From contig NZ_JACJOX010000049.1 in the NCBI RefSeq assembly GCF_014695775.1, positions 62,001 to 126,000 of the forward strand: a stretch of DNA of 64,000 nt. Direction: 5' to 3'. The stretch is from Leptolyngbya sp. FACHB-60. GTDB lineage: Bacteria > Cyanobacteriota > Cyanobacteriia > Phormidesmidales > Phormidesmidaceae. Positions 1-64,000 of the stretch are shown piece after piece. Positions within the stretch are counted from its first letter, which is position 1, and every line of letters begins with the position of its first letter. The notes beneath the pieces are model-generated. The model had not been told where the DNA came from, did no database searches, and saw nothing but the letters and a program-made list of their open reading frames with translations. The position numbers and the translations under genes are program-made.

Positions 1-1
1 C

Positions 2-253
2 ATTGCTGTGGTCAAAGATGCGCTGCCAAACATGGCTGTGAAAAAGTCGGATGTAGTCCGGGCTGTAGTGGTTCGTACTAAGAAGGGCTTGCGTCGTAGC
101 AGTGGTATGAGTATTCGTTTTGACGACAACGCTGCCGTGATTATCAACCAAGACGGCAATCCCAAAGGCACTCGCGTATTTGGGCCAGTAGCCCGTGAGC
201 TGCGCGACAAAAACTTTACCAAGATTGTGTCGCTGGCACCGGAGGTTCTCTAA
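2..253 (+). CDS. rplN: 50S ribosomal protein L14 (uL14), 5'-truncated by window edge
   Basis: Large-subunit protein uL14, which sits near the GTPase-factor side of the 50S particle. The window opens inside the gene: the frame starts at base 2 and 83 codons remain of the usual ~122, so roughly the first 39 residues lie upstream. The conserved second half is clear ([16 protein letters not shown], then [14 protein letters not shown], ending SLAPEVL). The stop codon shares one base with the rplX start (TAATG), so the two are translationally coupled. First visible gene of the spc part of the S10/spc operon. Confidence 0.97.
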
Positions 254-600
254 TGGCAACAACAGCAAAGCAGGCCGTGCGCCATAAGGTGCATGTGCGG
301 AAAGGCGATACTGTTCAGGTAATTGCTGGACGCGATCGTGGCAAGGTGGGTGAAGTGCTTACCGTTATTCCTAAAACCAGTCAGGTGTTGGTGCAGGGCG
401 TAAATATCCGTACCAAACACGTTAAACCTCAGCAAGAGGGCGAATCGGGCCAGATCGTGACCCAGGAAGCCCCCATCCACAGCTCTAACGTCATGCTTTA
501 CTCCGAGAAAGAGAAGGTGGCCAGTCGAGTTGCTTACACCTTTACCGACGACGGTCGCAAGGTGCGGATGCTGAAAAAGACCGGTGAAATCATTGATTAA
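253..600 (+). CDS. rplX: 50S ribosomal protein L24 (uL24)
   Basis: Assembly-initiating 50S protein, 115 residues, normal for cyanobacteria. An N-terminal KOW motif is visible ([16 protein letters not shown], about residues 18-33), followed by the conserved [15 protein letters not shown]. The ATG overlaps the rplN stop by one base. Operon position between rplN and rplE matches the universal order. Confidence 0.97.
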
Positions 601-664
601 GGCTCTTAGTCTTACGCTCATCCTCTAGTCCTGACCAAGCCCAGGAAAGCGATAGAAACGACCC

Positions 665-1210
665 ATGACCGACCAGTTAAAGACCATATATAAAGACACC
701 GTTGTACCTAAACTGATGGAACAGTTTAAGTACGACAACATTCACCAAGTCCCCAAGGTGGTCAAGGTGACCGTCAACCGTGGCCTGGGTGAAGCGTCTC
801 AGAATGCCAAAGCGCTGGAGTCCTCTCTGAGCGAACTGGCTTTAATCACCGGTCAGCGTCCGGTGGTAACCCGCGCCAAAAAGGCGATCGCAGGGTTCAA
901 AATTCGTCAAGGCATGCCCGTAGGGATTATGGTCACCCTGCGCTCTGACCGCATGTACGCCTTTCTAAATCGCCTTATCAACCTGACCCTGCCCCGCATT
1001 CGCGACTTTCGCGGCATTAGCCCCAAGAGCTTCGATGGACGTGGCAACTACACTCTGGGTTTGCGAGAGCAGTTGATCTTTCCTGAAATTGACTACGACA
1101 GCATCGATCAAATTCGCGGTATGGATATCACCATTGTGACTACCGCCAGCACCGATGAAGAAGGCCGAGCGCTACTCAAGGAATTGGGTATGCCGTTCCG
1201 TGACAACTAA
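665..1210 (+). CDS. rplE: 50S ribosomal protein L5 (uL5)
   Basis: 5S rRNA-binding central-protuberance protein, 181 residues (family ~180). Recognised by [11 protein letters not shown] near the N terminus, [19 protein letters not shown] in the middle and the [20 protein letters not shown] segment. It follows rplX after 64 bases. No rpsN (S14) lies between this gene and rpsH, only 26 bases; this absence is normal in cyanobacteria and plastids. Confidence 0.97.
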
Positions 1211-1236
1211 CACAGGTTTATACGCGTACTAGAACT

Positions 1237-1638
1237 ATGGCTGCTAACGACACAATTGCGGATATGTTGACTCGCATCAGAAATGCGAATCTGGCGCGGC
1301 ACCAAACTGTAGGTATTCCTTCTACCCGGATGACCCGGAGTATTGCAAAGGTGCTCAAGGAAGAAGGGTTTATCACGGACTACTCGGAAACTACTGTCGA
1401 AGAGCGTCCTCAATTAGTGGTCGCCCTCAAGTACAAGGGCAAGACTCGTCAGCCCATCATTCGCAACCTTACTCGCGTTAGCAAGCCCGGTTTGCGCGTG
1501 TATTCCAACCGAAAAGAGCTACCTCGGGTGCTGGGGGGCATTGGCATTGCGATTGTTTCCACCTCTAGCGGAATCATGACTGACCGCGATGCCCGTCGCC
1601 AGGGTATTGGTGGCGAAGTGCTTTGTTATGTCTGGTAG
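1237..1638 (+). CDS. rpsH: 30S ribosomal protein S8 (uS8)
   Basis: Small-subunit primary assembly protein that binds the central domain of 16S rRNA. 133 residues, family-typical. Begins [17 protein letters not shown] and ends with the conserved S8 signature [19 protein letters not shown] then GGEVLCYVW. Operon member between rplE and rplF. Confidence 0.97.
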
Positions 1639-1719
1639 GTAGCTAAATAGCGATGTTGTTAGCTGACGGCTAGTCATCAAGGGCGTTATCGAGTGCTAAG
1701 GATTTAGGAGTTTTGCATC

Positions 1720-2259
1720 ATGTCACGTATTGGCAAACGGCCAATCCCAGTCCCGGCTAAAGTGTCAATTGTAATTGACGGTCAGGACATTCAGGTTAAA
1801 GGGCCTAAGGGCGAGTTGTCTCGTACCCTGCCCAGCGGAGTAATGGTGGTTCAGGATGGGGAAACCGTTCTGGTCAACCGCAAAGATGATTCTCGTCTGG
1901 CCCGCGAGCGCCACGGTCTCTGCCGCACCCTAGTGGCTAATATGGTTGAGGGAGTTTCGAACGGCTACCAAAAGCGCCTAGAAATCCAGGGTATTGGTTA
2001 TCGGGCACAGGTGCAGGGTCGTAACTTGAACCTCAGCCTAGGGTACAGCCACCCTGTTATATTTGAACCCCCTGCCGGTATTGAGTTCGTAGTCGAAAAC
2101 AACACCAATGTCATCATCAGCGGTATCGACAAAGAATTAGTTGGTAACATTGCCGCTAGCATTCGGGCGAGCCGACCCCCGGAACCCTACAAGGGTAAAG
2201 GTGTGCGCTATGCCGGTGAGCAGGTCAGACGTAAGGCCGGTAAGTCAGGGAAGAAATAA
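1720..2259 (+). CDS. rplF: 50S ribosomal protein L6 (uL6)
   Basis: 50S protein near the sarcin-ricin loop, 179 residues, built of two duplicated L6 domains. Begins [15 protein letters not shown]. The C-terminal signature [15 protein letters not shown] followed by [10 protein letters not shown] is intact. A GGAG Shine-Dalgarno site sits about 10 bases before the ATG. The gap to rplR is only three bases. Confidence 0.97.
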
Positions 2260-2262
2260 GTC

Positions 2263-2622
2263 ATGAAAGCAAGTCGTAAAGAATTAACCCGTCGCCGTCA
2301 CGTCCGCATTCGCCGCCGCGTGTTTGGCACCTCTGAACGGCCTCGGTTAGCCGTGTTTCGTTCAAACCAGCATATTTATGCCCAGATTATTGACGATACG
2401 GCTCACCATACCCTAGTGGCTGCATCAACAGTTGAGCCTGACGTTTTGAAGGATGAGTCAGGAGCTACTCAGGACTCAGCTGCTGTAGTCGGCAAATTGT
2501 TGGCTGAGCGCGCGCTAGAGGCTGGCATTACTCAAGTTGTCTTTGACCGAGGCGGTAAGTTATATCACGGGCGAGTAGCGGCTCTGGCTCAGGCCGCCCG
2601 TGAAGCAGGCTTGAGCCTTTAG
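2263..2622 (+). CDS. rplR: 50S ribosomal protein L18 (uL18)
   Basis: 5S rRNA-binding protein, 119 residues. A very basic N terminus ([20 protein letters not shown]) leads into the conserved [20 protein letters not shown] and the C-terminal [17 protein letters not shown]. Starts three bases after rplF. Confidence 0.97.
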
Positions 2623-2688
2623 GCCGAGCGTGATTGTCGGATGAAAAGCACCTAATTTTGCTTGATGTAAACAAGGCTGGGGAAAGGT

Positions 2689-3210
2689 ATGGCAAACCGT
2701 CGCAAAGAAGCGCGTACTAAAGAAAAGAAGACCGATTGGCAGGAGCGCGTCGTTCAAATTCGTCGTGTGACTAAGGTGGTAAAGGGAGGTAAAAAACTTA
2801 GCTTCCGTGCCATTGTGGTTGTCGGCAATGAGAAAGGCCAGGTCGGCGTTGGCGTTGGTAAGGCCGGTGACGTCATTGGCGCTGTTAAGAAAGGCGTAGC
2901 CGATGGCAAAAAGCATTTGGTAGATGTGCCTCTAACTCGTTCTTATTCCATTCCCCATCCCTCTAACGGGATTGGCGGTGGTGCTAAGGTATTTATGCGC
3001 CCTGCTGCCCCTGGTACTGGGGTAATCGCTGGTGGTGCTGTACGCACGGTGCTCGAACTGGCTGGGGTGCGGAATGTCCTAGCTAAGCAGTTAGGTTCTA
3101 ACAACCCCCTCAACAATGCTCGGGCTGCCGCAGATGCCCTAGCTTCACTGCGCACTTTTGCTGACGTAGCTGAAGAGCGGGATATCCCGGTTGAAAGCCT
3201 CTACATTTAA
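2689..3210 (+). CDS. rpsE: 30S ribosomal protein S5 (uS5)
   Basis: Small-subunit protein with a role in decoding accuracy, 173 residues. An N-terminal double-stranded RNA-binding domain ([20 protein letters not shown]) is followed by the S5 C-terminal domain with [16 protein letters not shown] and [25 protein letters not shown] Shine-Dalgarno stretch precedes the ATG. No rpmD (L30) follows, as is usual in cyanobacteria. Confidence 0.97.
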
Positions 3211-3246
3211 TTCATTTCGGTATCGCTGTTTTTATTTTCCTCAGCC

Positions 3247-3693
3247 ATGAGAATCAACGACGCACAACCACAAGTCGGCTCTAAGCGCCGCCGTCGCCGC
3301 GTCGGTCGCGGTATTTCTGCCGGCCAGGGCGCGAGCTGTGGCTTTGGCATGCGAGGTCAAAAGTCTCGTTCGGGTAGCGGTACTCGACCCGGCTTTGAGG
3401 GTGGCCAAATGCCCCTCTATCGGCGCATTCCTAAGCTCAAGCACTTTCCTCTGGTCAATCAGAAAGAGTACACCATTATCAACGTTAAAGGGCTAGCTGA
3501 TCTGGCCGCAGGAACTGACGTATCGCTTGAGTCGCTGCTCGAAGCAGGCATATTGACCACCAATGACGGTCCTTTGAAGGTGCTGGGCCATGGTGAAGTC
3601 AGTGTGGCCCTGAATGTCAAAGCGGCGGCGTTTACTCAGTCTGCTAAAGAGAAAATTGAGCAAGCTGGCGGTACATGGGAAGTCGTCGCATAG
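3247..3693 (+). CDS. rplO: 50S ribosomal protein L15 (uL15)
   Basis: Late-assembly 50S protein, 148 residues. The N-terminal half has the Gly/Arg-rich RNA-binding tail typical of L15 ([20 protein letters not shown], then [20 protein letters not shown]). The rest is the globular L15 domain with [12 protein letters not shown]. Followed after 110 bases by secY, the classical order. Confidence 0.97.
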
Positions 3694-3803
3694 CAAGATG
3701 ACTCGCTCATCCCTTAGACTAGATCTAGGGACTGTAACCATAGATTCTGTGGTTATTTACTACCGTCAATGTATTGCTAAATGTAGGCCTGAGGTACTGT
3801 TGC

Positions 3804-5117
3804 ATGGTCGTAAGTCGGGGTAAAAATCCAAGCGCGCAGGAAACATTTATGCAAATGGCTCAGGCTGCTGGCCTGCGCAGTCGTTTGCTGGTGACCCTAG
3901 GGCTGCTGGTACTAGTTAGATTAGGGATTTTTATTCCGGTACCGGGTATTGATCGCCAAGCTTTTGCTGCATCCATTCAATCGGGCAGTCTAGCTGGCTT
4001 TGTAGGCTTTTTAGATATCTTTGTGGGGGGCGGTCTGTCCGCCCTGGGTATCTTTGCCTTAGGGATTTTGCCCTTTATCAACGCTTCGATCATTATGCAG
4101 CTGCTGACGGCGGCTCTGCCTCAGTTAGAAGATCTGCAAAAGAATGAAGGGGAGGCTGGACGGCGCAAGATTTCCCAAATTACTCGCTATGTAGCCTTAG
4201 GCTGGGCAATTTTGCAGAGTACGTTGCTGTCGTCCTTCTTGCTGTATCAGTTTGCAGAAGTCCCCGGCCCTGCGTTTGTGGCCCAGACGGTGATTGCTCT
4301 GACGGCTGGCTCGATGTTTGTGATGTGGGTGGGTGAGTTAATCACCGAGCGTGGTATTGGTAACGGTGCTTCGCTGCTGATTTTCTTGAACATTGTGTCT
4401 ACTCTCCCTCGATCTTTAGGGCAGACTATTGAGTTGGCACAGAGCGGCGATCGCGGCCTGGTGGGCGGCATTATTATTTTGATGCTTGCCTTTCTGGCGA
4501 TGATTGTAGGAATTGTCTTTGTGCAGGAGGGAACTCGCCGCATTCCCATTATTTCTGCTCGTCGCCAAGTGGGCCGCAAGCTCTATTTAGAGCAAAGCAA
4601 TTATCTGCCTCTGCGCCTCAACCAAGGCGGCGTTATGCCAATTATTTTTGCCTCTGCGGTGCTGGTGCTGCCGATTTCGTTGACCCAGTACATCACCAAC
4701 CCTGGATTCAGTCAGTTTGTGAATAACTACCTGAATCCAACTTCTCTGTTCTATGTTTCGCTTTACCTGGTTCTGATTCTCTTCTTTAGCTATTTCTATT
4801 CGTCTTTGGTGATGAATCCAGACGATGTATCTCGCAACTTGAAGAAGATGGGGGCTAGCATTCCCGGCATTCGTCCGGGCAAAGCGACCACTGAGTACAT
4901 TAGCCGTATTTTGAACCGGTTGACTTTCCTGGGCGCTGTTTTTCTGGGTATGGTTGCGGTTGTCCCCAGTGCTGTGGAGAGTTTGACTCGAGTGCAAACC
5001 TTTAGGGGCTTTGGAGCTACTTCTCTACTGATTCTGGTAGGTGTTGCAATTGACACTGCTAAGCAGATTCAGACCTACGTAATCTCCCAACGCTACGAAG
5101 GGATGGTGAAGCAGTAG
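3804..5117 (+). CDS. secY: Preprotein translocase subunit SecY
   Basis: Channel subunit of the SecYEG translocon, in both plasma and thylakoid membranes of cyanobacteria. 437 residues with about ten hydrophobic helices, including [20 protein letters not shown] near the N terminus and the conserved [15 protein letters not shown] loop. An upstream in-frame start at 3774 exists, but [20 protein letters not shown] is the usual cyanobacterial SecY beginning, so I chose ATG 3804. The stop overlaps the adk GTG by one base. Its partner secE is also in this window, at 32467-32712. Confidence 0.96.
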
Positions 5118-5671
5118 TGACTCGACTTATTTTTCTGGGTCCGCCGGGGGCGGGCAAGGGCACCCAGGCTTTGCTGCTTGCTAAGGACTGCGAGGTTCCT
5201 CACATTTCTACTGGGGATATTCTACGGTCGGCGGTGGCGGTGGGTAGTGAGCTAGGCCAAAAAGCAGAGCAGTATATGAGTGCCGGTGAACTGGTGCCTG
5301 ACGAGCTGATCTTGAACTTAATCCAGGAGCGGTTGGGGCAGGACGATACCCAAGCAGGTTGGCTGCTGGACGGTTTTCCTCGCAATGTGCCCCAGGCTGA
5401 ATTTTTGCAGAAGCTGCTGGAGCAGATTGAACAGCCTGTTGACTTTGTGGTGAACCTGGATGTTGAGGACGACGTGATTGTTGCCCGCCTGCTGCAGCGG
5501 GGGCGTGACGACGATGAAGAGTCGGTGATTCTCAATCGGCTTCAGGTATACCGTGAGCAGACGGAACCGCTAATTGACTTTTATCGAAGCCGCCAGCAGT
5601 TGGTGTCGGTGGATGGTAATCAAACTATGGACGTAGTTCATGCTGACCTAAAGCGCCTAGTGATCGAGTAG
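5117..5671 (+). CDS. adk: Adenylate kinase
   Basis: Interconverts ATP + AMP and 2 ADP in the cytoplasm. 184 residues. P-loop [10 protein letters not shown] at residues 8-17, AMP-site GDILRSAV, and [14 protein letters not shown]. The lid is the short form: after LLQRGRDDD the chain goes straight to VILNRLQVY without a zinc-binding insert. The start is GTG and shares one base with the secY stop (TAGTG). secY-adk-infA is the standard order. Confidence 0.96.
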
Positions 5672-5728
5672 TTACTGGGGTTATGCTAGAGTTCAGCCTG
5701 TTGATTGTGTACTGAGGGAGAGTTCAGC

Positions 5729-5953
5729 TTGTCTAAGCAAGACCTAATTGAAATGGAGGGTACCATTACTGAATCGTTGCCGAACGCGATGTTTCGGGTT
5801 GATTTGGATAATGGGTTTAACGTATTAGCCCACATTTCTGGGAAGATTCGTCGTAATTACATCAAGATTTTGCCAGGCGATCGCGTCAAGGTAGAGCTTA
5901 CCCCCTACGACCTTACCAAGGGTCGCATTACCTATCGTCTCCGCAAGAAGTAG
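5729..5953 (+). CDS. infA: Translation initiation factor IF-1
   Basis: 74-residue OB-fold factor that blocks the 30S A site during initiation. The mature cyanobacterial sequence [19 protein letters not shown] follows a TTG codon at 5729, preceded by GAGGGAGAG at 5714-5722. I therefore take TTG as the start rather than the longer in-frame 5705. The ending [10 protein letters not shown] is intact. In most cyanobacteria rpmJ, rpsM, rpsK, rpoA and rplQ follow. Here the next gene is on the other strand and its stop codon lies five bases away. Confidence 0.95.
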
Positions 5954-5958
5954 CCTGA

Positions 5959-7002
5959 TCAAGCCAAGATGGGTGTCAATAGTTTGTTGGCCCCTGTGCG
6001 GAAGATGTCTGCACAGGGAAGTTTTGTTTGGGCTTCGACCGACTGAATGGCCTCCTCGGCAGCTGCTGCGGTTAGGTGACCAGTGTTGAGGGCGATCGCG
6101 ACTACCTTCGCCGGGTAAAACGCCCCTGCTGCCGTCGTTACCTGTTCATACAGTGCTATTACGCTGGGCAGGTCGGGGATTTTGACGGTGGGGAAATTCT
6201 GAATATGGGTTTGCCCAGCTCGGTGTACTAGTACCAGATGGGTGGGTTGGGTACCCCGCAGCAGAGGCAGCGTAGCGGTCGAGGCCGGGTTAAGTAGCGA
6301 TCCCTGACCTTCCACAAAGACGAAGTCGTGATAAGGGCCATGGTGCATGAGCTGCTGTTCGACGGCTCCTGACGCGTAATCAACCCGGATAGCATCTAGC
6401 GGCACGCCGTCATCCCCCAACATGAGGTTGGTTTGACCCGTGGCAATTACCTTAGATCGCAATCCTCGCTGGAGGCAGGCGCGGTGCAACTCTAAAGTTG
6501 CCGACATTTTGCCCACAGACATATCGGTACCTACGGTCAGAATGCGCTTGCAGTTTAGCTGACTGGCTTGCCCGCTCCCCACAGTCAGGCCTTCCGGTTC
6601 CTGGCGTACGTCCCAAATCCACTGGTAGTCTCTTATCCAGGGCTGGAGTGCCGGGTGTTTGGCCATTGGGGTATGGAGGCCGTTGACGATACTCAGCCCT
6701 GCCTTGACCGCCTGCTCAATTTCTTGAAACCAGGCATCGGGCAGCTTGCCACCGGAGGGAGCGATGCCGATCGCTAGCACATCTGGGGTGTAAGTCAGGG
6801 CCTTGGTGAGCGATTCAACCACGGGGATCGGCTTGTCGATACCAGTGAGGTCATGGAGCGATCGCCCCGCCGCCTGGTAATCAATTACTGCCACAATCCG
6901 CGATTGGCTAAAGCGCAGCAGGGCCTGGCCCGTCTTACCCATGGTGCTCTGGGTGCCCTCGTGCATAAGTAGGGCAATGCGACTATCGGGCGTGAGGTGC
7001 AT
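5959..7002 (-). CDS. DUF1611 family protein, DgcN-like (putative D-glutamate N-acetyltransferase)
   Basis: 347 residues. The N-terminal third is a Rossmann-like domain; the C-terminal part is a P-loop-like domain with TVGTDMSVGKMSATLELHRA and ATGQTNLMLGDDGVPLDAIR. This is the DUF1611 family, whose characterised member DgcN acetylates D-glutamate in marine bacteria. The start is ATG 7002; a TTG at 7014 is also in frame. It overlaps the end of the epimerase gene by 20 bases, so the two are surely co-translated. Family assignment is fairly firm; substrate is inferred from the pairing. Confidence 0.75.
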   Translation of the reverse strand: MHLTPDSRIALLMHEGTQSTMGKTGQALLRFSQSRIVAVIDYQAAGRSLHDLTGIDKPIPVVESLTKALTYTPDVLAIGIAPSGGKLPDAWFQEIEQAVKAGLSIVNGLHTPMAKHPALQPWIRDYQWIWDVRQEPEGLTVGSGQASQLNCKRILTVGTDMSVGKMSATLELHRACLQRGLRSKVIATGQTNLMLGDDGVPLDAIRVDYASGAVEQQLMHHGPYHDFVFVEGQGSLLNPASTATLPLLRGTQPTHLVLVHRAGQTHIQNFPTVKIPDLPSVIALYEQVTTAAGAFYPAKVVAIALNTGHLTAAAAEEAIQSVEAQTKLPCADIFRTGANKLLTPILA

Positions 7003-8038
7003 AGCTAAGTCCAAGTCCAGGATGGGTGGAGGGGAGTAGGTGTCCGTCAGCTAGGGTAAGGCCACTGAAGGGGTCGTCCAGTAGATTTAGGTGGCTATCG
7101 AGGTCGAGATAGTCGGCTAAGGGTGAGAGCTGAGCCATGGCCCCATTCGCCAGGCTGCTGTCTGAATAGCAGCCAAACATGACCTGAAGGCCGCAGGCCC
7201 GCGCAGTGTGAATTATCCGCAGGGCCTCGGTCAGTCCTCCGGCTTTCATCAACTTAATGTTAATGCCATCGACTAAATCTGCTAGGCGAGGAATATCCGA
7301 ACTGTTGAAGCAGCTCTCATCTACAAAAATTGGCAGTGGCGAGTCCTGCTTGAGCTTGGCTAAATCGGCATCCTGGCTTACGGGTAGGGGTTGCTCTAGA
7401 TGAGTGACGCGGCGATCGCTCAGCCAATCCGCCATTTGCCTGGCTTCCTCTAGTTTCCAGCCGCCGTTGGCATCGACGCTAAGGCTGACGGTGGTGGGGA
7501 TATGGTCATAGATGGCTTGAAACATAGCTTGGTCAGCTTCAATTCCGTGGGGACTACCAAGCTTCACCTTAAGGGCGCGGGCGGAGGTTTGCTGTAGCCA
7601 ATCCTGCGATCGCTGCTGCGCGGCCTCGGGTGATGAAATGCCAACGGTAACTGACGTCGGCTGAATGCGCCCTAAATCTAGTCCCAGCAGCCGCCAAATG
7701 GGCTGCCCGACTAACTTACCGCACCAGTCCCACAGCGCTACGTCGAGTGCGGCGCGGGTAGCCGAGTGGAGAGATAACGCAGCAATAACGGCCTCAATGG
7801 CCTGGCGTTCTAACGGATGGTAAGGCGATACGGCCGTCTGCAAGCGAACAATGTCTGCTTGCAAGGTGTCCAACGTTTGTCGGTGAGTGCCGATGGAAAA
7901 AGGAGCCGCTTCCCCCCAGCCTTCTATGCCCTCAGCGCTGAGCTTGAGCCAGAGATTGGTCGATTGGGCCGTGGTGCCGCGACTGATAGTGAGCGGTACA
8001 CGTTTGTGAACAGTAAACGGCTGACAGGTAATTTCCAT
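6983..8038 (-). CDS. Enolase-superfamily dipeptide epimerase / N-acetyl-glutamate racemase (DgcA- or YcjG-like)
   Basis: 351 residues. Muconate-lactonizing subgroup of the enolase superfamily. The KxK catalytic lysine motif (ALKVKLGSP), metal ligands in SVDANGGWK, THLEQPL and VDESCF, and the second catalytic lysine in GINIKLMKAGG are all visible. It could be an L-Ala-D/L-Glu epimerase for murein peptide recycling, or the DgcA partner that racemises N-acetyl-D-glutamate. Tight overlap with the DUF1611 gene favours the second. ATG 8038 was chosen over 8077 because MEITCQPFTVHKRVPL matches the family N terminus. Confidence 0.8.
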   Translation of the reverse strand: MEITCQPFTVHKRVPLTISRGTTAQSTNLWLKLSAEGIEGWGEAAPFSIGTHRQTLDTLQADIVRLQTAVSPYHPLERQAIEAVIAALSLHSATRAALDVALWDWCGKLVGQPIWRLLGLDLGRIQPTSVTVGISSPEAAQQRSQDWLQQTSARALKVKLGSPHGIEADQAMFQAIYDHIPTTVSLSVDANGGWKLEEARQMADWLSDRRVTHLEQPLPVSQDADLAKLKQDSPLPIFVDESCFNSSDIPRLADLVDGINIKLMKAGGLTEALRIIHTARACGLQVMFGCYSDSSLANGAMAQLSPLADYLDLDSHLNLLDDPFSGLTLADGHLLPSTHPGLGLSYAPHAR

Positions 8039-8266
8039 ACAGGTGGTAGCTAGCTTGGGGGCGGTACTTGACAGCACCGTAGGTCAACGCTGAAGCAGCG
8101 CAATTGGCTTACGGAGCTGCCCTCAGTTCAGCAGTTATGCCGCTGATGGTTGGGCTGGCTGAGTTTTGATGCCATGCTACTGCATCCAACTTGCAGAGGG
8201 CTGCGTACCGGGTATGAGTCTTCACCAAAGAGACTTTTAGCCGTTTGTTAAATGGAATGAAGCGTT

Positions 8267-8926
8267 ATGTTGAGAGAACGAAAGCATCTGCGCAATAGCT
8301 TAATTGCCCTAGCGACCTGTCTGTTTGTAACAGTACTGTACTCCCCTATGCTGGGCCGGGTGATGGCTCAGTCGCCGCTGGTAACCCCCGCGACTGTGGC
8401 AACAACTTCCTGGTCTGGCGCCCCCAGTGACACCTTTGCCCTAGGAGAACAGATTGATGCAAACCTCGCGGCGGCAACGGCTCCCCTGCTCGCTCAGGGC
8501 TTGAATGAGCCCATCGTTACCTATATAGCCATGCTCAGCGGTCAGAATGTTGTACCCAAAGCGGCTAAAACCGATTCTCGTGGAGTGGTTGGGGCTGCCT
8601 TATCTGGCAATCGCTTGGTGGTGCGCGGCAGCTTTCGGGAGCTGAGCAGTGTCCCGCGCGACTATGCCACCGATCCGCTCGATCCGCCCAACCCCAGCAT
8701 TACCTCGGCATTTCACGTCCACCGAGGTAGCTCTAGCGAAAACGGGCCATTTCAGTACGCTCTAAATGTCACCATGAATGCCAACGGCCGCGGGGGCAGC
8801 GCCATGGGCGACTACACCCTCACGCCTGAACAGCTTCAGGCGCTGCAAAACGGCATGCTGTATATCGATTTCCACACTACTCGCTACCGGGCTGGCGAAC
8901 TGCGGGGCATTTTAATGCCTGCCTAG
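8267..8926 (+). CDS. Secreted CHRD-domain protein
   Basis: 219 residues. A hydrophobic signal segment (LIALATCLFVTVLYSPMLGR) is followed by a signal-peptidase-like MAQS site, so the product is exported. The C-terminal ~120 residues form a CHRD domain: YIAMLSGQNVVPKAAKTDSRG, SAFHVHRGSSSENG and the terminal IDFHTTRYRAGELRGILMP. CHRD proteins are extracellular or surface proteins of uncertain function. It stands just upstream of a sigma/anti-sigma pair, suggesting it belongs to, or is a target of, that envelope regulon. Confidence 0.85.
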   Translation: MLRERKHLRNSLIALATCLFVTVLYSPMLGRVMAQSPLVTPATVATTSWSGAPSDTFALGEQIDANLAAATAPLLAQGLNEPIVTYIAMLSGQNVVPKAAKTDSRGVVGAALSGNRLVVRGSFRELSSVPRDYATDPLDPPNPSITSAFHVHRGSSSENGPFQYALNVTMNANGRGGSAMGDYTLTPEQLQALQNGMLYIDFHTTRYRAGELRGILMPA

Positions 8927-8947
8927 GCAAACGTCAGGCGCTCTATT

Positions 8948-8988
8948 CCTGTTGAGTTGTGGCTGGGCATCAGCCACAACTCAACAGG
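8948..8988. repeat. Perfect 18-bp inverted repeat (hairpin) between CHRD gene and sigma gene
   Basis: Left arm 8948-8965 and right arm 8971-8988 are exact reverse complements, with a 5-base loop (GGCAT). It begins 22 bases after the CHRD stop. No T-run follows on the + strand (ACAGCAGC), so it is a stable mRNA hairpin rather than a textbook intrinsic terminator. A candidate GTG start for the sigma gene at 8959 would lie inside the hairpin, which argues for the later start. Confidence 0.9.
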
Positions 8989-9090
8989 ACAGCAGCAGAC
9001 CCAAATCATGGCATTGTAATAGAACAACGACTGCGGTACGATGCGCCCTCCAGCCGCGATGCCGGGTCTAGTTCTGAGCATCCTGTGGAT

Positions 9091-9672
9091 ATGGATTTTG
9101 ATCGATTGACCTTGCCTGAAGCTGGAGTGCCCACGGATGCAGACCTTTGGTTAGCTTTAAAGTCGGGGCAAACTAACGCCCTTGGCCCTGTGTACGATCG
9201 CCACGGTGGATTGGTCTACGGCATTGCTCTCAAGGTGCTAGGCCACACCCAGGAAGCCGAAGACCTGACCCAAGATATTTTTGTCAAGCTACAGTCAACG
9301 GCCTATGATCCCCAGCGAGGCTCGTTGCGCACGTTCTTGGCCATACTGACGCGATCGCGCGCCATTGATCGCCTGCGATCGCGTCAAGTGGCTCGGGCTG
9401 CGGTGGAACGCCTTCAGTCTATCCAGACAATGCCCTTAGCCCATACACCAGATGAAGCTCTAGTCCGGACCGAGCGTGCCCAAGATATCCAGACTGCTCT
9501 GGCCGAACTCTCTGAGAGTCAGCAAAAGATTTTGCGCCTAGCCTACTACGAAGGGCTATCCCAGTCGACCATTGCCGAACAGCTCGATACCCCCTTGGGC
9601 ACTGTCAAAACTCATTCTCGTCGAGGTCTGCTGAGGCTACGACAAATTCTCCAAGAGCGTTGGGGTAACTAG
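9091..9672 (+). CDS. RNA polymerase ECF-type sigma factor (SigK-like)
   Basis: 193 residues from ATG 9091. Region 2 is visible as DRHGGLVYGIALKVLGHTQE, AEDLTQDIFVKL and RTFLAILTRSRAIDRLRSRQ. Region 4 is LAELSESQQKILRLAYYEGL, then a helix-turn-helix SQSTIAEQLDTPLGTVKTHS. The next gene, four bases later, is an anti-sigma factor, the standard arrangement for an ECF sigma held inactive at the membrane. Earlier in-frame starts (GTG 8959, GTG 9085) exist; 8959 lies in a hairpin. Confidence 0.88.
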   Translation: MDFDRLTLPEAGVPTDADLWLALKSGQTNALGPVYDRHGGLVYGIALKVLGHTQEAEDLTQDIFVKLQSTAYDPQRGSLRTFLAILTRSRAIDRLRSRQVARAAVERLQSIQTMPLAHTPDEALVRTERAQDIQTALAELSESQQKILRLAYYEGLSQSTIAEQLDTPLGTVKTHSRRGLLRLRQILQERWGN

Positions 9673-9676
9673 CACC

Positions 9677-10450
9677 ATGACTGGGTCGATTTCATCAGAA
9701 CAATTGCAGCATCTGCTGGCGGGCTATGTCCTCTACGACCTTAGCCCCGAAGAGTCAGCTACCCTGGCAGATCTGCTGGCAGCCAACCCCAATCTACAGC
9801 AGGATATCGACCAGCTTCAGCAGGCACTGGAGATAGCCTACGACGGTGATCCTGTCAGCCCGCCTGCCCATTTGAGGATGGCCCTGCTACAGACCGCTGC
9901 CCATCCGGTTGCGTCTGAGGCTGAAGCGGTGAGTGCTCCGGTTGTGCCTCTAGGGCTGCGCCCTCATCGCTGGGGGCAAATTTGGGTAGCAGCAGCAGCG
10001 GCGCTGATTGCAGGCCTTAGTCTGAGCAACCTAATGCTTTGGCGCACGCTACAGCTTGAGCGGGCCAGCCAGCCAGAGGACGAAATCTTGACCATTGCCC
10101 TGGGTTCTCCTGAGGATGGTGCGTCGTCGGGGCAGGCTCAGGTGGTGATTAACCCCAGTACCCTGGCGGGTTCCCTCACGGTGGAGAACCTACCTCCCCT
10201 AGAGCCCGGCGCTGTTTACGTGCTGTGGACGGTGGTAGACCCCAGTGCTACAACCACCGTGGATCAAAAAAACGCTATTCTCACCACCGTATTTACCGTA
10301 GATGAGCAGGGTCAGGTGTCGCAACCTATTGATCTGCCGCCCGTGTACCGCCGCGATCGCGATCTGGTGCGGGCCGTAGCCATTACTAAAGAGAGCGCCG
10401 CTGCCCCCCAAGAGCATCTCTCGCCCCCTCTGCTAATTCAGCCTCTGTAG
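9677..10450 (+). CDS. Anti-sigma factor, RskA-like, single membrane span
   Basis: 257 residues. The N-terminal ~90 residues form a cytoplasmic anti-sigma helical domain (SEQLQHLLAGYVLYDLSPEE). One transmembrane segment follows (IWVAAAAALIAGLSLSNLML, about residues 102-122), then an extracytoplasmic RskA C-terminal domain with LTVENLPPLEPGAVYVLWTV. There is no zinc-finger HxxxCxxC, consistent with the RskA type. Four bases separate it from the sigma gene. It should release the sigma factor on proteolysis; the inducing signal is unknown. Confidence 0.82.
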   Translation: MTGSISSEQLQHLLAGYVLYDLSPEESATLADLLAANPNLQQDIDQLQQALEIAYDGDPVSPPAHLRMALLQTAAHPVASEAEAVSAPVVPLGLRPHRWGQIWVAAAAALIAGLSLSNLMLWRTLQLERASQPEDEILTIALGSPEDGASSGQAQVVINPSTLAGSLTVENLPPLEPGAVYVLWTVVDPSATTTVDQKNAILTTVFTVDEQGQVSQPIDLPPVYRRDRDLVRAVAITKESAAAPQEHLSPPLLIQPL

Positions 10451-10522
10451 AAACCCTCGGTTTCTCTGGCATGGGATAGAGCATTGGCGAGATAATTGAG
10501 CCATAGATCCCATGAGAGGTGT

Positions 10523-11962
10523 GTGTTGGCTCCATCGGTTTTGCCTGCTACCGCGTTTATTGATCCCCAGGGCCACAATCGAGCGGCCATCGCAGCGATT
10601 TTGCAGACGGTGGTCGAGCAAATTCTTGACTACTCCACAGGGGCAGGTAGCCACGACCCTCTGCCCTCAATCAAGGATATTGAGTTTAGCGGTATTCCAG
10701 TTCAGCCAACGGCGATCGCCCCCCTGCTGTCGTCCCTGGGCGACCTGATGGCCCAGTCGATGAACCCGGCCCACCCTGGCTATATGGGCCACATGGACCC
10801 CTTACCCAGCACTGCTTCTATCGTGGGCGACTGGGCGGCGGCAGCCCTGAACAACAACATGCTGAGCGTGGAGATGTCGCCGGTTTTGTCGCGACTAGAG
10901 CCGCTGCTGCTGGCCGAATTGGCCCAGATGTTTGGGCTGGGTGAGCGGGCGGGGGGGCTGCTGGCCAGCGGTGGCAGCCTGGCCAACTTGCAGGCGCTCA
11001 CCGTAGCTCGCAACGTGAAACTGGACTGTTTGCGACAGGGATTGGCTGGGGGGCCGCCGCCGGTGATTTTGGCCTCGGAGATGGCCCACACCTCGATTCA
11101 AAAGGCGGCAATGGTACTGGGGCTAGGGCTGGAGGGGGTGGTGCTGGTGCCCGCAAACGCTAATGCTCAGATGGACGCGAATGCCCTAGAAGAGAAAATT
11201 CATGGTGCGATCGCCCAGGGGCAGCGGCCTTTTGCGGTGGTAGGCACGGCGGGCACCACTGTCACCGGCAACATTGACCCACTGCCCGAGATTGCCCGCA
11301 TTGCCCAAACCCACGGGCTCTGGTTCCATGTCGATGCGGCCTACGGTGGGGCGATCGCCTTTTCGCCCCAGCACCGGCAGCGACTGACGGGTATTGAACA
11401 AGCTGATTCAGTGACCTTCAACCCCCAAAAATGGCTGTATGTCACTAAGACCTGTGCCTCGGTGTTATTTCGCGATCTGGGGTTGTTGCACAGTCACTTT
11501 CGAGTGTCGGCACCCTACATGAATACTGAGCCTGACTGGGTCAACCTGGGGGAATTGACGGTGCAGGGAACTCGCCATGCTGACGTGCTCAAGCTGTGGC
11601 TCACGCTCCAACATTTAGGCCAAGCGGGCTGCGCCGAACTGATTGAGGCCAGCTATGCCCTGAGCAATCACTTTGTCAGCCAGGTGCGCCAGCGGCCCTA
11701 TCTGGAACTAGCCAGTGAGCCAGAGATGAACTTGATCTGCTTTCGCGGCTGCCCCCCCACGCTGCCCCCATCTCAGTGGGATGCCTGGAACGCTAGCTTG
11801 CAAGACTACTTGCTGAAGCAGCACCAGATTTTCTTGTCGGTGCCTAACTTTCGGGGGCAGCGATGGTTGAAGGCGGTGCTGCTCAACCCATTTACTACGG
11901 CGGCTGAAGTGAGCCAGCTATTTGAGGCTGTTGATCAGTATACTGGTAGCGCTGCCGGTTAA
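10523..11962 (+). CDS. Pyridoxal-phosphate-dependent group II decarboxylase family protein
   Basis: About 479 residues. PLP-fold features: SGGSLANLQALTVAR, the cofactor aspartate in WFHVDAAYGGA, and the Schiff-base lysine in FNPQKWLYV. This is the glutamate/aspartate/aromatic/diaminobutyrate decarboxylase group; AHPGYMGHMDP is typical of bacterial members. Aspartate decarboxylation to beta-alanine or diaminobutyrate decarboxylation are both possible; I cannot choose. GAGAGG at 10514-10519 supports a start at GTG 10523 or TTG 10526. An in-frame TTG at 10496 is less likely. Confidence 0.82.
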   Translation: MLAPSVLPATAFIDPQGHNRAAIAAILQTVVEQILDYSTGAGSHDPLPSIKDIEFSGIPVQPTAIAPLLSSLGDLMAQSMNPAHPGYMGHMDPLPSTASIVGDWAAAALNNNMLSVEMSPVLSRLEPLLLAELAQMFGLGERAGGLLASGGSLANLQALTVARNVKLDCLRQGLAGGPPPVILASEMAHTSIQKAAMVLGLGLEGVVLVPANANAQMDANALEEKIHGAIAQGQRPFAVVGTAGTTVTGNIDPLPEIARIAQTHGLWFHVDAAYGGAIAFSPQHRQRLTGIEQADSVTFNPQKWLYVTKTCASVLFRDLGLLHSHFRVSAPYMNTEPDWVNLGELTVQGTRHADVLKLWLTLQHLGQAGCAELIEASYALSNHFVSQVRQRPYLELASEPEMNLICFRGCPPTLPPSQWDAWNASLQDYLLKQHQIFLSVPNFRGQRWLKAVLLNPFTTAAEVSQLFEAVDQYTGSAAG

Positions 11963-11997
11963 GGGGCGCGATCGCCCACTCATTGCATCCAAAACAA

Positions 11998-12138
11998 GTT
12001 ATCCACAGACAGCTAAAAAACTGTGGATAACCTAAAACTTTTGCAATTTAATAATAACGAGTAATCTAAAAAGCCCTGACTGTGCAGGCTTTTTAGCGGA
12101 TGCCTTAAAATCCAGGCTCACTATCGGCCTGTGGAAAA
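11998..12138. other. DnaA-box cluster (two perfect inverted boxes plus a third cyanobacterial-type box)
   Basis: TTATCCACA at 11999-12007 and its reverse complement TGTGGATAA at 12022-12030 are exact matches to the consensus DnaA box, as an 11-bp inverted repeat with a 12-base A-rich spacer. A third box, TGTGGAAAA (reverse complement of TTTTCCACA, the box reported for Synechococcus oriC), is at 12130-12138. AT-rich sequence lies between them. No dnaA or dnaN is in the window. Origin, DnaA-titration site or DnaA-regulated region cannot be told apart here. The rest of the 11963-12417 spacer holds one terminator and no gene I can support. Confidence 0.55.
12068..12095. terminator. Bidirectional rho-independent terminator
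   Basis: AAAAAGCCCTG pairs with CAGGCTTTTT (one bulged C) around a loop ACTGTG. A-run on the left and T-run on the right make it work on both strands. It ends the decarboxylase transcript. Confidence 0.7.
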
Positions 12139-12417
12139 CTATAGCTAAGTTGAGCTTCTAGAAACCGAGCTGCCTAGAAAAATTGCGCCAGCACAGACCT
12201 AAGTTTGAATTATGGGCCTTTCATTATAAAGAGGTGATCCCGTTAGCGCTGTAAACCACACTATATTAATACATTTCTTTGCAATTGACGGTTGACCTCG
12301 CCTACCACTTTCAGCCCAGGCCAAGCCCAGGGGAGTCTAGAATCGCTATGCTAGAGAAGCTCCAGCACAGCGGCAGGGCGCTGTTTGTGCACCAAACATG
12401 AATCGGGAGAATTTTTA

Positions 12418-13065
12418 ATGGTTGGAACTCAGCTTGCAGCACGGGACTTGTTTCGCGCTGCCTACGAAAATCGCTACACCTGGGATGCAGCCTTCCCTGG
12501 TTATACCGCCGATGTGACGTTTACCCACAACGGCCAGGCCCACAGTGGCCAGGTCAAGGTCAGCGCCGACCTCAAACTTGAAGTTAGCGGCATTGCCGAT
12601 GAGGCCGCCCAAAAAATGGTGCATGGTCAGCTGTTTGAGGTCTCGATTCACCGGGTGCGGCGCGAGTTTGAAGACAGCCACGGCAACAACACCTTTCGCT
12701 ATGGTGATACCCTGGCCGACGGCTCAGTGGAGATTTTGATGGGTGGCAAGGCCGAGGGCGATCGCTACCAGCTCAAAGACAACGAAGTGTCGATGGTACA
12801 CCGCTACATTCATGGCGTCGTGGTGACCATTCACACCTATAGCAGCCATGACACTGGGTTAGGCTACCTGTCGCACCGCTATGACTCGGTTTACCACGAT
12901 CCCAAAACTGGCGATCAAAAGGGCGGCCTCAGCGATTTTGAAGACGAATACACCGAAGTTGGCGGCTACTACATTCTTTCTAGCCGCACCATCGAAACCG
13001 GTGTTGACGACGATACTGATAAGCAAGAGTTTGTATTTTCTAACATTGCTCTGATCTCGGCCTAA
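12418..13065 (+). CDS. DUF3386 family protein (cyanobacterial, function unknown)
   Basis: 215 residues, soluble, acidic. I recognise the cyanobacterial DUF3386 pattern: ARDLFRAAYENRYTWDAAFP at the N terminus, then HRYIHGVVVTIHTYSSHDTG and a central GYLSHRYDSVYHDPKTG. No catalytic motif is evident. ATG 12418 is preceded by GGGAG; the longer frame from 12385 has a non-conserved leader. It is monocistronic, ended by a clear terminator at 13100. Confidence 0.8.
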   Translation: MVGTQLAARDLFRAAYENRYTWDAAFPGYTADVTFTHNGQAHSGQVKVSADLKLEVSGIADEAAQKMVHGQLFEVSIHRVRREFEDSHGNNTFRYGDTLADGSVEILMGGKAEGDRYQLKDNEVSMVHRYIHGVVVTIHTYSSHDTGLGYLSHRYDSVYHDPKTGDQKGGLSDFEDEYTEVGGYYILSSRTIETGVDDDTDKQEFVFSNIALISA

Positions 13066-13099
13066 GGGCTGCACCCATCTAGTTAACGATGGCACCTCA

Positions 13100-13130
13100 C
13101 CCGTCCTGCCTAAGCAGGACGGGTTTTCTA
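13100..13130 (+). terminator. Rho-independent terminator of DUF3386 gene
   Basis: CCCGTCCTGC at 13100-13109 and GCAGGACGGG at 13114-13123 form a perfect 10-bp stem with a 4-base loop, followed by TTTTCTATTT. The rest of the spacer up to 13402 holds only a 63-codon open frame with no recognisable features. Confidence 0.92.
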
Positions 13131-13402
13131 TTTATCTTGTTATCTTGGCGCGATCGCATCGTCACTATGGCGAAAGAGCGAGAGAAGAGAACGCATGGTG
13201 CTGGTGTTAGGACGCGAGCTGAGCGGCATTCCCTCAGCGGTGGCGGCCGCCTGCAACCTACGGGGTAGTGCAGTCGCTCAATGTGCAGACGGCAGCGGCC
13301 TTAGCAATCTGCGCCTACATTGGCCAATGGGGAATGCCTCCCCCGCCTTTAGCACCCACACCTTTAGAATGAAGGGTGTAGCGTAATTGTGATGTTTGGC
13401 CT

Positions 13403-13687
13403 ATGCCACCCCGTTGGCCCCGTAAACCCACCCGAGAAGACCCTGCCTACCGCAAGTTAGAAGACCGCATTAATTTTGCGGTGCATGTGGCGGCGTTTAC
13501 TGCCGTTAACTCTGGGCTGTGGTTTTTTAATACCCTTAACCCTGAGTGGGTGCCTTGGGCGAATAGGGTAACCCTGACTTGGTTGCCGATTTTAGTAGCT
13601 AATGCTGTCTATATTTTTGCGATCGCAGACTACTCCTCTGTGCCCCTAGCGTCCAGTGCTGATTCTGACCCCAACACAGAGCCCTAG
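13403..13687 (+). CDS. 2TM domain-containing membrane protein
   Basis: 94 residues. A basic, proline-rich N terminus, then YRKLEDRINFAVHVAAFTAV with the first membrane helix and a second around LTWLPILVANAVYIFAIADY. This matches the small 2TM domain family, which is often fused to regulators but stands alone here. Function unknown. It is followed 16 bases later by the DUF3181 gene, probably in the same transcript. Confidence 0.7.
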   Translation: MPPRWPRKPTREDPAYRKLEDRINFAVHVAAFTAVNSGLWFFNTLNPEWVPWANRVTLTWLPILVANAVYIFAIADYSSVPLASSADSDPNTEP

Positions 13688-13703
13688 ATGGAGAACCCAA
13701 GTT

Positions 13704-14012
13704 ATGTCTGATGCCTCTACTGCCCGCGCCATTGAGTCTTTAGCCGCCACCATTGGCGACAAAGTGTATCTCGATGTGGCCAAGTGGCACCTATATCTGG
13801 GCGATGCCAAACTGCACACGCCCCTGGCCGAAAAGCTCTATCCCCTGGTCGCTGGCGATAAGGTGACCGAATCTGCCGTAGCGGATATTTTGACCAGCAC
13901 GTCGGTAGCCATTGGCGGCGGGCAGAAAACCGTCACCCTGGCCGATTTAATCCCGGCAGCAGGCAAGGCCGATCTGCTAGAGGCGATCGCCGATTACCAG
14001 CGCGACCTATAG
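13704..14012 (+). CDS. DUF3181 family protein (cyanobacterial)
   Basis: 102 residues, soluble. The segment ARAIESLAATIGDKVYLDVA, WHLYLGDAKLH and LAEKLYPL is the DUF3181 pattern I remember from cyanobacterial genomes; function unknown. ATG 13704 was chosen; the longer frame from 13656 overlaps the 2TM gene. Ends back to back with the convergent PRC-barrel gene, whose stop follows directly. Confidence 0.75.
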   Translation: MSDASTARAIESLAATIGDKVYLDVAKWHLYLGDAKLHTPLAEKLYPLVAGDKVTESAVADILTSTSVAIGGGQKTVTLADLIPAAGKADLLEAIADYQRDL

Positions 14013-14954
14013 CTAACGCCTGTCGGGGCGATAGGCAGGGTGCTCTGGGGGAAGATCGTCCTCAGGCCATAGCTCCATGGCATCCACATCGATGGTGGGC
14101 ACCTTGTCATCGCGCAGGTTGGGGCCGGAGGGTAGCCCAGCAGTAGCGTCGGTGACGGCCTCGCGCAGCTGGTTGCGCAAGCCACGCGTGCGCTTTTTAA
14201 CGCTGCCCAGCAGGCCGCCCAGCTTGTCTTGGGCCTCGGCCTGGAGCTTTTGGCCGCGATCTTGGGCTTCGGCCCCCAGCTTGTGGCGACCTTCCTGAAA
14301 CTGTTCATTCACCTGGTCGCGCATGGTTTGGGTGCCCTTAACGGCAGCATCCCAGCTGCGGCGGGGGTCGGGCATTTTGTCTAGGGAAATGCGATCGAAG
14401 GGCGACTGGGCTGGGGCTGGCTGCCGAGGCGGCTGCACTCCTGCCTGAACCAAAGTTGGAGCGCCCAGGGCGGTGTCTTCCGCCATCATGCGACGACGAC
14501 CGGTGCTGATCACGGCCACTGGGGCCAGGGCGTAGAGGCTAGCTGGCAACGGGCTAGTTTCTGCCGGGACGAACAGGTATTGCAGGATGTTGCCGGTAGC
14601 GGGGTCAAAGCGGTAGTCGGTGAGCTGGCCAATGCGATCGCCGTGGTCTGACCACAGCTCGATCTCTCCCAGGGGTAGGCAGTCTTGCAGGTGCTCGTCA
14701 ATCGCCTCGACCCGCGCGCCAGCTTTCACCACTACTCCATCGCGCCCGACAGAGCCAATCTGGGACCACAGAAACCGACGACTTTGGCGGTTCAATAGGC
14801 CGCCAGCGCTACAGCCGATGCCCTTGACCTGATGAGTCCGCCCGTTGACCCAAATTTCGGCAATGGGGCCAAACTCTTCGGCGGTGTCGAGGTTGATGGC
14901 TAGGCGGTTGAGCAACTCGCTCTTCAGCATGCCCTGGGGAAATGACCCGTCCAT
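14013..14954 (-). CDS. PRC-barrel domain protein with C-terminal helical region
   Basis: 313 residues. Two PRC-barrel-like beta domains: about residues 8-70 (MLKSELLNRLAINLDTAEEF, IAEIWVNGRTHQVKGIGC) and about 80-150 (VEAIDEHLQDCLPLGEIELW, IGQLTDYRFDPATGNILQYL). The rest is a Gln/Ala-rich amphipathic helical stretch (KLGAEAQDRGQKLQAEAQDK), LEA-like. PRC-barrels occur in RimM and photosynthetic reaction-centre H subunits; the role here is unknown. AGGAG eight bases before ATG 14954 fixes the start. Confidence 0.78.
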   Translation of the reverse strand: MDGSFPQGMLKSELLNRLAINLDTAEEFGPIAEIWVNGRTHQVKGIGCSAGGLLNRQSRRFLWSQIGSVGRDGVVVKAGARVEAIDEHLQDCLPLGEIELWSDHGDRIGQLTDYRFDPATGNILQYLFVPAETSPLPASLYALAPVAVISTGRRRMMAEDTALGAPTLVQAGVQPPRQPAPAQSPFDRISLDKMPDPRRSWDAAVKGTQTMRDQVNEQFQEGRHKLGAEAQDRGQKLQAEAQDKLGGLLGSVKKRTRGLRNQLREAVTDATAGLPSGPNLRDDKVPTIDVDAMELWPEDDLPPEHPAYRPDRR

Positions 14955-15086
14955 AATCAGCACTCCTATGATCGCTAGCCCAAGCCCAAACGCGTCTTTG
15001 ACCTGGATGGGATCTTTACTCAATGGTAGTCGATCAAAATTTGCGCTTGGAAACTCCCCAGGGAGTTGAGAGCGATCTGGTACTGA

Positions 15087-15494
15087 TTACTTCGTCTCTT
15101 GGGGAACTGTCTGTAGGGTTTGTCGAGAGGTCATAAAAACAGTCAGCAGGTACAGCAGCCCCAACGCGCCGCCGCCGTAGATCAATCCTTGGGAGAGAGC
15201 AGAGTCGAAGGTATAGAGAGAACTGTGCTCAAGCCGTTTGTGCAGCCCGGCATGGATGGCGAGAAAGAGCGCCACGACAATGCGCGACCAGTGGCGAACA
15301 GCAGGAGCTTCGTTATTGGTCAGCCACAGCAGCCCCGCCACCAGGGGAATGTGAACCAGCACAAAGGCCACCTCAGCGATCGCATCGGGCAAGCGGCTGA
15401 GAATAAACAGGAGTCGCCACTCGGCTTGGGCCATGGCGTCGAGTTCGTGGGCCATGAGTATGGCAAAGCTTAGGTGAAACAGCAGGTTTTTCAT
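15087..15494 (-). CDS. Small multi-pass membrane protein (DUF6713-like)
   Basis: 135 residues with four predicted membrane helices (LLFHLSFAILMAHELDAM, AFVLVHIPLVAGLLWL, IVVALFLAIHAGLHKRL, GLIYGGGALGLLYLLTVFM). A His-Glu pair in AHELDAM and HAGLHKRLEH could bind metal. It resembles a family I remember as DUF6713, with moderate certainty. Function unknown. The promoter must lie in the spacer that carries the 48-bp palindrome. Confidence 0.65.
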   Translation of the reverse strand: MKNLLFHLSFAILMAHELDAMAQAEWRLLFILSRLPDAIAEVAFVLVHIPLVAGLLWLTNNEAPAVRHWSRIVVALFLAIHAGLHKRLEHSSLYTFDSALSQGLIYGGGALGLLYLLTVFMTSRQTLQTVPQETK

Positions 15495-15574
15495 TTTGCG
15501 TTACCGTCTGGTTAGGTCAACGATTCAAGAAGTGGGCTCCCCGTCTCGGCTTTCTAGGGTCAGGCATTCTGCCT

Positions 15575-15622
15575 AGCCGCCAAGGAATCAGGATTTGATC
15601 AAATCCTGATTCCTTGGCGGCT
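15575..15622. repeat. Perfect 48-bp palindrome
   Basis: 24 bases at 15575-15598 are exactly reverse-complementary to 15599-15622 with no spacer; the centre is TTTGATCAAA. It lies in the 211-bp divergent spacer between the membrane protein gene (-) and the response regulator (+). A smaller GGCATTCTGCC hairpin sits just left, at 15562-15573. No T-run follows on either side. Confidence 0.95.
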
Positions 15623-15705
15623 CGTTGTCTTCTCGGGCGTGAACTGATTCTGCCCTGACAATTCCGAGTTAGAGTGAGCAGTGATAGGTCATCTGGGGCG
15701 ATGTT

Positions 15706-16404
15706 ATGTCTGAGCAAACCGGGAATATCTTACTGGTAGACGATGAGCCAGGTCTGCGCGAGGCGGTGCAAGCCTATTTAGAAGACAGCGGCTTCACGGT
15801 GCGACCGGCTAGCAATGCTAAGGAAGGCTGGGAGCTGCTGCAACAAGAGACGCCGGATGTCCTAATCTCGGACATTATGATGCCCCAGGTCGATGGCTAC
15901 GCCTTTTTGGCCCAGGTGCGCGACGACATTCGCTTTAAGGGGCTACCGGTGCTGTTCTTGACGGCACGGGGCATGACTACCGATCGCATTCAAGGCTACA
16001 ACGCAGGCTGCGACGCCTATCTCTCTAAGCCCTTCGACCCCGAAGAACTGGTAGCGGTAGTCAGCAACCTGATGGGCCGCCGCGCTGCCCAAACCCTTGA
16101 CGCGGGCGACGTGCCCGATATCGCCGTCATGGCTCGCCAGATCGAAGAGATCAAGGCCATGCTGACCCAGAAGGGGGGGATTGCCAAGGTGACCTCCGAC
16201 ATTCGCATTGACCTCACCCCCCGCGAACAGAGCGTGCTCGATCTGGTGGCTGAGGGGCTGATGAACAAAGAAATTGCCAGCCGCCTAGAAACCAGTGTGC
16301 GCAACGTTGAGAAGTACGTCAGCCGCCTGTTTAGCAAAACCGGCACCAACAGCCGTACAGAGCTGGTGCGCTTTGCCCTAGAACACGGCATGGTGACAAC
16401 CTAG
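15706..16404 (+). CDS. rre1: NarL-family response regulator, Rre1/Ycf29-like
   Basis: 232 residues. Receiver domain at about 7-125 with acidic pocket VDDEPGL, phosphoacceptor Asp in VLISDIMMPQVDGYAF, Thr in VLFLTARG and Lys in YLSKPFDPEE. A linker follows, then a LuxR-type helix-turn-helix (LTPREQSVLDLVAEGLMNKE, VRNVEKYVSRLFSKTGTNSR). It matches my memory of Synechocystis Rre1 (Slr1783), partner of Hik34/Hik2 in stress responses and homolog of plastid ycf29. No kinase gene is adjacent. Transcription factor identity is certain; orthology to Rre1 likely. Confidence 0.85.
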   Translation: MSEQTGNILLVDDEPGLREAVQAYLEDSGFTVRPASNAKEGWELLQQETPDVLISDIMMPQVDGYAFLAQVRDDIRFKGLPVLFLTARGMTTDRIQGYNAGCDAYLSKPFDPEELVAVVSNLMGRRAAQTLDAGDVPDIAVMARQIEEIKAMLTQKGGIAKVTSDIRIDLTPREQSVLDLVAEGLMNKEIASRLETSVRNVEKYVSRLFSKTGTNSRTELVRFALEHGMVTT

Positions 16405-16425
16405 GAGCGAGAGTAGGCGCTTTCC

Positions 16426-17700
16426 TTAAGTTAGAGCCCCTGCAATTAAGCCGATCAACGCCCCGGCGGGCACCAGTTGCCAGGTCGGGCGGCGGAAGCG
16501 CACCAGGGCTATCAGGGCAGCAAGGCCCACGGCGATCGCAACAACCGTTTTAGGCATGGTGTCTTGCAGCAGGGCAGCGGCGGCGAGAGGGATGGCGGCA
16601 GCGGCGATCGCCCCCAATACCGCTGGCATTACCCCCTTGAGAAAGCTTTTGGCCCAAGGGTTTTGCCGCAGCCGCACCAAAAACGGTGAGGCAAACATGA
16701 TGAATAAAAACGACGGGGTAAATATTGCGATTGTGGCGACCAGCGCCCCCAGTGCCCCGGCAACTTTATAGCCCACAAAGGCAGCGGTGATCACCACTGG
16801 GCCGGGGGTGAGTTCTCCCAGGGCAACACCGTCAATGAACTGGTTGCGGGTCATCCAGCCAAAGTCATCTACCACTGCCGTCTCTAGCAGCGGAATAATC
16901 ACCAGGCCACCGCCAAAGATAAAGGCCCCGGTCTTGAGAAAGAAGGTTGAGAGGGGGACAAAGTAGTCTTGGATGCGATCGAGGCCCCAGAAGCTGGAAA
17001 CCGCGATGGGGTCGACGGGAAGGTTCCCTAGCAGGTTGGGAATGCCCTGGGTGATGGGCAGTAAGGGGGCAAACCATGCACTAGCGCTGGGGGATGGCCC
17101 AGCAGGCGGCGGAGTGGTAGGGCGATAGATTGCGAGTCCAGCCAAGCCCGCCAGTAGAAAGAGCAGCAGGATGTTGACGCGGAAGATGAGGGAGAGCAGA
17201 AGGACGGTGAGAGCGATCGCCACCCCCTGCCAGTCTTTAATTGCCTTTTTGCCCAGCTTCCAGCAGAAGCCAAAAATGATGGCGATCACCACCGGCGAAA
17301 TGCCCAAAAACAAGTCCTCGATTTGGGGCACCCCCTGGAACTTGAAGTAGGCCCAAGACAGGGTCAACACAATCAAAAACGCCGGCAAAATAAAGCAAAC
17401 GCCCGCCACCAGCGCCCCCAAATGCCCCGCTCGCAAATAGCCGGTGTAAATGCCTGTTTGGGTTGAGGCGGGACCAGGCAGCATTTCGCAGATCGCCACC
17501 CCTTCAAGAAACTGCTCTTCTTTGAGCCAGCCGCGCCGCACCACCGCCTCATCGTGAATCATGGCAATGTGGGCCTGGGGACCGCCAAAGCCAATAGCGC
17601 CTAGCTTTAGAAATAGTCGGGCTAGCTCGTTTAACCGAGCCGATAAGTTTGCCTGAACCGGTTCTATGGCTGGGGAATCCAATTCTGGCGGCTGGCTCAT
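16426..17700 (-). CDS. chrA: Chromate transporter, two-domain ChrA
   Basis: 424 residues, ten or more membrane helices, with the internal duplication typical of long-chain ChrA. First half: KLGAIGFGGPQAHIAMIHDE and AICEMLPGPASTQTGIYTGY. Second half: FLKTGAFIFGGGLVIIPLLE and ALGELTPGPVVITAAFVGYK. CHR-family proteins export chromate; close relatives may carry other oxyanions. ATG 17700 is used in place of a longer frame. No chrB-like regulator is adjacent. Confidence 0.88.
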   Translation of the reverse strand: MSQPPELDSPAIEPVQANLSARLNELARLFLKLGAIGFGGPQAHIAMIHDEAVVRRGWLKEEQFLEGVAICEMLPGPASTQTGIYTGYLRAGHLGALVAGVCFILPAFLIVLTLSWAYFKFQGVPQIEDLFLGISPVVIAIIFGFCWKLGKKAIKDWQGVAIALTVLLLSLIFRVNILLLFLLAGLAGLAIYRPTTPPPAGPSPSASAWFAPLLPITQGIPNLLGNLPVDPIAVSSFWGLDRIQDYFVPLSTFFLKTGAFIFGGGLVIIPLLETAVVDDFGWMTRNQFIDGVALGELTPGPVVITAAFVGYKVAGALGALVATIAIFTPSFLFIMFASPFLVRLRQNPWAKSFLKGVMPAVLGAIAAAAIPLAAAALLQDTMPKTVVAIAVGLAALIALVRFRRPTWQLVPAGALIGLIAGALT

Positions 17701-17904
17701 GGGGCAAAACAATAATGCTGAAGCCACTGTATCGAAATTCGATCGTGAAGCCCTATATCAGGCGCTACATTGGTCTGAGTCTGTGGGTACCGCCGAGGGA
17801 TAGGGGGCGTAGTGGGGACGACATCCTTCGATGCTTTTAGGGTTGAGCACTAGCCTAGTGATGGCATTGACTATTCAAAAAATCCTCAAGCTGAGAAAAG
17901 CACC

Positions 17905-18630
17905 ATGAAACCCTATCAGGCCATTCCGATCTGCGATCGCGGTGAACCGCTGGTGCCCATACCCCACGATCGCTTTGCCCTGGTAGAGCCCCATGCCTAC
18001 CAAACGCTGGGGGCCCCCTACGGGAACCAGTCGCCCTATTCCCTAAGAGCAGGTGTGCTCGCCGCCCTGACCGAAGCTCAGGATCAGCTTCAGCAGCAGC
18101 GCCCTGGCTGGCACATACAAATTTTTGACGCCTTTCGCCCTGTGGCGGTGCAGCGGTTTATGGTAGAGCACACTCTCGCAGAACAAGCACGAGCGCGGGG
18201 CTGGGTTGCCGAAGCGCTCACCGCGGCACAGCGCGACGAGGTGATGGCAGAGGTCGTGCAGTTTTGGGCTATGCCCAGCGACGACCCAGCTACACCGCCG
18301 CCCCACAGCACTGGGGCCGCGCTCGATGTGACGCTGCTCGATGCTACCGGAAGTGTGGTCGATATGGGATCGCCCATCGATGAGGTGTCGCCGCGATCGC
18401 ATCCCGACCATTTTGCCAACCGCACAACCCCTGCCGAACAAGCCTTCCATGCCCACCGCACCTTGCTTAACCAGGTGATGGTGGCAGCGGGGTTTCGCCG
18501 CCATCCCAGCGAGTGGTGGCACTTTTCGTTGGGCGATCAGCTCTGGGCCTGGCTGCGACGGCAAGAAACCGGCAGCGACAAGTTTTTGGCCCACTATGGG
18601 CGCGCCTCGGTAGACTTGTGGGTACAGTGA
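17905..18630 (+). CDS. D-alanyl-D-alanine dipeptidase (VanX/DdpX-like, peptidase M15D)
   Basis: 241 residues. Zinc-binding and catalytic motifs of M15 enzymes are visible: the conserved Arg in IFDAFRPVAVQRFM, SxHxxGxAxD as HSTGAALDVTL, and the distal EWWHFS. It hydrolyses D-Ala-D-Ala released in murein turnover. No signal peptide, so cytoplasmic like DdpX. Association with vancomycin resistance is not implied: no vanA or vanH homologs lie nearby. Confidence 0.88.
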   Translation: MKPYQAIPICDRGEPLVPIPHDRFALVEPHAYQTLGAPYGNQSPYSLRAGVLAALTEAQDQLQQQRPGWHIQIFDAFRPVAVQRFMVEHTLAEQARARGWVAEALTAAQRDEVMAEVVQFWAMPSDDPATPPPHSTGAALDVTLLDATGSVVDMGSPIDEVSPRSHPDHFANRTTPAEQAFHAHRTLLNQVMVAAGFRRHPSEWWHFSLGDQLWAWLRRQETGSDKFLAHYGRASVDLWVQ

Positions 18631-18669
18631 GACCAGCGGATTGGGCAGTACCTAGAGGAGTCAGCGGCG

Positions 18670-19560
18670 ATGAGGGCGACAAAAGTTAGGTCTTGGTTAT
18701 GCCGGTCAACGATTGTCTTGCTAGCGACATTTGCTGCCGCCCCAGCCCACGGCCAATCTACCGTCATTTTGCAGGATGCTTTGCGGCTAGCGGTCTGCTT
18801 GAACGACTGGGATAATGCGATCGCTTATGCCAGCCAGCTCGAACAAGTTTCTGACCTGCCCACCAAAACTCTCGCCCAGCTGGTGACATTTCGCCGCCAA
18901 ATGCAGCTATTTCGCCAAAATCAAACGGTGGTGAGACCTATTGATGGTTGTGAACCCGTGCTCGCTGGGTTTGGCCTGCCGGGCTACACCGGTCGGCCCC
19001 TGGATTTTGACCGAGGAGTTTACTCCAGCGTGGGCCGTGGCACCCCCGTTGTTGCCGCCGACCAGACCCTGCGGCAGTACGAGGCGCTTTGGCAGGCCGG
19101 ACTGGGCGTCACCGCCGACACTCCCCTTGGCCCCCTAGCCGAGGCCCAGCGCGTCAACACCCGCAGCGGCAGCGGCGTGACTACCGGAGCCGTGAGCCGT
19201 CGGGTTGACATTTACGCCTTTCTGGGTGCCCAGGGAGACAGTGCCAACCTTGATTTGACCGTTATTCAGCAGCGCCGTGGGCTGCTCTACACCGACGATG
19301 CCGCCCAGTTGTTTTTGTTTGACGCCGCAGGCCGACTGCTGTCTGCCGGTCGCACCACCGCTGGTCAGCAGCCTTACTTAGCTGTCACACCCCTGCCCGC
19401 TACTGGGGTTTACTATGCTGCCGTCACCACTCCTCAACATCATCCCGTTCTCGACGAGGGTGGATTTATCATTGGCTGGCAGGGCATTGGCACCAGCGCC
19501 ATTACTTACACAATAACCATCGACGGCCTGACCCCTTCTCCAGCTCTGGGCTTGCGGTAG
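18670..19560 (+). CDS. Secreted hypothetical protein, PPC-like C-terminal domain
   Basis: 296 residues. The signal peptide is clear (STIVLLATFAAAPAHGQS, cleavage likely after AHG). Residues ~35-90 are helical, with cysteines in RLAVCLNDWDNA and DGCEPV. The C-terminal ~110 residues (RRVDIYAFLGAQGDSANLDL, QLFLFDAAGRLL, PATGVYYAAVTTPQHHPV) look like a beta-sandwich of the bacterial pre-peptidase C-terminal type. I do not recognise a named family. Starts 39 bases after the dipeptidase, with GAGGAGTCAGCGGCG before the ATG. Confidence 0.6.
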   Translation: MRATKVRSWLCRSTIVLLATFAAAPAHGQSTVILQDALRLAVCLNDWDNAIAYASQLEQVSDLPTKTLAQLVTFRRQMQLFRQNQTVVRPIDGCEPVLAGFGLPGYTGRPLDFDRGVYSSVGRGTPVVAADQTLRQYEALWQAGLGVTADTPLGPLAEAQRVNTRSGSGVTTGAVSRRVDIYAFLGAQGDSANLDLTVIQQRRGLLYTDDAAQLFLFDAAGRLLSAGRTTAGQQPYLAVTPLPATGVYYAAVTTPQHHPVLDEGGFIIGWQGIGTSAITYTITIDGLTPSPALGLR

Positions 19561-19683
19561 AGGTGGAGGTGGAGGAGATAGGGAAGATAAGGGAGATGGG
19601 ACGGCTGGGAAGTGTTGTTCCTCTTCGTCTCCCCCACCTCCTCATCTTCCTCACTTCCTCATCCCCCGCCTTCTCCCCGCCCC
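19561..19683. repeat. Purine-run / pyrimidine-run imperfect hairpin between convergent genes
   Basis: The + strand runs almost purely purine (19561-19610, repeats of GGAGGTGGAGGAGATAGGGA type) and then almost purely pyrimidine (19616-19684, CTCCCCCACCTCCTCATCTT type). The halves pair imperfectly. It separates two convergent genes and probably works as a bidirectional transcript end. Comparable spacers occur at 48325-48368 and 60444-60550. Confidence 0.6.
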
Positions 19684-20934
19684 CTACGGCTGCCGACAAA
19701 TGCCAAACACCGATGTAAACCCGTGCAGAAACGTCGTCTGCCCAACGGGGCCGATCTCGCCGCCGCAGAAAAAGCCTCCTATAGGGAGCCCGGGCAAATA
19801 TTGGGCAAACAGACCGGAGTCAAAGTTGGCCTGGTTATAGAGCCCCGCACCGCGTCCCATGCAGGCAAACATTAGCGCTCCGGCGGGGGCGATCGCGACA
19901 GGAGCCTGCTGCTGGTAGCGCTGCAATAGGGTTTCGAGATCGGTGGCGGAGGTGTGGGCATCGCGCAGATGAAACTGCACGCGTTGCCCAGGGCGCAGCC
20001 GATCGCCCACCGCGATCGCGCCCATTTTGGGGTCAACCCCCAGCAGCGTGCGAATCAAAAAGTCACCTGGGCTGAGGCTAAGCTTAAAGCTGTCCTGAGC
20101 CATACCGATGAAGAGGGAACTCTGGGCGAGCTGGCGATCGCCTTCGGGCAGAGTTTCAAACAGCTCTTGCAGCAGCTCTAGGGGCGGGCGCGCCGAGTCG
20201 CTGTCCTCTGGGTCACTCAAAGACAGCAAAATGTTGCGCTCGGCCTTATCAACCCGATAGACCGGGCCGATGGGGCGACAGCCCTGGGCCACAATGGTGT
20301 CGAGCACGATCGGCCCGGTTAGGGCTACCCCGACCGCGCCTTCGGTATGTAGGGTGCGATCGCAAAACAGCCCACTGTGGCGATTAAACCCATCGACGCT
20401 GGCCAAACCGCCAATCTTCACGCCGCTGGGGTAGGCAAAATCAAGCCCTTGGAGCAGGTCGGTCACCTTGGATGAAAACGGGTCAGCCATCAAAATAAAC
20501 TGGGGGTTGGCCTCTGGTGCGACCCCCATCAGCTCAGACCAGGCGTCGGGTGGGCTATCTAAATCGGGGAGGTCATCGCTCGACAGATGAAAGCTCTGTA
20601 CCGTGACCCCTGGTAGCCGAGCCAGCGTCAGACTAAGGGCTGGGGCGTCCTCTAGTTCTTGGGGGTGGCCCTGGTCATCCATGCCCACAATGCCGCCACC
20701 GCTGCACCCCACCAACGCCGGTATGGGCAAGAGGTCGTGGAGCAGGGGCAGCAGGCGAGCAAACTCGCTGGTAAACGACGACGAGATGAACACAATGCCC
20801 AGATCAGGGGCTCCCGTCAATCGATCCTTAAGCTGCTCTACCACGTCCTTCACCGCTCCCTCTAGAGAGGGACGGGTCGACACCGCATTAGCCCACTCCA
20901 TGGGCAGGTGGTCGAGTTGGGGAATGTCGGTCAT
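19684..20934 (-). CDS. FIST domain protein (FIST_N + FIST_C)
   Basis: 416 residues. FIST N domain with PDLGIVFISSSFTSEFARLL, LVGCSGGGIVGM and GGLASVDGFNRHSG; FIST C domain with SSLFIGMAQDSFKLSLSPGD, LIRTLLGVDPKMGAIAVGD, FACMGRGAGLYNQANFDSGL and the ending PIGGFFCGGEIGPVGQ. FIST is a small-ligand (amino-acid-like) sensory domain, normally fused to kinases or cyclases; here it stands alone and must signal through a partner. No such gene adjoins it. Confidence 0.87.
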   Translation of the reverse strand: MTDIPQLDHLPMEWANAVSTRPSLEGAVKDVVEQLKDRLTGAPDLGIVFISSSFTSEFARLLPLLHDLLPIPALVGCSGGGIVGMDDQGHPQELEDAPALSLTLARLPGVTVQSFHLSSDDLPDLDSPPDAWSELMGVAPEANPQFILMADPFSSKVTDLLQGLDFAYPSGVKIGGLASVDGFNRHSGLFCDRTLHTEGAVGVALTGPIVLDTIVAQGCRPIGPVYRVDKAERNILLSLSDPEDSDSARPPLELLQELFETLPEGDRQLAQSSLFIGMAQDSFKLSLSPGDFLIRTLLGVDPKMGAIAVGDRLRPGQRVQFHLRDAHTSATDLETLLQRYQQQAPVAIAPAGALMFACMGRGAGLYNQANFDSGLFAQYLPGLPIGGFFCGGEIGPVGQTTFLHGFTSVFGICRQP

Positions 20935-21270
20935 TGGGTAGCCCCCTCCTTGGGTGGTTCCAGTCTAGATCGGATTGCTCCTCCCCCTAAGTAAATTCAC
21001 TTGGGGCCAGAATGTTCAGCGGTTACCCCGGCCATTGTGGAGATGTGTACAATGGGTGATGAGTACTTATACTGACCTCATCTAGGTCAACCGGGGGGTC
21101 TGTCAAGGGCGTAACCTTGCCTCTATGGGGTAGAGTTTTCACCGCCGAACCCTCTGAATCGGTGCAGTATACTGAGCCTGGAGTCGGGATCTGACAATCT
21201 AAATCAATAGTTTGCCCTGCCGCCTAGGCCACAGGCCCCCGCTAGTTGTTTACAAACGGTAAGAAAGGAT
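20935..21270. other. 336-bp divergent spacer upstream of FIST gene and cp12
   Basis: It contains the promoters of both flanking genes. A GTAAGAAAGGA Shine-Dalgarno stretch lies just before the CP12 ATG. A weak CCCC-TAAGT/ACTTGGGG hairpin lies at 20983-21006. No gene, riboswitch or convincing promoter hexamers could be supported by eye. Confidence 0.5.
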
Positions 21271-21498
21271 ATGAGCGAGAACATCAAAGAGCGCATTGAA
21301 AAAGAAATTGAAGGTGCTCGGGCCGCCTGTGATGCCACTGGTGGCAGCTCCCAGGAGTGTGCTGCCGCTTGGGATGCCGTAGAAGAGCTTCAGGCAGAAG
21401 CCTCTCACCAGCGCGACAAAGGCACCGATAAAACCTCTTTAGAAACCTACTGCGACAACAACCCCGAAGCTGACGAGTGCCGAGTGTACGACACCTAA
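21271..21498 (+). CDS. cp12: CP12, Calvin-cycle regulatory protein
   Basis: 75 residues, the usual length. Both redox cysteine pairs are present: N-terminal CDATGGSSQEC (Cys21 and Cys31 region) and C-terminal YCDNNPEADECRVYD. The core AWDAVEELQAEASHQ carries the conserved AWD_VEEL motif. CP12 scaffolds GAPDH and phosphoribulokinase into an inactive complex in the dark under thiol control. Highly acidic and intrinsically disordered as expected. Confidence 0.95.
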   Translation: MSENIKERIEKEIEGARAACDATGGSSQECAAAWDAVEELQAEASHQRDKGTDKTSLETYCDNNPEADECRVYDT

Positions 21499-21534
21499 GC
21501 TAATAGGCCACCTCACGAGAGGTTAAAGTGCTGC

Positions 21535-21563
21535 AAAAACGTCTCGATCGCCGGGGCGTTTTT
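21535..21563 (+). terminator. Possible terminator after cp12
   Basis: AAAAACG at 21535-21541 pairs with CGTTTTT at 21557-21563, enclosing a GC-rich interior with only partial further pairing. T-run present. Weak stem, so low confidence. Confidence 0.4.
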
Positions 21564-21625
21564 GGCATTTTAATCCCCGTTCTTTGTGTGTTGTACTTGA
21601 ACCTATTCATCAACCGATCGCCGCT

Positions 21626-21982
21626 ATGACGCTAACAGTCTATGGCATTCCTACCTGTAGCACCTGCAAAAAAGCCCTGCAATGGTTAGATGGCCGCGCC
21701 CTTGCCTACGACTTTATCAATACCAGAGAACACCCTCCCAGCCGCGCCATGATCACGGCTTGGGTAGACAGCCTAGGCAGCAAGCCCATGCGCAATACCT
21801 CCGGGCAATCCTACCGGGCTTTGGGAGATGAGAAGCAGACTTGGGATGATCCTGAGTGGGTCAACGCTTTCACCAACGATGCCATGCTGCTGAAGCGCCC
21901 CCTGTTTGTCAAAGACGGCCAGGCTGTGCTGGTTGGGTTTCGGGCGACCGAGGCCGAGCTGAACAGCATTCTAGCTGGCTAG
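21626..21982 (+). CDS. Spx/ArsC (arsenate reductase-like) family protein
   Basis: 118 residues, thioredoxin-like ArsC/Spx fold. CxxC motif in YGIPTCSTCKKALQWLDG at residues ~5-22; RNTSGQSYRALG and LLKRPLFVKDGQAVLVGFR complete the family pattern. The CSTC form is seen in Spx/MgsR-type and YffB-type proteins; the substrate (arsenate, glutathione disulfide, or a regulatory role) cannot be told. Start ATG 21626 is chosen over 21584. Confidence 0.82.
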   Translation: MTLTVYGIPTCSTCKKALQWLDGRALAYDFINTREHPPSRAMITAWVDSLGSKPMRNTSGQSYRALGDEKQTWDDPEWVNAFTNDAMLLKRPLFVKDGQAVLVGFRATEAELNSILAG

Positions 21983-22084
21983 ATGTATCGGGCTGCGATC
22001 GCCAGTCGGAAGCCAGTGCGTAGGACTGTGATGATACAAAACGCGCCATGGTGCCGCTAGCTAGCGCCGCTATCCTTAGCAATT

Positions 22085-22117
22085 AAAAGCTCCGACCCTC
22101 TTCAGATCGGAGCTTTT
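22085..22117. terminator. Bidirectional terminator between convergent genes
   Basis: AAAAGCTCCGA (22085-22095) and TCGGAGCTTTT (22107-22117) form a perfect 11-bp stem with an 11-base loop, with A- and T-runs at both feet. It serves the + strand Spx-like gene and the - strand CsbD gene. Confidence 0.92.
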
Positions 22118-22152
22118 AAGATTAGACACCCTTGAGAGAGCTGCTTAAAGCA

Positions 22153-22335
22153 TTAGTCAATGGCGCGCTTGACGTTATCTTTTGCGTCTTCTACACCGTG
22201 GCGCACATCGGACTCAGCTTGCTTGGCCTTGCCTTTGGCTTGAGCTTCGTCATCGCCTGTCAGCTTGCCAGCGCCTTCTTGAAGCTTGCCTTCAACATCT
22301 TTGGCAGCGGCCTTAGCTCTATCTTCAATAGACAT
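22153..22335 (-). CDS. CsbD family stress protein
   Basis: 60 residues, highly charged and Ala/Lys-rich. MSIEDRAKAAAKDVEGKLQE, GAGKLTGDDEAQAKGKAKQA fits the CsbD pattern (general stress proteins of unknown mechanism). GGAGATGATTAC precedes the ATG on the minus strand. The 230-bp divergent spacer 22336-22571 holds its promoter. Confidence 0.88.
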   Translation of the reverse strand: MSIEDRAKAAAKDVEGKLQEGAGKLTGDDEAQAKGKAKQAESDVRHGVEDAKDNVKRAID

Positions 22336-22571
22336 AATGTAATCATCTCCTAAGAGGTTACCTCTATAGCTTAGAGCGAGATAAAGGCAGGCCCCTCTGT
22401 AGATAGATAGAAAGAAGGCTCTCTCAAAATGTAGGCATTGCTACGATTTGGGCCTGAATGTTTGCTGGGGTAACAGTACAGGTTTGCCTCTAGGGAGTAT
22501 CCTGAATCATCATGGGTGGCTTGTCTCCCAAAACAGACTTTAAACTCAGGACTTAAACTGGGGCTTTGATT

Positions 22572-24647
22572 ATGGAGTATTGGGAATTTCTGCTGCAAAA
22601 GGAGGGTGACCAGAGCTGGTTGCCCCTCGACACCTCCCAGGTAGAAATTTTAGAGGGCCGCTACCGTGTGATGGCCCACACGAGCCACACCAATACCCCG
22701 GTATATATTGAGATTGGCCAGCTCCTGCACGATTCGCAAAGCGATCCGTCCCGGAATCGCCAGCGCTCTGAGGGCGATTCCGGGACGGATACTCGTTCTG
22801 AGTCGGTTCCCGAACGCTTCACGAATCGCGTGCCGCCTCAACGCCGTACCCTGCGTCGCCAGGGCGAAATCAATGAAAACGGCCTGATGGTTGTCATGCC
22901 CTTTACCCGCTTAGGTGAGGGAACATGGGATATCCAATGCGCTAGTGCGATCGCCCCAGAGGCAAACCCAGAAGATGCCGATGCTCCCTCACCCTGGCGC
23001 TATGCGGTGCAACTGCAGGTGGTGGCCCAAGACTCCGCCGACGAGGGCGACTGGTTTGCCGATGACGGCAGTGCTGGTTTAGGCGCGATCGCCGCCTCTC
23101 GCCTACCCCTAGCTGCTGAAGCCGCCTCGGTTCCGATCATAGAGCTCCAGGCCGCAGCGGCTGCTATGGACGCGTTTCAGAGTCAGCTGGCCGCCTCAGC
23201 TCAGGCTCCCTGGGCCTACGGGCTGACCCTGCCCCATGCGGCGCTCTTGGGCAGCGCTGGTGAAAGCCTGGGGCTAACGGCGACGGTGACTGGCCCCTCT
23301 GACGGCGCTTGCCCGCCTCTGACCCTGGTGCTACGGCTATCGGACCCCCAAACAGCGGTTACTGTGGCGATGGCTCCGGTGCCGCTGGCGGTGGCGATGC
23401 TGCCTAGCACCATGACGCTGACCGTAACCGTGCCCACTCAGCTATCGACCCGGCTGCTACTAGGGGAAGTAGGGCTCTTTGTTGGGACTGAGATAGCAGC
23501 CCTACAGCGATTTACGGTCACGGTGGATGTGGCCTCGCTGTTTGATGCGATCGCCAACCAGGCTGAAACCGAATCAGGTCTAGACGTTGTCTTCCCAGCC
23601 GAAGACTTGGAGGAAGGCCCGGCCTCTCCCCTGCCCCCTGCCCCCGATCTCAAAACCTGGGACATTGTCGGTCGGTCGGCACCGCCTCGGCAGATGCCCA
23701 TTCTTACTCTGCCCCGCAACAGTTCTGAGTTGCCGCCCAAAATTTACTATCCCTCTCCCCACGAGGCGGCCGCCCGTCAACCGTCGCTGCCCCTGGTAGG
23801 TCGCTCTCGCCCCGTTCCGCCGCCCTCCGGCGATCGCAGCCCTGACAGTCTGAGCGATCCCGCTACGCCCCGCCCAGAGCCAGTCCGGGGGCTTAGCTTG
23901 CCGCCGATTGCCTCGCCGCCCCAGGCCGATGATTCCATTGCCATCTTGACTGGGCAGGCATCTCCTAGTGCCATTTCTAAACCCCGTGATGCGGTACCCC
24001 AGCTGATGTCCCACGAGGCCATGGGGTTCAGAGACCTCAAGCTGCAAGACCGCTTTTGGAATCGACTCAACGATCTAGCCATCAACCTTCAGCAGGAGGC
24101 GATCGAGCAGCGCAGCGAGGTCGCCGCTGCCCCGCTGGAAACTCTGGTAGGAGCTCCGGTTGAGCCGCCGCCGTTTATCCCGTTTGTCGGCGAGGTGGTG
24201 ATCTATGAAGACGAGGACCCCACCCTGCGCGACTTAGAAGCGGCGGCGGTGCCTGTCCCCCAGACCGACGAGCCACCTGAGATGGTGACCCCGCCCATGC
24301 CCCTCCTGGAGCTACCAGAGGGTGACCTGATTGCGGGTGAGCCAGTAGTCGTGACTCTGCGGGTGCCTTTTCACCCCAACCGCCTGTACCTCAAAGTGTG
24401 GATTACTGACCCCCAAACCCGCACCCTGGCCGACGAGCCTCGCCAGGTGCTCAACTTGCTTCCCAACGGCCAGGGGCAGCTTGAGGGCAATCTCCAGCTA
24501 ACGGCTCCCTTTGGTTGTTTAGAGGCGTGGTTTGAGGCCATTGCTGTAGACATGGTCACCCAGCAGGAGAGCTATAAGGTCTCGGTCAGTCGTGCGATCG
24601 CCCCTGCCGGACTATCCCCAACGTCCTTAGACGAATTTCAAATTTAG
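22572..24647 (+). CDS. Large cyanobacterial hypothetical protein, proline-rich, with an in-frame repeat-element insertion
   Basis: 691 residues; no named family recognised. The N terminus MEYWEFLLQKEGDQSWLPLD is a compact domain. Residues ~57-86 (around RNRQRSEGDSGTDTRSES) are encoded by a short repeat element (see 22744-22829) and look foreign. The middle has Ala/Val-rich beta-like sequence; ~350-480 is a Pro/Ser-rich linker. A C-terminal beta domain (ELPEGDLIAGEPVVVTLRVP, LYLKVWITDPQTRTL, LEAWFEAIAVDM) may be Ig-like. No signal peptide or membrane helix. ATG 22572 is preferred to a TTG six bases earlier. Confidence 0.75.
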   Translation: MEYWEFLLQKEGDQSWLPLDTSQVEILEGRYRVMAHTSHTNTPVYIEIGQLLHDSQSDPSRNRQRSEGDSGTDTRSESVPERFTNRVPPQRRTLRRQGEINENGLMVVMPFTRLGEGTWDIQCASAIAPEANPEDADAPSPWRYAVQLQVVAQDSADEGDWFADDGSAGLGAIAASRLPLAAEAASVPIIELQAAAAAMDAFQSQLAASAQAPWAYGLTLPHAALLGSAGESLGLTATVTGPSDGACPPLTLVLRLSDPQTAVTVAMAPVPLAVAMLPSTMTLTVTVPTQLSTRLLLGEVGLFVGTEIAALQRFTVTVDVASLFDAIANQAETESGLDVVFPAEDLEEGPASPLPPAPDLKTWDIVGRSAPPRQMPILTLPRNSSELPPKIYYPSPHEAAARQPSLPLVGRSRPVPPPSGDRSPDSLSDPATPRPEPVRGLSLPPIASPPQADDSIAILTGQASPSAISKPRDAVPQLMSHEAMGFRDLKLQDRFWNRLNDLAINLQQEAIEQRSEVAAAPLETLVGAPVEPPPFIPFVGEVVIYEDEDPTLRDLEAAAVPVPQTDEPPEMVTPPMPLLELPEGDLIAGEPVVVTLRVPFHPNRLYLKVWITDPQTRTLADEPRQVLNLLPNGQGQLEGNLQLTAPFGCLEAWFEAIAVDMVTQQESYKVSVSRAIAPAGLSPTSLDEFQI
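22744..22829 (+). repeat. In-frame palindromic repeat element, copy A
   Basis: Positions 22774-22829 (56 bases) align without gaps to 58840-58895, with 48 identities; the 22 bases at 22785-22806 are identical. Ends GCGATTC and GAATCGC form a 7-bp terminal inverted repeat. Upstream, 22744-22761 is an exact reverse complement of 22773-22790, adding an 18-bp hairpin. The element lies inside an open frame and is read as protein (GTDTRSESVPERFTNR). Confidence 0.85.
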
Positions 24648-25065
24648 AGATGCCCTTGAGGAAATCACAGGAAAACGCAAAGCCATGAGGATGAGGTTTT
24701 GCAACGAATCCTAAGTAATTCCCGCAAAAATTAGGGTTCTATAGTGGTGATACCCCTACAATGATGGCGGCTTTTCTAAACTAAATCGTGAGTTGGTTTG
24801 CTGACTTAATACGTTTGGATTGAGCTTAGAAGAGTTTGTTTGGTCGTGACCGTTGGCCGTGGCTGGCTTAGGTCTGGGCTTGGGGCCAGCGACCCAGGTT
24901 TTAGGTCTGGGTAACTGAGATTCAGCTGTTGATATTGGGTTGTCAGCTTGACTATCAGACGGTCTGATAAGTGGTTGAGCTCAAAGGTTTGCCCCCAATT
25001 ACCAGGGCTAAGGTAAAGAAACTATTCCCCCTATCACAAATCGCTATCTACTAGGACGGGTGACC
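24648..25065. other. 418-bp spacer with an operator-like palindrome at 24953-24969
   Basis: TATCAGAC, one central G, then GTCTGATA form an 8+1+8 palindrome about 95 bases upstream of the SLH gene, resembling a dimeric regulator site or small hairpin. No gene is seen in this spacer; the sequence between 24720 and 24950 is unremarkable. Confidence 0.35.
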
Positions 25066-26418
25066 ATGAATTTTATGTCAATTTTGAAAGCGGCTGCGCT
25101 GACTGCGGCTACCCTCGGGGTAGTGGGCGGAGCAGGGCATGCCGTTGCCCCCAACCCCACCTCAGTTCAGCCAGCAGTGCGCGAGACAGGCACGCTGCTG
25201 GCCCAGACCTTTGGCAATATCGCTATCAATGAGGCCAATTTTTTGGTGGTGGCGGTGCCGGGTAGCACCTCCCAACCCTACCGACTCTATATTGTGGAGC
25301 AGCTCCAGCCCAACCCTCCCTGCTGGACGATTGCCAACCCTGGCGGCGAACCCACTCAAGTAAACGCCCTGTGGAATACCTTTGACTTTACGGGGGTCTG
25401 TCGCCTCCAACGCGATACCAATGGCTATGCTATCCGGTTGGCGGGCCAAGACCTGTCGGGGGTTCGATTTGAGGTCAACCAGCGCGACGGTGACTTGCTG
25501 CTGCAATTTGCGCCTAGCACCGTCTCTCGCGAGCGCATCACCATCGGTCGCGCCAATGGCATTAGCCCCACGGGCTTTACGCAGCTTGATCTCAACCCTG
25601 GCTGGTCACTGACTAAGCGCACCTTTAATGGGGCGATCGTCAGCTCGCACCTGGTGTATTTCACCAACGAACTGACCCTGGCCCAGATTCAGGGAGGGCA
25701 AACCGGTGGCACGCCACCAGTGACGCCGCCCGTGACGCCGCCCGTGACGCCACCCGCCGTGGCCTTCAACGATATTCGGGGCAACCGCTATGCTGCCGAG
25801 ATCACCCGTGCGTCTAGCCTAGGGGTAATTTCTGGCTTCCCTGAAGATGGCACCTTCCGGCCCACCGCGCCGCTCACCCGCGAGCAGGCAGTTTCCGTAA
25901 TGATGGAAACTGCTAGGAAAGTTCTACCGACCTCGGCGTTGGCTAACCTGCCCCAGTCAGTCTTTAGTGCTCCCTTCTCTGATGTAGCCGCCAACCGCTG
26001 GAGCGCGGTCAAAATTCAGCAGGCTAAGCAGTTGGGCATCGTGGCGGGTGACGCTGGCAGCGGCAACTTCCGACCGACCGACAACGTCTCTCGGGCCGAA
26101 CTGATGGCGATGACCTACAAGCTAGCCCTCGTTCGAGCTAATGCTGGCGCGGGCGATGCCACCAGCACCAGCCCGGTGCCGGGCATCGACCAGACCACTC
26201 GGGGAATTATTCCCAACATTAGCAACCCGCCTACCTTTACTGATATCAGCGGTCACTGGGGCGAGTCCACGATTAGGCAGATGGCGGCCTTCTGCGCGAT
26301 CGCAACCCCCCTCAACGAAACCGGGACCAACTTTGCGCCCAACTCCAACGCGCTGCGCGACTATACCGCCGCCGCTGCCGTGCGGGCGATTGACTGCCCA
26401 GCTGCACGACCTCAGTAG
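25066..26418 (+). CDS. Secreted DUF3747 / S-layer homology (SLH) domain protein
   Basis: 450 residues. Signal peptide (MSILKAAALTAATLGVVGGAG) with cleavage near AVA-PNP. Residues ~50-205 form the cyanobacterial DUF3747 domain (NIAINEANFLVVAVPGSTSQ, PPCWTI, FDFTGVCRLQRDTNGYAIRL). A PPVT linker of three repeated GTGACGCCGCCC-type units follows, then SLH repeats: AVAFNDIRGNRYAAEITRAS, ISGFPEDGTFRPTAPLTREQ, IVAGDAGSGNFRPTDNVSRA and FTDISGHWGESTIRQM. Cell-wall anchored. GTG 25060 is an alternative start. Confidence 0.87.
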   Translation: MNFMSILKAAALTAATLGVVGGAGHAVAPNPTSVQPAVRETGTLLAQTFGNIAINEANFLVVAVPGSTSQPYRLYIVEQLQPNPPCWTIANPGGEPTQVNALWNTFDFTGVCRLQRDTNGYAIRLAGQDLSGVRFEVNQRDGDLLLQFAPSTVSRERITIGRANGISPTGFTQLDLNPGWSLTKRTFNGAIVSSHLVYFTNELTLAQIQGGQTGGTPPVTPPVTPPVTPPAVAFNDIRGNRYAAEITRASSLGVISGFPEDGTFRPTAPLTREQAVSVMMETARKVLPTSALANLPQSVFSAPFSDVAANRWSAVKIQQAKQLGIVAGDAGSGNFRPTDNVSRAELMAMTYKLALVRANAGAGDATSTSPVPGIDQTTRGIIPNISNPPTFTDISGHWGESTIRQMAAFCAIATPLNETGTNFAPNSNALRDYTAAAAVRAIDCPAARPQ

Positions 26419-26450
26419 GTCAGCCAAGGCACAACTAAGCACTAACTCCA

Positions 26451-26482
26451 GGGTGAGTTCCATACGGAACTCACCCTTTTTT
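26451..26482 (+). terminator. Rho-independent terminator after SLH gene
   Basis: GGGTGAGTTCC (26451-26461), 4-base loop, GGAACTCACCC (26466-26476), then TTTTTT. Perfect 11-bp stem. Confidence 0.96.
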
Positions 26483-26497
26483 GTCGAGTTACCTGGC

Positions 26498-27358
26498 TTA
26501 GCGCACCGCGCACAGCAGCCCGTAGCGAATTAGGCCGCTGTACAACCCCTGGCGCATTGGCCCCAGCGCCAGTGCGCCCTGGAGGGTGCCAGGCCCCGCC
26601 TTCAGCAACCCCGCCAGGCCTTCAAGGCTGAGGGCCGAGGCAATCACCTCATCCCAAAAAGGGGCCACCGCCAGCGACCAGTCGGCAGCTTTTAGCTGGC
26701 TAAAGCCACAGTTTTGGGCGATCGCCTCATAGTCAGGCAGAGAAATCACGTAGGGCAGGCCATAGACGCGATAGATCCAGTCGAGCTGCCGCTGCTCTAG
26801 CCAGGTTAATGCTCCTCCCAGCGAATTCGTAGGGCGGTGGCACCAGGTGGCCATCAGCAGTTTGCCCCCTGGCTTCAGCACCCGGTAGCACTCCTGCAAA
26901 AAGGCCACCTTGTCGGGCATGTGCTCCCCGCTCTCCATCGACCACACTAGGTCAAAGCTGTGGTCGGCAAAGGGGGTGTTTAAAGCATCTGCAACCTGAA
27001 ACGTTGCGGAGGGCGCGGCATCGCCTGCTAGGTTTGCTGCTGTCGCCCGCTCTGTAGCTCGCTGGGCCTGCACTGGGCTGAGGGTAATGCCTGTCACTTT
27101 GGCCCCAAACCGGTTTGCTAATTCAAGGGCGCTGCCGCCAATACCGCAGCCGCAGTCGAGAATAGTCTCCGCTTGGGTAATGCCCCCCCAGGTCAAACAC
27201 TCGTCAATCAGATCAATCTGGGCCTGGCGGCGATTTTTGCGCTGGCGGCCATCGGCACCGTAGTAGCCGTGGTGCATGTGCTCACCCCAGATTTGCTCCC
27301 ACAGCCCAGAGGAGTCGTCATAGAAAGTTTGAATCTTTTTGTACAGGGCATTGGTCAT
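26498..27358 (-). CDS. Tocopherol O-methyltransferase-like SAM-dependent methyltransferase
   Basis: 286 residues. N-terminal YKKIQTFYDDSSGLWEQIWG then EHMHHGYYG is the hallmark of cyanobacterial gamma-tocopherol methyltransferase (Slr0089, plant VTE4) and relatives. SAM motif I is LDCGCGIGGSALELA; the post-motif segment SMESGEHMPDKVAFLQECYR and MATWCHRP are also conserved. Catalyses the last methylation of vitamin E synthesis or a related quinol methylation. MPBQ methyltransferase or an unrelated small-molecule methyltransferase remain possible. Confidence 0.78.
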   Translation of the reverse strand: MTNALYKKIQTFYDDSSGLWEQIWGEHMHHGYYGADGRQRKNRRQAQIDLIDECLTWGGITQAETILDCGCGIGGSALELANRFGAKVTGITLSPVQAQRATERATAANLAGDAAPSATFQVADALNTPFADHSFDLVWSMESGEHMPDKVAFLQECYRVLKPGGKLLMATWCHRPTNSLGGALTWLEQRQLDWIYRVYGLPYVISLPDYEAIAQNCGFSQLKAADWSLAVAPFWDEVIASALSLEGLAGLLKAGPGTLQGALALGPMRQGLYSGLIRYGLLCAVR

Positions 27359-27484
27359 GACAACTCGAAACCTAGAGAACAGCGTGGCTAGCCGGTTAAA
27401 TCTTGCGGCATAGTGGTCGAGAGCGTCAACTCGTGGAAATATAGGGTTGCCTCTCTAATCCGTGTTTTGCGGAATGCCCAACTT

Positions 27485-28825
27485 ATGCAGATGACGGTTC
27501 CGCGCACCATATGCCTTGGTTTTTTAGTGTTAAGTGCCGTTGGCACTCTTTTATTGGCGCTGCCCATGTCTAGCACTCAGCAAGGCTGGGGCGATCCCCG
27601 GGTAGCCCTGTTTACGGCTACCTCCGCTGTCTGCGTAACTGGGCTAATTGTCGTCGACACAGGTACCTACTTCTCTGGCTTTGGCGAAGCAATAATTCTC
27701 ACTCTGATTCAGGTGGGCGGTTTAGGCTACATGACCGTCAACACCTTCCTGCTGCTGCTGGTGGGGCGACGGTTGGGGCTACGAGAACGACTCGCCATTC
27801 AACAGTCTATGGATAATTCAGTGCTAGCGGGTGGTAAGCCTTTAATCCTCTCTATCATTGCCATGACGCTGGTCATTGAGCTGACGGGCCTATTTTGCCT
27901 TTATCCGATCTTCAGTCGAGACTACGGGCCTAGCTATGGGCTATGGCTCTCTATGTTCCACAGTGTCAGCGCTTTCAACAATGCAGGTTTTAGCCTGTTT
28001 GAAGACAATATTATTGGCTATGCTCTTAACCCCTGGGTCAATGCGGTGATCACCACCCTAGTCATCCTCGGTGGCATTGGCTACCAAGTAATTATGGAGT
28101 TCCTGGCATGGCTCCGACATCGCTTTAGCGGCAACCGCTGCCGCAACCCGTTTTCTCTTCACTTTAAAGTTGTTACCAGCACTACCGCCGTGCTGTTAGT
28201 ACTAGGCACCCTAGCATTCTTGCTAATTGAGTACCAAAACCCAGATACTTTAGGGCCGGTGGCTCCCCAGCACAAGCTGCTGCTAGCTTGGTTTCAGTCT
28301 GTTATCGCCCGCACCGCCGGATTTAACAGCATTGACATTGGCGCCATGGGCAACGCCTCACTGTTCATCATGATTGCCCTTATGTTTGTCGGGGCTAGCC
28401 CCGGCAGCACTGGCGGCGGCATTAAAACTACTACCCTCAGCATTCTGCTGGCCTGCACTCGCATGGCGCTTCAAGGCAAAGAGCAGGTTCTTGTGTTTCG
28501 GCGGCAGATTGCTACGATTCGGGTGCTGAAAGCAATCTCCGTAGTCGTAGGGTCAGGCCTTGCGGTTGTCATCGCCACGGCCTTAGTCTCTCTTACCAAC
28601 CCAACGGTGAGCTTTATTGATATTTTTTTTGAGGCCGTGTCTGCATTTGCCACAGTAGGACTTTCCACGGGCATTAGCGCCGACCTCTCTGACGTTGGTA
28701 AGTACGTAATCGTTTTTACCATGTACCTAGGACGGGTGGGCGTACTGCTGTTTATGGCGGCCTTGCTGGGTGATCCTAAACCGTCTTCCATTCAGTATCC
28801 CGAAGAAGAACTGCTGATTGGCTAA
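27485..28825 (+). CDS. ktrB: Trk/Ktr-family potassium uptake membrane subunit (KtrB/NtpJ)
   Basis: 446 residues. Four selectivity-filter P-loops of the TrkH/KtrB family are visible: TSAVCVTGLIVVDTGTYF, HSVSAFNNAGFSLFEDN, QSVIARTAGFNSIDIG and FEAVSAFATVGLSTGIS; each is flanked by hydrophobic helices. Length is as in KtrB, shorter than TrkH. The regulatory KtrA subunit is not adjacent. ATG 27485 is chosen (also ATG 27491); GTG 27413 would add 24 residues. Confidence 0.87.
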   Translation: MQMTVPRTICLGFLVLSAVGTLLLALPMSSTQQGWGDPRVALFTATSAVCVTGLIVVDTGTYFSGFGEAIILTLIQVGGLGYMTVNTFLLLLVGRRLGLRERLAIQQSMDNSVLAGGKPLILSIIAMTLVIELTGLFCLYPIFSRDYGPSYGLWLSMFHSVSAFNNAGFSLFEDNIIGYALNPWVNAVITTLVILGGIGYQVIMEFLAWLRHRFSGNRCRNPFSLHFKVVTSTTAVLLVLGTLAFLLIEYQNPDTLGPVAPQHKLLLAWFQSVIARTAGFNSIDIGAMGNASLFIMIALMFVGASPGSTGGGIKTTTLSILLACTRMALQGKEQVLVFRRQIATIRVLKAISVVVGSGLAVVIATALVSLTNPTVSFIDIFFEAVSAFATVGLSTGISADLSDVGKYVIVFTMYLGRVGVLLFMAALLGDPKPSSIQYPEEELLIG

Positions 28826-28851
28826 TCTCTCAGGTAGGACGAGGATAGATA

Positions 28852-29040
28852 TCAAAAAGGGGGAGCCATTGACTCCCCCTTTTTGCTGTTGCCTGGCTCA
28901 GACGGCGATCGCCTCTCAAGGTGCTTACGCAAAGTTTGCTGTCGTTTTTGCAGCTGGCGTTGGCGGGCGGTGCCGCCTCGACCTTTGTCATTGCGGCCCA
29001 GCTTACGGGGCGTCTCCCACCGTTTCAGGTATTGCGCCAT
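28852..29040 (-). CDS. Small basic hypothetical protein
   Basis: 62 residues, about 30% Arg/Lys: MAQYLKRWETPRKLGRNDKG then RQRQLQKRQQTLRKHLERRS. An AGAGG site lies eight bases before the ATG. No family recognised; the composition suggests nucleic-acid or ribosome binding. Oddly, its last dozen codons are made of the ktrB terminator hairpin. It lies between ktrB and rplL, and its promoter would be in 29041-29142. Confidence 0.45.
   Translation of the reverse strand: MAQYLKRWETPRKLGRNDKGRGGTARQRQLQKRQQTLRKHLERRSPSEPGNSKKGESMAPPF
28854..28884. terminator. Strong bidirectional terminator after ktrB
   Basis: AAAAAGGGGGAG (28854-28865) and CTCCCCCTTTTT (28873-28884) form a perfect 12-bp stem with a 7-base loop. 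It also overlaps the 3' end of a small minus-strand frame. Confidence 0.95.
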
Positions 29041-29142
29041 AACTAGCCTCTACTCAACTGGCTATCTAATCTTAACCTTGCAGACCAGGACTAGGTAGCC
29101 AGAGGTCCGCTGTCCAGAGTGGGGAAGACCAACCCAGCCATA

Positions 29143-29171
29143 GAAAAAGCTCCCCGTGAAACCACGGGGAG
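29143..29171 (-). terminator. Terminator of the rplK-rplA-rplJ-rplL transcript
   Basis: Stem arms 29150-29158 and 29163-29171 (CTCCCCGTG/CACGGGGAG) with a 4-base loop. On the minus strand the stem is followed by CTTTTTCT. It lies 38 bases past the rplL stop. Confidence 0.93.
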
Positions 29172-29208
29172 GTGTCAAACGTCATTGCCTTAACGGCAAA
29201 GCGTTAGG

Positions 29209-29616
29209 TTACTTGATAGAGACCTTGCCGCCAGCTTCTTCGATCTGCTTCTTGGCATCTTCGGCGTCGTCTTTGGTGGTGGCTTCCTTGACGGCCTTGG
29301 GAGCGGCTTCCACCAGATCCTTGGCTTCCTTCAGACCCAGACCGGTCAGGCTGCGCACAACCTTAAGAACGGCGATCTTCTTGTCGGCGGGCACTTCTTC
29401 GAGCACGACGTCAAATTCAGTCTTCTCTTCTTCGGGCTCGGCAGCAGCGGCGGCACCGCCACCCATCATGCCAGGGGCCATCATCATCATGCCGCCGCCA
29501 GCGGAGGCAGAGGCGTCAACACCAAAGGCTTCCTCAATTTGCTTGACCAGCTCGGAAGCTTCTAGCAGAGAAAGGGACTTTAGCTGTTCGAGAATTTCGT
29601 CAGTTTTAGCAGACAT
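29209..29616 (-). CDS. rplL: 50S ribosomal protein L7/L12 (bL12)
   Basis: 135 residues. Stalk protein that recruits translational GTPases. N-terminal dimerisation domain ([20 protein letters not shown]), a hinge that is Gly/Met/Ala-rich ([25 protein letters not shown]), and the conserved C-terminal domain ([37 protein letters not shown]). Last gene of its operon. Confidence 0.97.
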
Positions 29617-29677
29617 AGTTACCGGTTAACTCCTGGTTGAAAATAATTAAACACAGACAAAATCGTGCGAGATGAGC

Positions 29678-30238
29678 CTAAGCTGCATCTTTTTCGGAGA
29701 CTGCCTTGAGAGCACGGGCCAGAGATGCAGGCACCTCTTTGACGCCCACCGCCAGTTTGGTCGGTACGGCGTTGACGCCCACGGCTACCCGAGTCGGCAT
29801 CGCCTTGATCGCACCAGCCAGACGAGCCATAAGCTCTTCTTTGGTAGGCAGTTCGGTGATGGCCTTAATCTGATCTTCGTTCAGGGCCTGACCTTCCATG
29901 ACACCGCCCCGCAGGGTGGTTTTTTTGGTGTCTTTTTGGAACGCCTGGTATTCCTTGATCGCTCCGCCAAAGTCTTCTTTAACCAGCACAAAAGCTGAAG
30001 AATCTTTGAGAAACTCGGTGATTGGTTGCCAGTTTTCGTTGCCGTCAACAGCGATCCGCATCAGCGTGTTCTTGGCAATCTTGCACTCAGCACCCTTAGG
30101 GCGCAGCCGGTTGCGTAGGTCGCTGATTTCCGATACCGTCAGACCTTTGTAATCAATCACAAAGGCTAGTTGGGTATCGTCTAGCAGTGCCTGAATTTCG
30201 GCTACCAGCTCTTTCTTATTCGCTAGGGTTCTCCCCAT
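29678..30238 (-). CDS. rplJ: 50S ribosomal protein L10 (uL10)
   Basis: 186 residues. Stalk base protein: binds 23S rRNA through the N-terminal domain (GRTLANKKELVAEIQALLDD, AFVIDYKGLTVSEISDLRNR) and L12 dimers through its C-terminal helix. A strong AGGAGGTGAGAT Shine-Dalgarno site precedes the ATG. A leader with a hairpin separates it from rplA (see 30300-30341). Confidence 0.97.
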   Translation of the reverse strand: MGRTLANKKELVAEIQALLDDTQLAFVIDYKGLTVSEISDLRNRLRPKGAECKIAKNTLMRIAVDGNENWQPITEFLKDSSAFVLVKEDFGGAIKEYQAFQKDTKKTTLRGGVMEGQALNEDQIKAITELPTKEELMARLAGAIKAMPTRVAVGVNAVPTKLAVGVKEVPASLARALKAVSEKDAA

Positions 30239-30299
30239 ATCGATCTCACCTCCTTTAAGTTGGGGATTGGGAACTTAATTACCCGATCCAGGTTTGGAC

Positions 30300-30341
30300 T
30301 CAGCCCTTAATAAAAACAAAACCCCGACAGCTCTGCCGGGG
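30300..30341 (-). promoter_or_regulatory. rplJ leader attenuator (L10-leader-type hairpin with T-run)
   Basis: On the minus strand CCCCGGCAG-AGCTGTCGGGG folds into a stem (arms 30322-30330 and 30333-30341, one mismatch), followed by TTTTGTTTTTATT. It lies in the 278-base rplA-rplJ gap. Attenuation here would lower rplJ-rplL relative to rplK-rplA, and L10 is known to bind such leaders for autogenous control. Specific L10 binding is inferred. Confidence 0.7.
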
Positions 30342-30516
30342 TAGACCAACAACCAGAAGTGCTCAGCTTGGGCAAGAGCACCGTAGTCATTTACGTCAAC
30401 CTCGGCAGGGTTTATGCAGCGCTGGGCGGCTACCTGCTGTCTCCGGTCGTCTATGCAGTTGTGAGGGGTTGTGTCAGTTGGCGTAACTCCTGGTTGGCTG
30501 GGTAAAACTTGTTGGC

Positions 30517-31233
30517 CTAGGCCGCGTCGCCCATCTTGAAGTCGCGCAATGCGTTCACATCGAGGCGAATGGATGGACCCATTGTGGAGGCGATCGCTAC
30601 GGTTCTCCAATAGCGGCCCTTGGCTCCAGACGGACGATTGCGATCGACAGTCTCTTGCAGCGCCTTGAGGTTGACTAGCAAATCCTCAGCGCTAAAGTCG
30701 GCCTTGCCAAACATAACATGGACGATGCCCGTTTTATCGGCGCGAAACTCTAACTTACCTGCTTTAAACTCATCAATTGCTTTGGCCAAGTCAAAGGTTA
30801 CGGTGCCGCCCTTGGGGGAGGGCATCAAGCCACGGGGGCCGAGTTGACGACCGAGCTTGGCTACCTGAGGCATCACGTCGGGGGTAGCAATCAGAACGTC
30901 GAAGTCCATCATGCCTTTCTGAATTTCGTCGATGAGTTCTTCAGATCCCGCCAAATCAGCTCCAGCAGCGGTGGCCTCAGCCACTTTTTCGCCCTTAGCA
31001 ATGACGGCAACTCGAATAGTTTGCCCCGTCCCCTTGGGCAAAATGACCGTGGTACGCAGCTGCTGGTCGGTGTACTTAGGGTCAATACCTAGGCGAATGT
31101 GGGCCTCAGCCGACTCAATAAACTTGGCAGTAGCGGTTTCCTTTAGCAGTTCTAGAGCCTCTAGGGGCTCATAGAGACGGTCTGCTTCTACTTTGGCCTG
31201 GGCTTCGCGCAGGCGCTTGGATAATTTAGGCAT
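30517..31233 (-). CDS. rplA: 50S ribosomal protein L1 (uL1)
   Basis: 238 residues. L1-stalk protein and translational repressor of its own operon. Conserved [40 protein letters not shown], then [16 protein letters not shown], and the C-terminal [17 protein letters not shown]. Follows rplK after 94 bases. Confidence 0.97.
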
Positions 31234-31327
31234 GGTGATCTCCTTGGGGTCAAACGAAGCAACTGCCTCTTCCCCGTAATGTGAATAAGTGAAACTTGGG
31301 TTACAGCCAATGGGCTAGGGCAATGAC

Positions 31328-31753
31328 CTAGCCAGAAATGGTAACACCCATGTTGCGGGCGGTACCCTCAACAATGTTCATGGCTGCCTCAATGTCGTTG
31401 GCGTTGAGGTCAGGCATTTTGGTCTCGGCAATCTCTTTGAGCTGAGATCGAGTAATGGAACCCACTTTCTTGGTGCGGGGCTCGCCCGAACCACTCTCGA
31501 TGCCTGCCGCTTTTTTAATCAGTACTGAGGCTGGCGGCGTCTTAAGAATAAAGGTAAAGCTGCGATCTTCAAAGACCGAGATCTCAACCGGTATCACCAG
31601 ACCCACTTTCTCCTGGGTACGGGCGTTGTACTCTTTGCAGAACGCCATGATGTTTACCCCGTGCTGACCCAGGGCTGGGCCGACGGGGGGAGCTGGGTTA
31701 GCCTTGCCAGCAGGAAGTGCCAGCTTAATTAGCGCTACAACTTTCTTAGCCAT
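31328..31753 (-). CDS. rplK: 50S ribosomal protein L11 (uL11)
   Basis: 141 residues, the standard length. GTPase-centre protein. N-terminal [20 protein letters not shown] and C-terminal RNA-binding domain [29 protein letters not shown]. Starts three bases after nusG on the minus strand. Confidence 0.97.
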
Positions 31754-31756
31754 TAA

Positions 31757-32467
31757 TTAACTCTCTTTTTCCACTTGGTTAAATTCCAGCTCGACTGGCG
31801 TGTCGCGCCCAAAAATCGACAGCAAAGCCTTCAGCTTGCTGCGCTCGGGGCTTACTTCCACCACCTCGCCCTCAAAGTCTTTGAAGGGACCCGAGAGCAC
31901 GGTAATTTTGTCTCCCGGAGCCATGTCGACCTTGATCACTGGCTTTTGCTCTTCGGTGCGCTTGAAAATGCGCTTCACCTCGCTCATGCCCAAGGGCATG
32001 GGTTTAACGTGGCCACGACCGCGACCGTAGGCCCGACGCTGCTCAGCCCCGACAAAATTGATCACGTGGGGGGTGTTCTTAACCACCGACCAAACTTCGT
32101 CATCCATATACATGCGCACCAGCACGTAGCCAGGAAAGACTTTCTCGTCAATACTTTGACGACTGCCATCTTTGCGGAGCTTAACCGCTGGCGTTTGAGG
32201 AATCTCAACCTGAAAAATGCGGTTGATTACATCTAGAGTGCCAATGCGCTGCTCAAGATTGAGCTTGACGCGCTTTTCACAGCCAGATGCTACCTGCACG
32301 GCATACCACCGAGCTTTGCGCTGGTAGAATCGGGCTGCTTCACCCTCGTTGCCTTCTTCTGTAGATGGCCCAGCCCCTTCATCAGAAGGCTCAGCTTCCA
32401 GATCGCTGTCTAAGGACTCGTCGAGGGGAGCGTCGTCGTAGTTAAAGTCTTCTTCAGTTACCGCCAT
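31757..32467 (-). CDS. nusG: Transcription termination/antitermination factor NusG
   Basis: 236 residues. An acidic N-terminal extension of ~50 residues (DEGAGPSTEEGNEGEAARFY) precedes the NGN domain (RWYAVQVASGCEKRVKLNLE, FPGYVLVRMYMDDEVWSVVK). The C-terminal KOW domain is MAPGDKITVLSGPFKDFEGE. The start is ATG 32467, which shares one base with the secE stop (TAATG); the longer frame from 32491 is unnecessary. Couples RNA polymerase to ribosomes. Confidence 0.95.
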   Translation of the reverse strand: MAVTEEDFNYDDAPLDESLDSDLEAEPSDEGAGPSTEEGNEGEAARFYQRKARWYAVQVASGCEKRVKLNLEQRIGTLDVINRIFQVEIPQTPAVKLRKDGSRQSIDEKVFPGYVLVRMYMDDEVWSVVKNTPHVINFVGAEQRRAYGRGRGHVKPMPLGMSEVKRIFKRTEEQKPVIKVDMAPGDKITVLSGPFKDFEGEVVEVSPERSKLKALLSIFGRDTPVELEFNQVEKES

Positions 32468-32712
32468 TAGAATACTTGCCCCGAAATCCACCCAAACAGC
32501 CGGTCAACCAGATAGATCAGCGTTGCGGACAGGCTAACCATAAGAATGACGGCGGCAGACTCACTGATGAGCTGCTGTCGACTGGGCCAAACAACTTTTC
32601 CCAGTTCTTCCTTAGTGCCCTGCAAGAAGGTCATTACACTAAAGCCTTGCTCAGCAACCTGAGGGTCTGCGGTCTTACCCTTAGACTCTATTGCGGCGTC
32701 TTTTTTAACCAC
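32467..32712 (-). CDS. secE: Preprotein translocase subunit SecE
   Basis: 81 residues: short cyanobacterial form with one C-terminal membrane helix (SAAVILMVSLSATLIYLVDR) preceded by the amphipathic helix QGTKEELGKVVWPSRQQLIS, the SecE signature. Clamps SecY. Overlaps nusG by one base. Confidence 0.95.
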   Translation of the reverse strand: MVKKDAAIESKGKTADPQVAEQGFSVMTFLQGTKEELGKVVWPSRQQLISESAAVILMVSLSATLIYLVDRLFGWISGQVF

Positions 32713-32917
32713 TGGCTTGGCTCCTGTTGGCGCTTATCCACACTGAAATAACGGGAAAACACAGACCGGAAAACCGGCTTAGCTAACCTGAGAAAACGTT
32801 AGGCCGAAGAGCTAATAACTCCTGGTTTAGTTACGAGTTGAAGGCAGTGACAAATCCCGTTGCTCTAGCTGACCCTAGGGCTATAGAGTTTGGGGAAATG
32901 TCGCTGCCGTTACTCAG

Positions 32918-32990
32918 CGCGCCCTGGAGGACTCGAACCCCCGACATCGGGTTTTGGAGACCCGCGTTCTACCAACTGAACTAAGGACGC
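32918..32990 (-). tRNA. trnW: tRNA-Trp (CCA anticodon)
   Basis: 73-base cloverleaf on the minus strand. Acceptor stem GCGTCCT/AGGGCGC, discriminator G, D-arm GTTCAGTTGGTAGAAC, anticodon stem CGGGT/ACCCG around loop CTCCAAA with anticodon CCA, and T-arm GGGGGTTCGAGTCCTCC. No CCA tail is encoded. Position between rplS and secE is conserved in cyanobacteria. The cognate synthetase gene trpS lies at 41511-42521. Confidence 0.97.
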
Positions 32991-33037
32991 ATGAAACCAG
33001 GTGCTACTTTAGCACCACTACCCAACTTTACTCAATT

Positions 33038-33403
33038 CTAGTTGATTGGGCGATCAAAACGCTGCTTCAGACGGGTAGCTTTACCGACGCGATCGCGCAG
33101 GTAGTAAAGCTTGGCCCGGCGGGCTTTACCCCGACGCAGCACAGCAATGCTGGCCACCTTGGGAGCATGGACGAGAAAAACTCGCTCAACGCCGACCCCC
33201 TGAAAAATCTTTCGCACTGTGATGGAGCGATTGATGCCGCCATTGCGCATGGCGATAACGGTGCCCTCGTAGGGCTGAATCCGCTCTTTGCCACCCTCTT
33301 GAATGCGCACGCCAACACGGATAGTGTCGCCGACGTAGATGGTGGGAAGGTCGGTCTTTAGCTGCTCCGCCTCAATCGAGCGGATGATTTCCTCTGCGTT
33401 CAT
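33038..33403 (-). CDS. rplS: 50S ribosomal protein L19 (bL19)
   Basis: 121 residues from ATG 33403. Conserved [20 protein letters not shown], then [20 protein letters not shown], then [20 protein letters not shown] with [14 protein letters not shown]. The frame extends 13 codons upstream (33442), but [16 protein letters not shown] is the usual start. First gene of the rplS-trnW-secE-nusG-rplK-A-J-L cluster. Confidence 0.96.
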
Positions 33404-33604
33404 AGGGCCTGCAAATGTGCACGGTCTACGATTATAGACCATGGGTGGCGCTAAGCAAATAGCTTAGGGCAATGTTTTTCGGCAATGGGTTTTTGCAGGG
33501 TCGAGCTGGGTATTTTCAAGCGGCTCTGGGCATAGTGTTCATAGAGCATGCGCTCCTCTTTGCCAAGGTTGTTGTCACCTAAATTTTCCTGAACCCCCAC
33601 GGAT

Positions 33605-35851
33605 ATGTCTACTCTGCCCCTCGACTCCTCATTTCAGGGAGAGTGGCCTCAACCTGAGGCCGCCGCCACCCTTGGAGAGGTGCTCAATGCGATCGCGACG
33701 CCACTTTGGATAACGGATGCTCGCGATCGCTGGCACTTTTGCAACCAAGCCTGTGCGACTCTGCTGGGGGGCGATCGCTGGGCTAGCGGTGAACCCCAAT
33801 GGGGCGCGGACGTGCTGCCACCGGAGGTTGGTCAGCTATTACTGGCGGCGGGACAGCGGGCCTTGGCCAGTGGCGACGAGCAAACCGCTGTGGTGGAGAT
33901 TGCTGAGGTAGCCGGGGAGCGGCGTCGACTGCTGGCGACAGTGCGACGATTTGGGGCTGCTAGCCGTGAACCTCAGCTGATGGTGAGTCTACAGGACATG
34001 ACCCCCCTTCATGAGGTGGAGCAGACCCTACAGCGGCAGTCGGAGCGTGAGCGGCTGCTGGGGGCGATCGCCCAGCACTTACTGCAATCGCTCAATTCTG
34101 AAGACTTGCTGCAAACGACGGTGAACGAGGTGCGTCGCTTTTTGCGCATCGACCGGGTACTGTTTTACAGCTTTGACCCTGACTACAACGGGGTGGTGGC
34201 CGAGTCGGCCAGTGGCGCTATGGCCAACGCGGTCACAGCTCAGACCGACCTCAGCTTTACTCCTGCGGACTTGATGCGCTACCGCCAGGGCGAGATGGAG
34301 GTGATCGACGACATGGCCACGGCTCACCTGCCACCGGCCTATCTGGCTAAGTTTGCTCAGGCCCAGGTCAAGGCCTGCCTAGTGATGCCGATTGTGCAGG
34401 GGGACGCTCTCTACGGCTTGGTGTGTGCTCTCAACTGCAGCGGCCCCCGCCCCTGGGCCGCCTGGGAAATCGAGACCTTGCGGGAGGTGGCCACCCAAGT
34501 AGGCGGTGCCATCAAGCAGGCTCGCCTCTACAACCAAGTGCAGCGGTTGAATACTGACCTGGAGCAGCAGGTGGCCCAGCGAACCGAGGAGTTGCAGACT
34601 GCCCTTGAGTTTGAGGCGACCCTCAAACGGATTACCGACCGGGTACGCGACAGTCTCGATGTCAATCAGATTATGCTGACGGCGGTGAAGGAGCTGACCG
34701 AGGCCCTGGAGGTGAAGGGATCGAATACATCGCTCTATGATTTGGAACAGGGCACCTCGACCATCTATTACGAGTACAACAGCTCTAGCCCGTCGTACCA
34801 GGGCCGAGTCGCTCAGATGGAGGCCTTTCCGGAGGTGTACCACCAGCTGCTGGATGGTCAGTATTTTCAGTTCTGCTCGGTGGAGCCGAATCCGGTGCGG
34901 GGCTATGTCGCCATGCTGGCCTGCCCTGTGGTGGATGATCGGGGGGTGCTAGGCGATCTTTGGTTGATCAACGATCGCGACTACGGCTTTAACGATATTG
35001 AGATTCGCCTAGTGCAGCAGGTGGCTAACCAATGTGCGATCGCCATTCGCCAGGCGCGGCTGTACCAGGCGGCCCAGTCGCAGGTCGCCGAGCTAGAGCG
35101 GCTCAACACCCTCAAAGACGATTTCCTTAGCACTGTTTCCCACGAGCTGCGCACTCCGGTGACCAGCATGCGTGTGGCACTGCAACTGCTGGGTGTCACC
35201 CTTAATCAAGAATTTGACCTCACTGCCGATCTGCAAAAGCCCAAGACTGAGCGGACCCGCATTGGCCGCTACTACGGCATCCTGCAAGAGGAGTGCGAGC
35301 GTGAAATCAGCCTGATCAACGATCTGCTCGATCTCCAGCGACTGGACGTGGGCAATCATCCCATTCAGCCGGAACCCATTTTGCTAGAACCCTGGCTCGC
35401 AGGCTGGATTGACAGCTTTGTAACCCGCGCTAAAAGTCGCAATCAAACGCTGAAGTTAGTAGCAACTTCGACCCTGCCAGTGCTGCACACTGACGTGGCC
35501 AGCCTGGAGCGGGTGCTAGCTGAACTGTTAAACAATGCTTGCAAATACACTCCGCCGGGGGGAGACATCACCTTGGCGGTTTTGCCCAGCCCAGCTGCCC
35601 CTAGCGAACAAGTATGCCTCGCCCTCACCAACACTGGAGTGACAATTCCGGCAGAGGAGATGACCCGGATTTTTGACAAGTTTTATCGAGTGCCCAGCGC
35701 CGACCCTTGGAAGCAGGGGGGGACAGGGCTGGGGTTGGCTTTGGTGAAAAAGCTGATCGCCTACCTGGGGGGCGATATAACCGTTACTAGTGATACTCAG
35801 CAGACCTGTTTTGCCATCACCCTGCCTACACAACCGGCGCTCACTCGATAG
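33605..35851 (+). CDS. Hybrid-sensor-type histidine kinase: PAS-GAF-GAF-HisKA-HATPase
   Basis: 748 residues, no membrane span, so cytoplasmic. PAS-like domain ~22-140 (LNAIATPLWITDARDRWHFC), GAF ~155-305 (FLRIDRVLFYSFDPDYNGVV, phytochrome-like style but no obvious bilin Cys), coiled coil ~305-340, second GAF ~340-495. H-box FLSTVSHELRTPVTSM with His513, N-box LLNNACKYTPPGG near 640, G-box GGTGLGLALVKK near 705. An insertion (LNQEFDLTADLQKPKTERTR) separates the HisKA helices. No receiver domain and no adjacent regulator; ligand unknown. Confidence 0.88.
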   Translation: MSTLPLDSSFQGEWPQPEAAATLGEVLNAIATPLWITDARDRWHFCNQACATLLGGDRWASGEPQWGADVLPPEVGQLLLAAGQRALASGDEQTAVVEIAEVAGERRRLLATVRRFGAASREPQLMVSLQDMTPLHEVEQTLQRQSERERLLGAIAQHLLQSLNSEDLLQTTVNEVRRFLRIDRVLFYSFDPDYNGVVAESASGAMANAVTAQTDLSFTPADLMRYRQGEMEVIDDMATAHLPPAYLAKFAQAQVKACLVMPIVQGDALYGLVCALNCSGPRPWAAWEIETLREVATQVGGAIKQARLYNQVQRLNTDLEQQVAQRTEELQTALEFEATLKRITDRVRDSLDVNQIMLTAVKELTEALEVKGSNTSLYDLEQGTSTIYYEYNSSSPSYQGRVAQMEAFPEVYHQLLDGQYFQFCSVEPNPVRGYVAMLACPVVDDRGVLGDLWLINDRDYGFNDIEIRLVQQVANQCAIAIRQARLYQAAQSQVAELERLNTLKDDFLSTVSHELRTPVTSMRVALQLLGVTLNQEFDLTADLQKPKTERTRIGRYYGILQEECEREISLINDLLDLQRLDVGNHPIQPEPILLEPWLAGWIDSFVTRAKSRNQTLKLVATSTLPVLHTDVASLERVLAELLNNACKYTPPGGDITLAVLPSPAAPSEQVCLALTNTGVTIPAEEMTRIFDKFYRVPSADPWKQGGTGLGLALVKKLIAYLGGDITVTSDTQQTCFAITLPTQPALTR

Positions 35852-35904
35852 GCCTTAACTCGATAAGATAGGGACACGGGTCAACCGTAGTCTCTACTGG
35901 ACAA

Positions 35905-36579
35905 ATGCCAATGGACAGCGCTATAAACGAAACCCCTTTGTCGGCTCCGGCAGTCTACACCGGGCAATTCGGCGACTACACCATTACCCAGGACGATCGC
36001 CGAGGGGTCGTGCTCTACCGCACGGGTCTGATGGTGGCGGCTCTAGCCTTTGGCCTGGGTACGGTTCTGGCCCTGGGATTCAACCAAAACTCTACCCTGG
36101 TGCAGTCTATCAGCCTGCTCTACACGCTATTTTGGCTGGGCTTGGGGTTGAGCTTAGCTACAATTCACATCTACTTGGTGCCGCTGCACCGAGTGCTCCA
36201 AGGAGTTTGGCTTTTGGGCGGACTGGCGTCGCTGGTGCTTTCCCACGGAATTGATGGCCCTTTAGCTCAAACGGTGGTAGAAACTCCTGCGGTACTTTGG
36301 GGTTTAGGTTTTACTTTCGTAGCGCTGGCCGGTATTTTCTTTAAGGAAGCCTTTTGCTTCGACCGTATAGAGACTAAGCTGCTAACGCCTTTGGTGCCGC
36401 TGCTGCTGCTGGGCCACTTGTTTGGTGTGCTGCCGCTGGAGGCTAAGCAAACCCTGCTAGCGGTCTGGGCAATGTTGTTTTTGGTATTTGCGCTGCGCAA
36501 GGCTGTACAGCCGATTGTGCCTGATATTGGCGATAAATCGGTTTTTGCCTACCTAAAGCAGCAGCGCTCCAATGCCTAA
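35905..36579 (+). CDS. DUF2301 family membrane protein
   Basis: 224 residues with about seven hydrophobic helices (LMVAALAFGLGTVLALGFNQ, SLLYTLFWLGLGLSLATIHI, GLGFTFVALAGIFFKEAFCF). The GQFGDYTITQDDRRGVVLYR N-terminal tag and FFKEAFCFDRIETKLLTPLV match cyanobacterial DUF2301 (COG5413), whose function is unknown. It starts 53 bases after the kinase gene and may be co-transcribed. Confidence 0.75.
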   Translation: MPMDSAINETPLSAPAVYTGQFGDYTITQDDRRGVVLYRTGLMVAALAFGLGTVLALGFNQNSTLVQSISLLYTLFWLGLGLSLATIHIYLVPLHRVLQGVWLLGGLASLVLSHGIDGPLAQTVVETPAVLWGLGFTFVALAGIFFKEAFCFDRIETKLLTPLVPLLLLGHLFGVLPLEAKQTLLAVWAMLFLVFALRKAVQPIVPDIGDKSVFAYLKQQRSNA

Positions 36580-36762
36580 GCCTTAAAGCCTACAGCCCTG
36601 TTTGTAACGCTGGCTTAGGGGTAGAGTGATGACTTCGCCTCGGCATTTACACTGAAGGTATGCCTGTGCGGCCCAGTAGCTCTACGACCTGTTAAGGATA
36701 TTGCGCCTCGGCTGCGAGTAGAGCCGCGTAAAGCATGCGGCATTTTAGAAACAGGAGCCGTC

Positions 36763-37020
36763 TTGAAATCGCGTCGTTGCCAGCTGGAGCCGACGGTTGA
36801 TGAGACTACAGCGGCGCTCTATTCACTGGCAGACTTGGCTTCTCAATTGGCGAACCCGCTGGCTCCGCTTGGCGATCGCGATCGCCAAGCGCTGACAGAG
36901 ATTTTTGATCATGAGCACATGGTCGCCGTTGAAGCCGACATTCTGACTCGCCTTAGCTACCTAGTGCCCGAACCGCCATGGGATATAGAACCTCACGAGT
37001 TCCTACGCGAGTTCTTATAA
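36763..37020 (+). CDS. Small acidic hypothetical protein
   Basis: 85 residues. The start is TTG 36763 with CAGGAG five bases before it. Helical first half (TTAALYSLADLASQLANPLA), then a nearly perfect HIP1-rich stretch coding GDRDRQALTEIFDHEH and an acidic tail EPPWDIEPHEFLREFL. No family recognised and no membrane helix. Confidence 0.5.
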   Translation: MKSRRCQLEPTVDETTAALYSLADLASQLANPLAPLGDRDRQALTEIFDHEHMVAVEADILTRLSYLVPEPPWDIEPHEFLREFL

Positions 37021-37803
37021 CTTCGGTCTAAGTACTAATAGTCATTATGCTGTAGCAAAATGCTGATACAGTTGTACCGGTAAACGTGCGGTTTAAAGCA
37101 TCTCATCTGTGCTGGTGAAACCTGGCGTATAGCGATACTGAGACCGCTACAGCACAAAAAAGTACGTAACCAACAAACTCGTTAGGGCCACGCTTCAAAA
37201 TGGAATGTGACCTAATTAACAAAAACATTATAAATTTGCAATGGCTTCACATACCTGTGAACTAATTTGCTTTCTTTGCCTTTAAATACCTTTAAATAAG
37301 TTTATACTTTTGAAGTTTATCTAAAGCTTTCTTAGATCTCGCCTTCCTTTAAAACAGAAGCAGTTGGCTGTAGATAGACTATGTCTGTGAGTTAGTGTCT
37401 TCCGCCTAACTTACTGCGGTGGACAGCTAAGACTTAGCTTCTACCTTTGTGCTTTCTTAATCAGCTCAGAATTCCGATGCTCTGGCTTGCAAGGTTTTAC
37501 CTCTGAATAAATGTCTAAAAAAACTAATAGCTGCAAGAAACGAATTCCAGTCTGCTAGCTTTGAAAGGGAACTATTGGATTTTTAAAAGGGAACTATTAG
37601 GTTTTTGACGCCGTCCTTATTCTTTGATTCAAGAGTTTAAGAGCTGGCTTAATATCTGCTTGCTGGAGGATGTACTCCTTCTGCACAGACTAGTTGGCTT
37701 GAGTAATTATCTGTTATTTCGAAGATTCTAAAATTGTACGCACAGCGTTTTGTGTGTCTGACCAATTAAAAGTATGGTTGTAACTCTAGCGGATTGAGTA
37801 ATT
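37021..37803. other. 783-bp AT-rich gene-free spacer
   Basis: Distinctly AT-rich compared with its surroundings (T-rich runs such as CCTTTAAATACCTTTAAATAAG near 37280-37302). It contains a direct repeat of 21 bases with two mismatches, AAAGGGAACTATTGGATTTTT at 37564-37584 and 37586-37606. No open frame of note and no RNA gene that I can recognise. It marks the left border of a lower-GC glycosyltransferase gene. Confidence 0.6.
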
Positions 37804-39048
37804 ATGTCTGTCCTAACCCAAGTCCGTTTAGTGATTCTTCAGTATGCTGGTGATTTTCGAGAGGCTTATCACCTACTTACTCAGTCAGGTAAACAGGAAT
37901 ATTTCAGCCATCGATACACTATAGAAAGCTCTATTGGAATAGGTAGCCAGATTGACGAGGTTATTCATGTCTGCTGTCAAACCAGTTCTGAATATAGCGA
38001 ACTTTTAGCGCCTGGCCTTAGAGCTGTAGGTGGTAACCTTGATCCCTATAAAGAGCCAAAACGGCTGTTGGATTTGCTTCAACGGCAAAAACCTACCCAT
38101 CTTGTGGTTCACTTCCCGTTGGCCGCTGCGTTTAAGTGGGCTAAGCAAAATAACGTAAGAGTAATGGGCTTGTTTGCCGATTCCTTTCAAGGCAGCGGGC
38201 TATCGACAAAGCTTCGCAACTTTCGCCTGTCAACCACGTTGAATAACGAAGCTGTTGACTTAGTGGCTAACCATGGTTTGAGCGCGTGTCATTCCCTAAA
38301 ACATATCGGCGTTAAGCCCAGCAAAATTATTCCATGGGATTTTCCTTACGAAATTACTCCTAAAGATTTTGCGCCAAAAAAACTGGGGAAATCAACTATC
38401 GACAATAAAAATATTGTCTATGTCGGCCGCATCGCTCAGGTGAAGGGAGTGAGCGACGCTTTAAACGCCCTAGTGGAGTTAAAGCAGTCTGGTATTACTC
38501 CTAACCTGACCTTAATTGGTAAGGGAGAACTTGATTGGTTTAGAGCTGAAATTAGTCGTCTAGAGTTAGACGAGCAGGTGACGCTGGTAGGTGGCTTATC
38601 TCACGATCAGGTGTTGGCAAAAATGCGTTGGGCTGATGTTGTGCTGGTTCCTAGCCGCCATGCCTATCCTGAGGGTTTGCCGCTGACCATTTACGAAGCT
38701 TTAACCGTTAGAACGCCGCTGATTCTTTCTGACCACCCGATGTTTTTGGGTAAATTCGAACTGGGACGAGATGTGTTGATGTTCCCCGAAAAAGATGTTG
38801 CTGCGCTGGCCTACTGCATCAAAACTCTGCTGACCAATGCAGAGCTGTACCAGACGCTGTCTCTAAGCTCTGCTGCTGCTTGGTCTAGGTTGCAGCTGCC
38901 GGTTAAGTGGCATCAGCTGATCGAACAGTGGATCACCGATACGCCCGAGAGCCGCCGATGGTTGTTTCAGCACAGCCTGGAGCAGTGCTCGTATCAACAG
39001 CAGCAGCTTAGCTCTAGTCGTTTACAGCCCGCTCTGACTAGTTTTTAG
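37804..39048 (+). CDS. GT4-family glycosyltransferase
   Basis: 414 residues. The C-terminal half is a GT-B fold donor domain: NIVYVGRIAQVKGVSDALNA, NLTLIGKGELDWF, VTLVGGLSHDQVLAKMRWAD, then VVLVPSRHAYPEGLPLTIYE with the E-x7-E-type region. The N-terminal half is poorly conserved. Transfers a sugar from a nucleotide donor to an unknown acceptor (capsule, lipid or secondary metabolite). Codon usage is more AT-rich than neighbours and no other polysaccharide gene is near, suggesting horizontal acquisition. Confidence 0.8.
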   Translation: MSVLTQVRLVILQYAGDFREAYHLLTQSGKQEYFSHRYTIESSIGIGSQIDEVIHVCCQTSSEYSELLAPGLRAVGGNLDPYKEPKRLLDLLQRQKPTHLVVHFPLAAAFKWAKQNNVRVMGLFADSFQGSGLSTKLRNFRLSTTLNNEAVDLVANHGLSACHSLKHIGVKPSKIIPWDFPYEITPKDFAPKKLGKSTIDNKNIVYVGRIAQVKGVSDALNALVELKQSGITPNLTLIGKGELDWFRAEISRLELDEQVTLVGGLSHDQVLAKMRWADVVLVPSRHAYPEGLPLTIYEALTVRTPLILSDHPMFLGKFELGRDVLMFPEKDVAALAYCIKTLLTNAELYQTLSLSSAAAWSRLQLPVKWHQLIEQWITDTPESRRWLFQHSLEQCSYQQQQLSSSRLQPALTSF

Positions 39049-39160
39049 CGAGAGCAAATCGACTCCTGTGATGGTGGGGCAGGTATGCCTTTGAGATGGT
39101 CTAGCATTGAAGTGGCTGAATGAATGCTTGCTGCTTCAATGCTCTGTACATCTTTTTAGC

Positions 39161-40540
39161 ATGCCTACTCTTCCTGGCTCTAATACTCCCTTTTGGCAGC
39201 GCGCACCCAGGCTCATTCTGCGGCCGCTAGATTATTTTGAAGACAACTACCGGCGCTACGGGCCGGTGTTTCAGGTGGGGAAGGGACCGCCGCCGTCAGT
39301 CTATGTGGCTGACCCGGCGGTGATTCAGGGTATTTTTCAGGCCGATGCGGCTCAGTTTCACATTCCCTCCCAAAGCGCGGGGAGTGGGCTGACCTTTTTG
39401 CTGGGCGAGCAGTCGTTGCTGCTGCTGGATGGAGAGCGTCACCGCCGTCACCGTCGTTTGCTGATGCCACCATTCCACGGCGATCGCATGCGTGCCTACG
39501 GTGACGTCATCTGCACTCTGACAAAGCAGGCGATCGCCGCCTGGCAGCCGGGTACGGCCTTCAATGTGCGAGCCGCCATGCAGGACATTACCCTGAGGGT
39601 GATCTTAAAAGCCGTGTTTGGTCTGGGTGACGGCGATCGCTACGATCGCCTGCGACAGCTGCTCAGTACATTGCTAGAGGGGTTGGGCACTCCCTTTAGC
39701 GCTTTTTTTATTTTCTTTCCAAGGCTGCAGAAAGATTGGGGGCCAATGAGCCCCTGGGGAAAGTTTGTGCGAATCAAAGCTGAGATTGATGCCCTGATCT
39801 ACGCCGAGATTAGCGATCGCCGCCAGCAGCCCTATTCCAACAGCACTGACATTCTCTCGCTGATGATCAGCGCTCGCGATGCCCAGGGCGAACCCCTCAG
39901 CGACGGCGAACTGCATGACGAGCTGATGACGCTGCTGGTGGCGGGCCATGAAACCACGGCTTCTGCTCTGGCCTGGGCTCTGTACTGGGTGCACTGGGTG
40001 CCCGAGGTGAATGAGCGTCTACACCAAGAGCTAGATGCTGTAGGTCCATCCCCCGACCCTCTGGCTGATGCCAGCCTGTCCTACCTTACCGCCGTCTGCC
40101 AGGAGACCCTGCGCATTTACCCTGTCGCGCCTACCACGGGCATTCGCATCGTCAGTCGGCCGATGACGGTGGCGGGTTACGAATTTCCGGCTGGGTCGGT
40201 GCTGTTTCTCAATGTTTACCTGGTGCACCATCGGGACGATCTTTACCCTGAACCCGATACCTTCAGGCCCGAGCGTTTCTTAGAACGGCAGTATTCGCCC
40301 GCCGAGTATCTTCCCTTTGGGGGCGGCCACCGCAGCTGCATTGGCTCGGCCTTTGCGCTGATGGAAATGAAGCTAGTGCTGGCAACAATTCTGCGCCACT
40401 GGCAGATGGAGTTACCCAAGGAGCTGCGGCGTCCGCTCAAACCCGTGCGCCGTGGCCTCACCCTGGCTCCGCCGGGAAATTTGCAGCTGGTGCCCGTGGC
40501 CCAGCGTGTGGCTCAGCGCCAGGCGCTACCGCTCGGCTAA
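39161..40540 (+). CDS. Cytochrome P450, CYP110-like
   Basis: 459 residues, soluble. All P450 landmarks: I-helix AGHETTASALAW, K-helix ETLRIYPVAP (ExxR), PERF in FRPERFLERQ, and the heme-thiolate loop FGGGHRSCIGSAFA. MPTLPGSNTPFWQR at the N terminus and overall style match cyanobacterial CYP110 enzymes (fatty-acid or terpene/alkane hydroxylases). ATG 39161 is chosen over 39107. Its last 15 bases overlap the 3' end of the convergent MTHFR-like gene. Redox partner is not encoded nearby. Confidence 0.9.
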   Translation: MPTLPGSNTPFWQRAPRLILRPLDYFEDNYRRYGPVFQVGKGPPPSVYVADPAVIQGIFQADAAQFHIPSQSAGSGLTFLLGEQSLLLLDGERHRRHRRLLMPPFHGDRMRAYGDVICTLTKQAIAAWQPGTAFNVRAAMQDITLRVILKAVFGLGDGDRYDRLRQLLSTLLEGLGTPFSAFFIFFPRLQKDWGPMSPWGKFVRIKAEIDALIYAEISDRRQQPYSNSTDILSLMISARDAQGEPLSDGELHDELMTLLVAGHETTASALAWALYWVHWVPEVNERLHQELDAVGPSPDPLADASLSYLTAVCQETLRIYPVAPTTGIRIVSRPMTVAGYEFPAGSVLFLNVYLVHHRDDLYPEPDTFRPERFLERQYSPAEYLPFGGGHRSCIGSAFALMEMKLVLATILRHWQMELPKELRRPLKPVRRGLTLAPPGNLQLVPVAQRVAQRQALPLG

Positions 40541-41449
40541 GGCCGCATCGACTGGAGCTACCCCCCCCTGGTCGAGGATTTGGGGAATTAAATCTTCGCG
40601 GCGCACGGCCATGAGATGCACTCCCTGGCATATCTGGCGGGCGGCCTGCACCTGCTCGGCGGCAATCTGTACTCCTTCCTGTAGGGGGTCGGAGGCAGCA
40701 GCCAGGCGATCGACAATAGTCTGGGGAATGTTGACCCCAGGCACGTTGCGGTTGATGAAATTGGCGTTTTTGGCCGACTTAAGCAGGAAAATTCCGGCGA
40801 GCACGGGGCGATTATAGCCAGACGCCACCTGATCCATAAACTTGGCCAGGCGATCGAAATCCGTGATTAGCTGGCTTTGAAAGAACTGCGCCCCCGCCTT
40901 GACCTTCGTTTCAAAACGGCGCTGCAACCCCGACCAGCTGGTCGATTGCGGATCGATCGCAGCTCCGGCAAACAGATCTAGCGCGCCATCGGTGAGGGGC
41001 TTGTCGTGGCTGTCTACACCAAAGTTGAGTTTTGCCAGCAGTTTGAGCAGCCGCACTGACTCTAGGTCAAACACCGATCGCGCTTCGGGGTGGTCGCCGG
41101 CTTTGACCGGGTCGCCGGTGAGGGCAAGAACGTTGCGCAGCCCAAGGGCGTGGGCTCCCATCAGGTCGGCCTGGAGGGCAATGCGGTTGCGATCGCGGCA
41201 GGCCATTTGGCATACCGCTTCGATCCCCTGCTGCTGGAGCAGCAGCGCCGCGGCCCACGACGACATGCGCATTACCGCTCGGCTGCCGTCGGTGACATTG
41301 ACGGCATGCACTCGACCCTTGAGCATTTGGCCCATGGCCAGCATGTGCTCTGGGTTGCCTCCCTTGGGCGGCATGACCTCTGCCGTCACCAAAAACTGGT
41401 CGGCTTGGGCCGCCGTGCGCAGTCGATAACCCAGGGGTGCAGAAGCCAA
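40526..41449 (-). CDS. Methylenetetrahydrofolate reductase family protein
   Basis: 307 residues, TIM-barrel MetF fold. FLVTAEVMPPKGGNPEHMLA at the N terminus carries the conserved Glu; VHAVNVTDGSRAVMRMSSWA, IEAVCQMACRDRNRIALQAD and LRNVLALTGDPVKAGDHPEA (the flavin/folate region) follow. QFFQSQLITDFDRLAKFM matches the QxxxD folate segment. Probably supplies 5-methyl-THF for methionine synthesis. It is a divergent, shorter type, so another folate-linked role is possible. Confidence 0.82.
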   Translation of the reverse strand: MASAPLGYRLRTAAQADQFLVTAEVMPPKGGNPEHMLAMGQMLKGRVHAVNVTDGSRAVMRMSSWAAALLLQQQGIEAVCQMACRDRNRIALQADLMGAHALGLRNVLALTGDPVKAGDHPEARSVFDLESVRLLKLLAKLNFGVDSHDKPLTDGALDLFAGAAIDPQSTSWSGLQRRFETKVKAGAQFFQSQLITDFDRLAKFMDQVASGYNRPVLAGIFLLKSAKNANFINRNVPGVNIPQTIVDRLAAASDPLQEGVQIAAEQVQAARQICQGVHLMAVRREDLIPQILDQGGVAPVDAALAER

Positions 41450-41510
41450 GCCATCCTCCTTTGGATCTGTACGAATAGGGGTGATTGAATTGATTAGTAT
41501 ATCTTGCCAG

Positions 41511-42521
41511 CTACAGCGGTTTAGAGTAGCCTAGGGCGTCTTTTACCCGAGCCAGGGTAGCGTTGGCGACGTCGCCCGCCTTTTCGCGCCCGGTTCTGAG
41601 AATGCTTTCCAGGTAGGGGCGATCGCCCATCAGCTCGTTAAACCGGGTCTGAATTGGCTCGAGGGCGGCCACCGCCGTGTCGGCTAGCAGTGGCTTGAAC
41701 TGGCCCCAGCCCATCTCTTTGCACTCTGCCGCCACCGCCTCTTTGGTCTGGTTCGATAGCAGCATATACAGGGTCAGCAGGTTGTTGCACTCGGGCCGGG
41801 CTGGGTCATCGAACCACAGCCCCCGCTCGGGGTCGGTTTTAGCCCGCTTAATCTTTTTGACGATCGCATCGGTGGGGTCAGTCAGATCAATGCGGCTCTG
41901 GTCAGAGGGGTCTGACTTCGACATTTTTTTGCTGCCGTCGGTTAGGCTCATCACCCGCGCCCCCTCAGCGCGAATCATCGGTTCGGGCACCTTGAGCACC
42001 GGGTTTTCTTCGCTGCCAAACTGAAAATTGAGCCGGGCTGCAATGTCGCGGGTGAGTTCTAGGTGCTGCTTTTGGTCTTCGCCCACGGGCACTAAGTCAG
42101 GCTCGTAGAGCAAAATGTCGGCGGCTTGCAGCACCGGGTAATCGAGCAGGCCAATGCTGACGTTTTCCCCCTGCTTAATCGCCTTTTCTTTGAACTGAAT
42201 CATGCGCTCTAGCCAGTTGAGCGGGGTGATGCAGTTAAATAACCAGGCTAGTTCTGAGTGGGCCGACAGGTGCGACTGCACAAAGATAGTGGCCTTGTTG
42301 GGGTCAATGCCGCAGGCAATGTAGGTGGCCGCCACTTTATAGGTATCTTCTGCCAACCGTTTGGGGTCGTGGGGCACCGTAATGGCGTGGAGGTCGGCCA
42401 TAAACAAAAAGGCGTCGTATTCTTCTTGCAGGTCAACCCAGTTGCGAATTGCCCCTAGATAGTTGCCCAGGTGTAGGTTGCCCGTTGGCTGAATGCCCGA
42501 AAGAATGCGCTGTTTGGCCAT
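41511..42521 (-). CDS. trpS: Tryptophanyl-tRNA synthetase
   Basis: 336 residues, the normal bacterial length, from ATG 42521 (the open frame extends 55 codons upstream without conservation). Class I motifs: ILSGIQPTGNLHLGNYLGA (HIGH-equivalent) and GSKKMSKSDPSDQSRI (KMSKS). Charges tRNA-Trp. Starts after a 184-bp divergent spacer. Confidence 0.96.
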   Translation of the reverse strand: MAKQRILSGIQPTGNLHLGNYLGAIRNWVDLQEEYDAFLFMADLHAITVPHDPKRLAEDTYKVAATYIACGIDPNKATIFVQSHLSAHSELAWLFNCITPLNWLERMIQFKEKAIKQGENVSIGLLDYPVLQAADILLYEPDLVPVGEDQKQHLELTRDIAARLNFQFGSEENPVLKVPEPMIRAEGARVMSLTDGSKKMSKSDPSDQSRIDLTDPTDAIVKKIKRAKTDPERGLWFDDPARPECNNLLTLYMLLSNQTKEAVAAECKEMGWGQFKPLLADTAVAALEPIQTRFNELMGDRPYLESILRTGREKAGDVANATLARVKDALGYSKPL

Positions 42522-42705
42522 AGGTCTAGGGAGTGTAGCTAACGTAAATGGAATTGGCGTAACGCCAGCGGGCGAACCCCCTATGAATCTACCCCAATCT
42601 CTGCCCGCCGCAGTAGCCAGAAATGAACCAATAGTCAGGCTTTCCTTGTCGAGAAAGGTCAGGTTGCTTAGATTTGTAACAGGCAATCATAAAACCATTA
42701 CTCCT

Positions 42706-43002
42706 ATGACTCTCCCCACCGACCTATCGGCTCGCCTGCAAACCGCCATTGGCCTGGCCAAAGAAGTGCAGCAGCATCCTGAAGCTCATCAGGCTTTTCA
42801 GGAGGTAGTCGGGGACCTCAAAACTGAAAGCCCAGTTGCCGCTGAATTGCTAGAGCAGCTTTGGCAAGAGTATATTGGCACCAAGCGCTCTTCGCTATTT
42901 TGGGAACAGCTGTCGGATGTAGAAAAGAATTTGTCCGATCGCCTCAGCCAGAGCCACATTCAGCTCAAGCAAAACTACCTGAGGCTAATTCAAGAGCAGT
43001 AG
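42706..43002 (+). CDS. Small helical hypothetical protein
   Basis: 98 residues from ATG 42706, fully helical by eye (LSARLQTAIGLAKEVQQHPE, VAAELLEQLWQEYIGTKRSS, SDRLSQSHIQLKQNYLRLIQ). I do not recognise a named family; the pattern is that of conserved small cyanobacterial proteins. The longer frame from 42493 runs into trpS and is not used. Confidence 0.6.
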   Translation: MTLPTDLSARLQTAIGLAKEVQQHPEAHQAFQEVVGDLKTESPVAAELLEQLWQEYIGTKRSSLFWEQLSDVEKNLSDRLSQSHIQLKQNYLRLIQEQ

Positions 43003-43026
43003 AGGCAGAGGGGATTTTTGGTGGAA

Positions 43027-43257
43027 CTAACCGCTCTCGCCCCGGCTGATGCACTCCATGCAGAGGCGGAACAGGACAATTACCAAAGCTACCTCAACGA
43101 CAGCTTGTAGTCCGTCGGGAGCTGCAATTAGACCGACCAGCACTAACCCTGAGCCAACCAGCATCGTCACGATGAGTATTACTTCATCGTCAAACAGCTT
43201 TAGCCCTGCCCAGAGGGTGCCAAAGCCAAGAATCCAAAAGATAAGGTAGGTGTTCAT
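43027..43257 (-). CDS. Small two- to three-helix membrane protein
   Basis: 76 residues: YLIFWILGFGTLWAGLKLF, VILIVTMLVGSGLVLVGLIA and LQAVVEVALVIVLFRLCMEC are three hydrophobic stretches. No family recognised. No convincing Shine-Dalgarno site. Convergent with the preceding gene, 24 bases apart. Confidence 0.5.
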   Translation of the reverse strand: MNTYLIFWILGFGTLWAGLKLFDDEVILIVTMLVGSGLVLVGLIAAPDGLQAVVEVALVIVLFRLCMECISRGESG

Positions 43258-43440
43258 TCAAGCTGCATTGCCAACCGCAACATTGAGGCAGAGGAGCAAC
43301 CCCCATCGTACGTCTTTCAAGGGCGATACCCTTGGTCACAGTATGGGTCAACTGCGATCGCAGCCCTCGTTTATAGCGTGAGCAGGCCCCAAACTTTTGG
43401 GCAACTTTAGGGTGGTAAACCATTAAGGAGCACTACCCAA

Positions 43441-43926
43441 ATGTCGATAAACCGAATTAGCTCTAACCTGTCTGTGACCGACCAGCATGAGGTGATGGAT
43501 TTGATCGCTCAGATCAACCAGAAGCTGTCGTTTTTGATTGATGTGGGGCCGCAGGAGCGGCGATCGATGACGAAGTTAGGAGACCGCAACCGGGCCTTTA
43601 CGCGCAAGGCGCTGGAGATTGCGACACAGACGCCAGACTTTTTGCCGCGATCGTTTGATATTACTGAAATGCGCCGCGATTTGGAGCTGTTTGAGGCGCT
43701 ACAGCCGATGCTGCTGGCGCTGACGCGACTGCGTGAGCTGGTGGATGATACGGCGGTGGCTGCGGGGGATGAGGCCTATCGGGCGGCGCTGGAGGTTTAT
43801 CGCTATGCGAAGGCGAATGGCAGCGTGGCGGGGTTAGATGACTTGATTGATGAGATGGGGCGGCGATTTGCGCAGCAGGGTAGCCGGGCGAAAGCGCAGG
43901 CGACGGAGTCTGCGAAGGCGGGGTAG
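43441..43926 (+). CDS. Conserved hypothetical helical protein
   Basis: 161 residues, all-helical: MSINRISSNLSVTDQHEVMD, IAQINQKLSFLIDVGPQERR, PRSFDITEMRRDLELFEALQ, LLALTRLRELVDDTAVAAGD. Resembles an unnamed family I associate with cyanobacteria and other bacteria; function unknown. AAGGAG precedes the ATG by about 11 bases. Monocistronic, with a strong terminator behind. Confidence 0.65.
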   Translation: MSINRISSNLSVTDQHEVMDLIAQINQKLSFLIDVGPQERRSMTKLGDRNRAFTRKALEIATQTPDFLPRSFDITEMRRDLELFEALQPMLLALTRLRELVDDTAVAAGDEAYRAALEVYRYAKANGSVAGLDDLIDEMGRRFAQQGSRAKAQATESAKAG

Positions 43927-43959
43927 CGATCGAGCACTCTTGAGATGAAACTACTGCAT

Positions 43960-43997
43960 AGGCTGGCTTCGTTAAAACCGAAGCCAGCCTATTTTTT
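43960..43997 (+). terminator. Rho-independent terminator
   Basis: AGGCTGGCTTCG (43960-43971), 7-base loop, CGAAGCCAGCCT (43979-43990), then ATTTTTTT. Perfect 12-bp stem. Confidence 0.96.
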
Positions 43998-44085
43998 TGA
44001 TGCCAACCTACCGTTCTGAGTTCTTAGCCCTGTTTTGCCCCACCTTGCCCTGCGCGCACCCCTGTGAGGAGAGAATGAGGGCGTC

Positions 44086-46257
44086 TTAAAGTGAGGTTGG
44101 CTTTGACTCAGTTGCACCCGACCTACCTGGTGCAGGGAGCTGGGCAAAGTGGTCTAGCAACTCGCGGTGCAAGAAGCGATAGCGACCGCCGACCCGTTGC
44201 AGCAGCCGACGCTCAACACAGTAGTTGAGGAACCGGGCCAGGTTGCGCGGGGCAACGCTGCTCTGCCAGAGCACAAACCGTAGGCAAACATGGTCAACGC
44301 AGGCTATCCCTCCACCTGCCCCAAGTCCAAAGAACATCGCGCCAAAAATACCTAGCACTAAAGCTTGGGGAAACACTTCCCTAAGAGAATTGACTATCAC
44401 TCCCATGCTTTCTCCCTTGCCAATGCCTTGAACCACAATGTTAGGCAGTTCTGTTATCCCAAATACCAAGATGACACCAAGGGGATAGCTTAAGAGAGTT
44501 GTCCACCCAAAGCTTTGAAGCGAGTTCCAGATGCCTTGGTTTGGGCGCGATCGCAGTTGTAGGTCTTGCTTTAGCCCAACAATCAGTCCGACAATCAGCC
44601 CACTAATCAGTCCGACAATCAGCCCACTAATCAGCCCACCAATCAGGCCACTAATCAGGCTACTAATCAGCCCGCTAATTAGGCCATTAACCAGCCCGCC
44701 AATTAGCCCGAAAGTTAGCCCGATAATCAGCCCACTGATCACCCACCCTCTCACCGTGTTTAAAATTTCTCGTCGCACATCGTGCGACATCGCAATTCTA
44801 AACGCTTCAACAGGTTTAATATCATCCAGCCCAACAATCAGTCCGATTATCGGCCCGCTAATTAGTCCGACAATCAGCCCACTAATCAGCCCGAAAGTTG
44901 GCCCAACAGCCAGCCCGCCAATCAGTCCGAAAGTTGGCCCAACAGTCAGCCCAACAATCAGCCCGCCAATCAGCCCACCAATCAGTTGATATCGTCGGCG
45001 TGATTGCTTTGTCTCTAACCACCTTGGCTGAATCTGCTCAATGAGAATTTCTACCGTATTGGTTTGCTGCAATTGTCGCGCTAGCCAAGCCAGTGTCCGT
45101 TCGGTTTGTCGCCAGTCTGGTTCTAGCTCTGGTGTTTTATAAGCCCAGCTTCGTTTTTCAACAGCATTTCGGCGATCGCTCTCTCGCACTTCTGGTAACA
45201 ATTGGCGATCAATGTACTGATTCAGCAATTCTGCCTTGGTGCGAAACGAACGCTGAGAGTCGTATACGTTAGCCGCTAGGGTGACAAACAGCGGAATTCT
45301 CAGCAGCCCCGGCTCGCCCTCAGTCGTTGGTTCCAAAAGGGTTTGCAGCGTAGGGCTAGCCTCAATCACCGACCACAGCGGCGACTGTTGCATCTCCAAA
45401 TAGGTTTGAATTTGCTCGTTTGACAGGGGTTCCAAACAGATGGCCCCATTCATCGTGTTGAGTTTAATGTTGGCTTGAGCAAATTCCTTCACCCGGCAAC
45501 AAACCACCAGCTTTGGATACTGCCGCGCAAACTCGTTTAGCTTTTGTGTACATTTCTGCTGCCGGTCAAACCCTAGCTCATCCAAACCATCCAGCAGCGG
45601 CAGCAACACCTGCTGATCGAGCCACTGCTCATAGAGTTTAGCTTTGCGGTTGCCGCCGTGCTGCTCATATAGCTGCTCAATTAGCCAGTCGCGAATGCTC
45701 TGGTTATCTTTGCGCCAGGTCGAGAGTTCAAATAAAACGGGGATTACGGTTTTTGGCTTGGCCAGTGCGCCCAAGACCAGCTGCTCGGCCAAGCTCAGCA
45801 GGGCGGTAGTTTTGCCTGCCCCTGGCGTGCCTAAAATAAGCAGCTTGCCAGCAATGTCGTCGCGGCCAAAAGTTTCAATTAGCAGCTGGCACGGGTCAAG
45901 GCTACCCTGGTCTTTTCCTTGTACCTGTAAAGTCCGTTCAGTTTCTAGCGGAGATCGCCCCACCCAACCCAACTGCTCTTGCAGCCCAACTGCCATTAGC
46001 TGGCGCTCTCTGCCCAAGGTGTCGATCAACCGTTTGCGAATTTCTGGGAGCTGTTTTTGCTCCAGCAGCCGCGTTGCCCAATCCCAATCCGCTGTAGAGG
46101 AAATAGTCTGACCAGATAACCGCACGATTGTATTGTTGATCGTGACTTGGTTGTCGTGGCTATTTTGAAAGCTAACCGCATCCCGCTCAGCCTGAGTAAG
46201 TTGGACTTGGCTATCTTCGATTTGGCTGCCGTCAACGCGCTGCTCTTGCGATGTCAT
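44086..46257 (-). CDS. NACHT NTPase with C-terminal Gly-Leu-Ile membrane-repeat arrays (NLR-like)
   Basis: 723 residues. Residues 11-50 are a Gln/Asn-rich tail with DSQVQLTQAERDAVSFQ. The NACHT/STAND ATPase core follows: Walker A GTPGAGKT (143-150), Walker B LLPLLDGLDEL (218-228), sensor segment VVCCRVKEF (~251-259), then helical and winged-helix regions. From ~421 to 478 and 504 to 562 the chain is a run of four-residue units (GLIG, GLIS, GLIV, GLTV), glycine-zipper-like membrane helices. More hydrophobic segments follow (~580-660), then a basic helical end RFLNYCVERRLLQRVGGRYR and FLHRELLDHFAQLP. Bacterial NACHT proteins are known anti-phage NLR relatives; that role is inferred. Confidence 0.8.
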   Translation of the reverse strand: MTSQEQRVDGSQIEDSQVQLTQAERDAVSFQNSHDNQVTINNTIVRLSGQTISSTADWDWATRLLEQKQLPEIRKRLIDTLGRERQLMAVGLQEQLGWVGRSPLETERTLQVQGKDQGSLDPCQLLIETFGRDDIAGKLLILGTPGAGKTTALLSLAEQLVLGALAKPKTVIPVLFELSTWRKDNQSIRDWLIEQLYEQHGGNRKAKLYEQWLDQQVLLPLLDGLDELGFDRQQKCTQKLNEFARQYPKLVVCCRVKEFAQANIKLNTMNGAICLEPLSNEQIQTYLEMQQSPLWSVIEASPTLQTLLEPTTEGEPGLLRIPLFVTLAANVYDSQRSFRTKAELLNQYIDRQLLPEVRESDRRNAVEKRSWAYKTPELEPDWRQTERTLAWLARQLQQTNTVEILIEQIQPRWLETKQSRRRYQLIGGLIGGLIVGLTVGPTFGLIGGLAVGPTFGLISGLIVGLISGPIIGLIVGLDDIKPVEAFRIAMSHDVRREILNTVRGWVISGLIIGLTFGLIGGLVNGLISGLISSLISGLIGGLISGLIVGLISGLIVGLIVGLKQDLQLRSRPNQGIWNSLQSFGWTTLLSYPLGVILVFGITELPNIVVQGIGKGESMGVIVNSLREVFPQALVLGIFGAMFFGLGAGGGIACVDHVCLRFVLWQSSVAPRNLARFLNYCVERRLLQRVGGRYRFLHRELLDHFAQLPAPGRSGATESKPTSL
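44573..44990 (-). repeat. 12-bp codon-phased tandem repeats encoding GLIx membrane repeats
   Basis: Two blocks (about 44573-44748 and 44826-44990) consist of degenerate 12-base units, on the + strand CCCACTAATCAG / CCGACAATCAG-like. Each encodes four residues on the minus strand (L-I-S/G/V-G). The intervening 78 bases (HDVRREILNTVRGW region) are not repetitive. Confidence 0.85.
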
Positions 46258-46308
46258 TATTCAGGTTCATCCGGCACACCATCCCTGTATTTAACCCAAA
46301 TTTTTTGG

Positions 46309-46773
46309 TTAAACACCAAAAAATGCTGCTGCTACCCCAACCCAAGGCGCGACCGTTCTAAAGATTTCTGCGCCGGTTTGCCACAGGCTTTTGCCAGCTT
46401 CGGTGGTTTCTTCCAAGGTTTTAAGAGTTTCGCTCACCTGCTTCAGGTTTTGCCCCACCAGCTCTTTACTCGGTTTTTCCTTCGCGGCTTCCCGCTTTGC
46501 CGGACGCAGATAGTCGAGCAATTCTTCTTGCAAAGCCGGGTCAATTGCTGCCCCTTTAACCGCTGTTTCTAACTGCTCCACCAATGTCACCACTTCCGCA
46601 CCAGTAATACCCTGCTGCTGGGTTTGCAGGTCGCCCGTTTGGTTTTGCTGTTGGTCGCGACCCGCCTGACCCATCTGCACCATGCCCCCATTTAGGGTCA
46701 CGTTGCTGAGGCTTTGCGACTGGTCGGGCTTGCCAGACTTAGCGGGCTCAGGCGGAGGCTGCTTTCTAAACAT
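46309..46773 (-). CDS. Small partner protein of the NACHT gene with shared N-terminal motif and C-terminal hydrophobic tail
   Basis: 154 residues from ATG 46773; 51 bases upstream of the NACHT gene on the same strand. Residues 21-50 (SLSNVTLNGGMVQMGQAGRD, then QQQNQTGDLQ) are Gly/Asn/Gln-rich and share VQ-x-x-QA-x-RD with NACHT residues 18-26. A helical region (~58-130, VVTLVEQLETAVKGAAIDPA, VGQNLKQVSETLKTLEETTE) is followed by a hydrophobic end VAPWVGVAAAFFGV. I recall similar helical tails in cyanobacterial STAND-linked proteins but no name. Adaptor or effector of the NACHT protein is an inference. Confidence 0.65.
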   Translation of the reverse strand: MFRKQPPPEPAKSGKPDQSQSLSNVTLNGGMVQMGQAGRDQQQNQTGDLQTQQQGITGAEVVTLVEQLETAVKGAAIDPALQEELLDYLRPAKREAAKEKPSKELVGQNLKQVSETLKTLEETTEAGKSLWQTGAEIFRTVAPWVGVAAAFFGV

Positions 46774-47106
46774 GATGTTAATTGCGAATTTATTTCGTCC
46801 ATCATATTCGACCACTCTGGCAGAGGCCAAAGAACACACGCAGCGCCCCCACAAAATAGAGACGTTCAGGTCAGCTCGCGGATGAGTCCGCTAGATCCTC
46901 AGTCAGCTGTCCTTTTTGTGAACCCAATTTCGTGAATGGCGAACCCAGCTTCGTCGTCGGTGAGGCCAGCTCCATAGGGGAGAGGCTAGCTTCATGGTGA
47001 GCGAAGCCAGTTTCGTGAATGATGAACCCAGTTTCGTGGGTGGTGAACCCAACCTCACCAGTCGTGGGGTTGGGTCCGCTGTCGAGGTACCCAGCCCTAG
47101 CGCGAG
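46774..47106. repeat. Spacer with seven-unit 21-bp tandem repeat (46918-47063)
   Basis: Units start at 46918, 46939, 46960, 46981 (20 bases), 47001, 47022 and 47043, consensus near GTGAACCCAGTTTCGTGAATG. The phase is maintained, so the minus strand reads as a heptapeptide repeat (HETGFII-like). No CRISPR geometry: units abut without spacers. The remaining part must carry the promoter for the NACHT operon. Confidence 0.85.
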
Positions 47107-48324
47107 TTAGGCGTGGTTCGGTTGCAGCAGAGAGAGACATGCCTGGGCGATCGCCCATTCCTCCTGGGTATGCACCACTAGCACCCGCACCGCCGAATCT
47201 GCCGCTGCAATATCCTGATCTGCCTCATCTCGGCTCAGCTCATCCTTTAGCCGCAGCCCCAAAAACTCAAACGGCTCGCAGGCCTGCTGCCACACCAGCG
47301 GGCTGTTTTCGCCCACGCCAGCGGTAAACACCACCCCATCTAGCCCCCCCAGGCTGGCGATCATCCCCCCCATCTCGCGCCGCAGCCGGTGGATAAACAC
47401 CTCAATGGCCAGCTTAGCCTTGGCATCGCCCTGCTCCATCGCCTCCGCCACGGCGCGCATGTCGTTAGAGCGGCCCGACAGCCCCGACAGCCCAGATTCT
47501 TTGTTCAGCAGCCTATCGAGCTGGTCGGCGGTGTAGCCCTCTTGCCGCATCAAATAGATCAAAATGCCAGGGTCAACACTGCCCGAGCGACTGCCCATCA
47601 TCAGGCCATCCAGCGGCGTAAAGCCCATCGTCGTATCAACGCAGACACCGTTTTTGACCGCCGCCAGCGAGCAGCCGTTGCCCAGGTGGCAGGTGAGCAG
47701 CTTCAGGCTGGTGAGATCTTGCCCCATCATGGCCGCTGCCCGCTGGGCAACGTACTGGTGGCTGATGCCGTGGAACCCATAGCGACGAATGCCCTGCTCA
47801 ACCCAGGCATAGGGGCCAGGGTAAGTAGCCGCCGCCTCGGGCATGTGGCTGTGAAAAGCCGTGTCAAACACCGCCACCTGGGGGATGGTGCCTAGACTCT
47901 GGGCGATCGCCTCAATGCCCTGCAAATTCGCCGGGTTGTGGGCTGGCGCTAGAGGAATCAGACTCTGAATCGTGGCCTTCACCTCGTCATCCACCACCAC
48001 AGGCTGCTGATAGTGGCGACCGCCGTGGACAATTCGGTGCCCAACGGCGGCAATCTCTGCCAGCTCGCCCAACACCTGCGTTGGCCCATCCACCAGGGTC
48101 TTGACCATAGCCGCAATGCCCTCAGCTTCGTCGGTAATCGACAGCACCTGCTGAATAGATTCTCCCGCACCGCTGGCGGAGAGTTCTACCTTGCCCTGCT
48201 GGTGAGTCCAGTCGAGGGCAGCGCGCCAGAGGGGGTGAGGCGCTGCGCCCTCGGCACCCTGACTGAGGTCAAACAGGCAGCTTTTGTGGCTACTCGACCC
48301 GGCATTGAGAACCAGAATTTTCAT
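47107..48324 (-). CDS. ackA: Acetate kinase
   Basis: 405 residues. ASKHA-fold signatures: MKILVLNAGSSSHKSCLFDL at the N terminus, GHRIVHGG with the catalytic region, YGFHGISHQYVAQRAA, LLTCHLGNGCSLAAV and VFTAGVGENSP. Converts acetyl-phosphate + ADP to acetate + ATP. Phosphotransacetylase or phosphoketolase is not in the window. GGGGGAGA precedes the ATG within a purine-rich spacer. Confidence 0.95.
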   Translation of the reverse strand: MKILVLNAGSSSHKSCLFDLSQGAEGAAPHPLWRAALDWTHQQGKVELSASGAGESIQQVLSITDEAEGIAAMVKTLVDGPTQVLGELAEIAAVGHRIVHGGRHYQQPVVVDDEVKATIQSLIPLAPAHNPANLQGIEAIAQSLGTIPQVAVFDTAFHSHMPEAAATYPGPYAWVEQGIRRYGFHGISHQYVAQRAAAMMGQDLTSLKLLTCHLGNGCSLAAVKNGVCVDTTMGFTPLDGLMMGSRSGSVDPGILIYLMRQEGYTADQLDRLLNKESGLSGLSGRSNDMRAVAEAMEQGDAKAKLAIEVFIHRLRREMGGMIASLGGLDGVVFTAGVGENSPLVWQQACEPFEFLGLRLKDELSRDEADQDIAAADSAVRVLVVHTQEEWAIAQACLSLLQPNHA

Positions 48325-48368
48325 GCCATCTCCCCCATCTTCCCCACCTCCCTCGTCTTCCCCATCCC

Positions 48369-49007
48369 CTAGGTGCCCGGTCGCGACTCTAGCTCCTCGG
48401 GCAAATGGGAGCGATCGCCGTGTTTGGCCAGCATCGGCCCATGTTGGTCGAACCGGATCAGACTAAGCGAAGCGACGGGCAGCTCAATGCGATCGCGGTA
48501 CCGACCGCTATCGATACCCAAAAGATTACAGAGCACCAGTCGAATCGTGGTTTTGTGCGACACAATCAGCACATTGCCGGCACTGTGGTTGGCCTCAATC
48601 TCGGCCATCACTAGGGCGGCACGGCTGGCCACCTGTACGCCCGTTTCGCCTCCTGTGGGCGGGTTCCAGGCGGGTTCGGCGAGCCAGCGCATGTAGTCTT
48701 GGGTGTACTCTGCCTGCACCTCGTCGTGGGTCTTGCCCTCCCACTCGCCAAAGAACATCTCCTTCAGCCCGTCGCGCAGCTGCATGGTCTGGCCCGTGGC
48801 CTCACAAAAAGGCGTGGCAGTTGCCACCGTACGCCGCAGCGGGCTGGCATATACCGCCTGCCAGTCTAGGCGCTGGTATTTGTCAGCAAAGGCCTGGGCC
48901 ATCGCGGCACCTGAGGCGGTCAGCTCTGGGTTAGATAAGCCGCAGTAGGTGTCGCTCTGGCTCGATTCGGTTTCGCCGTGGCGGAGCAAGTAGAGGTTGA
49001 GAGTCAT
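48369..49007 (-). CDS. Histidine phosphatase (phosphoglycerate-mutase-like), copy 1
   Basis: 212 residues. RHG motif LYLLRHGETESSQSDTYCG with the phosphohistidine; second His in VSHKTTIRLVLCN; Glu/Arg pocket SPLRRTVATATPF and FGEWEGKTHDE. Tandem paralog of the next gene (about 60% identical by eye, same ending ELESRPGT/ELETRPGT). Sugar-phosphate or phosphoglycerate phosphatase activity is possible; the glycogen-acetate setting suggests a glycolytic-intermediate role. Confidence 0.85.
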   Translation of the reverse strand: MTLNLYLLRHGETESSQSDTYCGLSNPELTASGAAMAQAFADKYQRLDWQAVYASPLRRTVATATPFCEATGQTMQLRDGLKEMFFGEWEGKTHDEVQAEYTQDYMRWLAEPAWNPPTGGETGVQVASRAALVMAEIEANHSAGNVLIVSHKTTIRLVLCNLLGIDSGRYRDRIELPVASLSLIRFDQHGPMLAKHGDRSHLPEELESRPGT

Positions 49008-49104
49008 GGGGGAACGTTCAAGAGATCGAAGGAACTAGCGTAGGAGAGCCTTTATAGGCGCGACTCTCCTATCGTCTTAGTCTGCTCGATCGCTGGCATC
49101 CCCC

Positions 49105-49743
49105 CTAGGTGCCTGGTCTGGTCTCCAGCTCGGGGGGCAGGTGGGCGCGATCGCCGTGCTTCATCAACATGGGGCCGTTGTTACTAAATTGCACGTGGGT
49201 AACGGAGGCGACCGGCAGACTGATGCGATTGCGATAACGCCCCACATCCATCCCCATCAAGTTGCACAAAATAATTCGAATAGTGGCCTTGTGAGACACC
49301 ACCAGCACGTTACCTTCGGTAAAGTTTTCTTCAATTTCGGCCATTACTAGCGAGGCCCGGCTGGCGATTTGCACCGAGCTTTCGCCCCCAGTAGGCGGGT
49401 TCCAGGCCGGTTCGGTGAGCCAGTGCAGGTAGTCGTCGGCAAAGTGCTCGCGCACATACTCGGCGGTTAGCCCCTCCCACTGGCCGTAGTTAATTTCCTT
49501 TAGCCCATTGCGCAGCTGCACATTCACGCCCACGGCTTTGCTCAGGGGCATGGCCGTCGCGATCGTGCGCTTCATCGGGCTGGCAAAGATGGCCTGCCAG
49601 GGCATGGCCCGATACTGGGCCGCGAAGGCATCGGCCATGGCCATGCCTTCGGGGGTGAGCTCGGGGTCTAGCTCGCCACAGAAGCCGCCAGTTTGACTAA
49701 ACTCGGTTTCGCCGTGGCGCAGGAGGTAGAGGTTGAGGGGCAT
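49105..49743 (-). CDS. Histidine phosphatase (phosphoglycerate-mutase-like), copy 2
   Basis: 212 residues. LYLLRHGETEFSQTGGFCGE, SPMKRTIATAMPLSKAVG, YGQWEGLTAEYV and VSHKATIRIILCNLMG are the same motifs as in copy 1. Direct tandem duplicate, 97 bases apart on the same strand. It is separated from glgP by a repeat-rich spacer. Confidence 0.85.
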   Translation of the reverse strand: MPLNLYLLRHGETEFSQTGGFCGELDPELTPEGMAMADAFAAQYRAMPWQAIFASPMKRTIATAMPLSKAVGVNVQLRNGLKEINYGQWEGLTAEYVREHFADDYLHWLTEPAWNPPTGGESSVQIASRASLVMAEIEENFTEGNVLVVSHKATIRIILCNLMGMDVGRYRNRISLPVASVTHVQFSNNGPMLMKHGDRAHLPPELETRPGT

Positions 49744-49855
49744 GGGGGAGGTGGGGGGTGGATGGGTGGGCGAGTAAGCGGGTGGATGGGTGGGCGAGTG
49801 AGTTTAAGGCTTGGAGTCACCCATCTACCCATCTACCCCCTACCCATCCACCCAT
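49744..49855. repeat. Repeat-rich imperfect hairpin between glgP and phosphatase gene
   Basis: GTGGATGGGTGGGCGAGT occurs at 49758-49775 and again at 49782-49799 (period 24). The right half (49819-49858) is its pyrimidine-rich complement-like series CCCATCTACCCATCTACCC. The halves can pair imperfectly. Built from a short GATGGGT-like unit. Confidence 0.8.
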
Positions 49856-52378
49856 CTACACATTCAGTCCGGCCTGAGCCTGAACGTATTCCTTCAGCTC
49901 AATCTGCATGGGCTTGACGTGCCAAATCTGCTCACAGTATTCGCGGATGGAGCGATCGCTCGAAAATTTGCCCATGCGCACGGCGTTGATGATTGACCGG
50001 CGCGACCAGTCTTCCTGGTTTTGGTAGGCGGCGCTGGCTCGGTCTTGGGCATCGATATAGGATTGGTAGTCGGCCAGCAGTAGGTAAGGGTCGTGGTGGA
50101 GCAGGTCATCGATCAGGGGTTTGAACAGCTCGCTGTCGCCCTTAGCAAAGTAGCCGCAGTTGACGAGATCAATCACGGCCTTCAGCTGGGGGTTGCTGTG
50201 GTAATAGTCCCAAGGGTTGTAGCCGCTGGCTTTAAGGGCCATGACTTCTTGGGTAACCAGGCCAAAGAGAAAGAAGTTTTCGTCACCGACTAGCTCGCGG
50301 ATCTCGACGTTGGCCCCATCCAGTGTTCCGATAGTGAGGGCACCGTTCATGGAAAACTTCATGTTGCCGGTACCGGAGGCTTCTTTGCCGGCGGTGGAAA
50401 TTTGCTCAGATAAGTCTGCGGCGGGGTAGACCCGCTGGCCTAGGGTGACGTTGTAATCGGGCAAAAAGACGACCTTGAGGCGCTCGCCGATCGCGGCGTC
50501 ATGGTTCACTACGTCGCCGACGGCGGTGATGAACTTGATCATTAGCTTGGCCATGCGGTAGCCGGGAGCTGCCTTGCCGCCAAAAATAAAGGTGCGGGGG
50601 GTGATATCCAAGTTTGGATTTTGCCGCAGCCGTTCGTAGAGGGTGATGATGTGCAGCACATTCAGGTGCTGGCGCTTGTACTCGTGGATGCGCTTCACCT
50701 GCACGTCGAACAGCGAATCAGGACTCACCGTAATGCCGGTGCGGGTCTGGATGTAGGCGGCCAGATCCTGCTTGATGTCGCGCTTGATCTGCCGCCAGTG
50801 CTGGCGAAAGCTGGGGTCGTCGGCGCAGCCTTCTAGCGATCGCAGCTTTTCCATATCCTGTAGCCAGCCGTCGCCCACTTTCTCGGTATAGAGGGCCGCC
50901 AGACGGGGATTGGCCAGGGCAAGCCAGCGGCGGGGGGTAACGCCGTTGGTGATGTTGCGAATCTTGCCCGGAAACAGCTCGTGAAAGTCTTTGAGAATAG
51001 TCTGCTTGACTAGCTGGCTGTGCAGCTCGGCCACGCCGTTGATGGCATGGCTGCCCAAGCTGGCCAGGTTGGCCATGCGCACGTAGCGCTCCCCCGACTC
51101 ATCAATCAGCGACAGGCTAGAGAGTTTGGCCGAGTCGTTGAGGTATTGCACCCGCACCTGATTCATAAATCTGTGGTTGATTTCAAACACAATCTCCATG
51201 TGCCGGGGCAGCAGGCCACCAAAGAGAGACAGTGACCACCGCTCCAGGGCTTCGGGCAACAGGGTGTGGTTGGTGTAGGCAAAGGTGTTTTGGGTGATTT
51301 CCCAAGCCATTTCCCACTCGATGCCGTGCTCGTCAATTAGCAGGCGCATCAGCTCGGCGACGCCGACGGCGGGGTGGGTGTCGTTGAGCTGGGCGGCAAA
51401 CTTCTTGTGGAAGCTGTCGAGCGGTTGGCCCGAGGTGAGATGGATGCGAATCATATCCTGCAGGGCGCAGGAGACAAAGAAAAACTGCTGCTCTAGGCGC
51501 AGCTGTTTGCCTTCGATTTGCTCGTCGTTGGGGTAGAGCACCTTAGAGATATTCTCGGAGGTGACTTTGCTGTTGACCGCGCCGTAGTAGTTGCCGACGT
51601 TGAACGACTGAAAATCGAAGGATTCTACCGCTTCGGCCTTCCACAGGCGCAGGGTGTTGACGGTGTTGACCCGATAGCCGGGAATCGGCGTGTCGTAGGG
51701 AATGCCCTTCACCTGCTTAGCCGGAATCCAGCGCTTGCGGAAGCGGCCATCGGAGTCGGTATAGCCCTCGGTGCGGCCGCCAAACCCCACGGTAACGGCC
51801 TCTTGGGGATGGGCAAGCTCCCAGGGGTTGCCGTGCTGAAGCCATTTGTCGGTGATTTCGACCTGCCAGCCATCGCGAATTTCTTGGTCAAAAATGCCGA
51901 ACTCGTAGCGAATACCGTAGCCGATCGCCGGGATTTCCAGGCTGGAGAGGGATTCCATATAGCAGGCGGCGAGGCGACCCAGGCCGCCGTTGCCCAGGCC
52001 GGGCTCTTCTTCCTGGGCCATCAGCTCGTTGAGGTCAAGGCCCGATTCTTGCAGCGCCTGCCTGACGGGTGCTTCGAGGTTTAGGTTGAGCAGGTTGCGG
52101 CCCAGGTGCGGCCCGAGGAGAAATTCCGCTGACAGGTAGCTGACCAGCCGCACCTCAGAGCGCAGGTAGTTGCGGGTGGAGTTGAGCCAGCGCTGCATCA
52201 TGCGATCGCGCACCATGTAGGCCAGTGCCAGGTAAAAGTCGTTCTTGCTGGCCACCTCGGGCCACTTGCCCTGAATGTAGAACAAGTGGTCGGCCAGGGC
52301 CCGGCGCAGGGTTTCAACGCTAATGCCAGTGCGATCGTCTTCGACATCGACTGTGGGGCAATTTATGAAGGCTGTCAT
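49856..52378 (-). CDS. glgP: Glycogen (alpha-glucan) phosphorylase
   Basis: 840 residues, normal for bacterial GlgP. Conserved EEEPGLGNGGLGRLAACYME, IGYGIRYEFGIF, QLNDTHPAVGVAELMRLL, and the PLP-lysine site EASGTGNMKFSMNGALTIGT with LDGANVEI. Releases glucose-1-phosphate from glycogen. AAGGAG lies eight bases before the ATG. Next to pgm, so glycogen is routed to glucose-6-phosphate. Confidence 0.96.
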   Translation of the reverse strand: MTAFINCPTVDVEDDRTGISVETLRRALADHLFYIQGKWPEVASKNDFYLALAYMVRDRMMQRWLNSTRNYLRSEVRLVSYLSAEFLLGPHLGRNLLNLNLEAPVRQALQESGLDLNELMAQEEEPGLGNGGLGRLAACYMESLSSLEIPAIGYGIRYEFGIFDQEIRDGWQVEITDKWLQHGNPWELAHPQEAVTVGFGGRTEGYTDSDGRFRKRWIPAKQVKGIPYDTPIPGYRVNTVNTLRLWKAEAVESFDFQSFNVGNYYGAVNSKVTSENISKVLYPNDEQIEGKQLRLEQQFFFVSCALQDMIRIHLTSGQPLDSFHKKFAAQLNDTHPAVGVAELMRLLIDEHGIEWEMAWEITQNTFAYTNHTLLPEALERWSLSLFGGLLPRHMEIVFEINHRFMNQVRVQYLNDSAKLSSLSLIDESGERYVRMANLASLGSHAINGVAELHSQLVKQTILKDFHELFPGKIRNITNGVTPRRWLALANPRLAALYTEKVGDGWLQDMEKLRSLEGCADDPSFRQHWRQIKRDIKQDLAAYIQTRTGITVSPDSLFDVQVKRIHEYKRQHLNVLHIITLYERLRQNPNLDITPRTFIFGGKAAPGYRMAKLMIKFITAVGDVVNHDAAIGERLKVVFLPDYNVTLGQRVYPAADLSEQISTAGKEASGTGNMKFSMNGALTIGTLDGANVEIRELVGDENFFLFGLVTQEVMALKASGYNPWDYYHSNPQLKAVIDLVNCGYFAKGDSELFKPLIDDLLHHDPYLLLADYQSYIDAQDRASAAYQNQEDWSRRSIINAVRMGKFSSDRSIREYCEQIWHVKPMQIELKEYVQAQAGLNV

Positions 52379-52420
52379 CGCGGAGACTCCTTGAACAACA
52401 GAAAGGGGAAAGGTGCGGGA

Positions 52421-52498
52421 GGAGTTTTGAGTTCTTAGTTTTGAGTTTTGAATTTAGGCCGCAATTCAAAACTCAAAACTCAACATTCAAAACTCTCC
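52421..52498. repeat. Short-unit repeat hairpin between pgm and glgP
   Basis: AGTTTTGAGTTTTGAATT (52437-52454) is the exact reverse complement of 52463-52480, extended imperfectly outward by further TTTTGAG/CTCAAAA units to GGAG...CTCC. Loop TAGGCCGC. It lies between pgm (ending 52505) and glgP (starting 52378) on the minus strand. Confidence 0.9.
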
Positions 52499-52504
52499 AG
52501 TCTC

Positions 52505-54265
<1,761 letters not shown>

Positions 54266-54322
54266 TCAGGAATTGGCGGTTCGCCAGGTGTAGCCGTTCT
54301 AAAGCCCCAATCTCCTGCATCT

Positions 54323-55330
54323 ATGACTCATCAACTGCTGAGTTCGACGCAATCGCGCCCCAGCATTGGCCACGCCGATTTACCTGCGATCGCCGCCTTT
54401 TATGAGATCTGCGAGCAAGTTGACCAGCTCAACAACACCCCTACCCTCGCCGATCTCCAGCGCCACCTCGACCACCCGCCCCCCGGCGGCACCCACCACC
54501 GCCAGCTGTGGGAAACCCCCGAGGGTGCCTTGGTGGGCCTGGTTGCCCTGTGGATCGACGACCCTACCGATGTGCCCACCGATGCGTTAGAGGGCTGGGT
54601 GGGCGTCTTTGTGCATCCTGACTGGCGCGGTGCTTACCTAGAAACCGAACTGCTGAGCTGGGCCGAGCAGCAGGTGCGGGAGCAGGCCACCGTCGCCCAG
54701 CGTCCCGCTCAGCTCTATGCCGGAGCCAGAGCCGATGCCACCTACTACCGAGCCATCTACGAGACTGCGAACTACGAGATGATTCGCCGGTTTCACACCA
54801 TGGCGCGATCGCTGGCTGAACCCATCCCCCAACCGCAACTCCCGTCGGGTTTTACCAACCGTCCCACGCATGCCGATGAGGCCGCTGCCTGGGTAGAGCT
54901 GTTCAACGAAAGCTTTGTCGACCACTGGCACTTTACGCCGATGACCCTGGAGGACCGCCAGTTTCGCCTCACCTATCCCACCTACCGACCCGAATTGGAC
55001 TGGGTCGCCGCGACCACTGACGGCACGCTAACCGGATTTTGCCGTGGCGACATTAACCACGAGGAGAATGTCCTAAAAAACCGCCAAGAAGGGTGGATCT
55101 CGCTATTAGGCACGCGGCGGGGCTATCGCCGTCAGGGATTGGCGCGGGCGATGCTGCTGCAAGGGCTGCATCAGCTCCGGGCAGCGGGTATAGAAACGGC
55201 TCTGCTAGGAGTAGATATCCAAAACCCTAACCAGGCCATGGGGCTATACGAATCTGTGGGATTCGCTATCAAAGAAACTCATCTAACTTACCAAAAGTCC
55301 CTCGCCGAAACCCCCGATTCCCGCCCTTAA
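54323..55330 (+). CDS. Tandem GNAT-domain N-acetyltransferase
   Basis: 335 residues. Two GNAT folds: the N-terminal one (~20-150) with GWVGVFVHPDWRGAYLETEL, and the C-terminal one (~180-325) with the acetyl-CoA loop TRRGYRRQGLARAMLLQGLH and the QNPNQAMGLYESVGFAIKE ending. This two-domain arrangement resembles mycothiol-synthase-like and other tandem GNATs; substrate unknown. Divergent from pgm. Confidence 0.83.
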   Translation: MTHQLLSSTQSRPSIGHADLPAIAAFYEICEQVDQLNNTPTLADLQRHLDHPPPGGTHHRQLWETPEGALVGLVALWIDDPTDVPTDALEGWVGVFVHPDWRGAYLETELLSWAEQQVREQATVAQRPAQLYAGARADATYYRAIYETANYEMIRRFHTMARSLAEPIPQPQLPSGFTNRPTHADEAAAWVELFNESFVDHWHFTPMTLEDRQFRLTYPTYRPELDWVAATTDGTLTGFCRGDINHEENVLKNRQEGWISLLGTRRGYRRQGLARAMLLQGLHQLRAAGIETALLGVDIQNPNQAMGLYESVGFAIKETHLTYQKSLAETPDSRP

Positions 55331-55547
55331 CCCCCACGGCTCAGGCTGTCCCTAAGCTCGGCCCTAGGCCAGGACTAACCCCAGGATAGATTTCAGTTGG
55401 CTTTGGCAGCCTCAACCTAAGGGTGGTACTGAACCCATTGACCTAGAGCCTCTAGCGCACTTGCTACAGCTTCAGACTCAGCGACTTACGGCCCTCCCAT
55501 GGGCTGGTTAGGTGCTCTAGCCGGGTGATTTAGGGGGATTTAAACCG

Positions 55548-55796
55548 ATGCGTATTTTCTTGATTTTGGCGTTGCTGTGCAGCCTGCTGCTGTCAAGCTG
55601 CGAGTTTTTTACCCCCGATACCAGTAGAGCCCTGTCTCAAACCCGGCAAATAGAAGAGATGCAAAAGCAAACCCAGCAATTAGAGCGCCAAGCTGACGCT
55701 CTAGAGCACCTAGTCGATCGATCGAGTGGAGCGGGTGGAGCAAGTGGAGCGGGTAGAGCGAGTGGAGCGGGGATAACAATTCCGATATCGCCCTAG
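55548..55796 (+). CDS. Small lipoprotein with coiled coil and repeat-encoded Gly-Ala-Ser tail
   Basis: 82 residues. Type II signal peptide FLILALLCSLLLSSC with the lipobox cysteine at about residue 19. A Gln/Glu-rich coiled coil (TRQIEEMQKQTQQLERQADA) follows. The last third SGAGGASGAGRASGAG is encoded by a 10-base-like GTGGAGCGG tandem repeat at 55727-55770. Membrane-anchored; function unknown. No family recognised. Confidence 0.6.
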   Translation: MRIFLILALLCSLLLSSCEFFTPDTSRALSQTRQIEEMQKQTQQLERQADALEHLVDRSSGAGGASGAGRASGAGITIPISP

Positions 55797-55891
55797 CCCG
55801 AGGGCGTGCCCTAGGCGATCGCTACCGCTTCGACTAGGTGATCCGGACAGTGATGCACCGTAAATTTTGCCGTCAAATATGGCGAAACTTT

Positions 55892-57232
55892 TCAGGCCGG
55901 AAAACACTTGCCAAACGCTTGAAGAAGCTTGAGAGAGCCCTTAACACGAATCTTGCGGCGCAGCAGTGCCCAAATTATGTTTTGTTCCTTACTCAGAAAA
56001 CCTAACCAGGTTTTGCTATCGGCTATGACAATAAGATCGGCCTTTCCAAGGTGCCCCTCTTGAATTTGTACAGCTTTATTTTGAATCGTTACGGTCGCTC
56101 GACGAGACTCAGAGCCGGTGAAGGTGAAGTGGTAAATCGCACTCAACCCCTCTGACTGATTCCGCTGAAATAGTATTGGCAATCCAAAGAGAAACCCTTG
56201 AATTGATTTGGGACGAATGCCGCTGCTCACTCGCTTAATAGTTTTACGGGGAAATCGCCGTTCGCCATAGGTTTCAGCATCTGAACCGGGCACCACATAG
56301 ATCGTTTCAGCCTTGTCCTGTAAGGGCTTAACTACCTCGCTGACAAACGCTTTGCGATCGCTCAAAAAGGGTGCGATTACATCCTCACCGGCAGGGCAAA
56401 CCGCCATACAGTAGGCCGCTTTATAGTTTGATTTAAACGCCAAACTTTGCCACATTGAGGCAGATTCAGAATCGCTGACTTTTTTGCGATAATCATGAGC
56501 ATTTTTACTGTCTGCAATTGTTCCCGCCCAATCGGTAAATCCGCTCATGAATTCCCGGTAATTGTGGGTGTAGCAGGCTGAGAAACTAAAGTGTCCATCG
56601 GCCGCGATCGCCCCCACTGGGCAGGCCGCGACACATAATTTGCACTCCAAGCAGGGATTGTAGTCGATGGGATGGGTATAGTCGGTGACCGCTGAATCGA
56701 TCAAAATCGTGCCTAACGAAATGAAATTGCCAAACTTTGGATGAATCACCAGTCGATGAATGCCCATGTGGCCTAGCCCAGCGGCAACCGCAACGGGCTT
56801 ATGGGACACCACCCACACCTTGCCCGGAAACTGATCCATTTCCATTGGGAAACTTGCCCCTGGCATCATTGCGCGTACACCGCTTTGATCCAACGTTCTA
56901 ACGATACTGCGTGCTACTTCATTGGCATGGTCATAGTTAGCGTGAAATTCAACATTTGCAGCAGAACGAACGGGGGTGCGAATATTCTCCCGATTCATGC
57001 GGCAGACAAAGCTTATGAGTGTTTGAGTAGGCGGAAATGCTCTAAGGATATCTGACCGCTGATCGGCGATCGCTGGCCGGCCAATTTCTACAAACCCCAC
57101 ATCATCTGCACCTGCCTCAATGCAAAGCGATCGCAGCGCCTCTGAGCTTAACAGAACAGAACTTGTTGGTGGGTTACTTGTAGCCTGCTCACGCCACCAC
57201 TTAACAGTTGGATGACGATCAAATTTAGCCAT
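55892..57232 (-). CDS. QueG-like 4Fe-4S protein fused to an SCP2-type domain
   Basis: 446 residues from ATG 57232 with GGAGG six bases before. N-terminal ~190 residues resemble the cobalamin-type region of epoxyqueuosine reductase/reductive dehalogenase relatives (EALRSLCIEAGADDVGFVEI, GLGHMGIHRLVIHPKFGNFI). Ferredoxin cysteines: C194, C197, C200, C204 (CLECKLCVAACPVG), then C275 and C279 (CMAVCPAGED). Residues ~345-446 look like a sterol-carrier-protein-2 lipid-binding domain (AIYHFTFTGSESRRATVTIQ, ADLIVIADSKTWLGFL). A redox enzyme acting on a hydrophobic substrate is inferred. Controlled by the upstream marR gene. Confidence 0.75.
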   Translation of the reverse strand: MAKFDRHPTVKWWREQATSNPPTSSVLLSSEALRSLCIEAGADDVGFVEIGRPAIADQRSDILRAFPPTQTLISFVCRMNRENIRTPVRSAANVEFHANYDHANEVARSIVRTLDQSGVRAMMPGASFPMEMDQFPGKVWVVSHKPVAVAAGLGHMGIHRLVIHPKFGNFISLGTILIDSAVTDYTHPIDYNPCLECKLCVAACPVGAIAADGHFSFSACYTHNYREFMSGFTDWAGTIADSKNAHDYRKKVSDSESASMWQSLAFKSNYKAAYCMAVCPAGEDVIAPFLSDRKAFVSEVVKPLQDKAETIYVVPGSDAETYGERRFPRKTIKRVSSGIRPKSIQGFLFGLPILFQRNQSEGLSAIYHFTFTGSESRRATVTIQNKAVQIQEGHLGKADLIVIADSKTWLGFLSKEQNIIWALLRRKIRVKGSLKLLQAFGKCFPA

Positions 57233-57256
57233 AGAAGCCTCCAATGCTGCGCATTG

Positions 57257-57270
57257 CATGTATATACATG
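57257..57270. promoter_or_regulatory. Probable MarR operator upstream of the Fe-S/SCP2 gene
   Basis: Perfect 14-bp palindrome CATGTATATACATG, 25 bases before ATG 57232 and inside the 58-base gap after marR. It shares the 12-base core ATGTATATACAT with the site at 57750-57765. Confidence 0.6.
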
Positions 57271-57290
57271 TTTTTGTGAAATTTTTTAGC

Positions 57291-57746
57291 TTAACTTAGC
57301 GTTTTCATCTCCGATAGCAGCGATAGCAGGGTTTGCCAGTTCTGTTGCCCTAGGTGCTCCTTCACGGTAGCTTGAGCTTGCTCCCACAGCGGGATTGCCT
57401 GGGTCAAGATAAGCTGGCCTTCAGCGGTTAGGGACACCAACTTAACCCGTCTATCTTCCCCAGAATTGATCGCGACCAATCCCCGTTTCTCTAGCAGCTT
57501 GAGATTTCGCGTTAAGGTCGTTTGGTCAGTAAACAGCTCCTGGGCCAAATGCGTTATTGCGACAGACTCCATCAGGTGAACTGCTGCTAATAGCATGAAC
57601 TGATTCACCCCTAAACCCACAGGGCGCAGGGCCGAATCATATACCTGGGTCACAATTCGAGACGCTCGACGAACGTGCATGCCCATGCAGGTTGCAGGGA
57701 CTTGACTCACCTCCGCGAGATTAGCTTTAGAAACGCGATCGCTCAT
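57291..57746 (-). CDS. MarR-family transcriptional regulator
   Basis: 151 residues from ATG 57746. Winged helix-turn-helix: VNQFMLLAAVHLMESVAITH, AQELFTDQTTLTRNLKLLEK and the wing RGLVAINSGEDRRVKLVSLT (DRR motif). Usually a phenolic- or oxidant-responsive repressor. The N-terminal cysteine in PATCMGMH might sense redox state. The palindrome 57750-57765 abuts the start codon, leaving no room for a Shine-Dalgarno site; the mRNA may be leaderless, or the start may be upstream (TTG 57800). Confidence 0.88.
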   Translation of the reverse strand: MSDRVSKANLAEVSQVPATCMGMHVRRASRIVTQVYDSALRPVGLGVNQFMLLAAVHLMESVAITHLAQELFTDQTTLTRNLKLLEKRGLVAINSGEDRRVKLVSLTAEGQLILTQAIPLWEQAQATVKEHLGQQNWQTLLSLLSEMKTLS

Positions 57747-57749
57747 ACA

Positions 57750-57765
57750 ATATGTATATACATAT
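57750..57765. promoter_or_regulatory. Probable MarR autoregulatory operator
   Basis: Perfect 16-bp palindrome ATATGTATATACATAT, three bases upstream of the marR ATG. Same 12-base core as at 57257-57270. Confidence 0.6.
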
Positions 57766-57823
57766 ATTCTGAAGCTGTCAAGGATGCAGGGGCATGGCAA
57801 TAGTCTTTGGACCTAGGTTTCTC

Positions 57824-58477
57824 CTACCGCTTTGACACGGCCTTGGACTCTGTAACGTACCAGCGCCAGGGCAGATCGGCTCCTTGAGTGAGGCCGATGC
57901 GGGTGGTTTGGGTAAATGCGACTTCCCCCGCTGCCACCCGCTGCTGCCAGTCAGCATCCCGATGCTCTAACCAGAGACCAGTGGCCGGAGTTAGGGGTAG
58001 GTCGGTGAGGGTGCGATTGATATCCACCAAGAGGCAGAGCTTGCCGGGGCCAGCCCCCCAGCGAGCGGGTTTCTCTGCCCGATACCCCGCCAACCAGGGA
58101 GGAATGGTGTCGAGTTCGACGGCGCGAATTAGGACAGCGCTGGGGATGCGATCGCGATCGGTCACCACGTTAAAACAGTGGTAAATGCCGTAGATCAGAT
58201 ACACGTAGCTGAACCCTGGCGGGCCAAACATTACCCGATTGCGAACCGTTTCGCGGCGGTAGGCATGGCAGGCCGGGTCGCCCTCGGTATAGGCCTCAGT
58301 TTCGACAATGGTGGCGCTGAGCTGGCGACCATCGGCCCAGCGGCGCACCAAGCGACAGCCCAGCAGATCTGGTGCTACTTCTAGAGACGAGCGCCCTAGC
58401 CAGACTGGGTCAATGGGCGCGGGCTGATTACAAAGCTTTATATTGTCCTCTGAGGCAGGCTTGTTAAGATGACTCAA
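57824..58477 (-). CDS. 3-methyladenine DNA glycosylase (AAG/MPG family)
   Basis: About 217 residues. Repairs alkylated purines by base excision. Family motifs: LEVAPDLLGCRLVRRWADGR, IVETEAYTEGDPACHAYRRE (catalytic Glu), RNRVMFGPPGFSYVYLIYGI and GPGKLCLLVDI. No ATG fits the N terminus: the long frame to 58645 reads antisense through a better small gene. TTG 58477 (or 58483) is my best start, with low certainty about its position. Confidence 0.82.
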   Translation of the reverse strand: MSHLNKPASEDNIKLCNQPAPIDPVWLGRSSLEVAPDLLGCRLVRRWADGRQLSATIVETEAYTEGDPACHAYRRETVRNRVMFGPPGFSYVYLIYGIYHCFNVVTDRDRIPSAVLIRAVELDTIPPWLAGYRAEKPARWGAGPGKLCLLVDINRTLTDLPLTPATGLWLEHRDADWQQRVAAGEVAFTQTTRIGLTQGADLPWRWYVTESKAVSKR

Positions 58478-58648
58478 AACCAAGGCTCCGATAACACCGA
58501 CCTTTTTATCATCGCTACTGCTCCTATGGATATCAAACTTGTACTGGCTGTGCTCACCGGATTGTTTGTGGTGGCCACCCTCTTCTTTGGCACTAAAAAC
58601 GGCTTTTACGATACCGACGACTACCACGGCAACGGTTCGGCCCACTAG
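58469..58648 (+). CDS. Small single-membrane-span protein (photosynthetic-membrane type?)
   Basis: 59 residues (or 40 from an internal ATG at 58526). One hydrophobic helix (IKLVLAVLTGLFVVATLFFG) followed by a polar, acidic end NGFYDTDDYHGNGSAH. This looks like small conserved thylakoid-type proteins of cyanobacteria, but I cannot name it. Its start overlaps the likely 5' end of the divergent glycosylase gene by a few bases. Confidence 0.6.
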   Translation: MTQNQGSDNTDLFIIATAPMDIKLVLAVLTGLFVVATLFFGTKNGFYDTDDYHGNGSAH

Positions 58649-58706
58649 GAGTACACCCTGTTCATCGGCTTTGCTGTACTGCTGCCGCTAGGGTGTTCGC
58701 CATTCC

Positions 58707-60443
58707 GTGAGTAATCTGGTCTGCTTTCCGTTCGGTGCGGGTCACGGCCAAGAAGGGCTGTGCCTAGAGCTGCGCATGGGGCCACGGCGCATTGTGCTTG
58801 ACTGTGGCCTGCGCGATCTGACGTCACTAGAGGTGGCGCGCGATCACGGAACGGATACTCGTTCTGAGTCGGATCCTGAACGCTCTGCGAATCGCATCGC
58901 TACCGCTGACCTACTCTTTTGTAGCCACGCCCACAGCGACCACGCTCGCGGGGTGTGGGAGTTTAGTCAGCAATTTCCCCAGGTGCCCATCTACGGTAGT
59001 GAGGTCACGGCCCAACTGTTGCCGCTGAACTGGCTTGGGGAAGACGTGCCACCTCACCTGTGCCAGGCATTGCCCTGGCAAACCCCCATTAGCCTGGCCG
59101 ACGATCTCACCGTGCAAATTTGGCCCGCCGGGCACTTGCCGGGAGCCGCCTGCGCTCTGTTTACCTACCACGCGCCCCAGCGCCCCTACACCGTGTTTTT
59201 CACGGGCGATTTTTTCATGTCCAATTCGCGGCTGGTGGATGGGTTGCCCCTAGAGGCGCTGCGGGGGCTCAAGCCAGACGTACTGATCATCGAAGGTAGC
59301 TCTGGGTCTGCCCGCCATCCCCACCGTCGCCAGCAGGAGAATCTGCTGGCCAGCACGCTCCATGGTCTAGTGCAGCAGGGGCGCTCGGTGCTGCTGCCCA
59401 CGCCAACCCTGGGCATTGGTCAGGAGCTGGTGATGCTGTTGCGCAGCCATTACCAATTCACCGGCCAAGATATCACCGTCTGGGTCGATGAAACCGTGGC
59501 GGCAGGCTGCGACTTGTATCTGGAGCTGATGTCTGCATTTCCCAGTAGCGTGCAGAATTTTGCCCGTCACCAGCCGCTGTTTTGGGACGAGCGCATTTTG
59601 CCTCGCGTGCGCCGCTTAGGCATAGACGGGCATCCCCAGGGCGATTCTTCTTGTGCCCCCTGCATTGTGATTGCCCATCGTGAAGCCGATCTCAGCGACT
59701 ACTGCCTCGCCTCGGCCCAGCCCTGGACTGTGCTGCTGCCCGATTCGTTTGCCACCGCCGTTGCCGATACAGTGCTGGGTACGCCCAGTACCGCTGGAGC
59801 CACTCTGGGCTGGCTGCAAACCCTGGCTGCCGAGCTAGAGTCGGAGCGGGTGCAGCTCGACACCTATCAGCTCACCACCCACAGCGATCGCGTCGGCACC
59901 ACCCAGCTGATCCACAACCTCAGGCCCCAGCACGTTGCCTTTGTGCATGGCAACCCCACCCATCTAGCCGATCTGGCTGGGCTAGAAGAACTGCAAACCC
60001 GCTATCAGCTCCACCTGCCCTCCGCCGGTAAGGAAGTGGAGTTTCCCATTGGCGATCGCTTCATTCAGCCCGCCGCCCCCGATCCGGTCTTTGAGGGCGA
60101 AATTACCCAGGTCGACGACAGCGTACTGCTGCTGCTGCCGGAAGACCTCACCACCGACCCTCGCTGGACGGCCTTGGCTGATACCGGCCTAGTGCAGGCC
60201 CGCTGGCAGGGCAACGATTTGGTGATCAAAGGGCTAACCCAGCGTGACCTGCTGCGCACCGTAACGAGTGGAGATGCCCCCTGGCAACCGCCCAGCTGCC
60301 AAACCTGTCGCCACCAGCGAGAGGGGCGCTGCCTCGGTGGCGATTCTCCCCTGTACGGGCTGCAGGTCAGTCCTGATGGGGTGTGTCCTGCCTTTGAGGC
60401 CCGTCCAACTCGACCAGAGCGGGATGATGAGGCGACGGCTTAG
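58707..60443 (+). CDS. Metallo-beta-lactamase-fold hydrolase (beta-CASP-like) with an in-frame repeat-element insertion
   Basis: 578 residues from GTG 58707. HxHxDH zinc motif HAHSDH at 74-79 after ADLLFCS, a later GHLPGAA, and FTGDFFMSNSRLVDGLPLEA; the C-terminal beta-CASP-like region includes LTTHSDRVGTTQLIHNLRPQ and FVHGNPTHL. RNA-processing exonucleases have this plan, but the substrate is unknown. A short C-terminal Cys cluster (CQTCRHQREGRCLGG ... CPAF) may bind zinc. Residues ~48-63 (GTDTRSESDPERSANR) come from a repeat element and interrupt the fold just before the metal motif. Confidence 0.85.
   Translation: MSNLVCFPFGAGHGQEGLCLELRMGPRRIVLDCGLRDLTSLEVARDHGTDTRSESDPERSANRIATADLLFCSHAHSDHARGVWEFSQQFPQVPIYGSEVTAQLLPLNWLGEDVPPHLCQALPWQTPISLADDLTVQIWPAGHLPGAACALFTYHAPQRPYTVFFTGDFFMSNSRLVDGLPLEALRGLKPDVLIIEGSSGSARHPHRRQQENLLASTLHGLVQQGRSVLLPTPTLGIGQELVMLLRSHYQFTGQDITVWVDETVAAGCDLYLELMSAFPSSVQNFARHQPLFWDERILPRVRRLGIDGHPQGDSSCAPCIVIAHREADLSDYCLASAQPWTVLLPDSFATAVADTVLGTPSTAGATLGWLQTLAAELESERVQLDTYQLTTHSDRVGTTQLIHNLRPQHVAFVHGNPTHLADLAGLEELQTRYQLHLPSAGKEVEFPIGDRFIQPAAPDPVFEGEITQVDDSVLLLLPEDLTTDPRWTALADTGLVQARWQGNDLVIKGLTQRDLLRTVTSGDAPWQPPSCQTCRHQREGRCLGGDSPLYGLQVSPDGVCPAFEARPTRPERDDEATA
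58840..58895 (+). repeat. In-frame palindromic repeat element, copy B
   Basis: 56 bases, gap-free alignment with 22774-22829 (48/56 identical; 22-base identical core at 58851-58872). The left end is GCGATCA, the right end GAATCGC. Same reading phase as copy A, so both hosts carry the peptide GTDTRSES-x-PER-x-x-NR. The 18-bp hairpin found left of copy A is absent. Confidence 0.85.
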
Positions 60444-60550
60444 AGTTGGAAAGGTGGGGAGGATAAAGGGATGAGGAGGATGGGGAAGAAGCGTACTAAA
60501 TCCTCTTCCTTATCTCCTCACCCTCCTTATCCCCTCATCGTTATCGGCTT
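60444..60550. repeat. Purine-run / pyrimidine-run imperfect hairpin
   Basis: Purine-rich from 60447 to 60492 (GGAAAGGTGGGGAGGATAAAGGGATGAGG-like composition), then pyrimidine-rich from 60500 to 60540. The halves pair imperfectly around GCGTACT. Same architecture as 19561-19683, here between two genes on the same strand. Confidence 0.6.
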
Positions 60551-60949
60551 ATGGAAACCTACTGCCTGCGCCTTACTCCAGGCCAAGATCTCAAGCAAGA
60601 ACTGCAAACCTTTGCCCATAACCAAGGGCTGGAAGCTGGCATCATTCTGACAGCGTTGGGCAGCTTGACCCAGGCCTCTCTGCGGTTTGCGGCCGCCCCA
60701 GAGGCTACGGTAATCGACGGCCCGCTGGAGCTGCTTTCCCTCAGCGGGACGCTGTCGCGGCATGGAATGCATCTGCATGGGGCGATCGCCGATGCCCAGG
60801 GCCAAGCCTACGGCGGTCATATCATGCCGGGCTGCTTGATTCGTACGACGGCAGAAATTGCGATCGCCAACCTGCCTCACCTGCGCCTGCACCGCCAGCC
60901 CGACTCAGTTACGGGTTACTTAGAACTAGCTATTGATGTTCTCTCTTAG
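60551..60949 (+). CDS. PPC/DUF296-domain protein
   Basis: 132 residues, single PPC (plants and prokaryotes conserved) domain: YCLRLTPGQDLKQELQTFAH, IILTALGSLTQASLRFA, LLSLSGTLSRHGMHLHGAIA with the metal-associated histidines, and YGGHIMPGCLIRTTAEIAI. In plants the domain is joined to AT-hook DNA-binding motifs; here there is none. Bacterial function is unknown, possibly DNA-associated or metal-binding. Confidence 0.85.
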   Translation: METYCLRLTPGQDLKQELQTFAHNQGLEAGIILTALGSLTQASLRFAAAPEATVIDGPLELLSLSGTLSRHGMHLHGAIADAQGQAYGGHIMPGCLIRTTAEIAIANLPHLRLHRQPDSVTGYLELAIDVLS

Positions 60950-61098
60950 TTCTTTTCAAGACAGATCGCGATTATTGGCACTGCAATGTCCCTAGGACTA
61001 GAAAATCGTCGATAGAATGACAGCATTTCCTCTGTAAAGCGCTAACTCAGCATCTAAATTCCAAAGTAGCTGAAATCTTCACCAGCAACGGTAACCCC

Positions 61099-61353
61099 AT
61101 GCAAAGTATCGAAATCCAGCTGCCGGATACAGTTTTCTCCGCGCTTCGCAAAGCGCCAAAGGAATTTGTCCAGGAAATGCGAGTGGCCGCAGCGGTCAAA
61201 TGGTACGAACTCGGGGAGGTCTCCCAGGGCAAAGCGGCTGAAATTGCTGGGTTGTCTCGGGCGGGCTTCATTGATGCCCTAGCTCGTTACAAGGTATCAG
61301 TGTTTCAGTACACCGCTGAGGAACTAGCGCAGGAGCTAGGGGATGCTGATTGA
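61099..61353 (+). CDS. UPF0175 family antitoxin-like protein
   Basis: 84 residues. IEIQLPDTVFSALRKAPKEF, MRVAAAVKWYELGEVSQGKA then AAEIAGLSRAGFIDALARY is the UPF0175 pattern with a helix-turn-helix-like segment. These are typical small partners of DUF3368 PIN-like toxins. It overlaps the next gene by 11 bases, as expected for a toxin-antitoxin pair. Confidence 0.85.
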   Translation: MQSIEIQLPDTVFSALRKAPKEFVQEMRVAAAVKWYELGEVSQGKAAEIAGLSRAGFIDALARYKVSVFQYTAEELAQELGDAD

Positions 61354-61825
61354 CAGAGTTGTGGTGAATGCTTCGCCCCTGATTGTGCTTTTTAAGAGCG
61401 GGCAAGCCGACCTGCTGCCGAACCTTTTTCGTAAAGTCTTAGTCCCCCAGGCTGTTTGGCAAGAAGTGACTATCCCGCAGGATGATGTAGCCAGCCGTCA
61501 ACTGCCCGGTTCTGCTTGGGCTTTGCCAACCGAAGTTTTAATTAGCCCCGAAATCGCTGCTTGGGATTTGGGTGCAGGAGAATCTGCTGTACTTAGCTAT
61601 GGATTTCAAAACCCTAGCTATCGAGCCATTGTTGACGATGCTGCCGCCCGACGCTGTGCTCGTTCGTTGGGAATTGCCGTTTTGGGAACTGGAGGCATAA
61701 TCGTTTTGGCAAAACGACGTGGGCTGATCGACTCCGTAGACAATCGCCTAAAGCGCTTGCAAGATGCTGGACTTTGGCTGTCTGAGAGTGTTGTTGCCAT
61801 GCTCAAACAGCAAGCTGGGGAGTAG
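61343..61825 (+). CDS. DUF3368 PIN-like toxin
   Basis: 160 residues. DUF3368 family: VVVNASPLIVLFKSGQADLL (the Asn replaces the usual first PIN aspartate), a central acidic LGAGESAVLSYGF and IVDDAAARRCARSLGIAVLG, then LGTGGIIVLAKRRGLI. PIN-like nuclease fold; with UPF0175 it forms a probable type II toxin-antitoxin module. Confidence 0.82.
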   Translation: MLIDRVVVNASPLIVLFKSGQADLLPNLFRKVLVPQAVWQEVTIPQDDVASRQLPGSAWALPTEVLISPEIAAWDLGAGESAVLSYGFQNPSYRAIVDDAAARRCARSLGIAVLGTGGIIVLAKRRGLIDSVDNRLKRLQDAGLWLSESVVAMLKQQAGE

Positions 61826-61831
61826 CCTTAA

Positions 61832-62803
61832 CTACTCCTCGACCCGGTAGCCAAAGTCTTCGAGGCGGCTGCGCGACTGACGCCATTTGGGCACCACTTT
61901 GACAAACAGCTCCAGGTAGACCTGACCCATCACCAGCTTTTGAATTTGCTGGCGGGCATCGGAGCCGATCACCTTCAGCATGCTGCCCTTTTTGCCGATC
62001 AAAATGCCCTTTTGCGACTCGCGCTCGACGTGGATAGTTGCGAGAATGCGGGTGATGTTGGTGTCTTCTTCGACCCGATCAACGGCGATCGCCACCGAGT
62101 GCGGCACCTCTTCCCGCGTGTTCAGCAAAATCTGCTCGCGAATCAGCTCGCCCATAATGAATCGCTCGGGCTGGTCGGTGACCAGATTGGGCGGGTAGTA
62201 GTAGGGGCCGAGATCAAGCTGGTTGATTAGCGTGGCCAGCAGGGTGTCAAGACTGGTTTCGTGCAGGGCCGAAAATTTGACCAGCGGCCAGCCGTGGGCG
62301 TCAGCCATCCGCTGGTAGCTAGCGTCGAGGGGGGCGATCGCCTCCATCTCCTCCGGCTGTTGGTCAACTTTGTTCATGCCTAAAATTACCGGACCGCTGG
62401 TGTGAGCCAGCAGTTCGGCCACAAACTGGTCGCCTCGCCCCGCGTCTACGCTGCCGTCGACCACAAACAGGGTGGTGTCCACCGAGTCGATGGCCATGCG
62501 GGCGTTTTTCACCAAAATTTTGCCCAGTTCATGGTGGGGCTTGTGAATGCCGGGGGTATCGACAAAAATAATCTGGGCCTGGTCGTTGGAGAGGATTCCC
62601 CGCAAGCGGTTGCGGGTGGTTTGGGCGGTGGGGGAGGTAATGGCTACTTTTTGCCCCACCAGAGCATTCATCAAAGTCGATTTGCCCACGTTGGGGCGGC
62701 CCACAATGCCCACAAATCCAGACTTAAACCCCTCCGGCGGGGTGGGGATAGCGCTGTAGCCGATCGGGTCAAAGGTGTCGACCATGCTAATAGCCTGTGA
62801 CAT
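61832..62803 (-). CDS. era: GTPase Era
   Basis: 323 residues. G1 VGIVGRPNVGKSTLMNALVG, G3 DTPGIHKPHHELG, G4 MNKVD, and a C-terminal KH domain with IHVERESQKGILIGKKGSML. Binds 16S rRNA and supports 30S maturation. Shares 17 bases with the yjbQ gene upstream. Convergent with the toxin gene, six bases apart. Confidence 0.95.
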   Translation of the reverse strand: MSQAISMVDTFDPIGYSAIPTPPEGFKSGFVGIVGRPNVGKSTLMNALVGQKVAITSPTAQTTRNRLRGILSNDQAQIIFVDTPGIHKPHHELGKILVKNARMAIDSVDTTLFVVDGSVDAGRGDQFVAELLAHTSGPVILGMNKVDQQPEEMEAIAPLDASYQRMADAHGWPLVKFSALHETSLDTLLATLINQLDLGPYYYPPNLVTDQPERFIMGELIREQILLNTREEVPHSVAIAVDRVEEDTNITRILATIHVERESQKGILIGKKGSMLKVIGSDARQQIQKLVMGQVYLELFVKVVPKWRQSRSRLEDFGYRVEE

Positions 62804-63224
62804 GGACGATAACTTCGCGGTTTGATCCCCGCGCCCGGTGTTCCCACAGGTAAATTCCCTGCCAGGTGCCCAGGCCGAGCCGCCCCTGCACGACCGGAAT
62901 GGTTTCGCTAGTGTGAGTTAGCACCGTACGAATGTGGGCCGGCATGTCGTCGGGCCCTTCGGTGCTGTGGATGTAGTGGTTGCCCTCAGGCACCAGCTTG
63001 GCTAAGAAATTCTCCAAATCTACCAGCACGTCGGGGTCGGCGTTTTCTTGAATGATCAAGCTGGCAGAGGTGTGGCGCAAAAACACCGTACACAGCCCGG
63101 TCTCGACCCCCGATGCCCGCACTACCTGCTCGACTTCAGCCGTAAACCGCTGGAGAGATTTGCCCTGCGATCGCAGGGTCAGCACCTGCTGGTGGTGGTG
63201 AGTGGTGGCGGTAGAGGGTGTCAT
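62787..63224 (-). CDS. yjbQ: YjbQ family protein (UPF0047)
   Basis: 145 residues from ATG 63224. The family signature is VFLRHTSASLIIQENADPDV with conserved His, then EGNHYIHSTEGPDDMPAHIR and LGTWQGIYLWEHRARGSNRE. YjbQ proteins have weak thiamine-phosphate synthase activity in vitro; the true role is unsettled. Overlaps era by 17 bases, so likely in one transcript. Confidence 0.87.
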   Translation of the reverse strand: MTPSTATTHHHQQVLTLRSQGKSLQRFTAEVEQVVRASGVETGLCTVFLRHTSASLIIQENADPDVLVDLENFLAKLVPEGNHYIHSTEGPDDMPAHIRTVLTHTSETIPVVQGRLGLGTWQGIYLWEHRARGSNREVIVHVTGY

Positions 63225-63319
63225 TGGGCAAATCACTAGAATAGACCGTTCTCTATTCTGTCAGACTTAACCACCCTCGGGAAACTTTGTTCTTCCGCCC
63301 TGGGGCTCTCCAGCCGAGA

Positions 63320-63643
63320 TCACTCCACACAGAGGGGCACGAGGCGGCCCTGGGCGGTCAGCCCCAGCCGCATGGGCTGGTTGGCGAGAATGGGATTGCC
63401 GGTCAGGGCACACACCTGCTCGCGCTCAGCCACTGCTCCAAAGCTGGCGCAAATGTCCTCAGGCTGTACCTGGGTCGTACATTCGCTCGGCCCTTGCTCC
63501 ACGTACTGCCAAAGAATGTCACGAATCAACGCCTGATACCCCCGGTTACCGGCCAGGGCTTTGAGTTTTTCCTTCAGCGATCGCTCTAGGCGAATGCTGG
63601 TAACTTCCATATCAGTGGTCGATACGCGAGTTAGGGTTGGCAT
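63320..63643 (-). CDS. Ribbon-helix-helix-like regulator with C-terminal Cys-bearing domain
   Basis: 107 residues from ATG 63643. N-terminal VTSIRLERSLKEKLKALAGN, RGYQALIRDILWQYVEQGP has the beta-helix-helix layout of an RHH DNA-binding domain. The second half has cysteines in SECTT, DICASF, QVCALTGNPI and VPLCVE. No exact family recognised. Possibly autoregulated through the palindrome at 63767-63776. Confidence 0.6.
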   Translation of the reverse strand: MPTLTRVSTTDMEVTSIRLERSLKEKLKALAGNRGYQALIRDILWQYVEQGPSECTTQVQPEDICASFGAVAEREQVCALTGNPILANQPMRLGLTAQGRLVPLCVE

Positions 63644-63893
63644 TAGCGGGCACACCTCCAAAGGGAACATAAAAGACTTTTTCTGGAACGCGTCACAACT
63701 CAGCTGTGGTTATCACTAATGAGTTGTCTCTAACTAACAGTTTAGACAGACTAGACACGTTTGTATTACACGTGTAGTATTAACGTTATTCGAGCGTATC
63801 CGTCAAGTCTCCTCGCTTAGCGAGCGGTCTTGAGCTAACGGATGCCCTCATGCCTTCCTGAGCCTTGCTGTTTTACGCTTGAGGAACTCCGCC
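63644..63893. promoter_or_regulatory. Divergent spacer with palindrome TACACGTGTA (63767-63776)
   Basis: A perfect 10-bp palindrome, extended to a near-palindrome at 63764-63779, in an AT-rich stretch. It lies about 124 bases upstream of the RHH-like gene and 118 bases upstream of the truncated gene. No other feature is supported in this spacer. Confidence 0.35.
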
Positions 63894-64000
63894 ATGGTAC
63901 GGATCTTGTCTACTGGCACCGCAATGAATATCGCCATCACCACGGGCGACGCTGGCCAGCTGGGCATCGTGGCGGGATTTGATGGGTATCTTAGTGGCCT
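63894..64000 (+). CDS. Unidentified gene, truncated by the window end
   Basis: Open from ATG 63894 to the window edge, with GAGGAA about eight bases upstream. Translation begins MVRILSTGTAMNIAITTGDA and continues GQLGIVAGFDGYLSG. Too short to assign. The frame, Shine-Dalgarno spacing and composition support a real gene. Confidence 0.5.
   Translation, partial: MVRILSTGTAMNIAITTGDAGQLGIVAGFDGYLSG

Follow-up and report, generated by a model that had tools for sequence, protein, structure and literature searches.

What kind of sequence lies within two unrelated genes of the 64-kb window (the whole stretch of 64,000 nucleotides analysed here), and how could it have come to lie there in frame? An earlier note on this DNA took positions 22744-22829 for a copy of a mobile-looking palindromic repeat, with a second copy at 58840-58895. 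The gapless match itself was borne out, with 22774-22829 and 58840-58895 agreeing at 48 of 56 positions, including a 22-nt exact run. An inner 20-mer was found at only these two places in the window, and none would be expected in shuffled sequence. Both copies begin at codon position 2 of their host genes. Taken together, the data described below very probably reflect a non-autonomous mobile element of very small size, belonging to the same kind as SDR5 of cyanobacteria, that inserts into the octamer HIP1 (GCGATCGC).

Three size forms of the element exist: the 32-nt S, the 56-nt M, and the 77-nt L. All have common ends, and they represent net gains of 24, 48, and 69 nt, respectively, relative to the empty site. 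The extent originally claimed for copy A proved too small, as the segment is a composite of two copies, A1 and A2, lying in inverted orientation to each other and 13 nt apart. The features at the two loci are:

22729-22829: composite feature comprising copies A1 and A2.
22729-22760, plus strand: copy A1, S form, 32 nt, net gain of 24 nt, two 11-nt hairpins in a split HIP1.
22761-22773, no strand: host spacer of 13 nt separating A1 from A2, also found in the relative L065.
22774-22829, minus strand: copy A2, M form, 56 nt, net gain of 48 nt, GDSGTDTRSESVPERFTNR when read on the plus strand.
22791-22814, minus strand: inner module of copy A2, 24 nt (TTCGGGAACCGACTCAGAACGAGT), which converts S into M, from the alignment of the S and M forms.
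22744-22790, no strand: 18-bp perfect inverted repeat of A1 with A2, arms at 22744-22761 and 22773-22790.
22572-24647, plus strand: host gene A, encoding a conserved protein with no Pfam hit.
58840-58895, minus strand: copy B, M form, net gain of 48 nt (16 codons), RDHGTDTRSESDPERSANR when read on the plus strand.
58857-58880, minus strand: inner module of copy B, 24 nt (boundaries ± ~1 nt), missing from the same site in genome G018.
58707-60443, plus strand: host gene B, encoding a metallo-beta-lactamase-fold RNase/exonuclease-like protein (Pfam domains Lactamase_B_2 and RMMBL).

The 18-bp perfect hairpin noted previously is real, but rather than being an accessory of one element it results from pairing between A1 and A2, i.e., with a second, inverted 32-nt copy. 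The terminal repeats GCGATTC/GAATCGC hold for copy A but not for copy B, which has GCGATCA/GAATCGC. In L065, the position of A1 in host gene A is occupied by the empty site ACGATCGCC. Relatives have either the S form or no element at the A2 site, close relatives carrying S where the source genome has M, and the 24-nt inner module is missing in L065 and L077 to L079; distant relatives possess neither A1 nor A2. In a low-confidence structural model, the host A insert is predicted to form a loop, with residues 54 to 89 unstructured and flanked by two predicted strands. The insert in host B is present in 5 of 26 genomes and absent from the other 21, and in many of the orthologs the empty site is GCGCGATCGCATC, i.e., HIP1. 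The single-sequence fold of host B (pLDDT 37) was uninformative. At 61099-61825 of the window, two neighbouring small ORFs resemble, as judged by eye, a UPF0175/PIN-type toxin-antitoxin pair.

The S form reads GCGATTCGCGAAGCG-ATCCNNNNNGGAATCGC, M is S with TTCGGGAACCGACTCGGAACGAGT added after position 15, and L contains another 21 nt. The S unit comprises two 11-nt hairpins, TCGC-GAA-GCGA and TCCN-NNN-NGGA, flanked by the HIP1 halves GCGAT and ATCGC; its net size is 24 nt, and the nested modules measure 24 and 21 nt. In the second hairpin, the pair formed by positions 20 and 24, left free in the search pattern, was paired in 89% of copies against 46% when shuffled, with both G..C and C..G occurring, although this covariation comes mostly from two subfamilies (one G..C, one C..G) and the remaining pairs are near-invariant and so little informative. 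An M-specific long-range stem was considered and rejected, as covariation support was absent. None of the six frames of S or M contains a stop codon, which is unremarkable for S (18% of shuffles) and remarkable for M (2.5%). Rfam gave no match above the gathering score, with only microRNA hairpins below threshold; the viral contigs searched contained no exact match, and the phage records searched matched only at tRNA-Asp genes.

HIP1 is about 56-fold over-represented in the window, with 83 occurrences against ~1.5 expected from base composition. When the flanks of 39 source-genome copies were searched in genomes G008 and G018 and the junctions were read, the orthologous empty sites were found to be mostly shorter by exactly 24, 48, or 69 nt. 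Among 16 such empty sites, those of hosts A and B included, eight were exactly GCGATCGC and three were one base off; given 83 HIP1 per 64 kb, the chance of at least eight HIP1 empty sites in 16 is approximately 1e-19. The other five were diverged or not recognisable as HIP1, perhaps owing to later divergence of the site.

The source genome (Nodosilinea-type, 5.9 Mb in 84 contigs) carries at least 43 copies according to BLAST and pattern searches, a search-based lower bound that leaves out the misplaced entry C21:203775, and the orthologs mostly lack the peptide. This confirms the earlier note's central claim of a dispersed, mobile-looking element lying in frame in unrelated genes, and it is the opposite of the situation, just two copies and a peptide always present in the orthologs, that the note had named as pointing to shared ancestry. 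The S form was detected in 19 of 26 Nodosilinea genomes with an ungapped pattern that favours the 32-nt length, the reversed control pattern giving no hits. A search of 38 genomes for the M form gave 18 carriers, which belong to Nodosilinea except for one weak case. Across the class, 27 of 388 genomes proved to carry S, representing 7 of 159 genera, and the highest count was 74 copies in a genome of another family (G049, L329 to L338). This patchy spread across families suggests either transfer or the retention of an old family of elements. With two mismatches allowed, the copy numbers in G049 and in G240 (30 copies, other family) are far above that of any Nodosilinea genome.

About two-thirds of the source-genome copies (28/43) lie inside ORFs that are coding-like in codon usage, the calls being made from codon usage and Pfam. 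Lengths that keep the reading frame were observed in 28 of 28 coding copies and 12 of 15 non-coding copies, with the caveat that the ungapped search introduces a length bias for S. Most host genes encode proteins with strong Pfam domains, including GGDEF/EAL proteins, zinc dehydrogenase, RmlD, an EF-G-like GTPase, hopene cyclase, RecJ, an AAA ATPase, an amine oxidoreductase, an APH-type kinase, DUF3086, a histidine kinase, COX15, and an MBL hydrolase. Preservation of phase, proposed earlier as a check, did not hold over the copies: several frames and both strands are used, and the translated inserts differ accordingly (e.g., GDSGTDTRSESVPERFANR, GDSRSDPSRNR, and AIREAIRPGIA). Since S and M are stop-free and frames and strands vary, what is conserved is the hairpin DNA and not one peptide, and there is no selection on a single peptide. 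Of the S copies sampled in other families, G049 included, nearly all are in ORFs (here called by length only). An in-frame S copy was also observed in Planktothrix agardhii plasmid p1 (NZ_LR882935.1; L265:2001-2032), within an XamI-type restriction-modification methyltransferase gene and beside the catalytic NPPY motif. The EF-G-like GTPase ORF of the source genome (L024:864-2540, contig C8 of G000) encodes ~560 aa compared to ~690 in relatives, which may point to a truncation or frameshift lying downstream from the insert.

Individual sites have changed more than once. The EF-G-like GTPase gene carries an S insert in 4 of 24 genomes, the rest having mostly GGCGAT/CGCATG, and the hopene cyclase gene carries one in 6 of 13. 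On a tree built from host B and the EF-G-like protein with the insert columns removed, the minimum number of changes was at least four for the EF-G-like gene, at least three for hopene cyclase, and two for host B. Such homoplasy means either repeated hits on one HIP1 site or precise loss of the insert. The forms also switch at a given site, mostly by 21 or 24 nt: M in the source genome corresponds to S in G018 at the host B site and to S in close relatives at the A2 site; M and L alternate among relatives at M_C31_34612, M_C22, and M_C31_23890, and S and M at S_C19_3503; and at M_C31_60946 the relatives differ between M, S, and a 20-nt single-hairpin form. This last form, GCGATTCCGGAATGGATCGC, was seen in L233 (G008:C6:170200-170560) where relatives carry S and M. 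A seeming same-site M copy in L228 lies elsewhere in that locus and was left uncounted. Possible routes for the switching are precise nesting, precise loss, or conversion between copies, the direction of each change being one we infer.

SDR5 is reportedly one of the small dispersed repeats of Nostoc described by Elhai et al. in 2008, whose units are said to measure 21 to 27 nt, to occur nested, and to have a conserved secondary structure with compensatory changes; possible RNA intermediates were reportedly described as well. That unit size is matched here by the net 24 nt of S and by the 24- and 21-nt modules. SDR5 repeat modules insert precisely between HIP1 nucleotides 3 and 4 (PMC4390886), and precise insertion inside HIP1 is likewise what the present element displays, the likeness being to the description in that paper. 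A named cyanobacterial element of this kind therefore exists, although the earlier note knew of none. We also found 24-nt double-hairpin units splitting HIP1 in a Nostoc plasmid, which resemble the element in the first hairpin only, the second being different, and similar HIP1-splitting units in Chroococcidiopsis and Gloeocapsa plasmids, near-identical in Chroococcidiopsis and in some cases under annotated genes. What sets the element apart from SDR5 is its nested 24- and 21-nt modules, its entry in frame into numerous conserved genes, and its patchy spread over multiple families. Elements of this kind are known already; what is apparently new is the invasion of coding sequence in frame, the turnover of modules, and the wide patchy distribution, along with the homoplasy at single HIP1 sites and the same-site size switching. 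Cyanobacterial MITEs such as Nezha are also non-autonomous and bounded by terminal inverted repeats, but are IS-like and 70 to 300 bp long (PMC3733652).

Other origins for these repeats have to be weighed against an SDR5-like element. Least credible is genuine membership of the Rickettsia palindromic element family, to which the sequence had been likened: both enter unrelated genes in frame and are translated there, but the Rickettsia elements are about 150 bp long and encode a conserved peptide (PMC10969869), compared to 32 to 77 nt, several frames without a conserved peptide, and an 8-bp HIP1 target here, so that the resemblance is one of analogy. It is scarcely more probable that no insertion took place and that a shared ancestral peptide was lost from most orthologs; precise loss restoring HIP1 could account for single sites, but not readily for the same sequence turning up both in proteins that are unrelated and between genes, nor for the restriction of the host B insert to 5 of 26 genomes.

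An improbable but better-founded idea is that of a REP/REPIN-type element whose hairpins are acted on by a Y1 (IS200-like, RAYT) transposase, given the short dispersed hairpin repeats, small size, and many copies, and the presence of Y1 transposases in 22 of 26 genomes of the genus. REPs are extragenic, however, whereas the copies here are mostly genic and split HIP1. Moreover, G005, G007, G010, and G011 contain 5 to 24 S copies with no Y1 hit, while 7 of 7 genomes without S copies have Y1 genes, and this lack of correlation weakens the case for a Y1 enzyme. Somewhat less unlikely, though still doubtful, is that there is no dedicated mobility at all and that the short hairpin sequences are carried from one HIP1-bearing site to another when repair involves template switching or gene conversion centred on HIP1. 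The element ends are HIP1 halves and could provide homology, and the S/M/L changes at one site resemble conversion between copies; yet a homology of five to eight bp is very short, and the exact 24-nt units and hairpins conserved across families suggest a defined element.

Under the preferred reading, that of a very small SDR5-like mobile element, a unit enters GCGATCGC and adds exactly 24 nt, and extra 24-nt and 21-nt modules can lie within it, giving gains of 48 and 69 nt. Because each of these gains is divisible by three and neither S nor M contains a stop, 8, 16, or 23 codons are added and the frame remains intact. The HIP1 target, the sizes, and this frame neutrality are shown by the comparisons above. 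Mobilisation would occur in trans through a putative activity cutting at or near HIP1, with a hairpin strand, either RNA or single-stranded DNA, possibly serving as the intermediate that is copied or transferred. Coding copies would survive by landing in tolerant loops.

HIP1 itself is a long-standing puzzle. In a proposition that we regard as evenly balanced, HIP1 octamers in several cyanobacterial families may receive 24-nt hairpin modules that leave the reading frame undisturbed, with gain, nesting, and loss all possible at one coding site; HIP1 would in this way permanently supply conserved proteins with in-frame peptide insertions. The element would rank among the smallest mobile elements known and have a defined 8-bp target. 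As the insertions are frame-neutral, foreign peptides are added to apparently intact enzymes. With filled and empty sites both available among close relatives, the way in which the element moves and the part played by HIP1 are open to direct testing.

Follow-up and report, generated by a model that had tools for sequence, protein, structure and literature searches.

The 723-residue protein encoded at positions 44086..46257 (minus strand, ATG start) is a NACHT NTPase with an inserted membrane domain, and the evidence tips slightly toward its acting as the receptor in an NLR-like, membrane-anchored signaling pair encoded by two genes. Positions refer to the window, i.e., the entire 64,000-nt stretch analyzed, which comes from Leptolyngbya sp. 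FACHB-60 (contig NZ_JACJOX010000049.1, positions 62,001-126,000); all features of the two genes described below are on the minus strand. The second gene lies directly upstream, and both proteins start with a related Q/N-rich motif, "QxQ...VQ..QAGRD".

NACHT module and its membrane insert

The NTP-binding domain occupies residues 137-287 (45397..45849), as judged from the alignment and from a match to the Pfam NACHT family (PF05729) at residues 140-287 (E=1.7e-8; 34.9 bits versus a cut-off of 26.7). The Walker A motif GTPGAGKT (residues 143-150; 45808-45831) and the Walker B motif around LLPLLDGLDEL (residues 218-228; 45574-45606) are both intact, in agreement with the first-pass annotation, which described a NACHT, NLR-like protein. 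Foldseek searches with the AF2 model show NLRC4, NOD2, and NLRP3 as the top matches (E values from 3e-6 to 1e-4), and NLRC4 is also matched by sequence profile (E=6e-4). A Pfam search of all 723 residues shows no enzymatic effector domain. Identity with the antiphage protein EruA (NCBIfam NF058535) was considered and rejected, the score being 28.3 bits against an equivalog cut-off of 1000.

The N-terminal Q/N-rich motif SQEQRVDGSQIEDSQVQLTQAERDAVSFQNSHDNQVTINNTIV (residues 3-45; 46123..46251) is predicted to be disordered, with pLDDT values below 50 for residues 1 to 53 of the AF2 model. Orthologues aligned over the full length share 48-78% identity and keep the entire architecture. In this alignment, the Q/N-rich motif is followed by the NACHT domain, the segment 'LAWLARQLQ...EILIEQIQP.WL', array 1, the loop 'DDI.PVEAFKISMS..VRREIL', array 2, the loop KQDLQLRSRPNQGIWNSLQS, a non-repetitive membrane hairpin, and the C terminus FLNYCVERRLLQRVGGRYRFLHRELLDHFA.

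The insert lies between the NACHT/HD1 region and the winged-helix-like C terminus and is predicted to consist of six membrane helices, contributed by the two arrays and a third hairpin. Repeats, AF2, and hydropathy delimit hairpin 1 (GLIx array 1, residues 417-475; 44833..45009) and hairpin 2 (GLIx array 2, residues 492-562; 44572..44784), which flank a conserved cytosolic loop recognized in the alignment (residues 476-491, DDIKPVEAFRIAMSHD region; 44785..44832). The non-repetitive hairpin 3 (residues 574-647; 44317..44538), based on the alignment and AF2, is preceded by a conserved RPNQGIWNS loop. AF2 (27 family members; mean pLDDT 75.9) predicts helical hairpins at 417-446/452-475, 492-528/531-562, and 574-614/618-647, as well as a helical C terminus. 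The mean number of Lys and Arg residues is 2.1-3.9 in the predicted cytosolic loops versus 0.2-0.7 in the predicted outside loops. The predicted topology is kept in 27 relatives, including those without GLIx repeats. These hairpin predictions from AF2 and hydropathy support the earlier suggestion that the arrays insert into the membrane.

The C-terminal cytosolic segment (residues 650-708; 44134..44310), which contains FLNYCVERRLLQRVGGRYRFLHRELLDHFA, is probably the end of a winged-helix domain, according to a weak profile match and the AF2 model. Its motif resembles 'YSFSHLTFQEY', which closes the winged-helix domain in ordinary NACHT proteins of the same genome, and profile comparison places it best at that end (weak match, P=0.024; 2/60 shuffles score higher). 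This resemblance suggests, with moderate confidence, that the arrays are an insert inside the NACHT module and do not follow it as a replacement for the C-terminal sensor, as had been proposed. A C-terminal sensor domain is absent: the protein ends with the winged-helix-like motif and has no later Pfam domain. The arrays had also been described as the C-terminal half of the protein; they are real, but total only ~110 residues and are followed by ~150 non-repetitive residues that comprise one membrane hairpin and the conserved cytosolic C terminus.

At the DNA level, Tandem Repeats Finder detects a 12-bp array with 14.6 copies at 44573-44746 and a 12/24/36-bp array at 44829-44986. Both are in frame, as the first-pass annotation had it, and are translated, respectively, into 13 GLIx units (residues 510-561) and 12 GLIx units (residues 429-476). 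Identical residues located four positions apart within the arrays use the same codon in 34/56 pairs, where codon usage in the remainder of the gene predicts 17.1 +/- 3.5; this excess is not due to chance (0/2000 simulations). Measured against the array's own codon pool, codon matching between neighboring units is not significant (frac 0.42), so that the homogeneity of codons stems from a single repeated unit rather than from very recent neighbor-to-neighbor copying.

Between fixed anchors, the array 1 segment ranges from 54 to 100 residues and the array 2 segment from 49 to 118 residues in 27 family members. Taken modulo four, these lengths fall into a single class in 17/27 cases for array 1 (p about 1e-4) and in 20/27 cases for array 2 (p about 5e-7), while a control segment shows no preference (p=0.45). 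With each distinct length counted once, the bias persists for array 2 (p=0.012) and is weaker for array 1 (p=0.16); all these statistics ignore shared ancestry. Judging from the aligned sequences, the arrays change in length mostly by 4-residue steps, i.e., by growth or shrinkage by a 12-bp unit, and the idea of an expandable repeat stands.

GLIx arrays with differing units are present in most family members. The glycine content of the array segments varies among relatives from 0.06 to 0.35; L036 has 1 and 0 GLIxG in its two segments, and L042 has none in the second. Some relatives with almost no GLIx retain a minimum of one or two hydrophobic windows in each hairpin; the conserved feature is therefore membrane topology and not the glycine zipper. 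Conserved glycine repeats in membrane helices, which would mark a glycine-zipper pore former, are missing in some relatives. Arrays absent or broken in every orthologue had been named as fatal to the original proposal, and this is not what the orthologues show. A single one, in Cyanobacteria bacterium FACHB-471 (L046:6052-8321), looks frame-shifted: close to the array region it is split between two frames that overlap, as a frameshift driven by the repeats would produce, or else an error in the assembly.

Partner gene and related receptors

The partner ORF (46309..46773; ATG at 46773, open from TTG at 46854) is separated from the NACHT gene by 51 bp and encodes a 154-aa four-helix bundle. Its N-terminal motif QSQSLSNVTLNGGMVQMGQAGRD (residues 18-40; 46654..46722) was recognized by alignment and profile search, and AF2 and hydropathy outline a helical domain (residues 58-145; 46339..46602) with a hydrophobic last helix. 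The AF2 model shows a disordered N terminus and four helices with pLDDT mostly >90, and the 15-residue hydropathy of the terminal helix is 1.71. Neither fold nor sequence searches show a significant match for the helical domain. The PADLOC candidate PDC-M14B matches the motif and the helical domain (E=5e-9), although this match covers only about 110/267 profile positions.

The pairing is conserved in 12/13 close orthologues examined, the exception being L044, which has no recognizable upstream partner. The partner is found directly upstream (about -50 to +170 bp) in the window and in L011/L040, L012, L013, L014, L015, L041, L042, L043, L046, L047, L048, and L049, and the flanks beyond the pair differ in most of the paired loci. 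When the profile of the receptor N-terminal motif was run against 4,793 non-NACHT ORFs, the first 11 distinct matches were partner-family proteins (E values from 4e-7 to 0.18). These include the partner in the window, with a modest E=0.025.

Proteins with the partner domain are found in 33/292 genomes sampled across the phylum, many of the matches being weak, and are also paired with non-NACHT genes carrying the motif. The Leptolyngbya genome itself encodes the partner domain a second time, in a gene located upstream of a non-NACHT ORF (L130:3872-5708); that pair has a different common N-terminal motif, INQ..SGF..GG.QAA.GN.N. Upstream of the pair in the window, the segment 46871-47224 (minus strand) is repeat-rich, with a 21-bp unit at 47003-47051 and the pattern 'TTHETGF..HE', and similar 'HEDGF/HELSF' stretches precede the pair in L052 and L053. 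Two adjacent and similar 212-aa histidine-phosphatase-like ORFs at 48369-49007 and 49105-49743 (minus strand) are apparently a tandem duplication.

The combination of NACHT domain, membrane insert, and C-terminal motif recurs across cyanobacteria, in many copies in some genomes and on plasmids in the case of some members. Its N-terminal part varies and matches the neighboring gene. Matched motif pairs unrelated to the one in the window are found in L051 and L060, whose neighbors are CHAT proteases that carry the motif C-terminally, in L144 and L145, whose neighbors are pentapeptide proteins (score 93 each), and in L070 and L081. The motif is located at the C terminus of the partner in L051, L060, L070, and L145. 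In L142, the NACHT-membrane protein is fused to CHAT (E=6e-23) and adjoins a Trypco2 gene, and in L082, L087, and L088 it is fused to a Ser/Thr kinase (E about 1e-31). The L081 cluster (L081:4560-12191) consists of three tandem NACHT-membrane ORFs, one of them truncated, and two upstream genes, for a 421-aa protein and for CHAT fused to the partner's domain. A GQxGQAGRD-type motif is common to most of these genes, and several receptors and effectors apparently share one motif. In a NACHT-membrane relative at L074:6488-9127, the C-terminal part is a signal-peptidase S26-like domain (Pfam E=8e-15). An N-terminal EAD1 domain in L017, L028, and L038, suggested by eye, has no Pfam match.

Proposed mechanism and alternative explanations

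In the mechanism that we favor, the NACHT NTPase would be tethered to the cytosolic side of the membrane by the six-helix insert inside its winged-helix region; expandable GLIx repeats make up the first two of the insert's three hairpins. The NTPase switch would be released when a change is perceived at or via the insert, or by the NACHT and C-terminal parts in the cytosol. The released protein might then oligomerize and gather its N-terminal Q/N-rich motifs, which could template the like motif of the partner in an amyloid-like manner. Templating would cluster or activate the helical domain of the partner, which ends in a hydrophobic helix, and the outcome might be cell death or defense. In relatives, CHAT (caspase-like) proteases, pentapeptide proteins, or kinases would take the place of this partner on the same chassis. 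An immune function of the pair is a plausible reading of this arrangement. A more ambitious version, offered tentatively and regarded as somewhat improbable, treats the multi-helix insert as a built-in sensor: membrane damage or a change in potential would trip the NTPase, slippage would tune helix length and threshold, and the swappable N-terminal motif would pick the effector, in a widespread class found in cyanobacteria and also in Streptomyces.

The pore-forming effector, the first choice of the first-pass annotation, now looks quite unlikely. It would have the NACHT ring oligomerize and the glycine-zipper hairpins form a pore that kills the infected cell. STAND proteins are known to oligomerize, the hairpins are strongly hydrophobic and Gly-rich, and an enzymatic domain is lacking in the NACHT protein, all of which this explanation would accommodate. 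However, conservation extends to the loops and the topology but not to the repeats or the glycine content, and the helices are predicted to span the membrane constitutively. Furthermore, the chassis is elsewhere fused to CHAT or a kinase or matched to separate CHAT partners, which indicates that effector function comes from outside the membrane domain. Since the repeats are dispensable and the effectors are located at the N terminus or in a motif-sharing neighbor, the pore was demoted as the main explanation. With the N terminus as the site where effectors plug in, the insert is more likely an anchor or sensor than a pore or effector. The arrays could also be mainly a product of replication slippage, in which case the membrane region would be a generic one and the number of repeats would have no function of its own. 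The 4-residue steps, seen in the array segments but not in the control, the codon homogeneity, and the retention of topology in orthologues with degenerate repeats are all in line with this reading. The presence of arrays with differing units in most family members nevertheless suggests a constraint that tolerates or favors them. Slippage as the whole account is very unlikely; for the repeats only, it is compatible with the receptor-partner mechanism.

A membrane-anchored STAND signaling or scaffold protein that serves ordinary physiology (stress, development, or membrane homeostasis) instead of immunity is an unlikely alternative in view of several features of the family. These are its patchy distribution (a close full-length or partial orthologue in 6/97 relatives), the many paralogues per genome, the plasmid-borne members, the match of the partner to the defense candidate PDC-M14B, and the coupling to CHAT proteases and Trypco2, which is typical of conflict systems (PMC10907252). 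It draws support from the genomic neighborhood: the pair in the window is flanked by metabolic genes, a near relative (L040) keeps the same position beside ackA, and no defense island was found around the orthologues in a PADLOC search of 94 neighboring proteins. That search gave scattered matches at E<=1e-10, mostly to families with generic or housekeeping relatives. The first-pass annotation had named single-copy core genes without defense context as evidence against its proposal; the orthologues are patchy and not core genes, but the search of their neighbors showed no defense island.

If the receptor-partner mechanism is true, a membrane domain wedged into the switch would show one receptor chassis re-plugged to many effectors, with exchangeable short motifs wiring it to proteases, kinases, or small helical proteins. 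It would also suggest a bacterial way of guarding membrane integrity. The system is testable, being a two-gene cassette with a predicted topology and natural repeat-number variants.

Comparison with known systems

NACHT receptors and motif-coupled pairs are already known kinds. In the literature searched, which excluded the main primary papers on bNACHT and BASS, no description was found of NACHT proteins with a membrane insert or of the QAGRD motif in a NACHT/partner context. Likewise, no description was found in that literature of a variant that combines a mirror-oriented partner with an in-module membrane insert made of slippage-prone arrays.

The BASS pairs of Dyrka et al. 2020, as summarized in PMC7889193, PMC8086366, and PMC12261475, are the closest in layout. 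According to the passages on BASS in PMC7889193, the motif is at the N terminus of the NLR, next to a gene for a small helical-bundle or CHAT/TIR effector (BELL, CHAT, and TIR are among the effectors), and the pairs are reported mainly in actinobacteria and cyanobacteria. The pair in the window and its relatives share with them adjacent genes in a cyanobacterial host, a short Q/N/G-rich motif at the N terminus of a NACHT-type receptor that is matched in the neighbor, and a small helical bundle with a hydrophobic helix, or CHAT. This layout makes the N terminus look like the effector arm. In BASS effectors, however, the motif is C-terminal, whereas the partner in the window has an N-terminal motif and a C-terminal helical domain; the pair is therefore called BASS-like, not a BASS member. 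The six-helix insert is not mentioned in these summary descriptions of BASS.

Antiphage bNACHT proteins, such as bNACHT25, have an effector - NACHT - C-terminal sensor architecture (PMC12169576). The protein in the window has the same central, NLR-related NACHT module, but lacks the C-terminal sensor domain and has the module interrupted by the membrane insert. A plasmid-encoded protein of Streptomyces sp. NBC_00015 (WP_331740706.1) has, by eye, membrane helices in the same place, between LxxLARxL and a terminal GGTYQFRHVRLQERLA-like motif. It differs in lacking GLIx arrays and in having a WD40-like repeat region after the winged-helix-like motif. Most NLRs characterized so far are soluble and sense through a C-terminal domain. 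The animal proteins NLRC4, NOD2, and NLRP3, for all their structural similarity to the NACHT model, are soluble, use an LRR sensor, and carry CARD or PYD where the protein in the window has a short motif.
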